A stretch of DNA of 64,000 nucleotides, taken from NCBI GenBank assembly GCA_025463305.1, contig JAOBWK010000021.1, forward strand, positions 1 to 64,000, in the 5' to 3' direction. This stretch comes from Ilumatobacteraceae bacterium. GTDB taxonomy: Bacteria; Actinomycetota; Acidimicrobiia; Acidimicrobiales; Ilumatobacteraceae. The stretch's first letter is position 1. Each line of letters starts with the position of its first letter. Both the position numbers and the translations under genes were made by a program. Below are positions 1 to 64,000 of the stretch, piece by piece. The notes under the pieces were generated by a model, which worked only from the letters and a program-made list of their open reading frames with translations, had not been told where the DNA came from and made no database searches.

Positions 1-194
1 GTGACGAATCGTCGATCGTGAAGGTCGCCGACCGTCTCGGTCACGACCGCCGCTACTCGATCACCCACGACAAGGTCACAGCCCTCGGCTGGAAGACGGT
101 CCACAACCTCGACGACGGCCTCGCCGACACCGTCGACTGGTACCGCAACAACCGGAACTGGTGGGAACCCCTCAAAGCCAAGGCCCAGTTCTGA
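1..194 (+). CDS. rfbB: dTDP-glucose 4,6-dehydratase, C-terminal fragment
   Basis: This is the last 64 codons of a gene that enters from the left edge, read from base 3 to the TGA at 192-194. The tail contains DRRYSITHDK and ends with TVDWYRNNRNWWEPLK. A tyrosine/tryptophan-rich ending of this kind is typical of RfbB/RmlB, which converts dTDP-glucose to dTDP-4-keto-6-deoxyglucose. The next gene on the same strand, 49 nt downstream, is rfbD, the last step of dTDP-L-rhamnose synthesis, which supports the call. The cofactor and catalytic residues lie outside the window, so the assignment rests on the C-terminal signature and the neighbour. Confidence 0.85.
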   Translation, partial: DESSIVKVADRLGHDRRYSITHDKVTALGWKTVHNLDDGLADTVDWYRNNRNWWEPLKAKAQF

Positions 195-243
195 CGGTGC
201 TCCTGCAAGCCATGCCCGTTCCCACCGCGCCGGCAGCGGGCAC

Positions 244-1101
244 GTGAACGTCCTCATCACCGGCGCCGGCGGCCAGCTCGGCCACGACACCGTGCTCGTC
301 TGCACCGCGGCCGGCGACACCGTCACCGGCCTCGATCACGCGACGCTCGATGTCACGTCCCGCGACGCTGTGCTCGGCGCCGTCACGTCGGTGCGGCCCG
401 ACGCCGTCATCCACTGTGCCGCCTGGACCGCCGTCGATGCGTGCGAGTCGGACCCCGACCGCGCCTACGCCGCCAACGCCCTCGCCGTCCGCTGGATGGC
501 CGAGGCCTGCCGGCGCACGGGTGCGCACCTCGTCACCGTCAGCACCGACTACGTGTTCGACGGCGAGCAAGCCGAGCCGTACACCGAGTGGGACACGCCC
601 AACCCGACGTCGGTCTACGGGGCCTCCAAGCTCGCGGGTGAGCGCGAGGCACTGGCCCTCGGCGCCGGCGCGGCCATCGCCCGCACCAGCTGGGTCTGCG
701 GCGAGTACGGCAACAACATGGTCAAGACGATCATGCGCCTCGCCGGCGAGCGGGATTCACTGGCGTTCGTCGACGACCAGGTCGGCCATCCGTCGCTGTG
801 CGCCGACCTCGCGCCGGCGCTGCGCCGCCTCGCCCTCGACCGCCGCTCCGGTGTCCACCACGTCACCAACCAGGGCCGGGTCAGCTGGTTCGAGTTCGCC
901 CAGGCCGTGGTGACGGCGATGGGCAAGCCGGCGGACATGGTGGCGCCGATCGCCACCGTCGATCTGCAGCCGCCCCGACCGGCCAAGCGGCCGGCGAACA
1001 GCGTGCTCGACAACGCCGTGATGCGCCTCGGTGGGCTGCCGCTGCTGCCCGACTTCCGCGGCTCGCTGCAGGCACTGGTCGATCGGCTGCTCGTCACCTG
1101 A
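244..1101 (+). CDS. rfbD: dTDP-4-dehydrorhamnose reductase
   Basis: This 285-residue enzyme reduces dTDP-4-keto-L-rhamnose to dTDP-L-rhamnose with NAD(P)H in the cytoplasm. The Rossmann nucleotide-binding motif GAGGQLG is at residues 7-13, STDYVFDG at 100-107, and the catalytic tyrosine and lysine of YGASK are Y125 and K129. Length and motif order match RfbD/RmlD. The start is the GTG at 244, directly in front of the MNVLITGAGG sequence, since no earlier in-frame start makes sense of the fold. It follows the rfbB fragment and probably shares its transcript; rhamnose would feed cell-wall or surface glycan synthesis. Confidence 0.95.
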   Translation: MNVLITGAGGQLGHDTVLVCTAAGDTVTGLDHATLDVTSRDAVLGAVTSVRPDAVIHCAAWTAVDACESDPDRAYAANALAVRWMAEACRRTGAHLVTVSTDYVFDGEQAEPYTEWDTPNPTSVYGASKLAGEREALALGAGAAIARTSWVCGEYGNNMVKTIMRLAGERDSLAFVDDQVGHPSLCADLAPALRRLALDRRSGVHHVTNQGRVSWFEFAQAVVTAMGKPADMVAPIATVDLQPPRPAKRPANSVLDNAVMRLGGLPLLPDFRGSLQALVDRLLVT

Positions 1102-1169
1102 GCGCGCGGCGTCGATTCTGATCGAACGCCAAGGTTGCCGACAGGCTGCGCCCAGGGTCGGCTCGCACG

Positions 1170-1922
1170 ATGGGCGACATGCACTTCACCGAGCTCTTCT
1201 CTCGCCAGTCCGATCCCTCGCGCCCCAAACGGCCAGTGCGTGCCGCGCTCGTCGCTGTGGGCGGCTCGCTCGTCCTGCTGACCACAGCGTGCGGCAGCTC
1301 GTCGAAGACGACCGCCACCACGGCGACCACCGTGGCCACTGCGAGCTCGACGGCCGCCGGAAGCGCCGGCTCGACGGCCGGCGGCACCGGCACCGCGAAC
1401 CCGGCGATCCAGACCGCGCTCGACACGTTCACCGCGTGCCTGCGCACCAACGGCCTGACATCGGTGCAGGACATCGACGCCAGCACGATCGCCGGGCGCG
1501 GTAACGGCGGCGGCTTCCCAGGTGGGGGCTTCCCGGGTGGCGGCGAGGGCGGTACCCCGCCGAGTGGCGGCTTCACGCCACCCACCGGCGACTTCACCCC
1601 GCCGACCGGTGACTTCACGCCACCGACGGGCGATGCTGCCAACGGTGCGCCGAACGGCGGCGGCCAGGGTGGCCCCGGCGGCGGCTTCGCCAGCCGGATC
1701 GTGGCTCAGCTCGGGCTCGACAGCACCGATGCCACGGTGAGCAGTGCGCTCGCGGCGTGCCAGCCCGCGCTCGAGACGGCGCTCCAGTCGTCGTTCGGCA
1801 ATCGCGGTGGCGCGCCCGGTGGCGCGCCGGCCGGGTCGACCACCGGAACGGTGCCAGCCGCGCCCGGCACGCTCCCGGCCGACGGCACGGCGACGACGAC
1901 CGCGACCGCCACGACCGCCTGA
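1170..1922 (+). CDS. putative lipoprotein with Gly-rich and FTPPTGD repeats
   Basis: A 250-residue predicted lipoprotein of unknown function. A basic N-terminus is followed by a hydrophobic stretch ending in the lipobox LTTAC, so Cys41 would be lipidated. Then comes a Thr/Ala/Ser-rich linker and a short segment containing FTACLRTNGL. A low-complexity region has GGGFPGG repeats and three tandem FTPPTGD units. A second short segment containing ALAACQPAL precedes an Ala/Thr-rich tail. The two Cys-containing segments (TACL, AACQP) may form a small disulphide-linked domain; this is inference. ATG at 1170 gives the full signal peptide and ATG at 1179 is an alternative. The gene stands alone between rfbD and the convergent oxidoreductase gene. 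Confidence 0.75.
   Translation: MGDMHFTELFSRQSDPSRPKRPVRAALVAVGGSLVLLTTACGSSSKTTATTATTVATASSTAAGSAGSTAGGTGTANPAIQTALDTFTACLRTNGLTSVQDIDASTIAGRGNGGGFPGGGFPGGGEGGTPPSGGFTPPTGDFTPPTGDFTPPTGDAANGAPNGGGQGGPGGGFASRIVAQLGLDSTDATVSSALAACQPALETALQSSFGNRGGAPGGAPAGSTTGTVPAAPGTLPADGTATTTATATTA
1569..1631 (+). repeat. three tandem 21-bp units encoding (G/D)FTPPTG
   Basis: Three in-frame 21-bp units occupy 1569-1589, 1590-1610 and 1611-1631 within the lipoprotein gene. Each encodes (Gly/Asp)-Phe-Thr-Pro-Pro-Thr-Gly. The units differ only at synonymous third positions and at the first codon (GGC or GAC), so the peptide is conserved while the DNA has drifted slightly. Copy number may vary between strains. 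Confidence 0.85.
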
Positions 1923-1929
1923 GCGCGCG

Positions 1930-4260
1930 TCAGGCCGGGACGACCTCGACGGGGATCCCGTTGACAGCCGCGTTCCCGGACAGGACGTCGATGAACTCGC
2001 CGGGGGCCAGCAGGTTGCTGTTGACCCCGGCGTGTTCGCGCGCGATCGAGAGCTGCACGCCCGTCTTGTCGTGCCCCCAGCCGTGGGGCAACGACACGAT
2101 GCCGGCGAGCATCTCGTCGGTGATCTCGGCCTGGACCACGATCGAACCGGCCTGCGAGCTGATCCGCGCCGGCGATCCGTCGACCACGCCGAGCCGAGCC
2201 GCATCCGCCGGGTTGATCATCAGGGTGCAGCGTTCCTTGCCCTTCACGAGCACGCTGACGTTGTGCAGCCAGGTGTTCTTGGAGCGCAGGTGCCGCCGGC
2301 TGACGAGCACCAGCCCGTCGACGGGCGCATCGAGCCGTTCGCGCAGCCGGGGCAGATCGCTCAGCAGGTAGTCGTGGGTGAGGTGGATCATCCCGTCCGG
2401 CGTGCACACGATCTGGTGGGCGCGCGGGGTGGCCGGGCCGAGGTCGATGCCGTCGGGTGCGGCCTTGAAGTCGGCGAGCGTGAGGCCCTCGCGTTCGCCG
2501 TACCGATCACCGAACGAACCGACGCGGATCGACCAGTCGATCATCCGCTCCGGTCCGCCGTGGTCGTACCGCGGCAGGACCTCGGCCGGGTTCAGGCCCG
2601 TCGCGTAGCAAAGCATGCTGAACCACTGGTCGTCGATGGCTGCGACGTCGGTGTCGGCATCGTGCTTGCCGGCCATGATCTGGCCGAGCCGGATGAGGAT
2701 CTCCCACTCATCCGGGCGATCGAGCGGGAAGATCGGCTCCGACCACTTCCCGGCGGAGCGCGTCGCGAAGCCCCACAAGAGGTCGTCGAAGTGCGGGGTC
2801 TCGATCGGCGATGGCCCGGGGAGGATGACGTGTGCGTGCCGGGTGGTCTCGTTGAGGTAGGTGTCGATCGCGATCATGCACTCGAGCTGCGGCAGTGCCG
2901 CGTCGAGGTGCGCCGAGTCCGGCACCGACAGCACCGGGTTGGCGGCCACGTTGATGAGGCCCTTGATCTGCCCTGGCCCGGGTGTGGCGATCTCCTCGGC
3001 GAGACATGATGCCGGCACCTGGCCGAGCACCTCGGGCGCGCCGCGAACTCGTGACCGCCACTTGCCGAACTCGGGCAGGCCGTTCACCTTGGTGCTCTGC
3101 AACCAGACGAGCGGGAGCGGCACCGGGTCGGCGAACATCAGTGTGCCCGGGCGATCGAAGTGCCCGCTGACGATGGCCAGCACGTCGATCAGCCACGAGG
3201 CGAGGGTGCCGAACTCCTGGTTGCACAGGCCGATCCGCCCGTAGATCGAGGCCGCGGTCGCGGCGTGGATCTCGGCGGCGATGCGCCGAGTGGTCTCGGC
3301 GTCGACGCGTGTGAGCGCCGCGACCGACTCCGGCGTGAAGCCGGCGCACGCATCGCGCAGCTCGTCCACCCCGTCGACGATGTCGGCGAGGTGACCGAGG
3401 TCGATCCAACCGTGCTCGAAGTGCACGTTGATGATGGCCATCAGCCACGCCGCATCGGTGCCGGGCTGGATGCCGACCCACTCGTCGGCGACGTCGGCCG
3501 TGCGGGTGCGCCGCGGATCGACCACCACCACCTTGCCGCCGCGCTCGCGGATGGCCTCGATCTCGCTGAGCACGTCGGGCGTCGACATCAGGCTGCCGCC
3601 GGACGCGTGCGGGTTGCCGCCCATCAGCAGCCAGTAGTCGGTGCGCGCGACGTCGGGCGTGGGGATCATCCACATGTTCCCGTAGAGCAGGACGCTGGTG
3701 ACGTTCTTCGGCCATTGGTCGACGGTGCCGGCCGAGTAGATGTGCGGCATGCCCGAGGGCAGGATCATCTGGCTGAGGTAGCGCGACAGCGAGAAGCTGT
3801 GGCCTGCCGGGTTGCCGACGAAGGCGGTGAAGGCCGCCGGCCCGTCACGCTCGATGATCGGATGGATCAGCTCCTCGCAGCGCTGGAACGCTTCGTCCCA
3901 GGTGACCTCGCGCCACTGCTCGCCATCGCGCACCATCGGGGCGCGCAGCCGGTCCGGGTCCTCGTGCAGGTGACCGAGCGCCGAGCCCTTCGGGCACAGG
4001 TAGCCCTTCGACCAGACGTCGGACTTCGCGCCGCGGATGAGCGTCACCCGCTGCGACAGCGCGGGCTCAGCGTTGTTCGGCGGCGAGACGCTGATGTCGA
4101 GCCCGCACATGCACTCGCACAACGGGCACGTGTAGCGGTGGACCGTGTCGCGAGCCGGATCCGGGCGAACCGAGACGGGGCGAGCGTGCACGCCCGTTCC
4201 GGGATCCTCACCTGTCGAGCCAATGGTGGAGCCGATGATCGAATCGGTGGTCAGCGTCAC
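1930..4260 (-). CDS. molybdopterin-dependent oxidoreductase
   Basis: A cytoplasmic member of the large molybdenum bis-MGD oxidoreductase family (formate dehydrogenase/nitrate reductase type). The N-terminus carries a 4Fe-4S ligand set in CPLCECMCG plus a fourth Cys in GYLCPKG, giving the C-x2-C-x3-C-x36-C pattern. A domain with the SAGTVDQWPK and LLMGGNPHASGG motifs follows, and the last 120 residues form a typical MGD-binding domain. No twin-arginine signal is visible. The start is most likely GTG at 4260, which has a strong AAAGGGG ribosome site 5 nt upstream. An in-frame GTG at 4275 would overlap the upstream gene by 4 nt. The substrate cannot be read from sequence. It is probably co-transcribed with the upstream phosphoesterase. 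Confidence 0.85.
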   Translation of the reverse strand: MTLTTDSIIGSTIGSTGEDPGTGVHARPVSVRPDPARDTVHRYTCPLCECMCGLDISVSPPNNAEPALSQRVTLIRGAKSDVWSKGYLCPKGSALGHLHEDPDRLRAPMVRDGEQWREVTWDEAFQRCEELIHPIIERDGPAAFTAFVGNPAGHSFSLSRYLSQMILPSGMPHIYSAGTVDQWPKNVTSVLLYGNMWMIPTPDVARTDYWLLMGGNPHASGGSLMSTPDVLSEIEAIRERGGKVVVVDPRRTRTADVADEWVGIQPGTDAAWLMAIINVHFEHGWIDLGHLADIVDGVDELRDACAGFTPESVAALTRVDAETTRRIAAEIHAATAASIYGRIGLCNQEFGTLASWLIDVLAIVSGHFDRPGTLMFADPVPLPLVWLQSTKVNGLPEFGKWRSRVRGAPEVLGQVPASCLAEEIATPGPGQIKGLINVAANPVLSVPDSAHLDAALPQLECMIAIDTYLNETTRHAHVILPGPSPIETPHFDDLLWGFATRSAGKWSEPIFPLDRPDEWEILIRLGQIMAGKHDADTDVAAIDDQWFSMLCYATGLNPAEVLPRYDHGGPERMIDWSIRVGSFGDRYGEREGLTLADFKAAPDGIDLGPATPRAHQIVCTPDGMIHLTHDYLLSDLPRLRERLDAPVDGLVLVSRRHLRSKNTWLHNVSVLVKGKERCTLMINPADAARLGVVDGSPARISSQAGSIVVQAEITDEMLAGIVSLPHGWGHDKTGVQLSIAREHAGVNSNLLAPGEFIDVLSGNAAVNGIPVEVVPA

Positions 4261-4271
4261 GTGCACCCCTT

Positions 4272-4847
4272 TCACGGTTGGGCGCGAACGTACTCCTCGA
4301 TCACCTGGTCATCGCTGACCGGACGGTAGTCCCACGCATCGACGCCCACGTTGACCTGGTGGCCGTTGACCCGCCAACGATCGTGCACGTGGCCGTGGAG
4401 CAGCATCGTGCCGTCGTCGGTGGGGCGCTGGCTGACGAACCGGTCGTCGTCGTGGCTGTCGCCCTCGTACGGCAGGTGGCAGGCGAGCGCGACGTAGGGC
4501 CCGACCGTGACCGGCACCGAGCCCTGGAGGACCTCGTCGAAGCCGGCCTCGAGGTACGTCTCGACCCACGGGCGAGCGCGCTCACCCCATCCCGCCCAGC
4601 AGCGATCGTGGTTGCCGGCGACGAGCACCTTGGTGCCGTGCAGGCGGTGGGCCAGCGGCAGCGTGTCAGTGATGGTGCCGAGTGCGAAGTCGCCGAGCAC
4701 CCACACCTCGTCGGTCGGCGCGACCTTCTCGTTCCATCGTTCGACGAGGCCGGCGTTCATCGCCTCGACGTCGGCGAACGGACGGTGGCAGTAGCGGATG
4801 ATGTTGGCGTGCCCGAAGTGGAGATCGCTCGTCCAGATTCGGGCCAT
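4272..4847 (-). CDS. calcineurin-like metallophosphoesterase
   Basis: A 191-residue binuclear-metal phosphoesterase. All family motifs are present in order: SDLHFGH at 7-13 (D8, H10), GDF at 52-54, GNHD at 78-81, an isolated His at 124, and GHVH at 152-155. The size and arrangement match small stand-alone phosphoesterases whose physiological substrates are mostly unknown. It lies just upstream of the molybdopterin oxidoreductase on the same strand, its stop at 4272 adjoining that gene's start region, which suggests translational coupling. A role in handling a phosphorylated metabolite or the molybdenum cofactor is only speculation. Confidence 0.9.
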   Translation of the reverse strand: MARIWTSDLHFGHANIIRYCHRPFADVEAMNAGLVERWNEKVAPTDEVWVLGDFALGTITDTLPLAHRLHGTKVLVAGNHDRCWAGWGERARPWVETYLEAGFDEVLQGSVPVTVGPYVALACHLPYEGDSHDDDRFVSQRPTDDGTMLLHGHVHDRWRVNGHQVNVGVDAWDYRPVSDDQVIEEYVRAQP

Positions 4848-4907
4848 CCACTCACGCTACCGACGACCCGTGTCGATGCCGGGTGTGCCCGCGCCCGCTG
4901 GGAGGTC

Positions 4908-6145
<1,238 letters not shown>

Positions 6146-6149
<4 letters not shown>

Positions 6150-6949
6150 ACGAAGTCCTCCAGATCGTCGTACACGGCGTTCGGTACGTAGCGGGTGATC
6201 GGCCGGTCGCCCCAGAGCGCCCACAGCGAACCCGGCTCGTTGGCGTCGAGCGCGACGAGCACTGCGTCGGCGACGCGCTCCGGCGACATGATCGGCACGT
6301 CGACGGCGCGGAGCAGACCCATCAGGTCGGGCGAGATGATGTTCGTGTCGGCGAAGCCCGGACAGATCGCACTCGTGCAGACACCGGCCGCGCCGTAGGT
6401 GGCGCCGAGCGACTTGGTGAAGCCGACCATCGCGTGCTTGGTGAGCCCGTAGATGGGATCGAACGGGATCGGGGCGAGACCCGCCATCGACGCGGTGATG
6501 ACGATGTGCCCGCGGCCTCGCGCCACCATCGCCGGCAGCACGGTGCGTGCGCCGTAAACGACACCGTCGACGTTGGCGCCCATGATGCGGCGGTAGGCGC
6601 GTTCGGTGACCTCGCCCATCGGTGCGTCGGTGGCCCCCGGATCGTCGGCGATGCGGGTGCTGACGCCTGCGTTCAAGAACGCGATGTCGATCACGCCGAG
6701 CGTCCGTGCCATGTCCGTCCAGGCGTCCGGGTCGGACACGTCGAGGTGGTGGTACTCGGCACCGATCTCGTCGGCCAGCTCCTTGCCGGCCGCATCGGCG
6801 ATGTCGGTGAGGACGACATGCGCGCCCGCCGAGGCCAAGCGCCGGGCCACACAGCGGCCGATGCCGCCCGCACCACCGGTCACCAGGGCGCGCTGCCCGG
6901 TGAGGTCGAGCGTCGGGATGATCTGATCGTTGCGCTGTGGGTTGCTCAT
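6146..6949 (-). CDS. short-chain dehydrogenase/reductase (SDR)
   Basis: A 267-residue classical SDR. The cofactor motif TGGAGGIG is at residues 24-31, NAG at 93-95, and the catalytic Ser154 and YxxxK (Y167, K171) are all present, so it should be an active NAD(P)-dependent alcohol dehydrogenase or ketoreductase. The ATG at 6949 shares one base with the TGA of the LLM oxidoreductase gene (TGATG), and its own stop overlaps the P450 start by 4 nt. The three enzymes therefore form a tightly coupled operon likely degrading or modifying one hydrophobic compound. The substrate is unknown. Confidence 0.93.
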
Positions 6950-8310
6950 CAGCCGGCGATCCCTGCGCTCTCGTCGCGCTTGCCGGCGGCGCGATCGTCG
7001 GCGAACTTCTCCAGCCACTGCTCGATGTTCGTGTCGTGCGTCGCCTCCGCCCACTGGCGGGGGATCGCTCCGAACGAGTAGTCGCCGATGTCGTGGGGCG
7101 TGGTGACGGCCGCCTTGCGGGCCATCGCCGCGTCGATCACCGGCTGCATCCGCAGCGCCTTGGCGGCGACCGCCGCAGCGTCGCGCTCGACGAACTCGGG
7201 CAGCACCTCACGGCCGAACAGCTCGATCGAATCCATGATGTGCTCGTGCTGGTTGCGCCCGGCCTGGAGGACGAAGATCACCTGGTCGACCCCGGCCTCC
7301 TCGTAGCGCCGGAGGTACTCGCGGACCTGATCCGGCGTGCCGATGCAGCCGCGCAGTCCCGTGCTGTCACCGGCGGCGACCTTGGCGCCGAGACGCTCCT
7401 CGCGCACCGCCTGGGCGACGGCCTCGGGATCGAAGCCCTGGGCGGCCCGCCGCTCGACGTACTCGGCCCACACGTCGGTGACACCGGGGGCGTGCTTGCC
7501 GAACACGTAGAAGTGGCCGAGGCTGTAGCCGAAGAAGTTGGCGCCTTCGACACCGCGGCGGATCGCCTCGTCCTCGTCGTGGTGCATCATCATCGGGCTG
7601 ACGCAGGCCACCTGCGGGTTCACCGCGTAGCCCACCGGCACGCACCGCTCGGCGAGGGTCTGCTCGTACTCGGCCACCCACGACCGGGCTTCCTCTGGAT
7701 CGATGAACGCGAACGTGAGCGCGCCGATGCCCTTCTCGGCCGCCAGCAGGATCGTGTCGCGGCGGCTGCACGCAACCCAGAGCGGCGGGTGCGGCTTCTG
7801 GATCGGCTTCGGTACGACGTTGCGCGGTGGCATCGTCACGAACTGGCCGTCGACGCCGGTGAACGGTGTCTCGACCATGCATCGCAGCGTCGTCTCGAGC
7901 CCCTCCAGCCACGCCTCGCGCTTCTTCAGCGGATCGACCCCGAACGCGCCGAGCTCGGCCTCGCTCGACGACTCACCACTGCCGAACTCGACCCGCCCGT
8001 TGGAGACCAGATCGAGCATGCCGATCCGCTCGGCGCAGCGCGCGGGATGGTTGAACTGTGGCGCGGTGAGCATGATCCCGTGACCGAGGCGCATGTTCGT
8101 GGTGCGCTGGCTGGCGGCGGCGAGGAAGACCTCCGGCGCGGACGAGTGGCTGTACTCCTCGAGGAAGTGGTGCTCGACCTCCCAGACGTACTGGATGCCC
8201 AGCTGGTCCGCGAGCTCGACCTGCTCGAGCGCGTCCTGGATCAGTTGGTGCTCCGTCCGGTCGTCCCATGGACGACCGATCTGGTGCTCGTAGAAGATGC
8301 CGAACTTCAT
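6949..8310 (-). CDS. LLM-class flavin/F420-dependent oxidoreductase
   Basis: A 453-residue luciferase-like (TIM-barrel) oxidoreductase. It begins MKFGIFYEHQ, has VEHHF near residue 50, and later shows the family features LGHGIMLTAP and PPLWVACSRRD. It may use reduced FMN or F420; a cofD gene later in the window shows that F420 is available. The start is placed at ATG 8310 because the alternative ATG at 8319 lies inside the palindromic operator. No Shine-Dalgarno sequence is visible, so the transcript may be leaderless. It is first of three coupled genes (oxidoreductase, SDR, P450) and is divergent from the TetR gene that probably controls it. Confidence 0.9.
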   Translation of the reverse strand: MKFGIFYEHQIGRPWDDRTEHQLIQDALEQVELADQLGIQYVWEVEHHFLEEYSHSSAPEVFLAAASQRTTNMRLGHGIMLTAPQFNHPARCAERIGMLDLVSNGRVEFGSGESSSEAELGAFGVDPLKKREAWLEGLETTLRCMVETPFTGVDGQFVTMPPRNVVPKPIQKPHPPLWVACSRRDTILLAAEKGIGALTFAFIDPEEARSWVAEYEQTLAERCVPVGYAVNPQVACVSPMMMHHDEDEAIRRGVEGANFFGYSLGHFYVFGKHAPGVTDVWAEYVERRAAQGFDPEAVAQAVREERLGAKVAAGDSTGLRGCIGTPDQVREYLRRYEEAGVDQVIFVLQAGRNQHEHIMDSIELFGREVLPEFVERDAAAVAAKALRMQPVIDAAMARKAAVTTPHDIGDYSFGAIPRQWAEATHDTNIEQWLEKFADDRAAGKRDESAGIAG

Positions 8311-8317
8311 GGACGAC

Positions 8318-8339
8318 ATGTAAACACTCGTGTATACAT
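8318..8339. promoter_or_regulatory. 22-bp palindromic TetR operator
   Basis: The inverted repeat ATGTAnACACnnGTGTnTACAT spans the whole gap between the divergent LLM oxidoreductase and TetR genes; only the paired bases marked n break the symmetry. Each side contains a -10-like hexamer (TATACAT on +, TTTACAT on -) positioned to give transcripts starting close to the two start codons. A bound repressor would block both promoters, the usual arrangement for autoregulated TetR proteins. The assignment to this regulator is inference from position. Confidence 0.8.
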
Positions 8340-8975
8340 ATGTCAATGAGTGCGGCGAAGACGGTGAGCACCACGAGCCACGCCACCGTGCGGCTGCCGC
8401 GGGCCGAGCGGCGCGCCCAGATCGTGCGGGCCGCGGCGACGACGTTCCTCGAGAGCGGCTACGAGAAGGCGTCGATGGAGGACGTGGCCCGCTCCGCCGG
8501 AGTGACGCGGCTCATCGTCTACCGGATCTTCGAGTCGAAGGAGGCGCTCTACCTGGCCGTGCTGACGAGCGTCATCGACGATCTCGCGGCCGAGTTCGAG
8601 ACCCGGCCGGTGCGCGTCGGCGAGACGGGACGATCGGTGGCCGAGGTGCTGCTCGGCATCGCCCGCCGCCAGCCCGACGGGTTCCGCCTGCTGTGGCGGC
8701 ACACCTCCAACCAGACGGAGTTCCACGAGCTGTTCGAGCGGTTCAAGGAGGCAGCCACCGACTTCGCGATCGGCCTGATCTCGGCGGTCGATCCGAACCC
8801 GGTGATCGTGCGCTGGGCCGCCGAGGCGCTGGTCAGCCACGTCTACGAGAGCATCTGCCTCTGGCTCGACGACGGCGACCCGGCGCTCGACGAGCAGTTC
8901 CTGCGGATGCTGTCGGACGGGTTGCGGGCGATGGTGACCGTGTGGGTCAGCGCAGGCCCGACACGACCATCGTGA
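8340..8975 (+). CDS. TetR/AcrR family transcriptional regulator
   Basis: A 211-residue one-component regulator. The N-terminal helix-turn-helix spans about residues 22-68, including ASMEDVARSAGVTR and VYRIFESKEALY, and is followed by an all-helical ligand-binding domain. Starts at ATG 8340 and 8346 are both possible; 8346 would suit a leaderless transcript from the adjacent -10-like TATACAT. It is divergent from the LLM oxidoreductase-SDR-P450 operon and separated from it only by a 22-bp palindrome. It therefore most likely represses that operon and itself, with release by the operon's substrate or product. Confidence 0.92.
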   Translation: MSMSAAKTVSTTSHATVRLPRAERRAQIVRAAATTFLESGYEKASMEDVARSAGVTRLIVYRIFESKEALYLAVLTSVIDDLAAEFETRPVRVGETGRSVAEVLLGIARRQPDGFRLLWRHTSNQTEFHELFERFKEAATDFAIGLISAVDPNPVIVRWAAEALVSHVYESICLWLDDGDPALDEQFLRMLSDGLRAMVTVWVSAGPTRPS

Positions 8976-9045
8976 GCATCGTCGCGAACGAGAACGCGAT
9001 GAACAGCAAGCCGGGAAGCATCCGTGTCTCCATGGAAGAAGTCAT
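8947..9045 (-). CDS. possible 32-residue single-span membrane peptide
   Basis: A short reading frame of 32 codons whose last 24 residues (beginning MLPGLLFIAFSFATM) would form one hydrophobic helix ending in SGLR. It lies 35 nt downstream of the aminotransferase stop on the same strand and overlaps the end of the TetR gene antisense. No convincing ribosome-binding site precedes any of its three possible ATG codons. It could be a real small membrane protein co-transcribed with the aminotransferase, or a chance frame. Conservation of the peptide in relatives would decide. Confidence 0.25.
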   Translation of the reverse strand: MTSSMETRMLPGLLFIAFSFATMLTMVVSGLR

Positions 9046-9080
9046 CGGCCCGCAGGCCGGGTGACTTGAGAGCTCGGGCT

Positions 9081-10292
9081 CTACGAGGCGGCGCCGGCGA
9101 AGATGTCGAGCAGGCGATCGATCTGCTCGTCGGTGATGACGAGCGGCGGGCAGAAGGTGACCGTGTCGGTGTTGAGGGCGCGGACGATGGCACCGTTGGC
9201 GAGCATCGCCTCGCGGATGGCCATCGCGTTCTGGTCCGGCTGCAACCCGGCCGCCCACACCGCGCCGTCACCGCGAGCGTGGTCGATGACACCGTCGGCC
9301 GCGAGGGCCTGGAGCCCGGACCCGAGGCGATGGCCGACAGCTTTGGCGCGGTCGACGAGGTTCTCGCGCTCCATGATCTCGAGGTTCTTCAGGCCCGCCG
9401 CACACGCGCTGGCGTGGCCGCTGTACGTGTAGCCGTGGCGCAGGAAGAACGACGGATCGGCCTCGAGGCCGTCGAGCGCTGCGCGGCCGACGAACACGCC
9501 GCCGAGCGGCTGGTAACCGGACGTGACGGCCTTGGCGAAGGTCATCAGGTCGGGCGTGACGCCGTAGTGCTGCGCCGCGAACCAACTGCCGAGGCGACCG
9601 AAGCCGGTGATGACCTCGTCGAAGATCAAGAACGCGCCGTGCTGGTCGCACAGCCGGCGCAGCCCCTGCAGGTAGTTGTCGGTGGGCGGGAACACGCCGC
9701 CGGCACCCTGCACGGGCTCGGTGAGCACGGCCGCGATCTCGCCGCTGCGCTCTTTCATCAGCGTGGCGAGCGTCTCGATGTCGTCGCTCGGCACCTGCAC
9801 GACGTCGGCGAGGAGCGTGCCGTAGCCGACCTTGTTCGGGGCGATGCCCTGCGCGCTGGTGCCGCCGTAGTTGGTGCCGTGGTACCCGCGGGTGCGGGTG
9901 ATGATGAGGGTCTTCTCCGGATGGCCGGCCTGCACATGGGCGAGGCGGGCGAGCTTCATCGCGGTGTCGATCGACTCGCTACCGCTGTCGGTGAAGAACA
10001 CGCGCGACCCGGGCAGCGGGCTCATCGAGATCAGCTTCTCGGCGAGCGCGTCGGCCGGAGCATTGGTGAACGGGTCGAAGCACGAGTACGTCTCCAACGT
10101 GCCCATCTGCGCGGCCACCGCGTCGGCCATCTCCCGGCGACCGTGGCCGATCGCGCAGTACCAGAGGCTGGCCATGCCGTCGATCAGCTCGTTGCCGTCG
10201 GCGTCCCACAGCAGCGCGCCCTCGCCCCGCGTGATGGTGATGAACTGCTCGCGGGTCGGCGGCGCGAATGGGTGCAGGAACGCTGGAGGCAT
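9081..10292 (-). CDS. class III (omega) aminotransferase
   Basis: A 403-residue PLP-dependent class III aminotransferase. Visible landmarks are SGSESIDTAMKLAR (phosphate-binding region), RGYHGTNYGG, the PLP-ring aspartate in FDEVITGFGR, and the Schiff-base lysine in TFAKAVTSGYQPLGG. The family transfers the terminal amino group of compounds such as beta-alanine, taurine or diamines to pyruvate or 2-oxoglutarate; the exact donor cannot be told. It is divergent from glgE and not clearly linked to the trehalose genes. A very short reading frame may follow it on the same strand. Confidence 0.9.
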   Translation of the reverse strand: MPPAFLHPFAPPTREQFITITRGEGALLWDADGNELIDGMASLWYCAIGHGRREMADAVAAQMGTLETYSCFDPFTNAPADALAEKLISMSPLPGSRVFFTDSGSESIDTAMKLARLAHVQAGHPEKTLIITRTRGYHGTNYGGTSAQGIAPNKVGYGTLLADVVQVPSDDIETLATLMKERSGEIAAVLTEPVQGAGGVFPPTDNYLQGLRRLCDQHGAFLIFDEVITGFGRLGSWFAAQHYGVTPDLMTFAKAVTSGYQPLGGVFVGRAALDGLEADPSFFLRHGYTYSGHASACAAGLKNLEIMERENLVDRAKAVGHRLGSGLQALAADGVIDHARGDGAVWAAGLQPDQNAMAIREAMLANGAIVRALNTDTVTFCPPLVITDEQIDRLLDIFAGAAS

Positions 10293-10419
10293 GCCTCAAA
10301 CGTAGCGGCTCGGGTCGTGCCGCGCCGGAGGGTTGCGTTTGATCGCCCCTGCGTGCGGGCATGGTCATCACGACCTCGCATCCCCGGAGCGACCGTCTCC
10401 ACGAGCATGGGAGTGCCTC

Positions 10420-12396
10420 ATGTCGCAGCAAGAAGCATCGCGTCCCGACATGTCGCGACAAGAAGCCCAACGTCGGCTCCGCCTGCGCCAGCGGGGCACG
10501 TCGCGCCCCGACGCCGACCGTCCAGAGCCACCGAGCCGTCCCGAGCGGCTGGCCATCACGAGCATCGCCCCCTCCGTGGCGGAGGGGGAGTACCCGTCGA
10601 AGCGGGTGCTGAACGACGTCGTCGAGTTCTCCGCCGTCGTCGTGTGCGACGGTGCCGTCGAGATCAGCGCCCAGCTCCGGCTCACCGATCCGTGGGGCAC
10701 GCAGTCCGTGCACCCGATGACTCGCCAGACCGGCTACCGGTTCGTGGTCGAGGTGGCGCTGACCGAGCTCGGCACGTACAGCTGGACCGTCGACACCTGG
10801 ATCGATCGGGCCGCGACGTTGCGCTCGCGCATCGCCCGCAAGCGCACCGCCGGTCAGTCGACGCACAACGAGGACGAAGAGCTCCGTCGCCTCGGCGACG
10901 ACACCGTGTCGGACCGCGTCACCAGCCGCACCGAGCACATCATCGTCGACCGGCTGCTCGCCAGCTTCGCCGGGTGGTACGAGTTCTTCCCCCGCTCCAC
11001 CGGTCACTCGGCCGAGCAGCCGGGGACGCTGCGCACGTGCATCGACCGGCTCGACTACGTCGCCGCATCGGGCTTCGACATCGTCTACCTCCCGCCGATC
11101 CACCCCATCGGCCGGCAGCACCGCAAGGGCGTCAACAACGCCGTCGACTCACAGCCCGACGACGTCGGCAGCCCGTGGGCGATCGGTTCGGCCGAGGGTG
11201 GCCACACCGCGATCCATCCCGACCTCGGGACGTTCGAGGACTTCGACGATCTCGTTCGCGAGACGTACGCGCGCGGCCTCGAGATCGCGATGGACATCGC
11301 GTTCCAGTGCAGCCCCGACCACCCCTGGGTGGCCGAGCACCCGGAGTGGTTCTCGATCCGCCCCGACGGCTCCATCGCCTATGCCGAGAACCCGCCGAAG
11401 CAGTACCAGGACATCGTGCCGTTCGACTTCGACTCGGTCGAGTGGCGGAGCCTGTGGGAGGCCCTGGCCGACGTCGTCCGCTTCTGGCACGACCGTGGCG
11501 TGCGCGTCTTCCGGATCGACAACCCGCACACCAAGCCGTTCCGCTTCTGGGAGTGGCTGATCACGGAGATCAAGGCCGAGGACCCGGGTGTCGTGTTCCT
11601 CGCCGAGGCCTTCGCCCACCCGGACGTGATGCTCCAGCTCTCGCGGGTCGGCTTCTCCGTGTCGTACACCCACTTCCCGTGGCAGCACAGCCCATCGGAC
11701 CTCGAGCACTACGCGCACCTGCTGAGCGACGGCGACCGCGGCGAGTTCTTCCGCGCCAGCTCGTGGGTCAACACGCCCGACATCCTCACCGAGGAGCTCC
11801 AGCAGGGCCTGCGCCAGACGTTCGAAGCCCGGCTCCTGATCGCCGCGACCATGAGCGCGTCGTATGGCGTGTACGGCCCGGTGTTCGAGCTGCAGGTCTC
11901 GAATGCGCTGGCGAACAGCGAGGAGTACGAGCACGGCGAGAAGTACGAGGTGCGGTCCTGGGACCTCGACACCGATCACTCGCTGCGCGCCCAGATGCAG
12001 CGGATCAACGAGATCCGCAAGCAGTACGTGGCGCTGCAGCACGATCGCTCGCTCGTGTTCCACCACTGCGACAACGAGCGCCTCGTCGTGTTCTCCAAGA
12101 CCGCGCCGAACCGGATCAACACCACCGGCGATCGCGCACCGATCCTGGTCGTCGCCAACACCGATCACTACAACGCGCAGGACGGCTACGTGCGGCTCGA
12201 CCTGTCGGCGTTCGGCACCGAGCTGGGCGCGGCCGATCCGTCAGCGACGTACGAGGTGCACGACCTGCTGACCGATCAGCGGTTCACCTGGCACGGCGCC
12301 GACAACTACGTGCGGCTCGATCCGTGGACGCAGTCGGCACACGTGTTCGCGGTGCGGCGCCTCGACTACTCGGACACGCAGCACGAGCTGATCTGA
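10420..12396 (+). CDS. glgE: alpha-1,4-glucan:maltose-1-phosphate maltosyltransferase
   Basis: GlgE transfers maltose from maltose-1-phosphate onto alpha-1,4-glucan. The protein has the N-terminal beta-sandwich region, then AGWYEFFPRS and GFDIVYLPPIHPIG. The GH13 catalytic core follows, with the nucleophile in FRIDNPHTKP (D367) and the acid/base in FLAEAF (E396). These sequences are characteristic of the GH13_3 GlgE subfamily rather than ordinary amylases. ATG 10420 is chosen because GGGAG lies 6 nt upstream; a longer frame from TTG 10333 lacks such a site. It is followed after 3 nt by the treS-maltokinase fusion, which makes its donor substrate. Confidence 0.95.
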   Translation: MSQQEASRPDMSRQEAQRRLRLRQRGTSRPDADRPEPPSRPERLAITSIAPSVAEGEYPSKRVLNDVVEFSAVVVCDGAVEISAQLRLTDPWGTQSVHPMTRQTGYRFVVEVALTELGTYSWTVDTWIDRAATLRSRIARKRTAGQSTHNEDEELRRLGDDTVSDRVTSRTEHIIVDRLLASFAGWYEFFPRSTGHSAEQPGTLRTCIDRLDYVAASGFDIVYLPPIHPIGRQHRKGVNNAVDSQPDDVGSPWAIGSAEGGHTAIHPDLGTFEDFDDLVRETYARGLEIAMDIAFQCSPDHPWVAEHPEWFSIRPDGSIAYAENPPKQYQDIVPFDFDSVEWRSLWEALADVVRFWHDRGVRVFRIDNPHTKPFRFWEWLITEIKAEDPGVVFLAEAFAHPDVMLQLSRVGFSVSYTHFPWQHSPSDLEHYAHLLSDGDRGEFFRASSWVNTPDILTEELQQGLRQTFEARLLIAATMSASYGVYGPVFELQVSNALANSEEYEHGEKYEVRSWDLDTDHSLRAQMQRINEIRKQYVALQHDRSLVFHHCDNERLVVFSKTAPNRINTTGDRAPILVVANTDHYNAQDGYVRLDLSAFGTELGAADPSATYEVHDLLTDQRFTWHGADNYVRLDPWTQSAHVFAVRRLDYSDTQHELI

Positions 12397-12399
12397 CGC

Positions 12400-15642
<3,243 letters not shown>

Positions 15643-15651
15643 GCATCCCGT

Positions 15652-15693
15652 CGGAGGGTTACCCGTGCACCCGGGTGCACGGCAAACCCTCCG
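15652..15693. terminator. 42-bp palindrome between convergent trehalose genes
   Basis: A perfect 20-bp palindrome (CCGTGCACCCGGGTGCACGG) at 15663-15682 is flanked by 9-bp outer arms CGGAGGGTT and AACCCTCCG, with one 2-bp mismatch between. It fills nearly all of the 51-nt gap between the treS-mak stop and the treZ stop, ending exactly at the treZ stop codon. Being symmetric, it can fold in either transcript and is probably a bidirectional terminator. There is no T-run, as is common in high-GC actinomycetes. Confidence 0.75.
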
Positions 15694-17450
<1,757 letters not shown>

Positions 17451-17454
<4 letters not shown>

Positions 17455-19955
17455 CGGACCACGTCCGTCGCGTCCGTGCGGATCAGCACCACGATGCCGA
17501 GGTCGCCGGCGAGATCGCCGATGCGCAGCGCGCCGCTGCACGGGGCGGCCGAGCCCAGCGCGTCTCGCCAGTCGCCCGGCGGCAGCTCGATGGAGGTGTC
17601 GCCCCAACCGTCGCCGGCGAGCCGGACCGGACGGGTGCAGGCGACGACGACCACGTTGTCGCCGCGGCAGAATCCGACGGCGGCATCGCCGAACGAACCG
17701 CTGATCGCAACGGGCCGGTAGGTGGCATCGGCACCGACGAACGCCGCCGGAAGCCCGGCGCGGATGGCGAGGAGCCGCTGCGTCAGCCACAGCTTCGTCA
17801 CGCCAACGGTGTCGTCGGCAAGCGCGACCGCAGGACGAGATGCCGTGGTGTCGTCGAGCAGCCGGCGGCGGAGGACGGTGTCGACATCGGCGCGGTTGTC
17901 GGGATCGACGAGGCTGTCGGTCCACAGCTCGCTGCCCTGGTAGAAGTCGGGGACCCCCGGGGCCAGCGCCTTCACGGCCAGCTGGCTCAGCGACCCGAGC
18001 CGGGCCGGCACGTCGAGCGCCGCGACGAACGCAGCCAACTCGTCCTGGAACGCGGTGTCGGCGGCGAGCGCGTCGGAGAAGGCGAAGAACACGTCCTCGG
18101 CCTCGGTCGGGCGCAGCCACGACGTGACCTGCTTGGCCTCGCGCATCGACTTCAACAGCACCTCGTGAGTGCGCTCGACGCTCAACGGATGGGCGGCGAC
18201 GAGCGTCTGGTAGAGCAGGTACTCCATCGAACGATCCGGCGTCGCGCCGTCCCACTTCGGGTTGTTCGCACTGCGCCAACGCAGCACGGTCTCGCGCCAG
18301 CGCTCGGGCATCTCGGTCAGCAGCGCGATCCGGATCCGGACGTCTTCGGACCGCTTGGTGTCGTGCGTCGACGTCGAGCTCATCGTCAGCGGGTGTGATG
18401 TCGCGGTCTCGATCGACTCGCGGTGGAACGCCTCGACCGGCACACCGAACTCGCCCGGGTCCGAACCCACCTCGTTCAGCGCGAGCAGTCGGTTGTAGCG
18501 GTAGAACGTCGTGTCCTCCACGCCCTTGGCCATCGCCGGACCGCTCAGCTGCTGGAACCGAGCGACGAACTCCACACCGTCGACCCCAGCGTCACCCGAG
18601 GTGAGGAGATCGCACAGGCGGCCGAGCAGGTCGCCGTCGATCTCGGGCTCGTGGCGGCGGACGGACTCGAGCACTCCCGCGATGACGGCACGATCGGTGT
18701 CGGCCACCTCGCCACCGGCGGTCTCGGCGACGTACGTGCGGTACACCGGCATCGCCACGAGCATCGCCTCCAACGCCTGTCTGATCGCGGCGCGGCTGAA
18801 GTCGCGGGCGACGACGCCGGCCTCGCAGCAGCGCGCGGCCAGGTCGGTGAGGCGGGTCAGCTCGGTGCCGAACAGATCGTGGAGGGCCTGGTGCTTCGCC
18901 GCGAACACGACGGCGTCGAGTCGCGCCGACGAGCCGGTGAACTCCTCGAACAGCGCGGTGAACGCGAGCTCGGCGGTGGGCTCGACGAACAGACCGGTGA
19001 TGCGTCGCATGACGTCGTAGCCGGTCGTGCCGTCGACCGGCCATGCTGCGGGCAGGACCTCGCCCGGTTCGAGGATCTTCTCGATGACGATCCACGCGTC
19101 GGGCGCCGCAGCACGGAGATCGGCGAGGTACCGCCCCGGGTCTCGCAAGCCGTCGGGATGATCGATCCGGAGCCCCTGCACGTCGCCGGCGCGGACCCAA
19201 CCGAGCGTTCGTTCGTGCACCGCGGCGAAGACCTCCGGATCCTCGACCCGGACCCCGGCGAGCGTGGTGACGTCGAAGAACCGGCGGTAGTCGAGCTCGT
19301 CTCGCGCCACCCGCCAGCAGGCCAGCCGGTAGTGCTGCTGCTCGAGCACCTTGTGCAGCTGCGCGGCGCGGTCGGCGCCGGACCCTGGCGGCGCGAGGGT
19401 GTTCGGCTCGATGACCGTCGTCGGTGCCACCGGGAAGCGGAGATCGCCCACACGGATCTCGTGCCCACCCTCGTCGCCGGGCACCAGCTCGATCGTGCCG
19501 TCGGCGAGCTCGGTGGCGTAGTCACGGCCGAGCACGGCGAGCAGCACCTTGCCGGCCAGCTTCGTCTCGGGCGGGGACCAGTCGATGTCGAAGAACCGCG
19601 CGTCGGCGCTGTTCGGCCCGTCGCGGAGCACGTTCCACCAGCGGCGGTTGGCCGCTGCGTCGGCCACCGACATGTGGTTCGGCACGACGTCGACGACGTT
19701 GCCGAGCCCGTGTTCGCGCAGCGCGGCATGGAAGCGCTGCAGCGCCTCCTCGCCCCCGAGCTCGTCGCTGACCCGGCCGTGATCGACCGTGTCGTAGCCG
19801 TGGGTGGAACCAGCGGCGGCGGTGAGGTAGGAGGAGGTGTAGACGTGGCTGATCCCGAGCTCGGCCAGGTAGGGCACCAGTGCGGCGGCGGCGTCGAGGC
19901 CGAACGACGGGGTCAGCTGCAGTCGGTACGTCGCGACCAACGCAGGCTCGGGCAT
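17451..19955 (-). CDS. treY: malto-oligosyltrehalose synthase
   Basis: TreY isomerises the reducing-end glucose of maltodextrins into a terminal alpha,alpha-1,1 trehalose unit. The 834-residue protein begins ATYRLQLTPSFGLDAA and contains the family signatures STHGYDTVDHGRVS and VVDVVPNHMSVA. It also has GLRIDHPDGLRDPGRYL (nucleophile), VIEKILEPGE (acid/base) and STSTHDTKRSEDVR. Its length is at the upper end for the family. It is the first gene of the treYZ pair and starts 21 nt from the cobC-like gene stop, so it may also be read from further upstream. No treX (debranching) gene is present in the window. Confidence 0.95.
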
Positions 19956-19976
19956 GGGTGTCCGGGTACCCGGCGC

Positions 19977-20927
19977 CTATGCCGACGAAACCTCGGCGAC
20001 GGTGGTGGGGACGCGTGGCGCCACGGTGGCGAGCGCGGTGAGCACGCGGTCGACGTCACGCGGCGCGGGCAGCCCGATCCGGTGCACGTCGGGCAGGCCG
20101 AACGAGCCGCAGTCACGCACCACGATGCCGAGCGGTGCCAACGCAGCGCGGAGGCCCGGCGTCGACGGGAGCAGCAGCCACGGGGCGACGCCATCCATCA
20201 CGTCGAAGCCGAGATCGGCGACGGCGGCGGCGAGCAGGGCGCGATGACGTCCGATGCGCGCCGCAGTCGCCGGCAGGTCCTCGCGCCCGAGCAGCGTCGG
20301 GAGGAGCGCGAGGGCCAGCCCGTTCACCGACCAACGCGGTTGGGAGCCGCGGATCCGCGCTGCCGACGCGGCATCGGGCGCGATCACGTGACCGAGGCGG
20401 ATGCCGGGGCACGACCACAGCTTGGTGAGCGATCCGATCCGCCATGCTGCGTCATCGCCGCGGGTCCAGGAGCCCATCGTCATCGGCCAGAACGCCTCGT
20501 CCCAGACCGTTGCCGTCTCGTCGGGGCCGGCGAGCAGCCCGAGCGGGCTCGACGGGTTCGACCGCCAGCGGCCTCCCGATGGGTCATCGCCGCTGCGGAG
20601 GTGCCGGCGGTAGAGCGAGAAGTCGGGATCGTCCACCAGGCCGTCGCCGAGCAGCGCGGCCACGAGCGCGATCGCTTCGGCGCCTCCGTTGGTGAGCACG
20701 ACGCGGTCGGCGCTCACGCCGACGTGCGCTGCGAGCAGCTCGGTGCCGGCCGATGCATCGGGGTAGGCGTTGAACGTGCTCGCGGGAACATCGCCGACGA
20801 GCGCCGCGACGTCGGGTGCGAACGGGTTGAGGCTCGCCGACAGATCGAGCACCGAGGCCGGATCCAGCCCCAGCGACCGGGCGACGGCTGCACCGTCGCC
20901 GCCATGCTCGCCGGCGGCTCGAACCAT
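19977..20927 (-). CDS. cobC: threonine-phosphate decarboxylase-like aminotransferase (CobC/CobD type)
   Basis: A PLP-dependent fold-type I enzyme of about 316 residues, resembling histidinol-phosphate aminotransferase. HGGDG near the N-terminus, LSASLNPFAP, LTNGGAEAI and the Schiff-base segment GSLTKLWSCPGIRLGH match the CobC/CobD group. In cobalamin synthesis that group decarboxylates threonine phosphate to the aminopropanol-phosphate linker. The start is put at ATG 20927, just before HGGDG. ATG 20999 is also in frame but the added 24 residues look unlike the family and would leave only 6 nt between this gene and divergent cobO. Its position beside cobO supports a cobalamin role. Confidence 0.75.
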   Translation of the reverse strand: MVRAAGEHGGDGAAVARSLGLDPASVLDLSASLNPFAPDVAALVGDVPASTFNAYPDASAGTELLAAHVGVSADRVVLTNGGAEAIALVAALLGDGLVDDPDFSLYRRHLRSGDDPSGGRWRSNPSSPLGLLAGPDETATVWDEAFWPMTMGSWTRGDDAAWRIGSLTKLWSCPGIRLGHVIAPDAASAARIRGSQPRWSVNGLALALLPTLLGREDLPATAARIGRHRALLAAAVADLGFDVMDGVAPWLLLPSTPGLRAALAPLGIVVRDCGSFGLPDVHRIGLPAPRDVDRVLTALATVAPRVPTTVAEVSSA

Positions 20928-21005
20928 GGCCGAGAAGCTACTGCCCGCGGGAACCGGCAGCACGGCGATGGAGCACACCGGCGCAGGGTTTGTCATCATG
21001 GGCGG

Positions 21006-21527
21006 ATGCCCCGACAGTCGATCATCCTCGTGAACACCGGTCACGGCAAGGGGAAGAGCTCGGCGGCGTTCGGCGTGATGTCCCGCGGCTGGGCACGCGG
21101 CTGGACCGTCGGCGTGGTGCAGTTCCTGAAGAGTGGCAAGTGGAAGATCGGCGAGAAGAAGCTCGCCGACCACCTCGGCATCGAGTGGCACACGCTCGGC
21201 GACGGCTTCACGTGGGAGTCCACCGACATGGAGGAGACCATCGCCAAGGGCCGCCACGCCTGGGAGGTCGCCCGGGAGAAGCTCGTGTCCGGCGACTTCG
21301 ACCTGCTGATCCTCGACGAGCTGACGTACGCCGTGAAGTACGGCTGGGTCGATGTGGCCGAGGTGGTCGACGGGCTGCAGAACCGGGCGCAGAAGACGAA
21401 CGTCGTCATCACCGGCCGAGACTGCCCGCCGGAGATCATCGAGATCGCCAACACGGTCACCGAGATGCGCAAGATCAAGCACGCCTACGACGAGGGCATC
21501 ACGGCGATGAAGGGCATCGAGTATTGA
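21006..21527 (+). CDS. cobO: corrinoid adenosyltransferase (CobO/BtuR type)
   Basis: A 173-residue ATP:cob(I)alamin/cob(I)yrinate adenosyltransferase that attaches the 5'-deoxyadenosyl group to cobalt. The nucleotide-binding loop NTGHGKGKSSAAFG is at about residues 10-23, followed by VVQFLKSGKW, DLLILDELTYAV and VITGRDCPPE, all diagnostic of the CobA/CobO/BtuR family. It is the first gene of the cobO-B-G-H-I-J run. Its stop overlaps the TTG start of cobB (TATTGA). The enzyme needs Co(I), but no recognised cob(II) reductase such as CobR is present in the window. Confidence 0.95.
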   Translation: MPRQSIILVNTGHGKGKSSAAFGVMSRGWARGWTVGVVQFLKSGKWKIGEKKLADHLGIEWHTLGDGFTWESTDMEETIAKGRHAWEVAREKLVSGDFDLLILDELTYAVKYGWVDVAEVVDGLQNRAQKTNVVITGRDCPPEIIEIANTVTEMRKIKHAYDEGITAMKGIEY

Positions 21528-22930
21528 GCACGCCGTCGCTGCCGAACCGACTGGGTCCACGAGTCGTGATCGCCGGCACGAACTCGGGCGTCGGCAAGAC
21601 CACGGTGGCGACCGGGATCATGGCGGCGATGCGCCGACGCGGGACACGGGTCGCTCCGGCGAAGGTCGGGCCCGACTTCATCGATCCGGGCTACCACGCG
21701 CTGGCGTGCGGGCGGCCGGGTCGCAACCTCGACGCGTGGATGAGTGGCCCGGAGCTGATCCCGGCGCTCGCTGCCCGGGCCGGACTCGATGCCGAGGTGC
21801 TCGTCGTCGAGGGCGTGATGGGCCTGTTCGACGGCGCCGCCGACGGCACGCTGTCGTCGACGGCCGACATCGCCCACCTCATCGACGCGCCGGTGATCCT
21901 GGTCGTCGACTGCTCGGCCCAGGCCGGCTCGGTCGCGGCCGTCGTGCACGGGTTCGCGACCTTCGATCCCCGAGTGCGCGTCGCCGGCGTGGTCCTCAAC
22001 CGGTTGGCCTCGGCGGGTCACGAGTCGATGGTGCGCGACGCGCTTTCTGCGTCGACCGTTGGCGTCCCGGTGGTCGGCGCACTGCACCGCGATGAGCGTC
22101 TCTCGTGGCGTGATCGGCACCTCGGGTTGATCCCGGTGGCCGAGCAGCCCGAGGCGATCGGCCGCTCGCTCGACCTGCTGGCCGAGCTGATCCTCGCGAG
22201 CTGCGACCTCGACGCGATCGAGGCCATCGCCCGCACCGCCGAACCGATGGCCGTCGACGTCTTGCTCCCCAGGGCCCAGCCCGTGGTGTGCGCCGACGGC
22301 CGCCGACCGCGTATCGCCGTCGCAGCGGGACGGGCGTTCACGTTCTCGTATCCCGACAACGTCGAGGCGCTGATCGCCGCGGGCGCCGAGATCGTCGAGC
22401 TCGACCCGTTGCTGGATCCGCACCTGCCGGAGGGCATCGACGGGCTCGTCATCGGCGGCGGGTTCCCGGAGGTGATGGTCGATCAGCTGGCCGGCAACAC
22501 GACGTTGCTGACGGACGTCCGCGAGCGGATCGCCGGCGGGCTCGTGACGTGGGCGGAGTGCGGGGGCCTGCTGTGGTTGGCGGCGTCGCTCGACGGGCGG
22601 TCGCTCGCCGGTGTCGTGCACACCAGCGCCGTCATGACCAAGCGGTTGACGCTCGGCTACCGGACCGCCGAGACGCTCGTGCCGACGCCCTTCGGCCCGT
22701 CCGGGGTGAGCCTGCGCGGCCACGAGTTCCACTACTCCGAGACGACGCCGTCCGGCGAGGCGCTCCACCTCACGGGTCGCAACGGCGAGGGCGTGGCCGG
22801 GTTCGCGACGCCGACGCTGCTGGCCAGCTACCTCCACGTGCACCTCGCGGCCCGGCCCGATCTCGCGGCCGCCTTCGTGGCGTGCGCGGCGGGTTCCCGG
22901 GTGGTGGTGGCAGCGTCCGGCCCGACGTAG
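21524..22930 (+). CDS. cobB: (hydrogeno)cobyrinic acid a,c-diamide synthase
   Basis: A 468-residue glutamine-dependent amidotransferase that amidates the a and c side chains of the corrin ring. The N-terminal ATPase half has GTNSGVGKTTVATG and KVGPDFIDPGYH. EGVMGLFDG lies in the middle, and the C-terminal class I glutaminase domain carries nucleophile Cys346 in WAECGGLLW and RGHEFHYSE. The start is an unusual TTG at 21524 overlapping the cobO stop; no ATG or GTG could begin the protein without cutting the P-loop domain. The TAG stop lies inside the 29-bp palindrome that precedes cobG. Confidence 0.93.
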   Translation: MSTPSLPNRLGPRVVIAGTNSGVGKTTVATGIMAAMRRRGTRVAPAKVGPDFIDPGYHALACGRPGRNLDAWMSGPELIPALAARAGLDAEVLVVEGVMGLFDGAADGTLSSTADIAHLIDAPVILVVDCSAQAGSVAAVVHGFATFDPRVRVAGVVLNRLASAGHESMVRDALSASTVGVPVVGALHRDERLSWRDRHLGLIPVAEQPEAIGRSLDLLAELILASCDLDAIEAIARTAEPMAVDVLLPRAQPVVCADGRRPRIAVAAGRAFTFSYPDNVEALIAAGAEIVELDPLLDPHLPEGIDGLVIGGGFPEVMVDQLAGNTTLLTDVRERIAGGLVTWAECGGLLWLAASLDGRSLAGVVHTSAVMTKRLTLGYRTAETLVPTPFGPSGVSLRGHEFHYSETTPSGEALHLTGRNGEGVAGFATPTLLASYLHVHLAARPDLAAAFVACAAGSRVVVAASGPT

Positions 22931-22950
22931 GGCAGGCTGCCCTACGTCGG
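22922..22950. promoter_or_regulatory. perfect 29-bp palindrome before cobG carrying two CGTAGGGCA half-sites
   Basis: Two 14-bp arms (22922-22935 and 22937-22950) are exact reverse complements around one central base. Each arm contains CGTAGGGCA, and the same half-site recurs twice in direct orientation at 45204-45224, next to the gene for a ribbon-helix-helix fusion protein. A further 5-bp pair (22915-22919 with 22951-22955) can lengthen the stem. It could be an operator for cobG-H-I-J, or an RNA hairpin limiting read-through from cobB. The arm contains the cobB stop codon. No T-run follows. Confidence 0.6.
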
Positions 22951-22976
22951 CGGACATCCGCTATCGTCCGTTGGCA

Positions 22977-24092
22977 ATGCCCGCCGCCGTCGAACTCCGC
23001 TCCCGGCGCACGGGTCTCTGCCCCACCTTCGACGCCCCATCGGCGCAGCGCGACGGTCTGCTGTTCCGGGTGCCGTTGGTCGGTGCACGGTTGTCGATCG
23101 ACCAGCTCCTCGTGCTCGCGGCTGTCGCGGAACGCCACGGCAACGGTGTCGTCGAGCTCACCAACCGGGGCAACGTCCAACTGCGCGGCGTCGCAATGGA
23201 TGGTGCGGCCGAGGTGGCCGACGCGCTGGCGGCGGCAGGTCTCGGCGACGACCTCGCCCGTGTCGTCACGATCGCCCCGTTCGCGACAAGCGACGCGTGG
23301 GCGCTGCGCGATGCGGTGTGCGCCGCGCTCGGCACGCTCGACCTCACCGGTCTGTCCGGCAAGTTCGTCGTCCACATCGCAGGAGCCGACGGCCCGGTCG
23401 GCGGTGGATCGCTCGCCGATGTGGCGTTGAAGATCGGCGCCGGCTCGTCGGTCGTGGTGGACCTCGGAGGCGAGCGATACGCGGCCGATGCCGGCGTTGC
23501 GGTCTCCGCCGTGACGGCGACCGCGCTCACCTGCATCGCCGCCGGACCGGACGCGCGCCGCAAGGACGTGGTGGTCCGCCTGGCGCTGCCTCGCCTGCCA
23601 TCCGACGCAGCCGTCGATGTCGCACCGGCGCCCGTCGGCGTGGTCCGCCACGGCGCCGACACGTCGATCGTCGGCGGCATCGTCCTGGGGCGCACGGACC
23701 CGGCTCAGCTCCGCACCATCGCCGCGCTGTGCACCCGGCACGGCGTCACCGAGGTCGGCGTCACGCCGTGGCGATCGCTGGTCCTGCCGGCCGCAGGGAA
23801 CCCGGATGCCATGCTCGCCGAGCTCGCTGCGCTGGGCCTCATCGTCGACGCATCGCACCCGGCGAGCGGCGTCGTCGCCTGCATCGGTCGTGCGGGCTGC
23901 TGGCAGACGGAGCTCGACACGTTGGCCGAGGCCGACGCCGTCATCGCCGGTCGGCGCGACCTCGGCCGCGCCGCCACCGTCCACGTCAGCGGATGCGCCA
24001 AGTCGTGCGCCTCGCACTCGCCGGTCGACGTCACCCTGATGGGCCGCGACGACTCGTCCGGCTTCGACGTCGTCCGCGGGGCGCGGCCGTGA
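22977..24092 (+). CDS. cobG: precorrin-3B synthase
   Basis: A 371-residue monooxygenase of the sulfite/nitrite reductase superfamily that uses O2 to convert precorrin-3A to precorrin-3B, the step that marks the aerobic cobalamin pathway. ELTNRGNVQLRG lies near residue 60. A 4Fe-4S/heme-type ligand set is visible as C302-x5-C308 and C340-x3-C344 (ACIGRAGCWQ and SGCAKSCASH). ATG 22977 is the first reasonable start; the ribosome site is weak. Its stop overlaps cobH by GTGA. The palindrome at 22922-22950 lies 26 nt upstream, so this may be the first gene of a separately controlled sub-operon. Confidence 0.9.
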   Translation: MPAAVELRSRRTGLCPTFDAPSAQRDGLLFRVPLVGARLSIDQLLVLAAVAERHGNGVVELTNRGNVQLRGVAMDGAAEVADALAAAGLGDDLARVVTIAPFATSDAWALRDAVCAALGTLDLTGLSGKFVVHIAGADGPVGGGSLADVALKIGAGSSVVVDLGGERYAADAGVAVSAVTATALTCIAAGPDARRKDVVVRLALPRLPSDAAVDVAPAPVGVVRHGADTSIVGGIVLGRTDPAQLRTIAALCTRHGVTEVGVTPWRSLVLPAAGNPDAMLAELAALGLIVDASHPASGVVACIGRAGCWQTELDTLAEADAVIAGRRDLGRAATVHVSGCAKSCASHSPVDVTLMGRDDSSGFDVVRGARP

Positions 24093-24727
24093 CGATCAGC
24101 GGCTACGACTACGTGCGCGACGGCGCCGAGATCTATCGACGCTCCTTCGCCACCATCCGCGCCGAGGCGGACCTCACCGCGTTCCCGATCGACGCCCATT
24201 CGTTGGTGGTCCGGATGATCCACGGCAGTGGGATGGTCGACCTCGCCGCCGACGTCCGGATGAGCCACGACATCGTCGGCGCGGCGCGTGGCGCGCTCGC
24301 GTCGGGCTGCACGATCCTCGCCGATGCGCGCATGGTGGCCGACGGCGTCACCCGCTCCCGCCTGCCCGCCGACAACCCCGTCGTGTGCACGCTCGCCGAC
24401 GAGGGCGTCGCCGACCTCGCGGTGCGCCTCGGCACCACGCGTTCGGCCGCGGCGATGGACCTGTGGGGCGATCGTCTGCACGGTGCCGTGGTCGTCATCG
24501 GCAACGCGCCGACCGCACTGTTCCGCCTGCTCGAGATGATCGACGCCGGTGCGCCGCGCCCGGCCGCGATCGTCGGCATCCCGGTCGGCTTCGTCGGGGC
24601 TGCAGAGTCCAAGCAGGCGCTCATCGACCATCCCGCCGGCGTCCCCTACGTCACCGTGGTCGGCCGGCGGGGCGGCAGCGCGATCGCCGCGTCCGCGCTC
24701 AACGCCCTGGCCTGCGAGCGCGAGTGA
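24089..24727 (+). CDS. cobH: precorrin-8X methylmutase
   Basis: A 212-residue isomerase that moves the C-11 methyl group to C-12 to form hydrogenobyrinic acid. Typical segments are GAEIYRRSFATIRAE, the catalytic-histidine motif VVRMIHGSGMVD, the region GCTILADARMVADGV, and VVIGNAPTALFRLLE with GIPVGFVGAAESK. The GTG start at 24089 overlaps the cobG stop by 4 nt and the stop overlaps the cobI start by 4 nt. The protein should act in the cytoplasm late in ring construction, after CobL. Confidence 0.95.
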   Translation: MTISGYDYVRDGAEIYRRSFATIRAEADLTAFPIDAHSLVVRMIHGSGMVDLAADVRMSHDIVGAARGALASGCTILADARMVADGVTRSRLPADNPVVCTLADEGVADLAVRLGTTRSAAAMDLWGDRLHGAVVVIGNAPTALFRLLEMIDAGAPRPAAIVGIPVGFVGAAESKQALIDHPAGVPYVTVVGRRGGSAIAASALNALACERE

Positions 24728-25476
24728 CCGTGCCACCGCAAACCGTGATCCCGGGAACCCTGTACGGCGTCGGCGTCGGCCCCGGCGATCCGGAGCTGAT
24801 GACGCTCAAGGCCGCGCGCCGCATCGGCGCGGCGCCGGTCGTCGCCTACTTCGCGGCGCGCAACCGACCGAGCAACGCCCGCCGCATCGCCGCCGAGCTG
24901 ATCACCCCAGATCATCGCGAGCTGCTGTTCGAGTACCCCGTCACCACCGAGCACCTCGGACCCGAGCAGTCGTACGAGGAACTGCTGCTGCGCTGCTACG
25001 ACGAGTCGGCCGAGCGGGTCGAGGCCGAGTTGCGGGCGGGCCACGACGTCGCGGTGCTGTGCGAGGGCGATCCGCTGTTCTACGGCTCGTACATGTACAT
25101 CCACAACCGCCTCGCCGACCGCTTCACGACGCGGGTCGTGCCCGGCATCTCGTCGCTCACCGCAGGCGCCGCCGCCATCGCCCGCCCACTCGCCTGTGGC
25201 GACGAGCTGCTCAGCGTGCTGTCCGGGGTGATGACGGTGGAGGACCTCAAACAGGCGCTCGTCGCGTGCGACGCGGCGGTCATCATCAAGCTCGGCCGCA
25301 ACCTCACCAAGGTGCGCAGCGTGATCGAGACCGTGGGGCTGATCGACCGGGCGTGGTACGTGGAGCGGGCGTCGCACGAGGTCGAGGTCTGCTGCCCGCT
25401 CGCCGAAGCCGACGCGGCGAAGGCTCCCTACTTCTCGATGATCGTGATCCCGAGCGCCGTCGCCGGGCTGCGGTGA
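24724..25476 (+). CDS. cobI: precorrin-2 C20-methyltransferase
   Basis: A 250-residue SAM-dependent tetrapyrrole methylase. The family's N-terminal VGVGPGDPELMTLKAARR, the EGDPLFYGSYMYIH motif, VVPGISSLTAGAAA and IIKLGRNLTKVRSV identify CobI rather than other corrin methylases. These segments closely resemble the CobI half of the mycobacterial CobIJ fusion as I remember it. Start GTG 24724 and the stop each overlap the neighbours by 4 nt. A second, C20-methyltransferase-like protein with an extra DNA-binding domain is encoded at 44274-45200. Confidence 0.93.
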   Translation: MTVPPQTVIPGTLYGVGVGPGDPELMTLKAARRIGAAPVVAYFAARNRPSNARRIAAELITPDHRELLFEYPVTTEHLGPEQSYEELLLRCYDESAERVEAELRAGHDVAVLCEGDPLFYGSYMYIHNRLADRFTTRVVPGISSLTAGAAAIARPLACGDELLSVLSGVMTVEDLKQALVACDAAVIIKLGRNLTKVRSVIETVGLIDRAWYVERASHEVEVCCPLAEADAAKAPYFSMIVIPSAVAGLR

Positions 25477-26258
25477 CCGGCAGCGTTCCAGCCGCCGCGG
25501 GAAGCATCACCGTCGTCGGCCTGGGTCCGGGCCGCAGCGACTGGCTGGTGCCGGAGGCGGCAGCCGCCATCGCCGGCGCGACGGATCTGGTCGGCTACCA
25601 GACGTACCTCGACATGGTGCCCGCCGAGTTGCTCGGCGCCCAGGTGGTGCGTGCCTCGGACAACCGCGAGGAGCTCGATCGCGCCGGTGTCGCGCTGCAG
25701 CTCGCCGCCGATGGCCATCGGGTGGCGGTGATCTCATCCGGCGATCCCGGCGTGTTCGCGATGGCGAGCGCCGTCTTCGAGGCACAGTTAGCGCCGACCG
25801 CGCCGCCCGCATGGCGCGACCTCGACGTGGTCGTGCTGCCGGGCGTGACCGCGGCGCTCGCCACCGCGGCGCGCATCGGTGCGCCGCTCGGCCACGACTG
25901 GTGCTGCATGTCGCTGAGCGACAACCTCAAGCCCTGGTCGATCATCGTCAAGCGGCTCACCAACGCGCTCGATGCCGACTTCGCGATCGCGCTGTACAAC
26001 CCGGTGTCCCGGCATCGACCGACGCAGTTGGCGACCGCATTCGACATCGTCCGCGCGCATCGTCAGCCCTCGACGCCGATCGTGCTCGGCCGCGACGTCG
26101 GGCGGCCCGACGAGCGCGTCACGGCCGTGCGCCTCGGCGACCTCGACCTCGGCGTGTGCGACATGCGCACGGTGATCCTCGTCGGCTCGTCCACCACCGA
26201 GATGATCGACGTCGGCGGCCGCACCCGCGTGTACACCCCCCGGTCCTACCCGGCCTGA
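25473..26258 (+). CDS. cobJ: precorrin-3B C17-methyltransferase
   Basis: A 261-residue SAM-dependent methylase that methylates C-17 and promotes ring contraction. It has VVGLGPGRSDWLVPEA, the characteristic LVGYQTYLDMVP, ISSGDPGVFAMASAVFE, WCCMSLSDNLKPW and FAIALYNPVSRHRP, which separate CobJ/CbiH from its paralogues. GTG 25473 overlaps cobI by 4 nt, so the order cobI-cobJ is preserved as separate genes rather than as a fusion. It is the last gene of the + strand run; a weak hairpin follows at 26266-26310. Confidence 0.94.
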   Translation: MTGSVPAAAGSITVVGLGPGRSDWLVPEAAAAIAGATDLVGYQTYLDMVPAELLGAQVVRASDNREELDRAGVALQLAADGHRVAVISSGDPGVFAMASAVFEAQLAPTAPPAWRDLDVVVLPGVTAALATAARIGAPLGHDWCCMSLSDNLKPWSIIVKRLTNALDADFAIALYNPVSRHRPTQLATAFDIVRAHRQPSTPIVLGRDVGRPDERVTAVRLGDLDLGVCDMRTVILVGSSTTEMIDVGGRTRVYTPRSYPA

Positions 26259-26265
26259 CCCACTC

Positions 26266-26310
26266 ACTGGGAGCCCTGCAACGTCACCCGGCCGACGCCA
26301 GCCTCCCAGT
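26266..26310 (+). terminator. possible weak hairpin after cobJ
   Basis: ACTGGGAG (26266-26273) and CTCCCAGT (26303-26310) are exact reverse complements separated by 29 nt in the 92-nt gap between cobJ and the sigma-factor gene. The stem is short, the loop long and no T-run follows, so this is only a weak terminator candidate. It could equally be a site for a protein at the sigma-factor promoter. Confidence 0.3.
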
Positions 26311-26350
26311 CCCGGAGCGCGTTGCTCGCGAGAGGTGAAACGATCTGTGG

Positions 26351-26860
26351 GTGAACGGGTCTGAACCGGATGTGATGCGCACGTCCACCCCAGACCCGAG
26401 CCGGGACACGGCGGTGGCCTCGCTCATCGAGCGATCATCGGACGCCCTGCGGCGGGCGCTCGTCGTGCGGTACGGGGTCGACGTCGGCGTCGAAGCGCAT
26501 GCCGAGGTGGTCGCGTACACCTGGGAGCACGGCGACCGGCTGCTGACCATGGCGAACCCGACCGGCTACCTGTTCCGCGTCGGCCAATCAGCGGCTCGAC
26601 GTCTGCACCGTTGGAACCGCAGCTTCCCCCTCGACGCCGATCTGATCGAGCCGAGCGCCGGGTTCACACCGGAGCTGGTTCCGGCACTGCAGCGCCTCCG
26701 TCCGCGTCATCGCATGGCAGTGGTGCTGGTGCACGGCTACGGGTTCCGCTACAGCGAGGTCGCGTCGATCCTCGACGTCACCGAGAGCGCCATCCGCAAC
26801 GACGTCCATCGCGGCCTGCAGCACCTGCGCCGCGCGCTCCATCAGGAGGAAGAGACATGA
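26351..26860 (+). CDS. ECF-like RNA polymerase sigma factor
   Basis: A 169-residue sigma-70 family protein with only regions 2 and 4. Region 2 covers about residues 15-85, including NPTGYLFRVGQSAARRLHRW. Region 4 covers about residues 107-165, with LRPRHRMAVVLVHGYGF followed by a helix-turn-helix (YSEVASILDVTESAIRN) and HRGLQHLRRAL. It starts at GTG 26351; the ribosome site is poor. Its stop overlaps the start of the next gene by ATGA. The next gene encodes a single-span membrane protein, the usual arrangement for a sigma factor and its sensor or anti-sigma partner. Target promoters are not known. Confidence 0.85.
   Translation: MNGSEPDVMRTSTPDPSRDTAVASLIERSSDALRRALVVRYGVDVGVEAHAEVVAYTWEHGDRLLTMANPTGYLFRVGQSAARRLHRWNRSFPLDADLIEPSAGFTPELVPALQRLRPRHRMAVVLVHGYGFRYSEVASILDVTESAIRNDVHRGLQHLRRALHQEEET
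26844..26850 (+). promoter_or_regulatory. strong ribosome-binding site of the membrane partner gene
   Basis: AGGAGGA lies 6 nt before the ATG at 26857, inside the end of the sigma-factor gene. It is one of the best matches to the 16S rRNA tail in the window. Together with the ATGA overlap it suggests that the membrane partner is translated efficiently and coupled to the sigma factor. Confidence 0.8.
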
Positions 26861-28209
26861 GCACGTCCGTCGAAGAGCAGCTGCGCGAGTACGCCGTCCA
26901 CCTCGACGATGCGATCGATCGCCGCGTCGCCGCTCGATCCACCACGGTGATCGACGCGGTGGTCGAGCACCCAGCCTCCAGGACCCGCGACCGACGACCG
27001 ATGGTGTTGGCCGTCGGCCTGGTTGCGGCCGTCGCGACCGTCGTCCTCGTGGTGCAGAGCCACCGGGCCGACGCACCGCCGATCCAAGTCGTCGACGTGC
27101 CGCAGAGCGATGCGGCGCCCGGGACCGATGCGCCCGCCACCATCGCATCCGCGCCGTCGACCCCGGCAGCAGCCACCACACTCGAGCGGCCGCTGGAAGT
27201 CGGCGACAGCGGAACAGCGGTCCGCCAACTGCAGGAACGCCTCGCCGAGCTGCACTTCGACCCGGGCACGATCGACGGGGTCTTCGGCACCGAGACGTCG
27301 CACGCCGTATGGGCGTTCAAGGCGCTGGTCCTGAAGGTGCCGATCGACGAGCTGGCGAAGGACGCAGCGCCGGCCGAGGTCACGGACGAGCTGTGGCAGA
27401 CGATGCAGCAGCCGCTCGCGCTCGTGCCCCGTCGCGTCGATGGAACGGGGACACACGTCGAGATCCTCCTCCCGGAACAGGTGCTCGTCGTGGTCGCCGA
27501 CGGTCAGGTCGCGCTCGTCGCGCACATCTCGTCGGGTACCGGCCAGACCTCCTGTCAGACCGTCACCTACGACACCGACGAGAACGGGTCGGCCCTGCCG
27601 TCGCCGGTGACGAAGGCGGTCTGTGGCGTTGCCAAGACGCCTCCGGGCGCGTTCACCATCACGCGCAGCGCCAACGGAGATCGGGTCTCAACCCTTGGTG
27701 GCCTGTACAACCCGATCTTCTTCGACTACGGCATCGCCATCTCCGGGAACGCGAACGTGCCGTTGCGGCCGAGCAGCCGCGGGGAGGTCAGGGTCGACAC
27801 CTCGATCGCCGACCGCCTGCCCGATCTGGTCCACATCGGCGATCGGGTGCTCGTGTGGGGCGACGACGGCCGCCAGCCCGAGGACCACACACCGGCGGAG
27901 ATGCTGCCGAGCTTCGACTACCCCGATCCCTCCGCGGGCACGACGACATCCTCCGCGGCGCCGGTCGACACCTCCTCACCGGCGAACGTGCAGGTGCCGC
28001 TCCTCACGGGACTGCTCGAGGAACAGGGCCGCGCACAGCTCGTCGAGCTCGGCCTGACGGCGACGGTGACCTTCCAGGACTTCCCGTCTGACAGCGTCAA
28101 CGTCGGCCGGATCATCGACCAGGCCATCGCCGTCGGCAACACCGTCGCGCCGTACTCGGCCGTGCCGATCGTGGTGGGGCGCGCCCTGTCTCCCACCGCC
28201 ACGTCCTAG
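26857..28209 (+). CDS. membrane protein with PG-binding, inactive L,D-transpeptidase-like and PASTA domains
   Basis: A 450-residue predicted type II membrane protein. It has a 48-residue cytoplasmic N-terminus and one transmembrane helix at about 49-68. After a Thr/Ala/Pro linker come a peptidoglycan-binding domain (about 111-155), an L,D-transpeptidase (YkuD)-like domain (about 185-350) and a C-terminal PASTA-like domain (about 385-445). The catalytic motif is destroyed: where active enzymes have IHG and SHGCVR, this protein has ISG (Ser296) and SRGEVR (Arg308, Glu310), so both histidines and the nucleophilic cysteine are replaced. It follows the sigma-factor gene with a 4-nt overlap. It is therefore a plausible cell-wall sensor or anti-sigma protein; that role is inference. 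Confidence 0.85.
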   Translation: MSTSVEEQLREYAVHLDDAIDRRVAARSTTVIDAVVEHPASRTRDRRPMVLAVGLVAAVATVVLVVQSHRADAPPIQVVDVPQSDAAPGTDAPATIASAPSTPAAATTLERPLEVGDSGTAVRQLQERLAELHFDPGTIDGVFGTETSHAVWAFKALVLKVPIDELAKDAAPAEVTDELWQTMQQPLALVPRRVDGTGTHVEILLPEQVLVVVADGQVALVAHISSGTGQTSCQTVTYDTDENGSALPSPVTKAVCGVAKTPPGAFTITRSANGDRVSTLGGLYNPIFFDYGIAISGNANVPLRPSSRGEVRVDTSIADRLPDLVHIGDRVLVWGDDGRQPEDHTPAEMLPSFDYPDPSAGTTTSSAAPVDTSSPANVQVPLLTGLLEEQGRAQLVELGLTATVTFQDFPSDSVNVGRIIDQAIAVGNTVAPYSAVPIVVGRALSPTATS

Positions 28210-29930
28210 CGGACGAGGCGGCCGCCTTCGAGGCGGAGGATCTGGTCGGCGCGCTCGAGGGCGACGGCGCGATGGGACACGGCGATCACGGTCATGCCGG
28301 CGGCAGCGAGGTTGGCCCACAGCTCCAGCTCGGTCTCGACGTCGAGCGCGCTCGAGAGGTCGTCGAGCACGACGAGCTCCGGTGCGTGCACCAGGGCCCG
28401 AGCGGTGGCGACGCGCTGGCGCTGTCCACCCGACAGGCGCAGACCGCGCGGCCCGATCATCGTCGCCGTTCCATCGGGCATGCCGGCGATGTCGTCGCTC
28501 ACGGCCGCGAGCTCGAGCGCGATGCGCAACCGCTCCTCGTCGACTGCGCCGAGCGCGATGTTCTCGGCCACCGAGTCGGACACGAGCTGGGGCACCTGGG
28601 GGAGGAACGCGCAGTTCGGCGGCACCAGGAACGCGGCGCGATCGAGCATCGGCCGATCGTTCCAGGAGACCTGGCCGCGCACATCGGCGTGGTGCACGAG
28701 GCCGAGCAACGCACGGAGCAGGGTGGTCTTGCCCGAACCGATCGGCCCCGTGATCACGGTGAACGTCCCGCGGCGGATCTCGAAGTCGATGTCGCGCGCG
28801 CCGGCGCCGTTGGCGAACTGCGCGCCGAGGCCGCGCACGGCGAGCGATCGCAGCGGCACGCGCTCTGGCCGAATGGCGTCGGGACGGAAACGCACGTCGC
28901 GCTCGGCGATCGGGAGCGCGCGCTCGGCCACGACGTTGGCCGCCAGCTCGTCGGCGACCAGGAAGCGCATCCGGTCGACAGCGACGGCCACCTGCTTCCG
29001 GCGGGCGAGCACACGGCCGACGGTGCGCGGCAGGAAGCTCAGCCAGCCGAGGTACGCGGTGAAGAGCGCCAGCCGGCCGACGTCGAACGAACCCGATGCG
29101 AGCGCGCTCGCGCTCACGAGGAGCACGAGGCCGAGACCGACGTCGGCGGCACCTTGGCTGAACGCCTGGACGCCCTCGTCGAGCACTCGGTCGCGGACGG
29201 CCGTCTGGCGGCGACGATCGACCAGGCCGCGCAGCTTGCCGAGTGCGGGTTCGACCGCGTCGTTGACCTTCACGGTGGTGGCCGACGCCATCAGATCGCC
29301 GACCAGTCCGCTGACGGCGGCGGTGGCGAGGCGGTCGTCGGCGCGGTAGCGCTTGATCCGGTGATCGAGGGTGCGCGTCGCGAGCGCGACGCCGAGCAGC
29401 GGCACGACGAGGATCAGCGCCGCGCTGGGGTCGACGGAGCCGAGCAGGAACCCGGCGACGGCCGTGAACACCACGCCGGCCGACACGTCGACCAGCCCGT
29501 CGATGAACATCGCGACGTCCTCGGCATCGTCACGGAAGTGGGTGACGGCCTCGCCCGCCGAGCCGACGGGTTGGCCGGACTCGGGGCCGCCACTGGCCAT
29601 CTGCGCGGCCAGCAGGTTCGAGCGGATGAGCGTCTGCATGTGGACCCACGCCTCGGTCCAGATGAGCGCGCCGAAGTGGATCGATGTCATCCGCCCCGTC
29701 TCGGTCAGCAGCACACCGAACGCGTACGCATAGACCTGGCCGCTGTGGTGGTGCGCGACGGCGTCGAAGCCGCGGCCGAGCAGCCAACCGCTCAGTGCCG
29801 GGAAGGTGCAGTAGAAGACGAAGCCGAGCCAGCCCAACCAGAACGAGCGTCGATGGTGCTGGCTCACCCGCCACGCGATGCGCCAGACGGAGAGCCCGGG
29901 CTGGGCCTCGGACATGCCCGCGATCGTCAT
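28206..29930 (-). CDS. ABC exporter half-transporter, degenerate catalytic site subunit
   Basis: A 574-residue type IV ABC exporter subunit with six predicted membrane helices followed by an ATPase domain. Walker A is GPIGSGKTTLLRALLG and the signature is canonical LSGGQ (499-503). Walker B ends VVLDD, with Asp524 replacing the catalytic glutamate; the switch His is H553. This pattern marks the non-hydrolysing site of heterodimeric exporters. Its start overlaps the stop of the partner gene by 4 nt. Its TAG stop and that of the convergent membrane-protein gene are the same palindromic CTAG. The substrate is unknown. Confidence 0.92.
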   Translation of the reverse strand: MTIAGMSEAQPGLSVWRIAWRVSQHHRRSFWLGWLGFVFYCTFPALSGWLLGRGFDAVAHHHSGQVYAYAFGVLLTETGRMTSIHFGALIWTEAWVHMQTLIRSNLLAAQMASGGPESGQPVGSAGEAVTHFRDDAEDVAMFIDGLVDVSAGVVFTAVAGFLLGSVDPSAALILVVPLLGVALATRTLDHRIKRYRADDRLATAAVSGLVGDLMASATTVKVNDAVEPALGKLRGLVDRRRQTAVRDRVLDEGVQAFSQGAADVGLGLVLLVSASALASGSFDVGRLALFTAYLGWLSFLPRTVGRVLARRKQVAVAVDRMRFLVADELAANVVAERALPIAERDVRFRPDAIRPERVPLRSLAVRGLGAQFANGAGARDIDFEIRRGTFTVITGPIGSGKTTLLRALLGLVHHADVRGQVSWNDRPMLDRAAFLVPPNCAFLPQVPQLVSDSVAENIALGAVDEERLRIALELAAVSDDIAGMPDGTATMIGPRGLRLSGGQRQRVATARALVHAPELVVLDDLSSALDVETELELWANLAAAGMTVIAVSHRAVALERADQILRLEGGRLVR

Positions 29931-31693
29931 GGCAGCACCGCCTCGACGTCCGTCCCCGAGTCGAGGGCCAGGTCCAGCAGGCGATGGAACCGCCCGTCGG
30001 TCCGTTCGGCGAGCGTCTCGCGCTCACCGTGCTCGACGACCCGACCGTGGTCCATCACGACGATCTCATCGACGTGGCGCAGCGTCGACAGGCGGTGGGC
30101 GATGATCACGGTCGTACGCCCGGCCATCAGCTGTCGCACAGCGGCTTCGATGCGGGTCTCGGTCTGCGGATCGACCCGGGCGGTCGCCTCGTCGAGCACG
30201 ACCAGGTCCGGGTCGCGCAGCCACACCCTGGCGAGGGCGAGCAGCTGCGCCTCACCGGCGGACAACCCGACGCCGGCGGAACCGAGCGGCCGGTCGATGC
30301 CGCCGTCGACGAGCGCCTCCAACCCGGCGAGGCGGAGCGCGCTGCGCACGGCTTCGTCGGTCGGCGCCGCGTCGAACAGCGTGACGTTGTCGCGCACCGA
30401 CCCCGCCACCAGCTCGACCTCCTGCGGGATCAGCGCGACTCGTCGGCGGAGATCGCCGAGTGGGATCTCGTTGATCGGCACGCCCCCGAGCGAGAGCGTG
30501 CCGGCCGTGGTGTCGACGAGCCGCAGCAGCAGCCGCGACAGCGTCGTCTTGCCGCTCCCCGTGCGACCGACGACGCCCACCGACCGACCTGCCGCGATGG
30601 TCAGGTCGATGTCGGCGAGCACGGTCTCTCGGTCGCCGTAGTCGAACGAGACGTGATCGAGGCGGACAGAGAGCGCGCCGATCGCCGGCGAAGTGGTCCC
30701 ACGATCGACGATCGTCGGCTCGATGGCGAGCAGGTCGATGACGCGCACCATCGCGCCGTTCGCCTTCTGCACGGTCTCGAGCTGCTGCACCATGTCGTCG
30801 AGCGGGCGCTCGAGCAGCAGCACGTACTGGAACAACAAGAACGCCGTGCCGACGGTGATCGTGCCGCTGGCGACGAGCGTGCCACTCGCGGCCAGCGCGA
30901 GCACCGTGCCACCGGCGACAGAGCCCTGCACCGACCACCACAGCCGGAGGAAGGCCCGCTCACGCTTGACCGCCGAGTCGAGCGTGTCGGCGCTGTCCTC
31001 GACGAAGCGCCACATCGCGTGCGTTCCGGCTCCGTTCGCGCGCAGATCCTCGGCAGCCGTGAGCCGTTCCTCGATGCCGCCGTGGAGGCGCGCCAGGGAG
31101 CCCATCTCGTCCGACGACTCGCGCACGGCACGGTGCCGGCTGCGCACGACCGCGGTGACCGAGGCGCCGAGGTACACCGCCATGCCGACGGCGAGCCGCC
31201 AGTCGACGACGGAGAGGACGACGAGCATGCCCGCGACGAGCAGCGCGGCGCCCGCTGCCTTCGGCACGACACGGCCGAGGAAGTCGGACACCGACGTCAC
31301 GTCGCCGTCGACCCGCTGGATCAGCTCACCCGGTGTGTGACGGCGATGGAACTCGTGATCGAGACCGAGCACGTGCCTCGCCATGTCCAGCCGGATCTGG
31401 TTCGTGGTGCGCCACGCGGTGATCGTCGCGAACCAGGCGACCACGACGGAGAGCAACTGGGTGATCACGGCGATGGCGAGGAACAGCACCGCCAGCCCGG
31501 TCACCTTCGCCGTGGTGGTGCCGGTGGCAGCGAGATCGACGATGCGGCGGACCACGAGTGGACCCCCGAGCGACAGTGCCGAGCTCACCCCGAGCAGCAC
31601 ACCGAGCCCGACCCACCGGAGCAGATCGGGTCGCAGCAGCGCCAGCAGCGCGCGCAGTCGAGAGGTCGGCGCGGCCGACGGGTTCGGCGCCAT
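29927..31693 (-). CDS. ABC exporter half-transporter, catalytic partner
   Basis: A 588-residue exporter subunit with N-terminal membrane domain and C-terminal ATPase. Walker A is GRTGSGKTTLSRLLLRL. The signature is altered to LSAGE (477-481). Walker B is intact LVVLDEATA with catalytic Glu502, and the switch histidine is in IIAHRLST. The altered signature pairs with the Asp-containing Walker B of the downstream partner to make one degenerate site, while this subunit's Glu502 and the partner's LSGGQ make the active one. Overlapping genes ensure equal synthesis. Drug, lipid or peptide export are all possible. Confidence 0.92.
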   Translation of the reverse strand: MAPNPSAAPTSRLRALLALLRPDLLRWVGLGVLLGVSSALSLGGPLVVRRIVDLAATGTTTAKVTGLAVLFLAIAVITQLLSVVVAWFATITAWRTTNQIRLDMARHVLGLDHEFHRRHTPGELIQRVDGDVTSVSDFLGRVVPKAAGAALLVAGMLVVLSVVDWRLAVGMAVYLGASVTAVVRSRHRAVRESSDEMGSLARLHGGIEERLTAAEDLRANGAGTHAMWRFVEDSADTLDSAVKRERAFLRLWWSVQGSVAGGTVLALAASGTLVASGTITVGTAFLLFQYVLLLERPLDDMVQQLETVQKANGAMVRVIDLLAIEPTIVDRGTTSPAIGALSVRLDHVSFDYGDRETVLADIDLTIAAGRSVGVVGRTGSGKTTLSRLLLRLVDTTAGTLSLGGVPINEIPLGDLRRRVALIPQEVELVAGSVRDNVTLFDAAPTDEAVRSALRLAGLEALVDGGIDRPLGSAGVGLSAGEAQLLALARVWLRDPDLVVLDEATARVDPQTETRIEAAVRQLMAGRTTVIIAHRLSTLRHVDEIVVMDHGRVVEHGERETLAERTDGRFHRLLDLALDSGTDVEAVLP

Positions 31694-31762
31694 CGGAACA
31701 GTCTGTCCGCGACAACCTCGACGTCGGCTGTGATTTTCCGGAGACGCGGCGGCAGGTTCGGG

Positions 31763-32512
31763 CTAGGCCATCGATCGGGCGGCCAACCAGTCGAGCACCT
31801 CGTCGACGGTGGCCGCGGTGGGCACCTCGGGTGCGGGCGGGCGGCGCACCATCACCACCGGGATGCCGGCATCGCGGGCGGCGGCGAGCTTGGCCTCCGT
31901 GGCACTGCCACCGCTGTTCTTGGCGACGACGACATCGATGGCGCGATCGGCGAGCAGCGCGGCCTCGGACCCGACGGTGAACGGACCACGCTCGAGGATC
32001 GCCGTGGCGTGCGCGAAGTCGCGGAGGTCGGGCGGCTCGATGCAGCGGACCGTGAACTCGATGCCGGCGAGGTGTGCGAACGGCGCCAGCTCCTGGCGGC
32101 CCGTCGTCAGCAGCACCCGGAGCGCGCCGAGGTCGACGAGCGCGGCGGCCGCGGCGTCGAGATCGTCGACCTCGACCCATCGATCGCCGGGAACGGACGT
32201 CCACGGCGGACGCAGGAGCCGGATCAACGGCCGATCGAGCGCGGCGCACGCGGCGGCTGCGTTGAACGGCATCCGTGCCGCGTACGGGTGGGTCGCGCAG
32301 ACCACCGCGCCGATGCCTTCAGCGGCGACGAACGCCGCCAGACCGTCGGCCCCACCGAAGCCCCCGGACCGGATCGTGCCGGCGATCGAGGCAGTTGTGG
32401 AAGTACGCCCGGCGAACGAGACGACCACGTCGGAGCCGGCGTCGACGAGCCGCCGGGCCAGCTGGCGGGCCTCCGTGGTGCCGGCGAGGAGCAGGACGCG
32501 TGGGCCGGGCAT
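31763..32512 (-). CDS. cobK: precorrin-6A reductase
   Basis: A 249-residue NADPH-dependent reductase of the corrin macrocycle. It begins VLLLAGTTEARQLARRL, typical of CobK/CbiJ, and contains ATHPYAARMPFNAAAAC, LLTTGRQELAPFA and the C-terminal VVAKNSGGSATEAKL. ATG 32512 is chosen because homology begins there; no ribosome site is evident and translation may be leaderless. It is divergent from the riboswitch-controlled cobN operon, so it is not under that riboswitch. Its stop lies 69 nt from the ABC exporter gene on the same strand. Confidence 0.93.
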   Translation of the reverse strand: MPGPRVLLLAGTTEARQLARRLVDAGSDVVVSFAGRTSTTASIAGTIRSGGFGGADGLAAFVAAEGIGAVVCATHPYAARMPFNAAAACAALDRPLIRLLRPPWTSVPGDRWVEVDDLDAAAAALVDLGALRVLLTTGRQELAPFAHLAGIEFTVRCIEPPDLRDFAHATAILERGPFTVGSEAALLADRAIDVVVAKNSGGSATEAKLAAARDAGIPVVMVRRPPAPEVPTAATVDEVLDWLAARSMA

Positions 32513-32550
32513 CCGGGAGAGCGTAGGCGGCGGTGGGCCACGGCGGGATA

Positions 32551-32708
32551 GGGTGACGCCACGTCCAGGGAACATCGGTGTGAATCCGAGGCTGTACCCG
32601 CAACTGTCACCGGGGAGCGAACCTCCAACGCGATCGGTCACGGCCTCTCGGGGCTGGAAGGCCGGAGGCGAGCATCGATCCGTGAGCCAGGACACCTGCG
32701 TCGTGATC
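32551..32708 (+). ncRNA. cobalamin (B12) riboswitch
   Basis: The leader contains the conserved core of the AdoCbl riboswitch in order: AGGGAA (32568-32573), GGTGTGAATCC, GCTGTACCCGCAACTGT, and the B12-box-like GAGCCAGGACACCTGC near the 3' end (32684-32699). These are the most diagnostic sequences of the class. A TAGGGT -10-like hexamer at 32549 could start the transcript close to 32561. About 27 nt separate the aptamer from the ATG at 32736, whose GGGAG ribosome site could be hidden in the ligand-bound form. It should lower expression of the FhuF-like gene, cobN, the chelatase gene and cobQ when cobalamin is plentiful. The ends are approximate. Confidence 0.93.
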
Positions 32709-32735
32709 CGAGCAACCTCGACCGGGAGCAGTCAC

Positions 32736-33518
32736 ATGTCCACCTCCACCCCCACGGCGGATGCCGCCCTCGCCCCCGATCTGCAGCACGTGCTGCAGAC
32801 CGTCGAACGCCACGTCGGCTACCTCCGCGTCGCCACCTCCGTCGACGACGACACCGCCGCATCCCCCGACACCGGCGTCCCGTGGCATGCCTGCGCGACG
32901 CTGATCGACAACCCGAAGCGGTTGGCGGACCTGATCCGCTCGACCAAGGCGGGTCGTGGCACCCAGCAGGACTCCGTCGCTGCCTCGCTGTTCGTGCAGG
33001 CCTACGCGTTCCGCATCGGTGCGCTCGTGCTCGCGCCGTTCGCGCTCGGCCTCCCGACGCCGAGCTGCGATCCGGTGGACACGTTCGTGCGCCTCGGTCG
33101 GCACCGCCCCGCCGGGGTCGCCGTGACCAACGACGCGGTCGAGCGGCGCAGCGTCGAGCAGGTCGTCAGCGAGCTCCTCGGTCGGCACTTCGCCCCGCTG
33201 ATCGCTGCGGCCACGAGCGAGATCACGATCGGTCGGCGCCTCCTGTGGGGCAACGTCGCGGCGTCGTGCGCAACGGTGTTCCGGGCCATCGACGGCGCCG
33301 TCGGCACGGCCGAGCGTGTGGCCGTGCGCGAGTGGGCGGACGGGTTCTTCCTCGCCGCCGCCTCATGGCTCGACGGCCTCGGCGAGTTCGAGCAGACCGA
33401 TCTCGAGGAGTGGCGTTGGCAGCGCACCAACTGCTGCCTGTACTACCAGTGCGAGGGCGGGCGGAAGTGCGACGACTGCAGCCTCCTCCGCTCGGGACCA
33501 GAGACGGTGCCGGCGTGA
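32736..33518 (+). CDS. FhuF-like (2Fe-2S) protein, B12-riboswitch controlled
   Basis: A 260-residue protein whose C-terminus carries C233-C234-x10-C245-x2-C248, the unusual 2Fe-2S ligand pattern of FhuF, the ferric siderophore reductase of E. coli. An extra Cys239 lies within. The rest fits the alpha-helical FhuF fold only loosely. ATG 32736 has GGGAG 7 nt upstream. It is the first gene after the cobalamin riboswitch, and its stop overlaps cobN by GTGA. The context argues for a job in cobalamin synthesis or cobalt handling, for example reduction of cobalt or of the Co(II) corrin before adenosylation, rather than iron uptake. That role is inference. Confidence 0.8.
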   Translation: MSTSTPTADAALAPDLQHVLQTVERHVGYLRVATSVDDDTAASPDTGVPWHACATLIDNPKRLADLIRSTKAGRGTQQDSVAASLFVQAYAFRIGALVLAPFALGLPTPSCDPVDTFVRLGRHRPAGVAVTNDAVERRSVEQVVSELLGRHFAPLIAAATSEITIGRRLLWGNVAASCATVFRAIDGAVGTAERVAVREWADGFFLAAASWLDGLGEFEQTDLEEWRWQRTNCCLYYQCEGGRKCDDCSLLRSGPETVPA

Positions 33519-36500
33519 TCTGGTTCCTCACCACCGCTGCCTCCGAGGTGCTCGCGCTCCGAACAGCGGCCGACGATCTGCCCGACGGCTTCCCGGTGGT
33601 TCGGTCCGGTTCGCCGTACGGGACGACCGTCGACCTCGACGACGCCCGCTGCGTGATGGTGCGCCTGCTCGGTGGTCGCCGGGCGTGGGAGGACGGCTTC
33701 GATGCGCTGCGCGCCGAGTGCATCCGCCGCGACATCCCGTTCCTCGCGTTCGCCGGTGAGGCCATCCCCGATGCCGAGCTGACGACGTTGTCGACCCCGC
33801 CGGCCTCGTTGATGACCGACGCCTTCCGGTACCTCGTCCAGGGCGGTCCGGACAACCTCGCCAACCTCGTCCGGTTCGTGGCCGACACCGTGCTGTTCGA
33901 GGGCTTCGGCTTCGAGCCGCCGGTGACGGTGCCCGACGTCGGCGTCTGGCGCGAGCCGGCCGAGCGCGATCCCGACAAGCCGCTGGTCGGCGTCGTGTTC
34001 TACCGTGCCCACCTCGTCGCCGGGAACACCCAGTTCATCACGGACCTGTGCGACGCGATCGAGGCCAAGGGCGCGCAGGCGATGGCAGTGTCGTGCTACT
34101 CGCTGCGCGGCACCGACGGCACGCCGGTGGTCGAGCTGTTCCGCGAGCGTGGCATCGACGTGCTGATCACCACCGTGCTCGCTGCCGGTGGCGTCGCAGC
34201 CGCTGCGGGCACCCCGGGCGGTGCCGGCGGGCTCGACGGCGAGGCGTGGGAGGTCAGCGCGCTGGCCGGTCTCGACGTGCCGATCATCCAGGCGCCGTCG
34301 TGCTCGATGACGTCGGAGCAGTGGATGGACTCCGACGCCGGCCTCGGGCCGTTCGACGTCACCCAGGGCATCGCCATCCCCGAGTTCGACGGTCGGATCA
34401 TCGCTCCCGCGTTCGCGTTCTACGAAGTGGTGGACGACGGTGACGGCTTCGGTTCGGAGGTGCGCGCGTACCGCAGCGTTCCCGATCGCGTCGCCCGCGT
34501 CGCCGGCATCGCCGCGCGCTACGGCCGCCTCCGCCAGCGGGCTGCACACGAGCGAAAGATCGTCATCATCCTCTCCGCGTACCCCACCAAGCGCAGCCGG
34601 CTCGGCAACGCGGTGGGCCTCGACACGCCGGCCTCCGCGATCCGGATGCTGCACGCGCTCCGCGATCAGGGGTACGTCGTCGACCGCATCCCGGCCACGA
34701 GCGACGAGCTGATGGCCGAGCTCGCCGACGGCCTCACCTACGACGCCGAGTTCCTGACCCCCGAGGAGATCGCGGCGTCGGTCGGCTCGATGAGCACCGA
34801 GCACTACCTCCGCTGGTTCGCCACCGTGCCCGAAGGACCGCGTCACGACATGGAGGCCAAGTGGGGCGCTGCTCCCGGCCGCCAGCGCGTGCACGACGGC
34901 GAGCTCGTGTTCAGCGGTGTCGACCTCGGCAACGTGCTCATCGTCATCCAGCCGCCGCGCGGCTACGGCGACGATCCGGTGGCGGTGTACCACTCGCCGA
35001 ACCTGCCGCCAGCCCATCACTACCTCGCGTTCTACCGCTGGCTCGACGAGGGTTGGGGCGCCGACGCAATCGTGCACCTCGGCAAGCACGGCACCATTGA
35101 GTGGCTGCCCGGCAAGGCCGTCGGGCTCTCCAGCTCGTGCTACCCGGACATGGCCATCGGCGACGTGCCGTTCTTCTACCCGTTCGTGGTCAACGATCCG
35201 GGCGAGGGCACCCAGGCCAAGCGGCGCGCCCACGCCGTGGTGATCGACCACCTCCTCCCGCCGATGACGCGCGCCGACACGTACGACGACCTCGCCAAGC
35301 TCGAGCAGCTGTTCGACGAGTACGCCCAACTGCAGTCGATCGATCCGGCCAAGCTGCCGGCGCTGCGCAACAAGATCTGGGAGCAGATCATGGAGTCGTC
35401 GATCGACCAGGATCTCGGGCTCGAGAACGTGCCGAACGAGGATGCGTTCGACGACGTGATCGTCAACGTCGACGGCTACCTGTGCGGGCTCAAGGACGCG
35501 CAGATCCGTGGCGGCCTGCACATCCTCGGCGACGTTCCCGAAGGCGAGAGCCTCGTCGATCTGATCCTCGCGATCACGCGCCTCGGCCACGGCACCATCC
35601 CGTCGCTGCGCCTCACGGTGGCCCAGGAGATGGGAATCGACGCCGCGCTGCCGGAGGTGTTCGACGCGTTGGAGGGCCGCTGCCGCGAGCTGATCACCGC
35701 GGCCGCCGACCGTGGCTGGGTGTCGAGCCCCGACGACCTCCCGACGGTGCAGTGGGTGTGCGACTGGCTGGTGCCGAAGCTGCGCCTCTCCGGCGACGAG
35801 CTCACCAACCTGCTCGTCGGTCTCGACGGGCGCTACGTGCCGGCCGGCCCGTCGGGCACGCTGACCCGCGGCGGCGCGCACGTGCTGCCGACCGGCCGCA
35901 ACTTCTACTCGATCGATCCGAAGGCCCTGCCGACGATGCTCTCGTGGGACGTCGGCGTGAAGCTCGCCGACGCGCTGCTGGAGCGTCACCTCGCCGAGGA
36001 GGGCACGTACCCCACGACGGTGGGCCTCGTCCTCTGGGGCACGGCCATCATGCGCACCCAGGGCGACGACGTCGCCGAGGCGCTCGCGCTGATGGGCGTG
36101 CGCCCGGTGTGGGAGATGGAGTCGCGTCGTGTGGTCGGGCTCGAGGTGATCCCGCTCGCCGAGCTCGGTCGTCCGCGTGTCGACGTCACACTCCGCATCT
36201 CCGGTTTCTTCCGCGATGCGTTCCCGAACCTCGTCGCCCTGCTCGACGAAGCGGTCGAGATCGTCGGCGCGCTCGACGAATCGGCGGACGACAACTACGT
36301 CATCCGCCAGGGCACCGACCCGCGCGTGTTCGGTCCGGCGCCCGGTGCGTACGGGCTCGGCATCCTCAGCCTGATCGAGAGCCGCAACTGGCGCAGCGAC
36401 GACGACCTTGCCGCCGTCTACATCGCCTGGTCGGGCTACTCGTACGGCCGCGCCGGCTACGGCACGGCCAACGAGGATGCGATGCGCCGGCGTTTCGCGG

Positions 36501-37036
36501 CGATCGAGGTCGCGGTGAAGAACCAGGACAACCGCGAGCACGACATCTTCGACAGCGACGACTACATGCAGGACCACGGCGGGATGATCGCCACGATCCG
36601 CTCGCTCACCGGTCGGGATCCGAAGGCGTGGTTCGGCGACTCGGCGAACCCCGCGATCCCGAAGATCCGCAGCCTCGCCGAGGAGGCCGCTCGCGTGGTG
36701 CGCACCCGCGTCATCAACCCGCGCTGGATCGAGGCGATGCGCCGCCACGGGTACAAGGGCGCGTTCGAGATGGCGGCGACGGTCGACTACCTGTTCGGCT
36801 ACGACGCCACCGCGCACGTCGTCGACGACTGGATGTACGAGCGGGTCACCGAGAGCTACGTCGCCGATCCCGAGGTCCGCAAGTTCTTCGAGCAGTCCAA
36901 CCCGTGGGCACTGAAGTCGATCGCCGAGCGTCTGCTCGAGGCCAACGAGCGGGGGATGTGGAACGCCAGCGCGGCGTCGCTCGACGCGCTCCGCTCGGCC
37001 GTGCTCGAGGCCGAGGGCTGGGAGGAATCCCGGTGA
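33515..37036 (+). CDS. cobN: cobaltochelatase subunit CobN
   Basis: A 1,173-residue large subunit of the ATP-dependent cobaltochelatase that inserts Co2+ into hydrogenobyrinic acid a,c-diamide. The diagnostic CobN/BchH block is present as PPAHHYLAFYRWLDEGW, IVHLGKHGTIEWLPGKAVG and FFYPFVVNDPGEGTQAKRR. IILSAYPTKRSRLGNAVG lies in the N-terminal half and SGYSYGRAGYGTANEDAM toward the C-terminus. GTG 33515 overlaps the upstream FhuF-like gene by 4 nt and its stop overlaps the chelatase ATPase gene by 4 nt. The subunit is cytoplasmic and works with the AAA+/VWA partner encoded next. Confidence 0.97.
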   Translation: MIWFLTTAASEVLALRTAADDLPDGFPVVRSGSPYGTTVDLDDARCVMVRLLGGRRAWEDGFDALRAECIRRDIPFLAFAGEAIPDAELTTLSTPPASLMTDAFRYLVQGGPDNLANLVRFVADTVLFEGFGFEPPVTVPDVGVWREPAERDPDKPLVGVVFYRAHLVAGNTQFITDLCDAIEAKGAQAMAVSCYSLRGTDGTPVVELFRERGIDVLITTVLAAGGVAAAAGTPGGAGGLDGEAWEVSALAGLDVPIIQAPSCSMTSEQWMDSDAGLGPFDVTQGIAIPEFDGRIIAPAFAFYEVVDDGDGFGSEVRAYRSVPDRVARVAGIAARYGRLRQRAAHERKIVIILSAYPTKRSRLGNAVGLDTPASAIRMLHALRDQGYVVDRIPATSDELMAELADGLTYDAEFLTPEEIAASVGSMSTEHYLRWFATVPEGPRHDMEAKWGAAPGRQRVHDGELVFSGVDLGNVLIVIQPPRGYGDDPVAVYHSPNLPPAHHYLAFYRWLDEGWGADAIVHLGKHGTIEWLPGKAVGLSSSCYPDMAIGDVPFFYPFVVNDPGEGTQAKRRAHAVVIDHLLPPMTRADTYDDLAKLEQLFDEYAQLQSIDPAKLPALRNKIWEQIMESSIDQDLGLENVPNEDAFDDVIVNVDGYLCGLKDAQIRGGLHILGDVPEGESLVDLILAITRLGHGTIPSLRLTVAQEMGIDAALPEVFDALEGRCRELITAAADRGWVSSPDDLPTVQWVCDWLVPKLRLSGDELTNLLVGLDGRYVPAGPSGTLTRGGAHVLPTGRNFYSIDPKALPTMLSWDVGVKLADALLERHLAEEGTYPTTVGLVLWGTAIMRTQGDDVAEALALMGVRPVWEMESRRVVGLEVIPLAELGRPRVDVTLRISGFFRDAFPNLVALLDEAVEIVGALDESADDNYVIRQGTDPRVFGPAPGAYGLGILSLIESRNWRSDDDLAAVYIAWSGYSYGRAGYGTANEDAMRRRFAAIEVAVKNQDNREHDIFDSDDYMQDHGGMIATIRSLTGRDPKAWFGDSANPAIPKIRSLAEEAARVVRTRVINPRWIEAMRRHGYKGAFEMAATVDYLFGYDATAHVVDDWMYERVTESYVADPEVRKFFEQSNPWALKSIAERLLEANERGMWNASAASLDALRSAVLEAEGWEESR

Positions 37037-38853
37037 GTGCCCGCGCGTCAACCGCACAGATGCCGTTCTCCGCGGTGGTCGGCGCGGACGACGCCAAGCT
37101 CGCGCTGCTGCTCGCGGCGAAGAACCCGCTGATCGGTGGGGTGCTGCTGCGCGGCGACAAGGGCTCGGCGAAGACCACGCTCGCCCGCTCGCTGGCGTCG
37201 TTGCTGCCCGGCGACGCGCCCTTCGTCGAACTGCCCCTCGGCGCCACCGAGGACCGGGTGATCGGCTCGGTCGACCTCGCGTCGATGCTGCGAGACGGCA
37301 ACCCGGTCGTCCGTGATGGCCTGCTCGCGGCCGCCCACGGCGGGGTGCTGTACGTCGACGAGATCAACCTCCTCGCCGACCACCTCATCGACTCGCTGCT
37401 CGACGTTGCCGTCAGTGGCGTGAACCGGATCGAGCGCGACGGCATCACCCACGAGCATCCCGCGCGCTTCGTGCTGATCGGCTCGATGAACCCCGAGGAG
37501 GGCGAGCTGCGTCCGCAGCTGCTCGATCGGTTCGGCTTCTCGGTCGACGTGCGTGCCTCCACCGTGCCGGCCGAGCGGGCCCTCGCCGTCCGCCGCCGGA
37601 TGGCGTTCGATCGCGGCGACGCCTCGATGTCCGAGTTCGACGACGCCGACGACGATCTCCGCAACCGGCTCGCCGGCGACGTCACGGCCGAGCTGCCCGA
37701 CGAGCTCGTCGAGGCCGCGAGCGTGATCGCGGTCGCCGTCGGCGCCGAGGGGCTGCGCGCCGACCTGATGCTGTGCCGCGGCGCGGCAGCGCACGCGGCG
37801 TGGCACGACCGCGCGGTCGCGACCGAGGACGACCTCCGTGCCGTCGCGCCGTTCGTGCTCGCCCATCGCCGCCGTCGCTCGCCGCTCGAACCGCCGGGCA
37901 TCAGCCAGCCCGAGCTCGACGACGCGTTCGACGAGGCGTTCGGGCCAGACGACCCGTCCGATGCGGACTCCCTCGAGCAGCCAGAGCCACCGACTGACGC
38001 CGACCAGCCGTCGTCGGCATCGTCGCCGAGGCCGCCTGTGGATCCGTCCGCAGCGGCGACACCACCGACACTGCTCACCGCGCCGGCGGCCACGCCGACG
38101 GTGGGACGACGCGCTCCGGCGCCGTCCGATCGCGGACGGTTCGTGCGCGCCGAGCGCACCGACGGTCCGGTGTCGGCCGCCGACGTCGCGGTCACCGCCT
38201 CGGCCATCGCTGTCGCGGCCCGGCGAGCCGCGAACCCCGACGCGAGCCCTGAGGGCACCGCGGTCGAGGCCGACGACCTGCGTGTGGCCGTCCGATCCGC
38301 GCGCACCGGCAACCTCGTCGTGCTGTGCGTCGATGCGTCGGGCTCGATGGGTGCCGTGCAGCGGATGTCGCTGGCCAAGGGGGCAGTGCTCGGCTTGCTC
38401 ACCGATGCCTACCAACGCCGCGACCGCATCGCCCTGATCACGTTCGCCGGCGACGGCGCCGACATCGTGCTGCGCCCCACGGCGTCGGTCGAGATCGCCC
38501 AGGCCCGCCTGCGCGAGCTGCCGACCGGCGGCACCTCACCGATCGCCGCCGGGCTCGACGCCGTGCATCAGCTCGTGGCCGGCAGCAGCGGCGACAGCGG
38601 GCTCAGCCCCCTCGTCGTGCTGATCACCGATGGTCGGGCCACCGGCGGAGTCGACGCGCTCGATCGCAGCCGGGCCAGCGCCCGACGGCTGGCCGAGCAG
38701 CGGATCCCCGTGGTGGTGATCGACGCGGAGTCCGGTCCGACCCGTCTCGGTCTCGCGGTCGAGCTGGCGGAGGTGATGTCGGCGCCGTGCCTGCCACTCG
38801 ACGGCCTCGTCGACGGTTCGCTCGAGCGGACCATCCGCCTCCAGCTGCGATGA
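37033..38853 (+). CDS. ChlI-ChlD type chelatase subunit (AAA+ and VWA fusion)
   Basis: A 606-residue fusion of the two small subunits of metal chelatases. The N-terminal AAA+ ATPase (about 10-330) has Walker A GDKGSAKTTL, Walker B VLYVDEINLL and IGSMNPEEGELRPQLLDRFG. A Pro/Ser/Ala-rich acidic linker (about 295-370) follows. The C-terminal VWA domain has the MIDAS motif DASGSMG near residue 435 and LITDGRATGG. It resembles the Mg-chelatase ChlI/ChlD pair, not CobS/CobT, yet sits between cobN and cobQ. It most likely serves as the ATPase and activator for CobN. Both ends overlap neighbouring genes by 4 nt. Confidence 0.92.
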   Translation: MSARASTAQMPFSAVVGADDAKLALLLAAKNPLIGGVLLRGDKGSAKTTLARSLASLLPGDAPFVELPLGATEDRVIGSVDLASMLRDGNPVVRDGLLAAAHGGVLYVDEINLLADHLIDSLLDVAVSGVNRIERDGITHEHPARFVLIGSMNPEEGELRPQLLDRFGFSVDVRASTVPAERALAVRRRMAFDRGDASMSEFDDADDDLRNRLAGDVTAELPDELVEAASVIAVAVGAEGLRADLMLCRGAAAHAAWHDRAVATEDDLRAVAPFVLAHRRRRSPLEPPGISQPELDDAFDEAFGPDDPSDADSLEQPEPPTDADQPSSASSPRPPVDPSAAATPPTLLTAPAATPTVGRRAPAPSDRGRFVRAERTDGPVSAADVAVTASAIAVAARRAANPDASPEGTAVEADDLRVAVRSARTGNLVVLCVDASGSMGAVQRMSLAKGAVLGLLTDAYQRRDRIALITFAGDGADIVLRPTASVEIAQARLRELPTGGTSPIAAGLDAVHQLVAGSSGDSGLSPLVVLITDGRATGGVDALDRSRASARRLAEQRIPVVVIDAESGPTRLGLAVELAEVMSAPCLPLDGLVDGSLERTIRLQLR

Positions 38854-40352
38854 GTGCAGCGAGCGTGCCCGGGCGGGTGCCGCCAGGCGTGCCCGAGAAC
38901 TTGCGCGGCGCGCTGCAGATCTGCGGCTGCACGAGCGACGCCGGCAAGTCGACGCTCGTCGCCGGGCTGTGCCGGCTGCTGGCCCGCAACGGCATCAGCG
39001 TCGCCCCGTTCAAGGCCCAGAACATGGCGCTGAACAGCTTCGTGACCCGCAACGGCGACGAGATCGGGCGGGCCCAGGGCGCCCAGTCGCTGGCTGCCGG
39101 CATCGAGCCGGAGGTCATCATGAACCCGATCCTGCTCAAGCCCACCGGCGACCGGTCGTCGCAGGTCGTCGTCATGGGCCATCCGGTCGGCGTGATGACC
39201 GCAGCGGAGTACCACGAGCACAAGCCGCAGCTGCTGGAGACGGTGCTCGAGTCGCTCGCCGAGCTGCGCCGCCGCTTCGACGTCGTGCTGTGCGAGGGCG
39301 CCGGCTCACCCACCGAGATCAACCTGCTCGACCACGACATCGTCAACCTGCGAATCGCCAAGGAGGCCGGGATGGCGGCCATCGTCGTCGGCGACATCGA
39401 CCGCGGCGGCGTCTTCGCCCACCTCTACGGCACGGTCGCGCTGCTGCCCGACGACCTGCGCCCGCTCGTGCAGGGCTTCGTGATCAACCGCTTCAGGGGC
39501 GATCCGGCGCTGCTCGGCGACGGGATGGAGACCCTGCGGCGGCGCAGCGGCGTGCCGACGCTCGGGATCCTGCCGATGCTGCGCGACCTGTGGCTCGACG
39601 GCGAGGACTCGCTCGCGCTCGACGTGCCGTACCCGTCCGCCGGTCCGGCGCTGGCGGACTCACTCGACGTCGTCGTGGTCAGGCTGCCGCAGATCTCCAA
39701 CTACACCGATGTCGATGCGCTCGCGCTCGAGCCCGGCCTGTCGGTGCGCTACGTCTCGTCGGCGGAGGCGATCGGGCGACCGGACCTCGTGGTGCTCCCG
39801 GGCTCCAAGGAGACCGTGCGCGACCTGACGTGGATGCGCAGCCGGGGCATCGACGGGGCGATCCGAGCCTCGGGTGCCGACGTCCTCGGGATCTGCGCCG
39901 GCTACCAGATGCTCGGTGACATCATCGAGGACGACGTGGAGTCCGGTGAGGGCACGGTGCCAGCGCTCGGTTGGCTGCCGGGCGTCGCCACCACCTTCGG
40001 CCACGACAAGGTGCTCGCCCGCTTCACCGACGACTCGCTGAGCGGCTACCAGATCCACCACGGTCGCGTCACGGGCGGACCGGGCTGGGTGCCGGTCGGC
40101 GGTGGGGTCGAGGGCGCCGTCAGCCTCGACGGACGAGTGCGCGGCACCACCTTCCACGGGCTGTTCGAGCACGACGGCTTCCGCACCGGGTTCCTCACCG
40201 ACCTCGCCGGTCGTCGCGGCAAGCGCTTCGTCCCGGCGGGCGTCGACTTCGCTGCTTCCCGGCAGGGGCGCTTCGACCGGATCGCCGACGCGATCGAGGA
40301 GCATCTGGACCTCGACGCGCTGTTCGCCCTGGTCCAGCGGGCAATCGTCTGA
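38850..40352 (+). CDS. cobQ: adenosylcobyric acid synthase
   Basis: A 500-residue glutamine-dependent enzyme that amidates the b, d, e and g side chains of adenosylcobyrinic acid a,c-diamide. The ATPase half has GCTSDAGKSTLVAGLCR, PFKAQNMALNS and GDIDRGGVFAHLYG. The glutaminase half has the nucleophile in LGICAGYQMLG and GYQIHHGRV. The ATG start overlaps the chelatase gene by ATGA. It is the last gene of the riboswitch operon; a GC-rich hairpin follows at 40374-40404 before a gene of different function. Confidence 0.96.
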   Translation: MSAASVPGRVPPGVPENLRGALQICGCTSDAGKSTLVAGLCRLLARNGISVAPFKAQNMALNSFVTRNGDEIGRAQGAQSLAAGIEPEVIMNPILLKPTGDRSSQVVVMGHPVGVMTAAEYHEHKPQLLETVLESLAELRRRFDVVLCEGAGSPTEINLLDHDIVNLRIAKEAGMAAIVVGDIDRGGVFAHLYGTVALLPDDLRPLVQGFVINRFRGDPALLGDGMETLRRRSGVPTLGILPMLRDLWLDGEDSLALDVPYPSAGPALADSLDVVVVRLPQISNYTDVDALALEPGLSVRYVSSAEAIGRPDLVVLPGSKETVRDLTWMRSRGIDGAIRASGADVLGICAGYQMLGDIIEDDVESGEGTVPALGWLPGVATTFGHDKVLARFTDDSLSGYQIHHGRVTGGPGWVPVGGGVEGAVSLDGRVRGTTFHGLFEHDGFRTGFLTDLAGRRGKRFVPAGVDFAASRQGRFDRIADAIEEHLDLDALFALVQRAIV

Positions 40353-40373
40353 ACTTCGTCTGATTTTCGTCAA

Positions 40374-40404
40374 GTCCGCGGGGCATCTTGCCGACCCGGC
40401 GGAC
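40374..40404 (+). terminator. possible terminator after cobQ
   Basis: GTCCGC (40374-40379) pairs with GCGGAC (40399-40404), and an inner GGG/CCC pair extends the stem with a one-base bulge. It is placed 21 nt after the cobQ stop, where the riboswitch operon should end. There is no T-run, and the region must also hold the promoter of the next gene, so an alternative regulatory role is possible. Confidence 0.45.
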
Positions 40405-40416
40405 ACGGTCCCTACC

Positions 40417-41976
40417 ATGGGCGAACACCCGGCTACTCGTGGACCGGAGACGACAGAGCGGGCGGCCCGTGCGATGTTGATCGACGAATCCTGGACGCCC
40501 GCAGGGCAGATGGCGATCGCCGAACACGGTCATGTCCGTGGTCCGCTCCGCCCCGATCAGCTGCTCAGCGTCCGTCGCCGCAACGCCGTCCGACTGCGCT
40601 CCCACATGTTCCGCTCGGTCGACATGCTGCTGATCGCCACGGCCACGGTCGTCACGATCATCCGCACGTTCGACGTCTCGCCGTTCCAGACCTCCGTCGC
40701 CGAATCCGCACCGTTCGTGCTCGGCGGCTTCGTGCTCGCCCGCTGCCTGCGCTCGCTCAGCGTCTACAGCTTCGGGCGCAGCGAGCGGTTCGGCACGCAC
40801 GTCGTGCGCCTGGTCGTCGCTGCCGCCATCGGTTGCCTGGTGGCGTTCGCCACCGATGTCATCGTGCGGTCGGGCGGCCCGTCGCTGTGGTCGATCACGC
40901 TGTGGGGTGTCCGCTGCGCCGCGGGCCTCGCCGCGTTGCACGTCGTCTGGGCCTCGTTCGTGGCGCAGTGGCGGCGCACCGGCTGGCTCACCCCGAACGT
41001 CGTCATCGTCGGCGCCACCGCCCACGCCGAAGACCTCATCCGGGCCACCATCGCCCGCCGCGATCTCCACCTGCTCGGCATCTTCGACGACCGCCGCGAG
41101 CGTTCGCCGCTGTCGTTGCTCGGGGTGCCCGTGCTCGGCGACATCGCCGCGCTGCACAACCACAAGATCACCCCGTACGTCGATCTCATCGTCGTCGCCG
41201 TCGACATGTCGGCCACCAACCGGATCCGCCAGATCAACCAGCAGCTGTCGGTGCTGCCGAACAAGGTCACGCTCATCGTCGACCAGGACGGCCACACTGC
41301 TGGCACCAGCTCGATCCGCCAGCTCGCCGACGCCCCGCTCGCGCCGCTCAACGTCGCCGTCGACAGCGGTCGCCGGGCGTTCGCGAAGCGCATCCAGGAC
41401 CTCGTGATCAGCATCCCCATGACCATCCTGATCTCGCCACTGCTCGCCGCCATCGCGCTCGCCGTACGGCTCGACAGCCCCGGCCCGGTGCTGTTCCGCC
41501 AGCGCCGTCACGGGTTCAACAACGAGGCCATCGTGGTCTGGAAGTTCCGCACCATGCGCCAGGACGCCACCGACGCCACGGCTGCCCAGCAGGTCATCGC
41601 GAACGACGACCGCGTCACCCGCATCGGCCGGATCCTGCGCAAGACGGGCTTCGACGAGCTGCCCCAGCTGTTCAACGTGATCACCGGTGAGATGTCGCTC
41701 GTCGGCCCTCGTCCGCACGCGATCGGCATGAAGACCGGCAGCGTCGAGTCCGCCCGGCTCGTCGGCGAGTACGCCCACCGCCACCGGATCAAGCCCGGCA
41801 TGACCGGCTGGGCCGCGGTGAACGGCTCGCGTGGCCCGCTCGAAGACGCCGCGGCCGTCAGCCGGCGCGTCGCCCTCGACATCGAGTACATCGAGCGCCA
41901 GTCGTTCTGGCTCGACCTGTGGATCATGATCCGCACGATCCCGAGCATGCTCGGCGACCGCTCCGCCGTCCGCTGA
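40417..41976 (+). CDS. undecaprenyl-phosphate sugar-1-phosphate transferase (exopolysaccharide initiating)
   Basis: A 519-residue polyprenyl glycosylphosphotransferase that starts a glycan by transferring a sugar-1-phosphate to undecaprenyl phosphate. Four N-terminal membrane helices precede a Rossmann-like domain (NVVIVGATAHAEDLI). A membrane-anchored catalytic domain follows with DSPGPVLFRQRRHG, VWKFRTMR, KTGFDELPQLFNV and GEMSLVGPRP. ATG 40417 is used; ATG 40474 (MLIDESW) is an alternative and would leave more room for a promoter. It lies among cob genes with no metabolic link to them, so the association is probably positional. It fits the glycan genes further right. Confidence 0.92.
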   Translation: MGEHPATRGPETTERAARAMLIDESWTPAGQMAIAEHGHVRGPLRPDQLLSVRRRNAVRLRSHMFRSVDMLLIATATVVTIIRTFDVSPFQTSVAESAPFVLGGFVLARCLRSLSVYSFGRSERFGTHVVRLVVAAAIGCLVAFATDVIVRSGGPSLWSITLWGVRCAAGLAALHVVWASFVAQWRRTGWLTPNVVIVGATAHAEDLIRATIARRDLHLLGIFDDRRERSPLSLLGVPVLGDIAALHNHKITPYVDLIVVAVDMSATNRIRQINQQLSVLPNKVTLIVDQDGHTAGTSSIRQLADAPLAPLNVAVDSGRRAFAKRIQDLVISIPMTILISPLLAAIALAVRLDSPGPVLFRQRRHGFNNEAIVVWKFRTMRQDATDATAAQQVIANDDRVTRIGRILRKTGFDELPQLFNVITGEMSLVGPRPHAIGMKTGSVESARLVGEYAHRHRIKPGMTGWAAVNGSRGPLEDAAAVSRRVALDIEYIERQSFWLDLWIMIRTIPSMLGDRSAVR

Positions 41977-41982
41977 CGCAGT

Positions 41983-42318
41983 TCAGCCGGCCGCCACCAC
42001 GGCGACGCACACCGTCTCGCTGCACCGCTTCGGCACGAGCAGCACGCCGTCGGGGGCGCGCAGCCGAGCGGCGGGCCCGGCGACATCTCGGCCGGTGAAC
42101 GCGTCGACCGGGAGGTGGACGACGGGCCAGGGCAGCCCGGCGAGCGCCGGGTGACCGCGACGGTGCTCGATCGTGGCGATCTCGACGATGTCGTCACGAT
42201 GGCGCTCGGCGACGGCCAGCGCGACGTCGATCAGGCCGAGGACATCGGCCGTCGTCGCCCGAGCGTTGAGCCCGATGCCGACCACCACTGCGGTCGGACC
42301 GTGCGCCGGTTCAGCCAC
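41983..42318 (-). CDS. cobE: cobalamin biosynthesis protein CobE (CbiG C-terminal domain)
   Basis: A 111-residue protein matching the stand-alone CbiG C-terminal/CobE domain: VGIGLNARATTADVLGLI near the N-terminus, THEH-like IEHRRGHPALAG in the middle, and ETVCVAVVAAG at the end. CobE is needed in the aerobic pathway but its exact activity is not settled. The GTG start at 42318 overlaps the end of cobL by 8 nt, so it is the last gene of the unit fusion-methylase, cobM, cobL, cobE. It converges on the sugar transferase gene with a 6-nt gap. Confidence 0.8.
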   Translation of the reverse strand: MAEPAHGPTAVVVGIGLNARATTADVLGLIDVALAVAERHRDDIVEIATIEHRRGHPALAGLPWPVVHLPVDAFTGRDVAGPAARLRAPDGVLLVPKRCSETVCVAVVAAG

Positions 42319-43504
42319 CCGGTCCCCACGTCACGAAGACGGGGTTCTGGGCCTCCAACCGCACGCCGTCGGCGATGGCCTGGCCGCGCGACACGCTGAG
42401 CTGCACCATGTTGCCGAGGCGCCGCCACGACTCGCTCGCCCGGTCGACGATCACGTGGGTGGCGACGACCGTGCCATCGGTGCCGAGGCGGGCGAGGCAG
42501 GCATCGAGCACCTCGATCCCCCCGCCACCGATGAACACGCGATCGGGCGTCGGCAGGTCGGCCAGGGCGTCGGGTGCGGACCCGGTGACCACCGTGACGG
42601 ACACGCCGTGGGTGCGGGCGTTGTCGCGGATCCGCTCGGCATCGACCGCGTCGCGCTCGACGGCGAAGACGCGCAGTCGCGGCCGCAACCGGGCGCATTC
42701 GATCGCGACCGAGCCGCTGCCGGCACCGATGTCCCAGAGCACCCCGGTGACGGGTAGGTCGAGCTTGCCGAGCGCGACGGCACGCACCTCGGACTTGGTG
42801 ATCATCCCGTTGCGATGGGCGAACTCGTGCTCGGGCAGTCCCCACGACAGCGACGGCGCCTCGGGGGCCGAGGCGGTGGGATCGAGGAACACCACGATCG
42901 ACATCGGATCGAACGTGCCCGCGGCGAGGCCGGCGAGGTCGGTGTGCACGACGTTCTCGTCCGGCTCGCCGAGCCGGGTCGCCACCACGACGTCGCGCGG
43001 CGCGCACTGCGCATCGACGAGCCGCTGACCGAGCGACTGCGGCGGAGACAGGGGCGCGGTCAGCACCGCGACCTTGGCGTGGTCGACGACGGCCGCGATC
43101 GCCGTGTCGGACGGTCGGCCGTGGGCGGAGATGACGACGGCGTCGTCCCACGTCGCACCGATGCGCGCGAACGCGAGCGACACCGACGACGGTGCCGGGT
43201 GCACGTCGAGCGCCCTCCGCCCGAACCGCTCAGCGAGCAACCGGACGATGCCGAAGAACCCCGGATCGCCGCTCGAGATCACGGCCACGTCGCGGCCGGC
43301 AGCGAGGTGGGCGCCGATCTGGTCGAGCACGCCGTGCAGACCACCGGCCATCTCGATGACCGGCCGCCCGGCCACGTCGACGAACCGGAGGTGACGGGTG
43401 CTGCCGACGATCACCGCGGCGTCGCGCACGGCGCGTCGTGCCGGCTCGCCGTAGCACTCGCCGCCGTGCGACCCGACGACCGTGATGCGCGACGACGTGC
43501 TCAT
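42311..43504 (-). CDS. cobL: precorrin-6Y C5,15-methyltransferase (decarboxylating)
   Basis: A 397-residue two-domain enzyme. The N-terminal CbiE-like tetrapyrrole methylase (about 1-200) has VVGSHGGECYG, ISSGDPGFFGI and ISAHGRPSD. The C-terminal CbiT-like methylase (about 215-390) has MITKSEVRAVAL, WDIGAGSGSVAIE and IGGGGIEVLDACL. It adds methyl groups at C-5 and C-15 and decarboxylates the acetate side chain at C-12. ATG 43504 overlaps the cobM stop by 4 nt. The fused form is typical of the aerobic pathway. Confidence 0.95.
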   Translation of the reverse strand: MSTSSRITVVGSHGGECYGEPARRAVRDAAVIVGSTRHLRFVDVAGRPVIEMAGGLHGVLDQIGAHLAAGRDVAVISSGDPGFFGIVRLLAERFGRRALDVHPAPSSVSLAFARIGATWDDAVVISAHGRPSDTAIAAVVDHAKVAVLTAPLSPPQSLGQRLVDAQCAPRDVVVATRLGEPDENVVHTDLAGLAAGTFDPMSIVVFLDPTASAPEAPSLSWGLPEHEFAHRNGMITKSEVRAVALGKLDLPVTGVLWDIGAGSGSVAIECARLRPRLRVFAVERDAVDAERIRDNARTHGVSVTVVTGSAPDALADLPTPDRVFIGGGGIEVLDACLARLGTDGTVVATHVIVDRASESWRRLGNMVQLSVSRGQAIADGVRLEAQNPVFVTWGPGG

Positions 43505-44277
43505 CCGTCGATCGCCGTGCGATGGCTGTGGGTGAAAGCCGGATCATAGACATGGCTTCGCCCAGCCGCAGCGGGGCGTGCCGAGGCGAGCGCGTCGCCG
43601 ACCAGCACGAGCGCGCTCATCGTGATGCCGTGGGCGACGAGCTCGGCGGCGATCTGTCCGACCGTGGTGGTGATCAGCTGCTCGTCGGGCCAGCTCACCC
43701 GGTGGGCGATGACGGCGGGCGTGTCGGCCGTGTAGGCAGACCCTGGCGCGAGCAGTTGCGTCTGCAAGGAAGTGGGATCTCCGGCCGACAGGAACAGCGC
43801 CATGACCGTGCCCAGCGCCGTCATCGCGGCGAAGTCGTCGCCGGCGCCGAGTGACGCCACGGTGCGTCGGGCCAGCCGGGTGAGGATGACGGACTGGGAG
43901 ATGCCGGGGACGGTCAGCTCGGCGGCGACAGCGGCGGCGGCTGCAGACACCGACGAGACGCCGGGGACGACTTCGAAGCAGCGCTCCTCGGCGACGCACC
44001 AGGCGATCTGCTCGTTGATCGAGCTGTAGATCGAGGGATCGCCGGAGTGCAGGCGCACGATGGCTGCGTCGGGATGGCGCTCGAAGACGGCCGTCACCTG
44101 CTCGAGGGTCATCGACTTGGTGTCGTGCAGCTCGGCGTCGGGCCGGCAGTGGGCGAGCACCTCGGACGACACCAGCGAGCCGGCCCACAACACGATGTCG
44201 GCGGACGCGAGGCGCTGCACGGCGCGCAGGGTGAGCAGATCGGCCGCGCCGGGGCCGGCGCCGACGAACGAGATCAC
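43501..44277 (-). CDS. cobM: precorrin-4 C11-methyltransferase
   Basis: A 258-residue SAM-dependent methylase. Visible signatures are VGAGPGAADLLTLRAVQRL, LWAGSLVSSEVLAHC, VRLHSGDPSIYSSINEQI, and VVPGVSSVSAAAAAV, which fit CobM/CbiF. The GTG start at 44277 overlaps the end of the ribbon-helix-helix/methyltransferase fusion gene by 4 nt, and its own stop overlaps cobL by 4 nt. It therefore depends on the promoter in front of the fusion gene at about 45200. Confidence 0.95.
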   Translation of the reverse strand: MISFVGAGPGAADLLTLRAVQRLASADIVLWAGSLVSSEVLAHCRPDAELHDTKSMTLEQVTAVFERHPDAAIVRLHSGDPSIYSSINEQIAWCVAEERCFEVVPGVSSVSAAAAAVAAELTVPGISQSVILTRLARRTVASLGAGDDFAAMTALGTVMALFLSAGDPTSLQTQLLAPGSAYTADTPAVIAHRVSWPDEQLITTTVGQIAAELVAHGITMSALVLVGDALASARPAAAGRSHVYDPAFTHSHRTAIDG

Positions 44278-45200
44278 GCCGGTGCTCCGGTGCGGTGGTG
44301 GGCGGACGTGGATCCGGTCGCCGGCGCCGGCGCGACGAGGCAGGCGAGGTAGCTGGCCGGATCGTCGGCGAACTCGGTGGCTGCTGCGATGCGCTCGCCC
44401 GGCATGCCGAGCAGCTCGCCGACCACCGCGCCGTCGGCGCGGTCGGCGGCGACCAGCCGGGCGACGATGCCCGGCACGCTGCGCCCGCCCCGGTACAGCA
44501 CGAGGGTCTCGTCGCCGCGGGCCACGGTGTCGGCGATGACCTCGGCGTGCTCGGATGCGTCTCGGCCGACGGCGACGATGCGCACGCTGCCTCCCTCGTC
44601 GGCGATGACCACGTCGGACCGAGCGGCGAGCTCCTGGAACGCCATGATCCCCGGGACCCGACGCACCGGGACGAGTGGGCGCAGCTCGCGCACCGCGTCG
44701 GCCAGGGCCGGGAAGATCGAGAACATGCCGGGGTCGCCGAGCGTGAGGAAGACGACGATCTCGGCCCGATCGAGGTGGGCGACGATCCGCTCGGCGGCCT
44801 CGGTGATGGACCGATGTCGCTGGGCCGGCTCGTCGACGATGTCGATCGTCAACCGCTCGACCCGGATCGTGCCGGCCGCAGCGCGGGCGATGGCCTCGGC
44901 CCGCCCGATCGCATCGCTGCCGATCGATCCGGCGATCACCCGGTCGGCGCCACGGATCGCCTCGATCGCGCGAGGAGCGACGAGATCGGCGGCACCCGGG
45001 CCCATCCCGATCCCGATCAGGAGCGGACCCTTCGGCTTCGGCGGTTCGTCACGGCGGGGCAGGGTGCCCTGGCGGCTCTGGTCGATCGCGGTCTCGATCG
45101 CCGAACGGATGAAGTCCGCCTCCGATCGTCCGGCGCGCCTGGCCGCCTCGCCGAGGGCCTCCTTCAACGCCTCCGGGAGGTACACCGAGCTCTTCTGCAC
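44274..45200 (-). CDS. ribbon-helix-helix domain fused to a corrin C20-methyltransferase-like protein
   Basis: A 308-residue protein in two parts. Residues 3-41 (KSSVYLPEALKEALGEAARR, then AGRSEADFIRSAIETAID) match a CopG/Arc-type ribbon-helix-helix DNA-binding domain. After a Pro-rich linker, residues 59-300 form a tetrapyrrole methylase with IGIGMGPGAADLVAPRAIE, FLTLGDPGMFSIFPAL, RRVPGIMAFQELAA and LLGMPGERI, closest to CbiL/CobI. A separate CobI is encoded at 24724. GTG 45200 has no ribosome site; two CGTAGGGYA direct repeats begin 4 nt upstream. The gene leads the unit with cobM, cobL and cobE. Autoregulation by a pathway enzyme is inferred. Confidence 0.82.
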   Translation of the reverse strand: MQKSSVYLPEALKEALGEAARRAGRSEADFIRSAIETAIDQSRQGTLPRRDEPPKPKGPLLIGIGMGPGAADLVAPRAIEAIRGADRVIAGSIGSDAIGRAEAIARAAAGTIRVERLTIDIVDEPAQRHRSITEAAERIVAHLDRAEIVVFLTLGDPGMFSIFPALADAVRELRPLVPVRRVPGIMAFQELAARSDVVIADEGGSVRIVAVGRDASEHAEVIADTVARGDETLVLYRGGRSVPGIVARLVAADRADGAVVGELLGMPGERIAAATEFADDPASYLACLVAPAPATGSTSAHHRTGAPA

Positions 45201-45203
45201 GGA

Positions 45204-45224
45204 CGTAGGGTACTGCGTAGGGCA
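45204..45224. promoter_or_regulatory. direct repeat CGTAGGGYA before the fusion methylase gene
   Basis: CGTAGGGTA (45204-45212) and CGTAGGGCA (45216-45224) are repeated 12 bp apart, about one helical turn, in the 58-nt gap between the MFS gene stop and the fusion gene start. The same nine bases form both arms of the palindrome at 22922-22950 before cobG. Ribbon-helix-helix proteins commonly bind pairs of short repeats next to their own start, so this is a candidate operator for the fused DNA-binding domain. Confidence 0.6.
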
Positions 45225-45258
45225 CTTCCGTCGGGAACTGCGACCGACGGTCGACGCC

Positions 45259-46731
45259 TCAGTTGCCGCCGCCGCCGAACGCACCCTGCGGTGGGCCGTC
45301 GGTGCCGCAGTGGAAGTTCGGTTGCCGTTCGTCGACCGGTGTCGCGCTGTCGGGCGTCGAGGTGTGCAGGACGTTCGAGCGGATGCCGAGGAAGGCGAGC
45401 ACCGATCCGATCGCGACGAGCACGGCGGCGGACACGAGCGTGGTGTGGAAGCCGTCGACCAGCTCGTGCGGCGTGACCGCGCGAGTGGGGCTGAACCCGG
45501 CCACCAGTGGGATGGAGGCGACGGCCAGCAGACCGCCGACGCGGGCGACGGCGTTGTTGACGCCCGACGCCACCCCGGCGTGCGACGCATCGGCAGCGGC
45601 CAGCACGGTCGCGGTCAACGGCGCGACGGTGAGCGCCAGCCCCGCCGAGAAGAGCAGGATCGCGGGGAGCACGCCGAGCTGATAGGACCGCCCCGGCTCG
45701 ATCCGCGTCATCGCCAGCAGCCCGCAGGCGATGATGGCCGGACCGATCGTCATCGGCCACCGCGGGCCGATCCGCTGGGCCAGCGCACCGGCCTTGGCCG
45801 AGAACGTCAGCATGATGATCGTCAGCGGGAACGTCGCCGCGCCCGCCTCCAGAGGCGAGTAGCCGAGCGCCTGCTGCAGCACGAGGCCGATCATGAACAG
45901 CACCGCGGCGAGGCCGGCGTAGACGAAGAGGGTGACGAGGTTCGCCGCGGAGAACTGTCGCGAGCGGAAGATCGACAGCGGCAGCATCGGGTGGCGTCGT
46001 CTGCCTTCCACCACCACGAACGCGATGAGCACCAGTGCGCCGCCGATGCCGAGGAACCACGATCGTTCGATCAGGCCCCATGTGCTGGCGGCCAGACCGA
46101 CCGCGCCGATGAGCGCACCGGGGAAGTCGAGCCGCCCGGTGACCGTGTCGTCGCGCGTCTCGGGCACGTGGCGGATGCTGACCCACACCACGAGCGCGGC
46201 GAGCGGCAGGTTGAGCAGGAAGATCCAGCGCCACGACGCGGCATCGACGAGGTAGCCGCCGAGGAACGGGCCGATCGCGGTCGTGACGCCGCCGAGCCCG
46301 GACCACGCGCCGATCGCCCTCGCGCGGTCGTCGGGATGGAACGACGCCTGCAGGATCGCGAGGCTGCCGGGCGTCAGCAGCGCACCGCCGACACCCTGCA
46401 GGGCGCGCGCCGCGACGAGCAGGCCGACGTTCGGAGCGAGCCCGCACATCAGCGACGCGAGCGCGAACCAGATCACGCCGGTGACGAACACCTTGCGCCG
46501 CCCGAGGCGGTCGCCGAGTGCGCCGCCGATCAGGATCAGCGAGGCGAGGCTGAGCGTGTAGCCGTTGACGACCCACTGCAGTCCGGCGAAATCGGCGTGC
46601 AGGTCGGAGCCCAGCCGGGGGAGCGCGACGTTGACGACGGTGGCATCGAGCGACACCATGCCGGAGCCGAGCACCATCGCCGCGAGCACCCACTTCCCCG
46701 ATGCGGTCGAGAAGCGGACGCCGTCGCTCAC
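45259..46731 (-). CDS. MFS drug-efflux transporter (DHA2/EmrB-QacA type)
   Basis: A 490-residue transporter with about 14 predicted membrane helices. The proton-antiporter motifs of the drug/H+ DHA2 group are seen: VSLDATVVNVALP in helix 1, GGALGDRLGRRKVF (motif A) in the loop after helix 2, and ARALQGVGGALLTPGSLAIL (motif B/C region). The substrate is not predictable; multidrug or metabolite export is typical. It lies 9 nt downstream of the aldo/keto reductase gene on the same strand and probably shares its transcript. The 58-nt gap beyond its stop holds the promoter region of the fusion methylase gene. Confidence 0.92.
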   Translation of the reverse strand: MSDGVRFSTASGKWVLAAMVLGSGMVSLDATVVNVALPRLGSDLHADFAGLQWVVNGYTLSLASLILIGGALGDRLGRRKVFVTGVIWFALASLMCGLAPNVGLLVAARALQGVGGALLTPGSLAILQASFHPDDRARAIGAWSGLGGVTTAIGPFLGGYLVDAASWRWIFLLNLPLAALVVWVSIRHVPETRDDTVTGRLDFPGALIGAVGLAASTWGLIERSWFLGIGGALVLIAFVVVEGRRRHPMLPLSIFRSRQFSAANLVTLFVYAGLAAVLFMIGLVLQQALGYSPLEAGAATFPLTIIMLTFSAKAGALAQRIGPRWPMTIGPAIIACGLLAMTRIEPGRSYQLGVLPAILLFSAGLALTVAPLTATVLAAADASHAGVASGVNNAVARVGGLLAVASIPLVAGFSPTRAVTPHELVDGFHTTLVSAAVLVAIGSVLAFLGIRSNVLHTSTPDSATPVDERQPNFHCGTDGPPQGAFGGGGN

Positions 46732-46740
46732 CGCCGCCGC

Positions 46741-47715
46741 CTACCAGGCATACGCCTCGGGCGCCGTGCCGCCCGGGCCCGGGAAGATCTCGTCGATCGC
46801 GTCGAGCGCGGTCTGGTCGAGGCGTACGTCGAGCGAGCGCAGCGACGCACCGTCGAACTGGCCGATCGTGCGCGGTCCGATGATGGGGCACGTCACGCCG
46901 TCCTGATGGAGCAGCCAGGCGAGTGCCACGGCGGCCGGCGCCTCACCGAGCTCCGCGCAGAACGCCTCCCAGCGAGCGAGCTGCGGGCGGATCGCATCGA
47001 TGCGCGCGAGCGCGGCGGTCGACTGGCGACGCGATGACGCGTCGTCGCCGAGCACCCCGCCGAGCAGGCCGCCCGACAGCGGGCTCCACGGGATCATGCC
47101 GACGCCGTAGGCGCGGCATGCAGGGAGCACCTCGAGCTCGATCGTGCGCACGAGCAGGTTGTAGTGGCTCTGCTCGCTGACGAGGCCGAGCGACCCGCGC
47201 TGCTTGGCCTGCTCGTTGGCCTGCACGATGTGCCACCCGGCGAAGTTGCTGCTGCCGACGTAGATGACCTTGCCCTGCTGGACGAGCGTGTCCATCGCCT
47301 GCCAGACCTCGTCCCACGGGGCGGTCCGGTCGATGTGGTGCATCTGGTAGACGTCGATGTGGTCGGTCTGCATCCGGCGCAGGCTCTCGTCGCACGCTGC
47401 GCGGATGTGGCGCGCGCTCAGCCGACCGTCGTTCGGCCACTCCGACATCGCCCCGTACAGCTTGGTCGCGAGCACCACCTTCTCGCGGCGGCCGCCACCC
47501 TGGGCGAACCAGCGGCCGATGATCTCCTCCGTCGCGCCGGCACCCTTGTCGCCGCCGTACCGGTTGGCGGTGTCGAAGAAGTTGATCCCGAGATCCAGGG
47601 CGCGATCCATGATCTGGAACGACTCCGGCTCGGGCGTCTGCGGCCCGAAGTTCATCGTGCCGAGGCACAGCTCGCTGACCTGGAGGGCGGTTCGTCCGAG
47701 ACGTCGATAGCGCAT
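46741..47715 (-). CDS. aldo/keto reductase
   Basis: A 324-residue NADPH-dependent oxidoreductase of the potassium-channel-beta/YajO-like group. The catalytic tetrad is visible in FFDTANRYG (Asp, Tyr), VVLATKLYG (Lys) and VYQMHHID (His); nucleotide contacts include YVGSSNFAGW, SEQSHYNLL and PWSPLSGGLL. GGGAGGA lies just upstream of ATG 47715. The gene precedes the MFS transporter by 9 nt. Physiological substrates of this group are mostly unknown carbonyl compounds. Confidence 0.93.
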   Translation of the reverse strand: MRYRRLGRTALQVSELCLGTMNFGPQTPEPESFQIMDRALDLGINFFDTANRYGGDKGAGATEEIIGRWFAQGGGRREKVVLATKLYGAMSEWPNDGRLSARHIRAACDESLRRMQTDHIDVYQMHHIDRTAPWDEVWQAMDTLVQQGKVIYVGSSNFAGWHIVQANEQAKQRGSLGLVSEQSHYNLLVRTIELEVLPACRAYGVGMIPWSPLSGGLLGGVLGDDASSRRQSTAALARIDAIRPQLARWEAFCAELGEAPAAVALAWLLHQDGVTCPIIGPRTIGQFDGASLRSLDVRLDQTALDAIDEIFPGPGGTAPEAYAW

Positions 47716-47766
47716 CGGCCCATCCTCCCATGTCGCTCGGTGGGCCGGGTCAGGGAGCCAACTGGC

Positions 47767-49137
47767 TCACGGCAACAGCGCGTTGGGGTTCATGACGCCG
47801 TCGGGGTCGAGGGCGTGCTTGATCGCGCGCATCGCGTCGATCTCGGCCGCGCTGCGGTTGAGGTGCAGCCACTGCTTCTTCGCCGTGCCGATCCCGTGCT
47901 CGGCGCTGATGCTCCCGCCGAGCCCGACGACGTGCCCGAACACGACCTCGTCGGCGGCCTCGTCGTCGGGGTCGAGGCCGGTGATGTTGACGTGCAGGTT
48001 GCCGTCGCCGACGTGGCCGAACATCCAGGTGCGCGCCTGCGGGCGGCGGGTGGCGATCACACCCGGGATGTCGCGCACGAACCCGGCGAGCTGCTCGACC
48101 GGCACGGTGATGTCGAGCTTGTGCGGCGCTCCCACGGTGTTGATGGCCAGCGTGTGCTCCTCGCGGTAGCGCCACAGCGCATGGCGGCGAGCGTCGCCGT
48201 CGGCCACCGCGACGTCCGCCACGCCGGCGAGGCGTTGCACGGCATCGGCCAACGCGGCCGTCGGATCGACGCGATCGGCCGCCTCGACGAGCACGTAGAA
48301 CGCATGCGGCTCGGCGAACGGCGGCCGGAGGTCGAACGCGTCGCAGACGAGTCGCAGGCCGGCGTCGAGGAACAGCTCGGCCGCCTCCAGCGAGTCGATC
48401 TCGTTGCGCAGCGCGGCAACGGCCCGCACCGCGGCGTCGACATCGCCGAACGCGAGGAGCGCCGTGACGCGCTGGTCGTATCGCGGCACGAGGGCGAGGC
48501 GGGCGGCGGTGACGATGCCGAGCGTGCCCTCGCTGCCGCACAGCAGCGACGGCAGGTGGTAGCCGGTGTTGTCCTTGATCAGCCCGCCGAGCGCGCTGAT
48601 GGTGGTGCCGTTGCCGAGCACGGCCTCGATGCCCACGACGTGCTGGCGCGTGCCGCCGTAGCGGAGCAGGTTGAGCCCGCCGGCGTTGGTGGCGATGGTG
48701 CCGCCGATGGTGGCGCTGTCTCGCGCTCCGAGGTCGATCGGGTAGGCGAGCCCGGCGGCCGCAGCCGCGGCGCGAACGGCTGCCAGCGTCGCGCCCGCCT
48801 GAGCGGTGACCTGCCGGGCGGCGACGTCGACGGCTCCGATCGAGCTCATCCGGCGCAGGCTCACCACCACCTCGCCGGCGAGCGGCACGCCGCCTCCGAC
48901 GAGTCCGGTGTTGCCGCCCTGGGGCACGATCGCGATCCGCTGGCGGCGGCACACGTCGACGATCGCGGCCACCTCCGCCGTCGATCCCGGACGGACGACG
49001 GCCGGCGTCGAGCCGTGGAAGCGGCCCGTCCAGTCGGTGACGTAGCCCTGCTGCGCGTCGGTGTCGGTGACGACGTGCTCCTCACCGACGACGCCACGCA
49101 GCTCGTCGAGCAACGCCTCCAGCAGCTTCTCAGGCAC
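47767..49137 (-). CDS. FAD-linked oxidase (GlcD/D-2-hydroxyacid dehydrogenase family)
   Basis: A 456-residue flavoprotein of the VAO/PCMH family. The FAD-binding half has VPQGGNTGLVGGGVPL and the conserved IGGTIATNAGGLNLLRYG. The C-terminal half carries MFGHVGDGNLHVNI and SAEHGIGTAKK, with metal- and substrate-binding histidines seen in D-lactate, D-2-hydroxyglutarate and glycolate dehydrogenases. The precise D-2-hydroxyacid substrate is uncertain. The GTG start overlaps the end of the alpha/beta-hydrolase gene by 8 nt, so both are likely in one operon. Confidence 0.92.
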   Translation of the reverse strand: MPEKLLEALLDELRGVVGEEHVVTDTDAQQGYVTDWTGRFHGSTPAVVRPGSTAEVAAIVDVCRRQRIAIVPQGGNTGLVGGGVPLAGEVVVSLRRMSSIGAVDVAARQVTAQAGATLAAVRAAAAAAGLAYPIDLGARDSATIGGTIATNAGGLNLLRYGGTRQHVVGIEAVLGNGTTISALGGLIKDNTGYHLPSLLCGSEGTLGIVTAARLALVPRYDQRVTALLAFGDVDAAVRAVAALRNEIDSLEAAELFLDAGLRLVCDAFDLRPPFAEPHAFYVLVEAADRVDPTAALADAVQRLAGVADVAVADGDARRHALWRYREEHTLAINTVGAPHKLDITVPVEQLAGFVRDIPGVIATRRPQARTWMFGHVGDGNLHVNITGLDPDDEAADEVVFGHVVGLGGSISAEHGIGTAKKQWLHLNRSAAEIDAMRAIKHALDPDGVMNPNALLP

Positions 49138-50032
49138 CGCCGCGGACGACCCGCTCGAGGAACTCGATCACTGCGTCGTTGAACCGGTCGTTGCGATCGC
49201 CGGCCACCATGTGCCCGGCACCGGCGACGTCGACGATCTCGGCATGGGGGATCAGCTCGAGCAGCTCGGCCGCGCCCTCGGCGCTGACCACATCGCTGCT
49301 GCCGCCGCGCACGAGCAGCGTCGGGATGCGCACCTTGCGGCTCGCCGCGTGGAGCCGCATCGGTGGTGAGAACCGGCCGGCTGTCGGCTCGCCGGAGTCC
49401 GAGGTCGCGTCGTCGGCGGCCGTCTCCGGTCCCATGCGTGAGAAGAACTTCGGGTCCCAGTGCCACACCCACTTGCCGTCGGCGCGCTGGCGCACGTTCT
49501 TGCGCAACCCGCTGACGTCCTTGGGCCGCTGGCGGTTCGGCACGTAGCTGGCGACGGCGTCAGCGACGTCCTCCAGCGAGTCGAACCCGTCGATGCCGAG
49601 GCGCATGAAGTCGCTGATGCGGGTGACGCCGGCCTTCTCCATCCGCGGCGTGACGTCGACCAGCACCAGCGCGGCCGGATCGTGGACGAGCCCTTCGCCG
49701 ACCGCGACCAGCGACGAGAGACCGCCGAGTGACGCGCCGACGAGGACCGGATGGCGGAACTCGTTCGACACGTCGGCCACCGCGTTCGCGAAGCGGTCGA
49801 TGTCGTAGTTGCCGTCGGGCACCCACGCGCTGTCGCCGTGGCCGGGCAGATCGAACGACGCGGCGTACCACGACGTCGCCGCGAGGGCGGACAGCGCGCC
49901 GCCCCAGGCGTGGCGGGTCTGACCGCCACCGTGGAACAGCAGCACGCACGGATCGGCCGGATCGCCCTGCACGTCGGCCACCATGTCCAGCCCGTCGTTC
50001 GTGGTCGTGCGGATCACCGTGCTCGAGCTCAT
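49130..50032 (-). CDS. alpha/beta hydrolase
   Basis: A 300-residue alpha/beta-fold hydrolase. The oxyanion region is LFHGGGQTRHAW, the nucleophile elbow is VGASLGG with the serine of GxSxG, and the C-terminal catalytic His is in GAGHMVAGDRND. ATG 50032 has AAAGGA 5 nt upstream and is preferred over a longer in-frame start. It may be an esterase, lactonase or C-C hydrolase. It precedes the FAD-linked oxidase with an 8-nt overlap, suggesting that both act on the same substrate class, for example a hydroxy-acid ester or lactone; this is inference. Confidence 0.9.
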   Translation of the reverse strand: MSSSTVIRTTTNDGLDMVADVQGDPADPCVLLFHGGGQTRHAWGGALSALAATSWYAASFDLPGHGDSAWVPDGNYDIDRFANAVADVSNEFRHPVLVGASLGGLSSLVAVGEGLVHDPAALVLVDVTPRMEKAGVTRISDFMRLGIDGFDSLEDVADAVASYVPNRQRPKDVSGLRKNVRQRADGKWVWHWDPKFFSRMGPETAADDATSDSGEPTAGRFSPPMRLHAASRKVRIPTLLVRGGSSDVVSAEGAAELLELIPHAEIVDVAGAGHMVAGDRNDRFNDAVIEFLERVVRGGA

Positions 50033-50099
50033 CGTCGTCCTTTCGGCGCCCGCGTGCAGGGGCGCGTCGACCACAGTAGGCAATGACGTGCGCTAGACA

Positions 50100-51044
50100 G
50101 TGGCCGTGACTCATCCCCGGCGGTTCAGGTTCGCGGTCGACATGCAGGCACCGAGCGAGGGGCTCTCCTGGGCCGATTCCGTTCGCGAGGTCGAGGCCCT
50201 CGGGTACTCGACGATGTTCGTGCCGGATCACTTCGACGAGGGCCTCGGCCCGATCACCGCGATGGCGACGGCCGCCGCTGTGACGACGACGTTGAACGTG
50301 GGTGCGTTGGTGTTCGACTGCGACTACCGGCATCCAGCGGTCCTCGCTCGCGAGCTCGCCACCATCGACCTGCTGTCCGGGGGCCGGCTCGAGGTCGGGC
50401 TCGGCGCCGGCTGGAAGAAGCTCGACTACGACCGTTCGGGCATCCCGATGGATGCGCCGAAGGTGCGCGTCGACCGGATGATCGAGCACGTCACCATCAT
50501 CAAGGGCTTGTTCTCCGGCGAGTCCGTCACGTTCGCCGGCGAGCACTACACGATCACCGATCTGGACGGCACGCCCAAGCCGTTCCGTCCCGGCGGGCCG
50601 AAGATCGTCCTCGCCGGTGGCGGCAAGCGGGTGCTGCGCTTCGCCGGCAAGGTCGCCGACATCGTCGGCGTCAACGCGTCCATCCACTCCGGCGAGATCG
50701 ACACCGCCGCCGCGCAAGACGCGCTCCCGGCCCGGATGGACGACAAGGTCGCGTGGGTGCGCGAGGGCGCCGGCGACCGGTTCGACGATCTCGAGATCAA
50801 CGCCTGGCTCTCCGTCGCCGAGGTCACCGAGGACAGCGCCGGGATGGGCGAGTTCCTCGGCACGGTCTTCGAGGCGCCGGCCGCCGACGTGCTCGGCTCT
50901 CCGCTGACCCTCATCGGCTCGCCGACCGAGATCGCCGAGCGCCTGCACGCCCGCCGCGAGCGTTGGGGCTACTCGTACACCGTGATTCCGGGCGACAAGG
51001 CCCGCGACTTCGCGCCGATCGTCGCGGCGCTCACCGGGACCTGA
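50100..51044 (+). CDS. LLM-class F420-dependent oxidoreductase
   Basis: A 314-residue luciferase-like oxidoreductase. RFRFAVDMQAPSEGLSWA, TMFVPDHFDEGLGPITAM, NVGALVFDCDYRHPAVLARE and LEVGLGAGWKKLDY are typical of the F420-using TIM-barrel group common in actinobacteria. GTG codons at 50100 and 50106 are both possible starts. It is divergent from the alpha/beta hydrolase with a 67-nt gap. A cofD gene later in the window shows that the cell can make F420, supporting that cofactor. The substrate is unknown. Confidence 0.9.
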   Translation: MAVTHPRRFRFAVDMQAPSEGLSWADSVREVEALGYSTMFVPDHFDEGLGPITAMATAAAVTTTLNVGALVFDCDYRHPAVLARELATIDLLSGGRLEVGLGAGWKKLDYDRSGIPMDAPKVRVDRMIEHVTIIKGLFSGESVTFAGEHYTITDLDGTPKPFRPGGPKIVLAGGGKRVLRFAGKVADIVGVNASIHSGEIDTAAAQDALPARMDDKVAWVREGAGDRFDDLEINAWLSVAEVTEDSAGMGEFLGTVFEAPAADVLGSPLTLIGSPTEIAERLHARRERWGYSYTVIPGDKARDFAPIVAALTGT

Positions 51045-51076
51045 CCCGGCTCAGACGCCTGTGATGTCACGCGACT

Positions 51077-51115
51077 GACCGCGTGATGTCGTCTGCGGGA
51101 CGACATCACGCGGTC
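51077..51115 (+). terminator. 17-bp hairpin between convergent genes
   Basis: GACCGCGTGATGTCGTC (51077-51093) and its exact reverse complement (51099-51115) enclose a 5-nt loop, beginning 33 nt after the LLM oxidoreductase stop. It should terminate that transcript. The right arm is repeated at 51159-51176, so the element looks like a duplicated small palindrome rather than a unique terminator. Confidence 0.75.
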
Positions 51116-51145
51116 GGTGAGTGGCGCGGTTTCGTCTGCCCGCCA

Positions 51146-51176
51146 GATGTCGTCCGCTGGACGACATCACGCGGTC
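51146..51176 (-). terminator. second hairpin sharing the 18-bp repeat, at the dioxygenase stop
   Basis: GATGTCGTCC (51146-51155) pairs with GGACGACATC (51159-51168) around a 3-nt loop. The 18 bases from 51159 to 51176 are identical to 51098-51115 and run into the dioxygenase stop codon at 51175-51177. It can serve the dioxygenase transcript as a terminator. Confidence 0.65.
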
Positions 51177-51951
51177 AGATCGTCCAGGACGTCATCGACA
51201 GCGAGCCGGCGAAGTAGCCGTCGGCGATGACCGTGCCGGTGGTGCCGGCCGCAGCGGCCAGTCCGGCGATGTAGAGGAACGGGATGAAGTGGTCCGGCGT
51301 CGGCGCGGCGCGACGGAAGTCGGGATGCGCGCCGAGCGACGCCGTCTCCTCCGGGCTCGATCCCATCAACCGCAACGCCTCCTCGTTGAACCGGTGCGCC
51401 CAGTCGAACCCGGACTCGGCCTGGCGGAAGTCGAGCATGCCGAGGTTGTGCACGACGTTGCCGCTGCCCACGATCATCACGCCGTCGTCGCGCAAGGGGG
51501 CCAGCGCGGCGCCGAGGGCGAGGTGGTACTCGAGCGGCTGCTCGGCGTTGATGGCCAGTTGCACGACCGGGACATCGGCCTTCGGGAACATGTGGCAGAG
51601 CACGCTCCACGTGCCATGGTCGAGGCCCCAGCTGTCGGTGTCGGCGCCGACCCACGTCGGCTGCACGATGTCGGCCACCTCGCCGGCCAGCTCGGGGAAC
51701 CCCGGCGCCGGGTACTCGACGTCGAACAGCTCCTGTGGGAACCCGTAGAAGTCGTGGATCGTGCGCGGCCTGGCCATCGCCGTCACCGCCGTGGCGTTGA
51801 TGTACCAGTGCGCCGAGATCACCAGGAGCGCCCGCGGCGTCGGCACCGATGCGCCCAGCGCCTGCCAGGCGCGGGTGTAGGTGTTGTCGTCGAGCGCGTT
51901 CATCGGCGTGCCGTGCCCGATGAACGCCGCTGGCATCGTGGACGTGCTCAT
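51175..51951 (-). CDS. LigB-type extradiol dioxygenase (4,5-DOPA dioxygenase, YgiD-like)
   Basis: A 258-residue member of the class III ring-cleaving dioxygenase family. Conserved metal-site and active-site histidines appear in FIGHGTPMNAL, LLVISAHWYI, WGLDHGTWSVL and TPDHFIPFLYI. The bacterial YgiD group cleaves catechol-like substrates such as L-DOPA using Zn or Fe. ATG 51951 is chosen because the conserved sequence begins a few residues later. It stands alone, divergent from a lipoprotein gene and convergent with the LLM oxidoreductase. Confidence 0.93.
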   Translation of the reverse strand: MSTSTMPAAFIGHGTPMNALDDNTYTRAWQALGASVPTPRALLVISAHWYINATAVTAMARPRTIHDFYGFPQELFDVEYPAPGFPELAGEVADIVQPTWVGADTDSWGLDHGTWSVLCHMFPKADVPVVQLAINAEQPLEYHLALGAALAPLRDDGVMIVGSGNVVHNLGMLDFRQAESGFDWAHRFNEEALRLMGSSPEETASLGAHPDFRRAAPTPDHFIPFLYIAGLAAAAGTTGTVIADGYFAGSLSMTSWTI

Positions 51952-52022
51952 CGGGCGATTGTACGGCCGGTGCGCGCACGGCGCCGTCGGCGTGTCTCGA
52001 CGGGAATCACCCGGGCGAACCG

Positions 52023-52052
52023 TTGACACCGGAAGTCGTGATCCGGAAAGAT
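52023..52052 (+). promoter_or_regulatory. candidate promoter of the secreted-protein pair
   Basis: A perfect -35 hexamer TTGACA (52023-52028) is followed after 18 nt by AAAGAT (52047-52052), a moderate -10. It lies in the 154-nt gap between the divergent dioxygenase and lipoprotein genes and points toward the lipoprotein. CCGGAA is repeated at 52029 and 52043, within the spacer, and might bind a regulator. Confidence 0.5.
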
Positions 52053-52105
52053 GCGGCCGGCGGTTTTGATTTCCAGTTCTCGACCCACGGAGCACTCATC
52101 GGGAC

Positions 52106-52822
52106 GTGAGCGATTCGGGAAGGTGGCGTGTGCGCGTACCCATCATGACGACGTGTGCCATGGCGGCACTGGCCCTCGCCGCATGTTCCAGCGGATCCGG
52201 CGATCGCGGACTCGACCTCGGCACCACGCCGGTCACGACGACCTCGACCACTGCCGCACCGACCACGACTGCGGCACCGACGACGACCGCAGCACCGACG
52301 ACGATCGCCCCGACGACGACCACCACGGCGTTGCCGACCACCACCGAACCACCGACGACCACGCTGCCCGTCGCGACCGAGCCTCCGTCCAAAGAGGACG
52401 AGGTTCGAGCGGACTACATGGCGGCTTTCGCGGCGCGATCGCATTGTACCTACGACCCGTTTACCTGCGATTACGCATCGATCGCGATTCCTGGCTCACC
52501 GATGGATCTCAAGACGCGCGACGTGGTTGAGCAACGAACGGCGCTGAACCTACGGGCAGTCGAAGGCCACGGCGGTGATGATCTGAAGATCGAAAGTGTG
52601 GGCTTCGAAGGTGACTCCGCCTATGTGACGATTTGCGTCTATGACACCACCGTGATCTACGACATCGCGGATCCAGCCAATCCGGATGATGACATCGTGT
52701 ACAACGACGACCTCTCGTCCTACCGAGTTCGATGGGAGATGCGCAACGACGGCAGCAGATGGTTGCTCTTTACAGGCGACACGCTGCGGCAAGTGGTCGG
52801 AGAGAACATATGCGCTTCCTAG
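52106..52822 (+). CDS. lipoprotein with Thr-rich linker, low-GC C-terminal domain
   Basis: A 238-residue predicted lipoprotein. After a hydrophobic signal the lipobox LAAC gives the lipidated Cys. A linker of repeated TTTAAP/APTTT units (about residues 40-90) leads to a folded domain of about 140 residues containing paired cysteines (HCTYDPFTCDY). The fold resembles nothing I recognise. GTG 52106 is the longest start; ATG 52145 would also keep the signal peptide. Bases from about 52400 to 52810 are only about 52-58% GC against about 70% around them, suggesting recent acquisition. Its end overlaps the next gene by 13 nt. Confidence 0.7.
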   Translation: MSDSGRWRVRVPIMTTCAMAALALAACSSGSGDRGLDLGTTPVTTTSTTAAPTTTAAPTTTAAPTTIAPTTTTTALPTTTEPPTTTLPVATEPPSKEDEVRADYMAAFAARSHCTYDPFTCDYASIAIPGSPMDLKTRDVVEQRTALNLRAVEGHGGDDLKIESVGFEGDSAYVTICVYDTTVIYDIADPANPDDDIVYNDDLSSYRVRWEMRNDGSRWLLFTGDTLRQVVGENICAS

Positions 52823-53625
52823 CGGTGGTCTTGTTTGCCGGTTGTTCGCTCGCGGCGTCGACAACGGCGGAGGCTTCAGACAATGACGGTACGGGGGTTA
52901 CCGGTGGCGTCCAGAACAGCGCCATCTACGCGGGGGTGCAGTACGGGACGCCGCCGTCGGGGAAGGGGAAGCACGACAGCAACGGGTGCGTCTGGGTGCC
53001 GGCGGCGGAGGCGTCGACGTTCGACTCGGCGATCGTCGATCACCGGGTGGTGAACGGGGTGACCCAGAACCTGTTCCTGCGTAGCTGCCCGCACGCCATC
53101 ACCGGCGTGTGGGTGTCGCAGGTGTCGCCAGCGAACCTCGGGACGATCACGGCGCAGATGGTGCAGCAGTGGTTGCCGGCACCGACGATCCGGTCGGCGC
53201 CGAAGACGTCGGAGGGCGTCGTCAACGTCGGCATGTGGCTGTGGACCGACTCGGCCCAGTTCGCCCCGGTGTCGGTGACGGCGTGGGTGCCGACGCCGAC
53301 CGGCATCGCCTCGGCCACCACGACGGCCACACCGTTGCGGCTCGCGTACTCACCGGGTGAACCGGGCGGACAGCTGCTCGTGTGCCACGGCGCCGGCGAG
53401 GTCTGGCAGACCGGCACCGACGACGACGCCGAGTCGTCGTGCACCTACGCGTACCGCCATTCGTCGGAGGTCAGCCAGTCCGGCACGTTCGGGGCGACGA
53501 TGACGATCGTGTGGGGCATCAGCTGGAGGTCGAACGGCGGTGCCAGCAAGCATCTGCCGGACTTCGAGACGTCGAGCCACGCCGACGTGACGATCCGCGA
53601 GATCCAGGCGGTGCTCGTCGGCTGA
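52810..53625 (+). CDS. secreted protein of unknown function
   Basis: A 271-residue protein with an N-terminal signal sequence (MRFLAVVLFAGCSLAAS, probable cleavage after AEA). I recognise no family. The mature part contains NGCVWVPAAEASTF, a Trp-rich segment VNVGMWLWTDSAQFAP, four cysteines that may pair, and an aromatic IVWGISWRSNG near the end. ATG 52810 has GGAGAG 5 nt upstream and overlaps the preceding lipoprotein gene, so the two are probably made together. Unlike that gene, this one has the normal high GC of the region. Confidence 0.75.
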   Translation: MRFLAVVLFAGCSLAASTTAEASDNDGTGVTGGVQNSAIYAGVQYGTPPSGKGKHDSNGCVWVPAAEASTFDSAIVDHRVVNGVTQNLFLRSCPHAITGVWVSQVSPANLGTITAQMVQQWLPAPTIRSAPKTSEGVVNVGMWLWTDSAQFAPVSVTAWVPTPTGIASATTTATPLRLAYSPGEPGGQLLVCHGAGEVWQTGTDDDAESSCTYAYRHSSEVSQSGTFGATMTIVWGISWRSNGGASKHLPDFETSSHADVTIREIQAVLVG

Positions 53626-53682
53626 TCCGACGGCCGTCGTCCGAGGATCGGGCGATTGTGCTGGTTGGCGGCGGCACCGGGC

Positions 53683-54759
53683 ATGATGGTGCCCGTGCGG
53701 GTGGCCTACACATTGGAGCAGTGTTGGCATCGGGTGCCCGGTGGGACGGGCGTCGCGGCGTTGCGCACCGCCGAGGCGATGGACGGCATCGACGACGTCG
53801 AGCTGATCGGGGTGGCCGGCCGCCACACCAAACCGCCGCACGAGGAGTGGATGCCCACGATCCCGTGGAAGCAGCTGCCGATCGCCGCGCCGTGGCTGTA
53901 CGAGTCGTGGCTGCACCTCAACTGGCCCCGCCCCGAGTCCGTCACCGGACCGGTCGACATCGTGCACGCCACTACGCTCATCCCGTGCCCCACGCGCAAG
54001 CCGCTGGTGGTCACGTTGCACGATCTGGCCTTCCTGCACACCCCGGCCAACTTCACCCGCCACGGCAACCGGGTGTTCAACCGCAGCCTCGAGCTGACGA
54101 AGCGCTGGGCCGATCTCGTCCTGTGCTGCTCGTTGGCAACGATGGACGATTGCGTCGTCGCCGGCATCGACAGCGACAGGCTGCGTCACGTGCCGCTCGG
54201 CGTCGAGTTCGAGCACGCCGAGGCCGCCGATGTCGTGCGGGTGCGCGTCGCCTACCAACTGCCGGAGCGGTACCTGCTGTTCGTCGGCACGGTCGAGCCG
54301 CGCAAGAACCTGCGCCGTCTCGCCAAGGCGGTCTCGCTGCTCGAGGAGCCGCTGCCACTCATCGTCGCCGGCGCCGACGGTTGGGGCGACGCCGGGCAGG
54401 GCTTCGACAGCAACGTCCGCTTCCTCGGCTTCGTGCCGAAGACGGATCTGTGGGCGCTCTACGCCGGCGCGCACGTGTTCTGCTACCCGAGCGTGCACGA
54501 GGGGTTCGGCCTGCCCGTGCTCGAGGCGATGGCGCAGGGCACGCCGGTGGTCACGAGTGGCGACACCGCGACACAGGAGGCTGCCGACGGCGCGGCCATC
54601 CTCGTCGACCCGAACGACATCGCCGACATCGCGCGCGGCATCACCGAGGCGGCGATGCGGCGCGCTGAGCTGAGCACGAAGGGCCGCCACCGCGTCGCCC
54701 AGGCGACATGGCACAACACCGCTGAGCTGACGGCTGCGGCGTACGGCGAGCTCGTCTAG
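53683..54759 (+). CDS. GT4-family glycosyltransferase
   Basis: A 358-residue retaining glycosyltransferase of GT-B fold. The C-terminal donor site has LLFVGTVEPRKNLRRLAKA and the E-x7-E-type motif HEGFGLPVLEAMAQGTPVV. The N-terminal half includes VTLHDLAFLHTPANF. Starts at ATG 53683, 53686 or GTG 53695 are all possible. It opens the rightward glycan operon; the next glycosyltransferase begins 7 nt after its stop. The sugar donor and acceptor cannot be deduced. Confidence 0.9.
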   Translation: MMVPVRVAYTLEQCWHRVPGGTGVAALRTAEAMDGIDDVELIGVAGRHTKPPHEEWMPTIPWKQLPIAAPWLYESWLHLNWPRPESVTGPVDIVHATTLIPCPTRKPLVVTLHDLAFLHTPANFTRHGNRVFNRSLELTKRWADLVLCCSLATMDDCVVAGIDSDRLRHVPLGVEFEHAEAADVVRVRVAYQLPERYLLFVGTVEPRKNLRRLAKAVSLLEEPLPLIVAGADGWGDAGQGFDSNVRFLGFVPKTDLWALYAGAHVFCYPSVHEGFGLPVLEAMAQGTPVVTSGDTATQEAADGAAILVDPNDIADIARGITEAAMRRAELSTKGRHRVAQATWHNTAELTAAAYGELV

Positions 54760-54766
54760 GCCGGCC

Positions 54767-55927
54767 GTGCCCAGGTCGAGGAGGACCCACTCTGGAACGG
54801 CCGCCGTGTCGGTCAACCTCCTGTTCTGCGTGCCCGGCAAGGTCGGCGGCAGCGAGGAGTACCTCGTCCGGCAGATGCTCGGGCTGGCCGAGATCGAGGA
54901 CCGCCCCGGGCCCCGTCCGAGCCTCGTCGTCGTGCCCACCGTCTACGCGCCACAGGGCTTCGCCACTGCGCATCCCGACGTGGCCGAGGCGATGCACGTC
55001 GTCGAGGCGCCGATCACGGGGGAGAGCCGCGGCCGGCGCGTCGCGTACGAGAACACCTGGCTGTTCGAGCAGACCGCCGGCAGCAGCCTGGTCCACCACG
55101 GCGGGGGCACCGTTCCGCTGCGGATGCACCAGCCGTCGGTGCTGACGATCCACGATCTGCAGTACCTCACCTACCCGCAGTACATGCAGCCGCTCAAGCG
55201 GCTCTACATCCGCAGCAGCATGCCCCGCTCGGCCCGGCGGGCGACCGTCATCACGGTGCCGACCGAGTTCGTGCGCGGCACGGTCATCGATGCGTACGAC
55301 ATCGATCCTGACGATGTCGTCGTCGTGCCGCACGGGATGGAGCCGACGCTCGGCCTCGATGCCACCGACGAGGCGACGCTGCGCTCCCGATACGCGCTCG
55401 GCGACGGACCGGTGATCGTGCTCCCCGCCATCACCCATCCGCACAAGGGGCACCTGTTCGCGCTACAGATGCTGGCGAGGCGCTGGACCGACCCGTCGCT
55501 GCGGCTCGTGCTGATCGGCGGGCAGGGTCTGGCCGATGCCGACGTCGAGCGGGCGATCGCCGACCTCGGCGTGAGCGACCGGGTCGTGCGCCCGGGCCGG
55601 GTGAGCCGCGCCGATCGAGACGGGCTGCTGCAGATGGCGACGGCGATGGTGTTCCCCAGCGAGTACGAGGGCTTCGGCGCGCCGGTGATCGAGGCGATGA
55701 CGCTCGGCGCGCCGGTGATCTGCAGCGACCGCACCTGCCTGCCCGAGGTCGCGGGCGACGCAGCGATCGTGCGCGCGCTCGACGTCGATGCCTGGGGAGG
55801 CGCCCTCGACGAAGCCGTCACCCGTCGCGCCGAGCTGGTCGCCGCAGGGCACGCTCGGGCGGCGATGTTCACCGCGGCACGCTCCGCCGAGGCGTTGCTC
55901 GGCGCCTACGCTCTCGCCCTGCGATGA
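54767..55927 (+). CDS. GT4-family glycosyltransferase
   Basis: A 386-residue GT-B glycosyltransferase, similar in layout to the preceding gene: GKVGGSEEYLVRQMLG near the start, VLTIHDLQYLTYPQYMQP in the acceptor half, LPAITHPHKGHLFALQML at the donor site and SEYEGFGAPVIEAMTLGAPV as the donor-binding motif. The start is GTG 54767, 7 nt after the previous gene, and the stop overlaps the next gene by ATGA. It probably adds the next sugar of the same surface glycan. Confidence 0.9.
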   Translation: MPRSRRTHSGTAAVSVNLLFCVPGKVGGSEEYLVRQMLGLAEIEDRPGPRPSLVVVPTVYAPQGFATAHPDVAEAMHVVEAPITGESRGRRVAYENTWLFEQTAGSSLVHHGGGTVPLRMHQPSVLTIHDLQYLTYPQYMQPLKRLYIRSSMPRSARRATVITVPTEFVRGTVIDAYDIDPDDVVVVPHGMEPTLGLDATDEATLRSRYALGDGPVIVLPAITHPHKGHLFALQMLARRWTDPSLRLVLIGGQGLADADVERAIADLGVSDRVVRPGRVSRADRDGLLQMATAMVFPSEYEGFGAPVIEAMTLGAPVICSDRTCLPEVAGDAAIVRALDVDAWGGALDEAVTRRAELVAAGHARAAMFTAARSAEALLGAYALALR

Positions 55928-57213
55928 CCCGACGCCGCCGATCCCTCGAAGCTCACCGCGGCGGCCCGCTGCGCCTCGCAGTGCTGTGCCCGCACTTCGA
56001 GCCCGACACCGCGCCGACCGGATCGGTGATGACCCGCATCGTCCACGAGCTCGTCGCTCAGGGCCACGAGGTGCACGTCGTCACCGCCCTGCCGTGGTAC
56101 CGGCACCACGCGATCGAGGACGGCTGGACGGGGAGGTGGATTCGTCGCGAACGGACCACGTGGGGTTCGATCACCCGCGTCCATCCCTTCCCCGGCGACG
56201 ACAAGACCAACCTGGCCCGCCGGGCGCTGGGTTTCCTGGGCTTCAGCGCGCTCGCCGGGCTGAGCGGTCTGCGCGGCGGCCGGGTCGACGGTGTGCTGGC
56301 GATGTCGCCCCCGCTGACGAACGGCGTCATCGGCTGGGTCATGTCCATCGTTCGCCGCGGGGTGTTCGTCTTCAACATCCAGGACGTGTTCCCGGATGCG
56401 GCGATCGAGACCGGCGCGCTGGACCGATCGAGCACGTTCGGCCGCATCGTCATCCCGGTCGCGTCGTGGCTCGAGCGGTTCAGCTACCGGCGCTCGGACG
56501 CGGTCACCGTGCTCAGCGGCGACCTGCGTGACAACGTCGTGGCCAAGTTGCCGGCAGCGCTGGCCGACCGGGTGCGCGTCATCCCGAACTTCGTGCTGAC
56601 CGAGGAGATCCGTCCGCTCGATCGGATGACCGCGTACCGCACCGAGCTCGGCATCGGCGACGAGCCGGTGGTGCTGTACGCGGGCAACGTCGGGTTCTCG
56701 CAGTCGCTCGAGCTCGTGGTCGCGGCCGCTCGTGAGCTGCCCGACGTGATCTTCCTGATCAACGGAGAGGGCTCGGCCAAGGCGGGCCTCGTCGAGCAGG
56801 TCGCCGGCCTCGCCAACGTGCGGGTCGGCGACTACCAGCCGCTCGACCGGCTCGCCGAGGTGCTCGCGTCGGGCGACATCCACATCGTGCCGCTGCGGGC
56901 TGGGCTGGGCCGGGTGAGCGTGCCGTCGAAGACGTACTCGATCCTCGCCGCGGGCCGGCCGATCGTCGCGGCGATCGATCCCGGCACCGAGGTGCCGCGC
57001 ATCATCGCCGAGTCCGGTGCGGGCGTCGCGGTGCCGCCCGACGATGCGGCGGCGTTCGTTGCCGCACTGCGCGACATGCTCGCGGACCCCGCCCGAGCTG
57101 CGGCGATGGGTGCAGCAGGTCGCACCTGGGTCGAGGCCGCGGCGTCGCCGGCGGCCGTCGCGGAGGCCTACGCAGCGTTGTTCCGGGAACTGCTCGGGGG
57201 CCGCCGGGCCTGA
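55924..57213 (+). CDS. GT4-family glycosyltransferase (WcaI/WbuB-like)
   Basis: A 429-residue glycosyltransferase with the long N-terminal domain of the WcaI/WbuB group: LAVLCPHFEPDTAPTGSVM, then FVFNIQDVFPDAA, which is diagnostic for that group. The donor half has VLYAGNVGFSQSLELVVAAA and a VPSKTYSILAAGRPIVA motif. It overlaps the previous gene by 4 nt. Members transfer sugars such as fucosamine or N-acetylhexosamines to lipid-linked glycans; the specific sugar is unknown here. Confidence 0.9.
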   Translation: MTRRRRSLEAHRGGPLRLAVLCPHFEPDTAPTGSVMTRIVHELVAQGHEVHVVTALPWYRHHAIEDGWTGRWIRRERTTWGSITRVHPFPGDDKTNLARRALGFLGFSALAGLSGLRGGRVDGVLAMSPPLTNGVIGWVMSIVRRGVFVFNIQDVFPDAAIETGALDRSSTFGRIVIPVASWLERFSYRRSDAVTVLSGDLRDNVVAKLPAALADRVRVIPNFVLTEEIRPLDRMTAYRTELGIGDEPVVLYAGNVGFSQSLELVVAAARELPDVIFLINGEGSAKAGLVEQVAGLANVRVGDYQPLDRLAEVLASGDIHIVPLRAGLGRVSVPSKTYSILAAGRPIVAAIDPGTEVPRIIAESGAGVAVPPDDAAAFVAALRDMLADPARAAAMGAAGRTWVEAAASPAAVAEAYAALFRELLGGRRA

Positions 57214-57252
57214 GGCGGAACGAGGAGCTCTGGCCTGTAACCTCGCATACTC

Positions 57253-58212
57253 GTGGCTTCATCATCGTCCGCCAGCAAGGTCGCCAAGCTCGCCCAGAAG
57301 GGCAAGGGCAAGAAGGTGCGCTTCCAAGGTGGCACCCTCTTCCCGGTGGTGATCGTCATCATCGTCGCGCTCCTCGGCGCGCTCGTCGTGTACGCCCGCC
57401 AGTCGCGCCCCGGGCCGGGTGAGGGTGAGCCGACCTCGCTCGAGCACTGGCACGCCGCGCTGGGCTTCTACGTCTGCGACGAGAACGGCCTCAAGTTCGA
57501 GCCGAACCTCACCGGCACGCTCGAAGAGACCGACGCGAATGGCCAGCTGATCAGCCAGGAGTTCGTCGCCACCGGCATCCACTCGCACGGCGACGGCGTG
57601 ATGCACTGGCACCCGAACTCGAGCGGCAAGGCCACCGGCACCAACGCCAAGCTCGGCGTGTTCTTGAACAACTACCACGTCACCTTGAGCAACACGAAGC
57701 TCGCGTTCCCGGCCTCGCAGGGTGGCGACGTGTTCGAAGAGGGCAAGTCGAAGTGCAAGATCAACGGTGTCGAGAAGACGGCGTCGCTGAAGGTCTGGGT
57801 GTGGAACCACTACACGCAGATCCCCGGCGGCAAGGACCCCCAGGACCCCGCCGTGTACACCACGAACATGGGCGACGTCCGGATCAAGAACGACGGCATG
57901 GTCTTCGTGGTCGCCTACGTCCCCGACGACACGCCGGTGAAGGCGCCCGAGACGGCATTCAACCTGCCCGAGCTCGGTGCGGCCGACGGCAGTGGCAACA
58001 CCGTCACCAACGACAGCACCGTCACCAGCGACTCGACGGTCGGCACCGGCAGCACCGCGGCCACCACGGTCTCCACCGGCACGGGCGACACGTCGGGCAG
58101 CACGCCCACCTCCACCGCCGGCACCGCCGCCGGGGAGCCGTCGGCCACCACCGTGGCGTCCTCGACGGCCACCACCGTGAAGGCGGCCAGCACCACCACG
58201 ACGGGGGGCTGA
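57253..58212 (+). CDS. single-span membrane protein with His-rich extracellular domain
   Basis: A 319-residue protein. A Lys-rich cytoplasmic N-terminus (1-27) precedes one membrane helix (about 28-47). A globular extracellular domain (about 60-240) follows, then a long Thr/Ser/Ala tail. The domain holds a striking set of histidines in EHWHAALGFYVC (H65, H67, C75) and GIHSHGDGVMHWHP (H110, H112, H118, H120), suggesting a metal site. I know no named family or function. GTG 57253 follows a TAACCT/CATACT region and may be leaderless. Its stop shares one base with the nucleotidyltransferase start, tying it to the glycan operon. Confidence 0.8.
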   Translation: MASSSSASKVAKLAQKGKGKKVRFQGGTLFPVVIVIIVALLGALVVYARQSRPGPGEGEPTSLEHWHAALGFYVCDENGLKFEPNLTGTLEETDANGQLISQEFVATGIHSHGDGVMHWHPNSSGKATGTNAKLGVFLNNYHVTLSNTKLAFPASQGGDVFEEGKSKCKINGVEKTASLKVWVWNHYTQIPGGKDPQDPAVYTTNMGDVRIKNDGMVFVVAYVPDDTPVKAPETAFNLPELGAADGSGNTVTNDSTVTSDSTVGTGSTAATTVSTGTGDTSGSTPTSTAGTAAGEPSATTVASSTATTVKAASTTTTGG

Positions 58213-59204
58213 TGCGGGCGGTCGTCCTGGTCGGAGGCTTCGGCACCCGCCTGCGCCCGCTGACCCTCAGCGTCCCGAAGCCGATGCTGCCCGTCGGGCA
58301 CGTGTCGATCATCGAGCGCCTCGTCGGCAACCTCGTCCGCGGCGGCGTCACCGAGGTCGTCCTCGCCCTCGGGTTCAAGCCGGAGCCGTTCGTCGAAGCG
58401 TTTCCCGACGGCACCTGTGCCGGTGCCACCCTCACCTACGCGGTCGAGCCCGAGCCACTCGACACGGCGGGTGCGATCGCCTTCGCCGCCGGGTTCGCCC
58501 GCATCGACGACACGTTCGTCGTCGCCAACGGCGACGTGCTGACCGACCTCGACATCGCCGCGCTCGTCGCGTTCCACCGTGCAAACGGGGCCGAGGCCAC
58601 GTTGCACCTCACGCCGGTGGCCGATCCGTCGGCGTTCGGCGTGGTCGAGACCGACGCCTCCGGGCTGGTCCGGCGCTTCGTCGAGAAGCCGGCACCGGGC
58701 ACCACGTCGAGCAACATGATCAACGCAGGCACCTACGTGTTCGAGCCGTCCGTGCTGGCCCGCATCCCCGGTGGCCGCAAGGTCAGCATCGAGCGCGAGA
58801 TCTTCCCCGTCATCGTCGCCGAGCACCGCCTGTGGGCGATGCCCACCGACGACTACTGGGTCGACACGGGCACGCCGGAGCTGTTCCTCCAGGCGAACCT
58901 CGACGTCATCTCCGGCAAGCGGCCCGAGCACAGCCGTGCCGTGGCGATCGCCGATGGCAGCGTCATCGGCAGCGACGTGTCGACGCGCGATTCGATCATC
59001 GCCCACGGCGCAACCGTGGCCGACGGAGCCTCGGTGGTGTCATCGGTGATCCTGGCGGGTGGCCGCGTCGGCGTCGGTGCGACGGTCAGCCACAGCGTCG
59101 TCATGGGCGACATCGGCGACGGTGCATCGGTGTCGGGCTGCGTCGTCGGTGCCGACGGCGTGGTGGCTGCAGGCGAGAGTCGCACCGACGAACGCATTGC
59201 CTGA
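58212..59204 (+). CDS. NDP-sugar pyrophosphorylase (mannose-1-phosphate guanylyltransferase-like)
   Basis: A 330-residue nucleotidyltransferase that makes an NDP-sugar from a sugar 1-phosphate and an NTP. VVLVGGFGTRLRPLTLSVPK at the N-terminus is the signature loop; VANGDVLTDLD, FVEKPAPGTTSSNMINAGTY and TDDYWVDTGTPE complete the active site. A C-terminal left-handed beta-helix-like stretch (about 245-320) is rich in hexapeptide-type repeats. The sequence is closest to GDP-mannose pyrophosphorylases, which would supply the GDP-mannose used by the gmd product nearby; the nucleotide is inferred. Confidence 0.88.
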   Translation: MRAVVLVGGFGTRLRPLTLSVPKPMLPVGHVSIIERLVGNLVRGGVTEVVLALGFKPEPFVEAFPDGTCAGATLTYAVEPEPLDTAGAIAFAAGFARIDDTFVVANGDVLTDLDIAALVAFHRANGAEATLHLTPVADPSAFGVVETDASGLVRRFVEKPAPGTTSSNMINAGTYVFEPSVLARIPGGRKVSIEREIFPVIVAEHRLWAMPTDDYWVDTGTPELFLQANLDVISGKRPEHSRAVAIADGSVIGSDVSTRDSIIAHGATVADGASVVSSVILAGGRVGVGATVSHSVVMGDIGDGASVSGCVVGADGVVAAGESRTDERIA

Positions 59205-59216
59205 CAACATGCGGTC

Positions 59217-60140
59217 ATGACCCCACTCGTCGTCGGAGGTGCCGGCTTCCTCGGCTCGCACGTCGTCGACCGGCTGCTGGCCGAGGGCTCACCCACCGAT
59301 GTCGTCGACGATCTGTCCACCGGCGTGCTCGGCAACCTCGCCGATGCCCGCGCCGCGGGCGGCTCGCTGAAGATCCACACGCTCGACGTGCGCGCCGGTG
59401 ACTTCGGCTCGCTGGTGTCGATGCGGCGACCCGACGTCATCTTCCACCTCGGCCTGCTCACGCCCGGCCAGTTCGACCGCGACGTCGACGGCTCGGCCAT
59501 CGCCAGCCTGCTCGCCGTGCTCGAGGCCGCGCGCAGCCACGGTGTCGGCAAGGTGGTGGTCGCCCTCCCCGCCGGAGCGCTCTACGGCGAGGTGCCGTCG
59601 CGCGAACTGCCCGTGAAGGAGAGCCGTGCGTTCGAGCCCAACGGGCTGCGCGGCGTGCTCGCCCGCACGGTCGTCGAGCTGCTCACCCTGTATCGCAACG
59701 AGCACGCGGTGGAGCACACCGCGCTGGCGTTGTCGTCGGTGTACGGACCGCGTCAGCGGCCGGCCGACGGCGTGGTCGCCAGCTTCGCCGCCGCCTTTGC
59801 AGCGGGCCGCCCGCTCGAGGTCCACGGCGATGGCCGCCAGACACGTGATCTGATCTACGCCGACGACGCGGTCGACGCCATCGTGCGCGCCGGCCAGCGC
59901 GGCGGTGGGTTGATGATCAACGTCGGCACGGGCGTGCAGACCTCCGTCCGCGACCTCGCCGCACTCATCGCGCCCGACGCCGCGGTCGTCTCGCTGCCGC
60001 GCCGCGCCCGTGATCTCTCGCGGGTCGCGGTGTCGCCGACCCGGGCGCGCATCCACCTGCAGTGGTCGCCGTGGACAGAGCTCGCGAGCGGGTTGCGGTC
60101 GACGGTGGCGACGTACGCGCCGGCGGCCGAGCGCTCCTGA
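59217..60140 (+). CDS. NAD-dependent epimerase/dehydratase-like protein lacking the catalytic Tyr-Lys pair
   Basis: A 307-residue extended SDR. The nucleotide-binding GGAGFLGSH (7-15) is intact and SSVYGPRQRP (about 173-182) and DLIYADDAVDAI match the GalE-like family. Where the family has the catalytic Ser in SSS-x-x-YG and the YxxxK pair, this protein has ALPAGALYG and G146-V-L-A-R150. The tyrosine and the lysine are therefore both replaced (Gly, Arg), and the serine by Ala or Gly. It is unlikely to be a standard epimerase and may bind a nucleotide sugar for another purpose. It lies 12 nt after the pyrophosphorylase gene. Confidence 0.85.
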   Translation: MTPLVVGGAGFLGSHVVDRLLAEGSPTDVVDDLSTGVLGNLADARAAGGSLKIHTLDVRAGDFGSLVSMRRPDVIFHLGLLTPGQFDRDVDGSAIASLLAVLEAARSHGVGKVVVALPAGALYGEVPSRELPVKESRAFEPNGLRGVLARTVVELLTLYRNEHAVEHTALALSSVYGPRQRPADGVVASFAAAFAAGRPLEVHGDGRQTRDLIYADDAVDAIVRAGQRGGGLMINVGTGVQTSVRDLAALIAPDAAVVSLPRRARDLSRVAVSPTRARIHLQWSPWTELASGLRSTVATYAPAAERS

Positions 60141-60143
60141 CGG

Positions 60144-61106
60144 TCAGCGTCCGGCGGCGGCCAGCGTGGCCCGGGCGAGGGTTGCCGAGACCTCGGCGCT
60201 GCTCATGATCGACGGCACCACGATGGCGCGCATCCCCTCGGCCTCGACCGCGTCGGCGAGGTGGGCGTCGACCGGGTCGATGACGAGCGCGCTCGAGATC
60301 GGCGCGTAGAGGCGGGCCACACCCACCACCGACGGTTCGTGGCCGAGCTCGGTGAGCATGTGGTCGGCCGGACCCTTCAGCGCCGCACCACCGACGATGG
60401 GCGAGACGGCCACGACCGTGTCGCGCCGACCGGCGAGCAGCGCATCGACATCGTGCAGGGCGCGCATCGGGCCGATCGACACCAGCGGGTTCGACGGCGC
60501 GATCACGACCGCATCGGCGGCGGTGAGGGCGGCCCGAGCCGCAGCGGTGAGCTGGGCGACGTCGGCGCCGACGAAGCGCACGGCGCTGACCGGCACTCCG
60601 TGCTGGCGCTGCACGAAGTACTCCTGGAAGCTGATCTCCTCGCCGGAGCCGTCGGCGAGGGTCACCCGTGTCTCCACCGTTGCGTCGGTCATCGGCAACA
60701 GTGCGATCCCGACGCCGAACGCACGGGCGATCTCGGACGTCACCTCGGTGAGCGTGGCGCCCTCGTGCAACCGCGCGGTGCGGTAGAAGTGGGTGGCGAG
60801 GTCCTGATCGCCGAGGTTGAACCACGTCGGTGCGGCGGTGGAGCCCGCCGGGCGCACGTCGACGAAGCGGGCCAACGCCGCCATCGCCCGCCAGGTCTCG
60901 TCGCTGAGCCCCCAACCGCGCACCGGGTCGATCGCACCGGCGAGGGTGTAGGTGACGGTGTCGATGTCGGGCGAGATCGACAGCCCGTGCATCACCGTGT
61001 CGTCACCGGTGTTGACGATGGCGGTGATCTCATCGGCCGGCACGATCTGGAGCAGGGCGCGCAGGAAGCGGGCGGCGCCCACACCTCCGGAGACAACGGT
61101 GATCAT
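60144..61106 (-). CDS. cofD: 2-phospho-L-lactate (or phosphoenolpyruvate) transferase, F420 biosynthesis
   Basis: A 320-residue CofD/FbiA enzyme that joins the phospho-lactate or phosphoenolpyruvate moiety to the deazaflavin Fo during coenzyme F420 synthesis. ITVVSGGVGAARFLRALL at the N-terminus, NTGDDTVMHGLSISPDIDTV, and WFNLGDQDLATHFYRT are family signatures, as is VIAPSNPLVSIGP near the GTP site. ATG 61106 shares one base with the TGA of the upstream glycosyltransferase gene (TGATG). cofE and the Fo synthase are not in the window. It supplies the cofactor probably used by the LLM oxidoreductases. Confidence 0.95.
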   Translation of the reverse strand: MITVVSGGVGAARFLRALLQIVPADEITAIVNTGDDTVMHGLSISPDIDTVTYTLAGAIDPVRGWGLSDETWRAMAALARFVDVRPAGSTAAPTWFNLGDQDLATHFYRTARLHEGATLTEVTSEIARAFGVGIALLPMTDATVETRVTLADGSGEEISFQEYFVQRQHGVPVSAVRFVGADVAQLTAAARAALTAADAVVIAPSNPLVSIGPMRALHDVDALLAGRRDTVVAVSPIVGGAALKGPADHMLTELGHEPSVVGVARLYAPISSALVIDPVDAHLADAVEAEGMRAIVVPSIMSSAEVSATLARATLAAAGR

Positions 61107-62239
61107 CAGGATCCTTCCTCGGCGAGGCGGTGGTGGAGCGCAGCGAGCTGTCGCGCGGTGTCGGGCCACGAGTACACGCTGAGCCGCTCGTGCCCGGCGC
61201 GGACGAGACGGCTGCGGACTTCATCGTCGGTGACGAGCGTGTCGATGGCGGCCGCGAGCGCGTCGACGTCGTCGGCGCCGACCTGCAGCGCGGCGTCGCC
61301 GGCCACCTCGGGGATCGATCCGCGATCGGAGGCGACGATGGGGAGGTCGTGCTGCATCGCCTCCAGCAACGGGAACCCGAAGCCTTCGTCGAGCGACGGG
61401 TAGGCCAGCAGCCGGGCGTGCTCGAGCAGCCAACGCTTGGTGGCATTGTCGACGCGGCCGGTGCGGACGACCCGGGCGCGCCCATCGGCCGTGAGCGCGG
61501 CGATGGCGGTGTCGACCGCACCGATGTCATCGCCGTCGCCACCGGCGAGCACCAGGTGCAGCGCTGGATGTGCCGCCGCGATCGCCCCGAACGCAGCGAC
61601 GAGGCGGGGCAGGTTCTTGCGGCGTTCGAGGGTGCCGATGGCCAGCACGAACGGCGCACCGCCGGCGATGGCCGGGTCGGAGATCGGTGTCGAACCGGTG
61701 GTGGCCGTCAGCGGCAGCGCGGCGAGCGGCACCACCTCGACCCGGTCGGTGTGCAGCAGCTCGCGTACGGCGTCGGCGGTCGCGTGTGACGACGCGTGCA
61801 CGAGCGCACCGGTAGCGACGGCCCGGCGGAGCACGTCGCCAGCACGCGCCACGTCGGGCGCGGCGTGCGCCGGGTTGCGCAGGAACCAGCAGTCGTAGAC
61901 GGTGACCAGTCGGGGCAGCCGGCTCGGCCCGACCACGTAGTTGGTGCCGTGCAGCACCTGCGCCGGCCGAAGCCAATGATCGAGCCGGGGATGGCCGGCG
62001 CGGCTCCACAGCCGCTGGGCCACCATCGCCGGCAGCGGCAGCCGGGTCATCCCGTCCTGGAGGGTGCCCCGGAAGCTGAGCGCATACGGACGCAGCGCGA
62101 CGTCGTCGCGAGCGTCGAGCGAGGCGATCATCTGCCCGACCGCAGCGCCGATGCCCGTGATCTGACCGAGCAGCGGACCGGCGTCGACGGCCACCGTGAC
62201 GGGCGTGTCGTGCTCGATCGGCCCTCCCACGCAGGGCAT
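61106..62239 (-). CDS. GT4-family glycosyltransferase
   Basis: A 377-residue GT-B glycosyltransferase. [20 protein letters not shown] is the N-terminal loop, [15 protein letters not shown] lies in the acceptor half, [20 protein letters not shown] at the donor side and [20 protein letters not shown] is the donor motif. It resembles mannosyl- and rhamnosyltransferases that act on surface glycans. It is transcribed leftwards together with cofD, to which it is coupled by a one-base overlap, although the two functions are unrelated. Confidence 0.9.
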
Positions 62240-62291
62240 GGTACCGGCCGATCAGCGGGGCCGATGATGGGGGAGCCTCCGCCGCACCCCC

Positions 62292-62329
62292 TAGACTGCG
62301 GTGTCCCGCGCGGCCGCTCGGGACACCGC
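62292..62329 (+). promoter_or_regulatory. -10-like hexamer and 11-bp hairpin upstream of gmd
   Basis: TAGACT (62292-62297) is a good actinobacterial -10 sequence. Directly after it, GCGGTGTCCCG (62298-62308) and its exact reverse complement (62319-62329) form an 11-bp stem with a 10-nt loop that contains the self-complementary GCGGCCGC. The hairpin would begin at or near the transcript start and end 23 nt before the gmd ATG. It may be an operator or a 5' leader structure; no clear -35 is seen. Confidence 0.5.
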
Positions 62330-62352
62330 CGCAACAACTCAGGACCCTTCAC

Positions 62353-63351
62353 ATGCCCCGCGCGTTCATCACTGGTATCACCGGCCAAGACGGTCGTCAC
62401 CTCGCCGAGTTCCTCCACGGCAAGGGCTACGAGGTCTACGGCATGATCACCGGTCAGAACAACCCCAAGGCGACCAGCCTGCACGAGGAGATGCCGTTCA
62501 TCGAGTTCGTGCCCGGCGACCTGGCCGACCTGCCGTCGCTGGTCAAGGCGATGACGGTGGCCCAGCCCGACGAGGTGTACAACCTCGGCGCGATCTCGTT
62601 CGTCGCGATGAGCTTCAACCAGGCCGAGCTCACGGCCAACATCACCGGCCTCGGCGTGCTGCGCATGCTCGAGGCGATCCGGATGGTGGGCGGCAACGAG
62701 AACAACCCGATCCGCTTCTACCAGGCGTCGTCGTCGGAGATGTTCGGCAAGGTGCGCGAGACCCCGCAGACCGAGCTGACGCCGTTCCACCCCCGCAGCC
62801 CGTACGGCTGCGCGAAGGTGTTCGGCCACGACATCACGGTCAACTACCGCGAGAGCTACGGCATGTACGCGTGCAGCGGCATCCTCTTCAACCACGAGGG
62901 CCCGCGCCGCGGCCTCGAGTTCGTCACCCGCAAGGTCACCAATGCCGCGGCCCGGATCAAGCTCGGGCTGCAGGACCACGTCGTGCTCGGCAACATCGAC
63001 AGCAAGCGTGACTGGGGATTCGCCGGCGACTACGTCAAGGCGATGTGGCTGATGCTGCAGCAGGACAGCCCCGCCGACTACGTCATCGCCACCGGCGTGA
63101 TGAACAGCATCGAGGATCTCGTCAAGTACGCGTTCGCCGAGGTCGGCATCGAGGACTGGCAGTCGCACGTGCGCCAGGACCAGCGGTTCTTCCGCCCGGC
63201 CGAGGTCGACCTGCTCATCGGCGACGCCACCAAGGCCCGCACCGAGCTCGGCTGGACCCCCGAGGTCCAGTTCGACCAGCTGGTCTCGATGATGGTGGCC
63301 AACGACCTCGAGCTCGAGGCCAAGAAGGCCGGTCTCGCCGTCCCGTCCTGA
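62353..63351 (+). CDS. gmd: GDP-mannose 4,6-dehydratase
   Basis: A 332-residue extended SDR that turns GDP-mannose into GDP-4-keto-6-deoxymannose, precursor of GDP-fucose, GDP-rhamnose and perosamine. GITGQDG (8-14) binds NADP, SSSEMFG is at 126-132, and the catalytic Y151 and K155 are in [29 protein letters not shown] and [13 protein letters not shown] are diagnostic of Gmd. ATG 62353 follows a weak AGGAC ribosome site. It fits with the pyrophosphorylase at 58212, which may make GDP-mannose, and with the surrounding glycosyltransferases. Confidence 0.95.
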
Positions 63352-63458
63352 ATCTCCGGTTCGGGACTGGCCTCCGGTCGCGGACGACCTTGGGCCGCTC
63401 CTCGCGGCGGCTGGTCGCTGGCGCTCCTGGCGCCGCGTCCCAGCCCTCCCGTCGTGCC

Positions 63459-64000
63459 TCAGGCCTCGTAGGGGTGGTCGACCGCGGCTTCGACCAGCGA
63501 GCCGAGGTCCGGGGCGACGCCGGCCGCCAGGCGCATCCGCAGGGCCAGCGCGAACGACAGCGCAGCGGCCACGGATGACGCCACCAGGGCGAGCTCGACG
63601 CGCAGCAGTGCGTCGTGCGAGCTCAGCCAGACGACGAGTACGAACGTGACCAACCCGACCAGCCAGCCGAGCGCGACGAGCGAGTGGCCGTGCAGCGCGA
63701 TCACTGCCTGGGCGAACGTCAGGGCGATCATGTAGATCCCAGAACCGAGGGCGAGCATCGTGATCGTCCGCGTTTCGAGGTGCGCTTGGAAGGCCTTCTC
63801 CAGCAACGTCGGCCCGATCGCGGCGGCGCCGAGGGCACCGGCGGCGGCCACCCCGGCGACGACGAGCAGGAGGTTGCGCAGCCCGTGGCGGAACTCGTCG
63901 AGCTTGCCAGCGCCGGCCAGGCCGGCCAGGCGGGGGAGCAGCGCAGCCTGCACCGCCTGGAACATGAACAGCGGGATGCGTCCGAGCAGCACGCCCGACC
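63459..64000 (-). CDS. polysaccharide flippase/transporter, C-terminal part (runs off right edge)
   Basis: The last 180 or so codons of a polytopic membrane protein that continues beyond the window. About five hydrophobic helices are visible (for example LLLVVAGVAAAGALGAAA, IYMIALTFAQAVIAL and WLVGLVTFVLVVWL). PLFMFQAVQAALLPRLAGLA near the edge resembles Wzx/MATE-type flippases for lipid-linked sugars. Its place beside gmd and several glycosyltransferases supports that reading, but the family assignment is tentative because the N-terminal half is missing. Confidence 0.65.
   Translation of the reverse strand, partial: SGVLLGRIPLFMFQAVQAALLPRLAGLAGAGKLDEFRHGLRNLLLVVAGVAAAGALGAAAIGPTLLEKAFQAHLETRTITMLALGSGIYMIALTFAQAVIALHGHSLVALGWLVGLVTFVLVVWLSSHDALLRVELALVASSVAAALSFALALRMRLAAGVAPDLGSLVEAAVDHPYEA

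Follow-up and report, generated by a model that had tools for sequence, protein, structure and literature searches.

Why should an enzyme of cobalamin biosynthesis carry its own DNA-binding domain, when an ordinary copy of the same enzyme appears to be encoded in the same genome? The question is raised by an ORF (hereafter X; 44274 to 45200, minus strand, 308 amino acids, GTG start) of an Ilumatobacteraceae bacterium (GenBank assembly GCA_025463305.1, contig JAOBWK010000021.1). We call "the window" the whole stretch of 64,000 nucleotides that was analysed (positions 1 to 64,000 of the contig). A first-pass annotation had read X as a ribbon-helix-helix (RHH) domain fused to a corrin methyltransferase in one uninterrupted frame starting at GTG 45200, and had suggested that such a pathway protein could adjust cob transcription.

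The fusion protein and its family

The reading of two domains in a single frame is borne out. The 308 codons are open, and both domains are matched in Pfam over the cut-offs. The RHH DNA-binding domain covers residues 2-43 (45072 to 45197, minus strand), with RHH_1 matched at residues 5-41 (E-value = 1.1e-5, 25.6 bits against a cut-off of 20.5). The CobI/CbiL-like domain covers residues 59-295 (44316 to 45026, minus strand), with TP_methylase (PF00590) matched at residues 61-275 (E-value = 5.1e-29). The GTG start at 45200 is supported as well: P0003-P0005, close homologues, share it, with MQKSS as their first residues, and TACCCT (45207 to 45212), a TAnnnT element, stops 6 nt short of it, spaced as for a leaderless transcript. 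A TAnnnT element just before the start is expected of leaderless actinobacterial transcripts. It should be noted that gene callers misplace starts in this family. P0002, a database copy of X, is annotated as starting 5 residues downstream of the GTG codon (window positions 45200 to 45185), and other sequences gain upstream residues, such as MPYxYPT, from a translated promoter repeat (described below). The residues upstream of the RHH motif fit a loose repeat-as-codons pattern, such as MPYLYPT, in 27 of the 113 sequences having that motif.

A protein search (7997 candidates scored) identified 563 homologues of X with E-value ≤ 1e-3. When the best 120 of these 563, mostly covering about 95% of X, are taken together with X, an RHH-strand motif is found near the N-terminus of 113 of the 121 sequences; four of the eight sequences without it start just inside the motif. 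The RHH-methylase fusion is therefore a conserved family and no chance joining. The residues of the RHH strand are nearly invariant. The same fusion was sought in Acidimicrobiia and is present there, the family being chiefly from this class by record titles. One fused homologue, P0019, belongs by its source name to Aquihabitans daechungensis, a cultured species.

The nearest solved chain to the RHH of X by sequence is the antitoxin VapB26 (PDB 5x3t, E-value = 7.1e-6). Modelled separately (AF2, single sequence, monomer), the RHH domain exhibits helices at residues 10-23 and 27-44, the strand being absent. The top Foldseek matches of this model are RHH proteins (VapB26 first; CopG, CdbA, Arc and others) with a weak best E-value of 0.078. 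The fold search with the whole model spanned the methylase part alone, of which the best match is CbiL (8xj3), indicating a CbiL-like fold. These fold-search matches carry no weight as evidence of function.

Operator-like sites at two cob promoters

X is the first gene of the order X-cobM-cobL-cobE. The start of cobM (43501 to 44277, minus strand; TIGR01465 254.9 bits, just under the cut-off of 259.65) overlaps the stop of X. It is followed by cobL (42311 to 43504, minus strand), with CbiE and CbiT domains (TIGR02467 and TIGR02469, both over cut-off), and by a gene with the CbiG C-terminal domain only (41983 to 42318, minus strand; PF01890, E-value = 1e-7), which we take to be cobE. A second operon on the plus strand, cobG-cobH-cobI-cobJ (22977 to 26258), consists of a cobG-like gene with nitrite/sulfite reductase ferredoxin-like domains (22977 to 24092; PF03460), cobH (24089 to 24727; PF02570), a canonical cobI (24724 to 25476) and cobJ (25473 to 26258; TIGR01466 279.1 bits, over cut-off). 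Cobalamin riboswitches regulate cob genes. The only Rfam gathering-threshold match in the 64-kb window is such a riboswitch 5' of cobN (32544 to 32717, plus strand; RF00174, 83.5 bits), and none is found at X or cobG.

Just 5' of the X start lies a direct repeat, CCCTACG-N5-CCCTACG (45204 to 45222, minus strand), with its copies 12 bp apart. This putative operator overlaps, through its second copy, the TACCCT element, which is the predicted -10 of X. A second putative operator lies 5' of cobG: a perfect palindrome, CGTAGGGCA-GGC-TGCCCTACG (22926 to 22946), built from the same CCCTAC half-sites. If TATCGT (22962 to 22967, plus strand), a candidate from its sequence, is the -10 of cobG, the palindrome is at about -28 to -48. 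The distance from the palindrome end to the TAnnnT element is 16-17 nt in the window and in locus L034 and 7-8 nt in loci L002 and L005, which places the palindrome near the -35 of cobG. CCCTACG alone is not unusual, since the seven copies of the window are reached in 7 of 100 shuffles; a palindrome with up to three mismatches was found once in the window and in 4 of 100 shuffles. Thus the arrangement of the copies is rare, while the copies alone are commonplace.

Relatives were taken from a contig scan (33 relatives, 10 RHH-fused and 23 unfused) and from 395 genomes of the class to which genome G001 belongs. In the latter, 34 genomes had a match at E-value ≤ 1e-20, giving 30 loci, from which 9 further distinct fused loci and 14 unfused ones were obtained (the matches of G035, G388, G296 and G414, having no locus, were left out). 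The duplicates L043-L046, L056, L057 and L060 were dropped before counting. L032, a frame-broken second copy in G006, is kept outside the tree and inside the upstream-site count.

Of the 19 other fused loci, 18 have a CCCTAY repeat in the 150 nt upstream (17 forward, L055 reversed); of the 37 unfused loci, none has one at up to 300 nt from the methylase domain. This comparison overstates independence, because the fused loci are related and well-supported branches provide only one independent contrast. No repeat is recognisable upstream of the remaining fused locus, L053. Over both strands of the 33 relative loci (483 kb), the repeat occurs 10 times overall, once per fused promoter (10/10). It starts 31-58 nt before the start codon in eight fused loci (L009, L047-L052 and L062) and is therefore not tied to one place. 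A strict form of the repeat has 13 sites in the 395 genomes: seven at fused X, one at a VapBC-like pair and five others, four of which are apparently coding. The fifth is a TACCCTACG-form repeat in G416 (L088:1501), downstream of which no RHH or cob gene is obvious. A looser pattern has 32 sites in 31 genomes, of which 17 were placed, the reversed-pattern control also matching many genomes; nine are at fused X and three at VapB-like genes. An RHH start is absent at five looser-pattern sites elsewhere in fused genomes (L038-L042).

The cobG promoters were read in the window, G001, G002, G004 and G005, with G066 left out. The palindrome is also found 5' of cobG in the fused genomes G001, G002 and G005, differing by one outer base in G002 and by one base in G005; in G004, a single repeat is shared by the divergent X and cobG. 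Among the 395 class genomes, only G001 and G002 have the exact 19-base core, GTAGGGCANNNTGCCCTAC, in both cases at cobG. With up to one mismatch, the core is present in 10 of the 395 genomes against about 20 genomes for a reversed-pattern control, so that inexact matches away from cobG are meaningless alone; the placement of these cores was read for G001, G002 and G005 only (L073-L075, L077, L078, L081 and L082 left out). A more relaxed palindrome pattern had matches in 3 of 31 genomes, one of them in G004 (L037). We rejected the palindrome as a terminator of cobB, as it lies between divergent cobG and cobO in L002 and L005, where it might also serve cobO-cobB-X. These conserved operator-like sequences, found in both stretches singled out by the first-pass annotation (45190 to 45240 and 22910 to 22960), support its suggestion that a pathway protein may adjust cob transcription.

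Away from X, the TACCCTACG-form repeat is found at three sites in the 31 genomes, all in unfused genomes: two lie in a duplicated stretch of G012, one in G017. All three are 3-4 nt before VapB-like genes starting VRKTSVYL, which are followed by PIN-domain genes (by Pfam on two, one per genome). The strict scan of the 395 genomes revealed a VapBC-like pair with the same repeat layout in G202. The repeat-bearing pairs are located at L035:2699 and 8742 (duplicated stretch), L036:4442 and L093:1501. The RHH strand K-[ST]-[ST]-[VIL]-Y-[LI] is common to X and the VapB-like proteins preceded by the CCCTAC repeat. No fused X was detected in G012, G017 or G202. As the same repeat precedes free-standing VapB-like genes, the RHH and the operator look like one antitoxin-derived module. 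The simplest reading of these sequences is that the two moved together, presumably from an antitoxin to a methylase. X differs from the VapB antitoxins in that a methylase follows its RHH and in that its neighbours are cobM (downstream) and an MFS transporter gene (upstream), a PIN/VapC toxin gene being absent next to it.

The methylase domain beside a canonical CobI

The separate, ordinary CobI that the first-pass annotation had placed at 24724 is confirmed, with scores over both cut-offs (NF004647, 310.4 bits; TIGR01467, the CobI/CbiL equivalog, 219.5 bits against a cut-off of 163.25). X shares the fold and the family signature of CobI/CbiL (precorrin-2/cobalt-factor-II C20-methyltransferase), but carries the extra RHH and, with 118.8 bits on TIGR01467, stays under the cut-off beside the canonical enzyme. 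The window thus matches the two-copy pattern of 5 of the 17 fused genomes (G001, G002, G004, G005 and G066), where a canonical CobI (206-228 bits) accompanies X (122-160 bits). In 12 of the 17, mostly metagenome assemblies in which absences are soft, the fused protein is the sole match over the TIGR01467 cut-off (167-190 bits; two fused copies in G003), which argues that it is probably the C20-methylase enzyme there. The same annotation had also held X to be dispensable for catalysis in principle. This fits the clade of the window, but probably not those 12 genomes.

In a phylogenetic analysis, the six copies co-resident with a canonical CobI group together in a single clade (97/97). Within it, the window and L001 sit on a long stem and L062 on a long branch (2.23), and the tree carries a long-branch warning for L062 and others. 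A single origin of the fusion is compatible with this tree (p-AU 0.33, no rejection). Two unfused copies from Aquihabitans (L024 and L025) are nested among the fused ones (84/93); judging from this position, they may have lost the RHH domain. Two assemblies, G006 (L006 and L032) and G003 (L003 and L008), each contain two cob clusters and two fused copies. In G006, the frame of one X copy is broken and an internal stop interrupts one cobF. The doubled clusters of G003 and G006 could be strain mixtures.

Three residues fixed in 50 relatives are altered in the X of the window (T75A, P91G and K237R), as is a 98%-conserved site (T162I). Of these positions, only P91 is altered in all six copies of the clade; T75 and K237 are altered only in the window and L001. 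Mean conservation in the window's clade is 0.54 for the RHH and 0.50 for the methylase (RHH better kept in 10 of 15 pairs), against 0.54 and 0.59 in sole-copy genomes (15 of 78 pairs), although the pairs are non-independent and the difference in the window's clade is slight. In this clade, which has a canonical CobI, the methylase part has drifted, and the main role of X is probably regulatory.

One could instead regard the X of the window as a fully active second C20-methylase, an isozyme for example for another metal state, which autoregulates its own operon only while the cobG palindrome is read otherwise. Its glycine-rich loop and GDP methylase motifs are indeed intact, and the fused protein presumably methylates where it is the sole CobI over the cut-off. 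However, the low CobI score of X and its altered T75, P91 and T162 speak against full activity, and the cobG palindrome shares the half-site of the X promoter and stands at cobG of fused genomes, among the genomes read. We consider this isozyme unlikely.

Proposed function of X

The best explanation of the whole, which we consider probable, is that X is a PutA-like autoregulatory (trigger-type) CobI/CbiL protein acting on the CCCTAC sites of both cob operons. As for trigger enzymes, an enzyme-type domain and a DNA-binding domain are joined in one chain. The RHH would bind the CCCTAC repeats 5' of X and the palindrome 5' of cobGHIJ; both the RHH and its operator probably stem from an antitoxin module of the VapBC type. 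With a site over the predicted -10 of X and near the -35 of cobG, X would probably repress both X-cobM-cobL-cobE and cobGHIJ. A methylase dimer would presumably present the pair of RHH domains, and DNA binding would presumably be linked to either SAM/SAH or an early tetrapyrrole, for example precorrin-2. In the order of the pathway, the steps of X-cobM-cobL and of cobGHIJ lie from precorrin-2 onwards. Since both operons encode such steps, feed-forward induction by precorrin-2 appears the likeliest signal. In the lineages with a sole CobI, X would also be the enzyme; in the lineage of the window, it would be drifting into a dedicated regulator of X-cobM-cobL-cobE and cobGHIJ.

The precedent is the trifunctional PutA (proline utilization A), described as an enzyme with an N-terminal RHH that represses its own regulon (PMC5293562). 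The likeness lies in this arrangement and in the autorepression proposed for X. PutA is a flavoenzyme of proline catabolism, whereas X is of the tetrapyrrole-methylase type, its RHH resembles those of antitoxins and its site is another. The catalytic folds of PutA and tetrapyrrole methylases are unrelated.

That X is an activator of one or both operons and no repressor seems quite improbable to us. The position of the palindrome near the -35 of cobG is open to activators too, but the window site at the X promoter overlaps the predicted -10, and VapB antitoxins act as repressors. So does PutA (PMC5293562). We give very little credence to the RHH being a vestigial or purely dimerising antitoxin leftover, with the CCCTAC repeat kept only since its second copy is the -10. 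TACCCT does fit TAnnnT, 6 nt before the start of X in the window; yet two sequences that are no -10 elements, the first copy of the repeat and the palindrome of cobG, are kept as well, the repeat is 31-58 nt upstream in eight fused loci, and the RHH strand is nearly invariant. It is likewise very hard to credit that the CCCTAC sites are bound by another protein, a VapB-type antitoxin of the host, with X as an ordinary enzyme. Other genomes of the set do contain VapBC modules with this repeat, but G012, G017 and G202 are without a detected fused X, and the strict sites of fused genomes are at X and none at VapBC. Substitution by X for a missing CobF (C1 methylase), scarcely conceivable, was rejected: X adjoins cobM and cobL, and the ORFs scanned in the 64-kb window yielded no cobF, but CobF (G002-G007) or CbiD (G001 and G008) is present in 8 of the 8 fused genomes scanned, and X scores 38.4 bits on CobF (TIGR02434, cut-off 195.8) versus 118.8 on CobI/CbiL.

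Returning to X as an autoregulatory protein of both cob operons, we tentatively offer a more specific history, which is possible rather than probable. A methylase would have captured an antitoxin RHH and its operator as a unit, a canonical CobI would have taken over catalysis, and the fused copy would have become a dedicated sensor of precorrin-2 (or SAM/SAH) over the ring-building cob operons, beside the end-product control by B12 riboswitches. The riboswitch is an RNA element, whereas X would act as a protein, on the operons for the corrin ring.

A limited search of the literature, judged by titles and the beginnings of abstracts, found no described counterpart of the RHH-CobI fusion. The present analysis adds the operator-like sites at X and cobG, the link with VapB, and the drift of X beside a canonical CobI. 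The predicted operators being short and defined, the claim is directly testable. If it is true, an enzyme of the pathway would have given rise to a protein that regulates corrin-ring synthesis, possibly by reading an intermediate and not B12, and an operator-repressor module of toxin-antitoxin origin would have been reused in metabolism.
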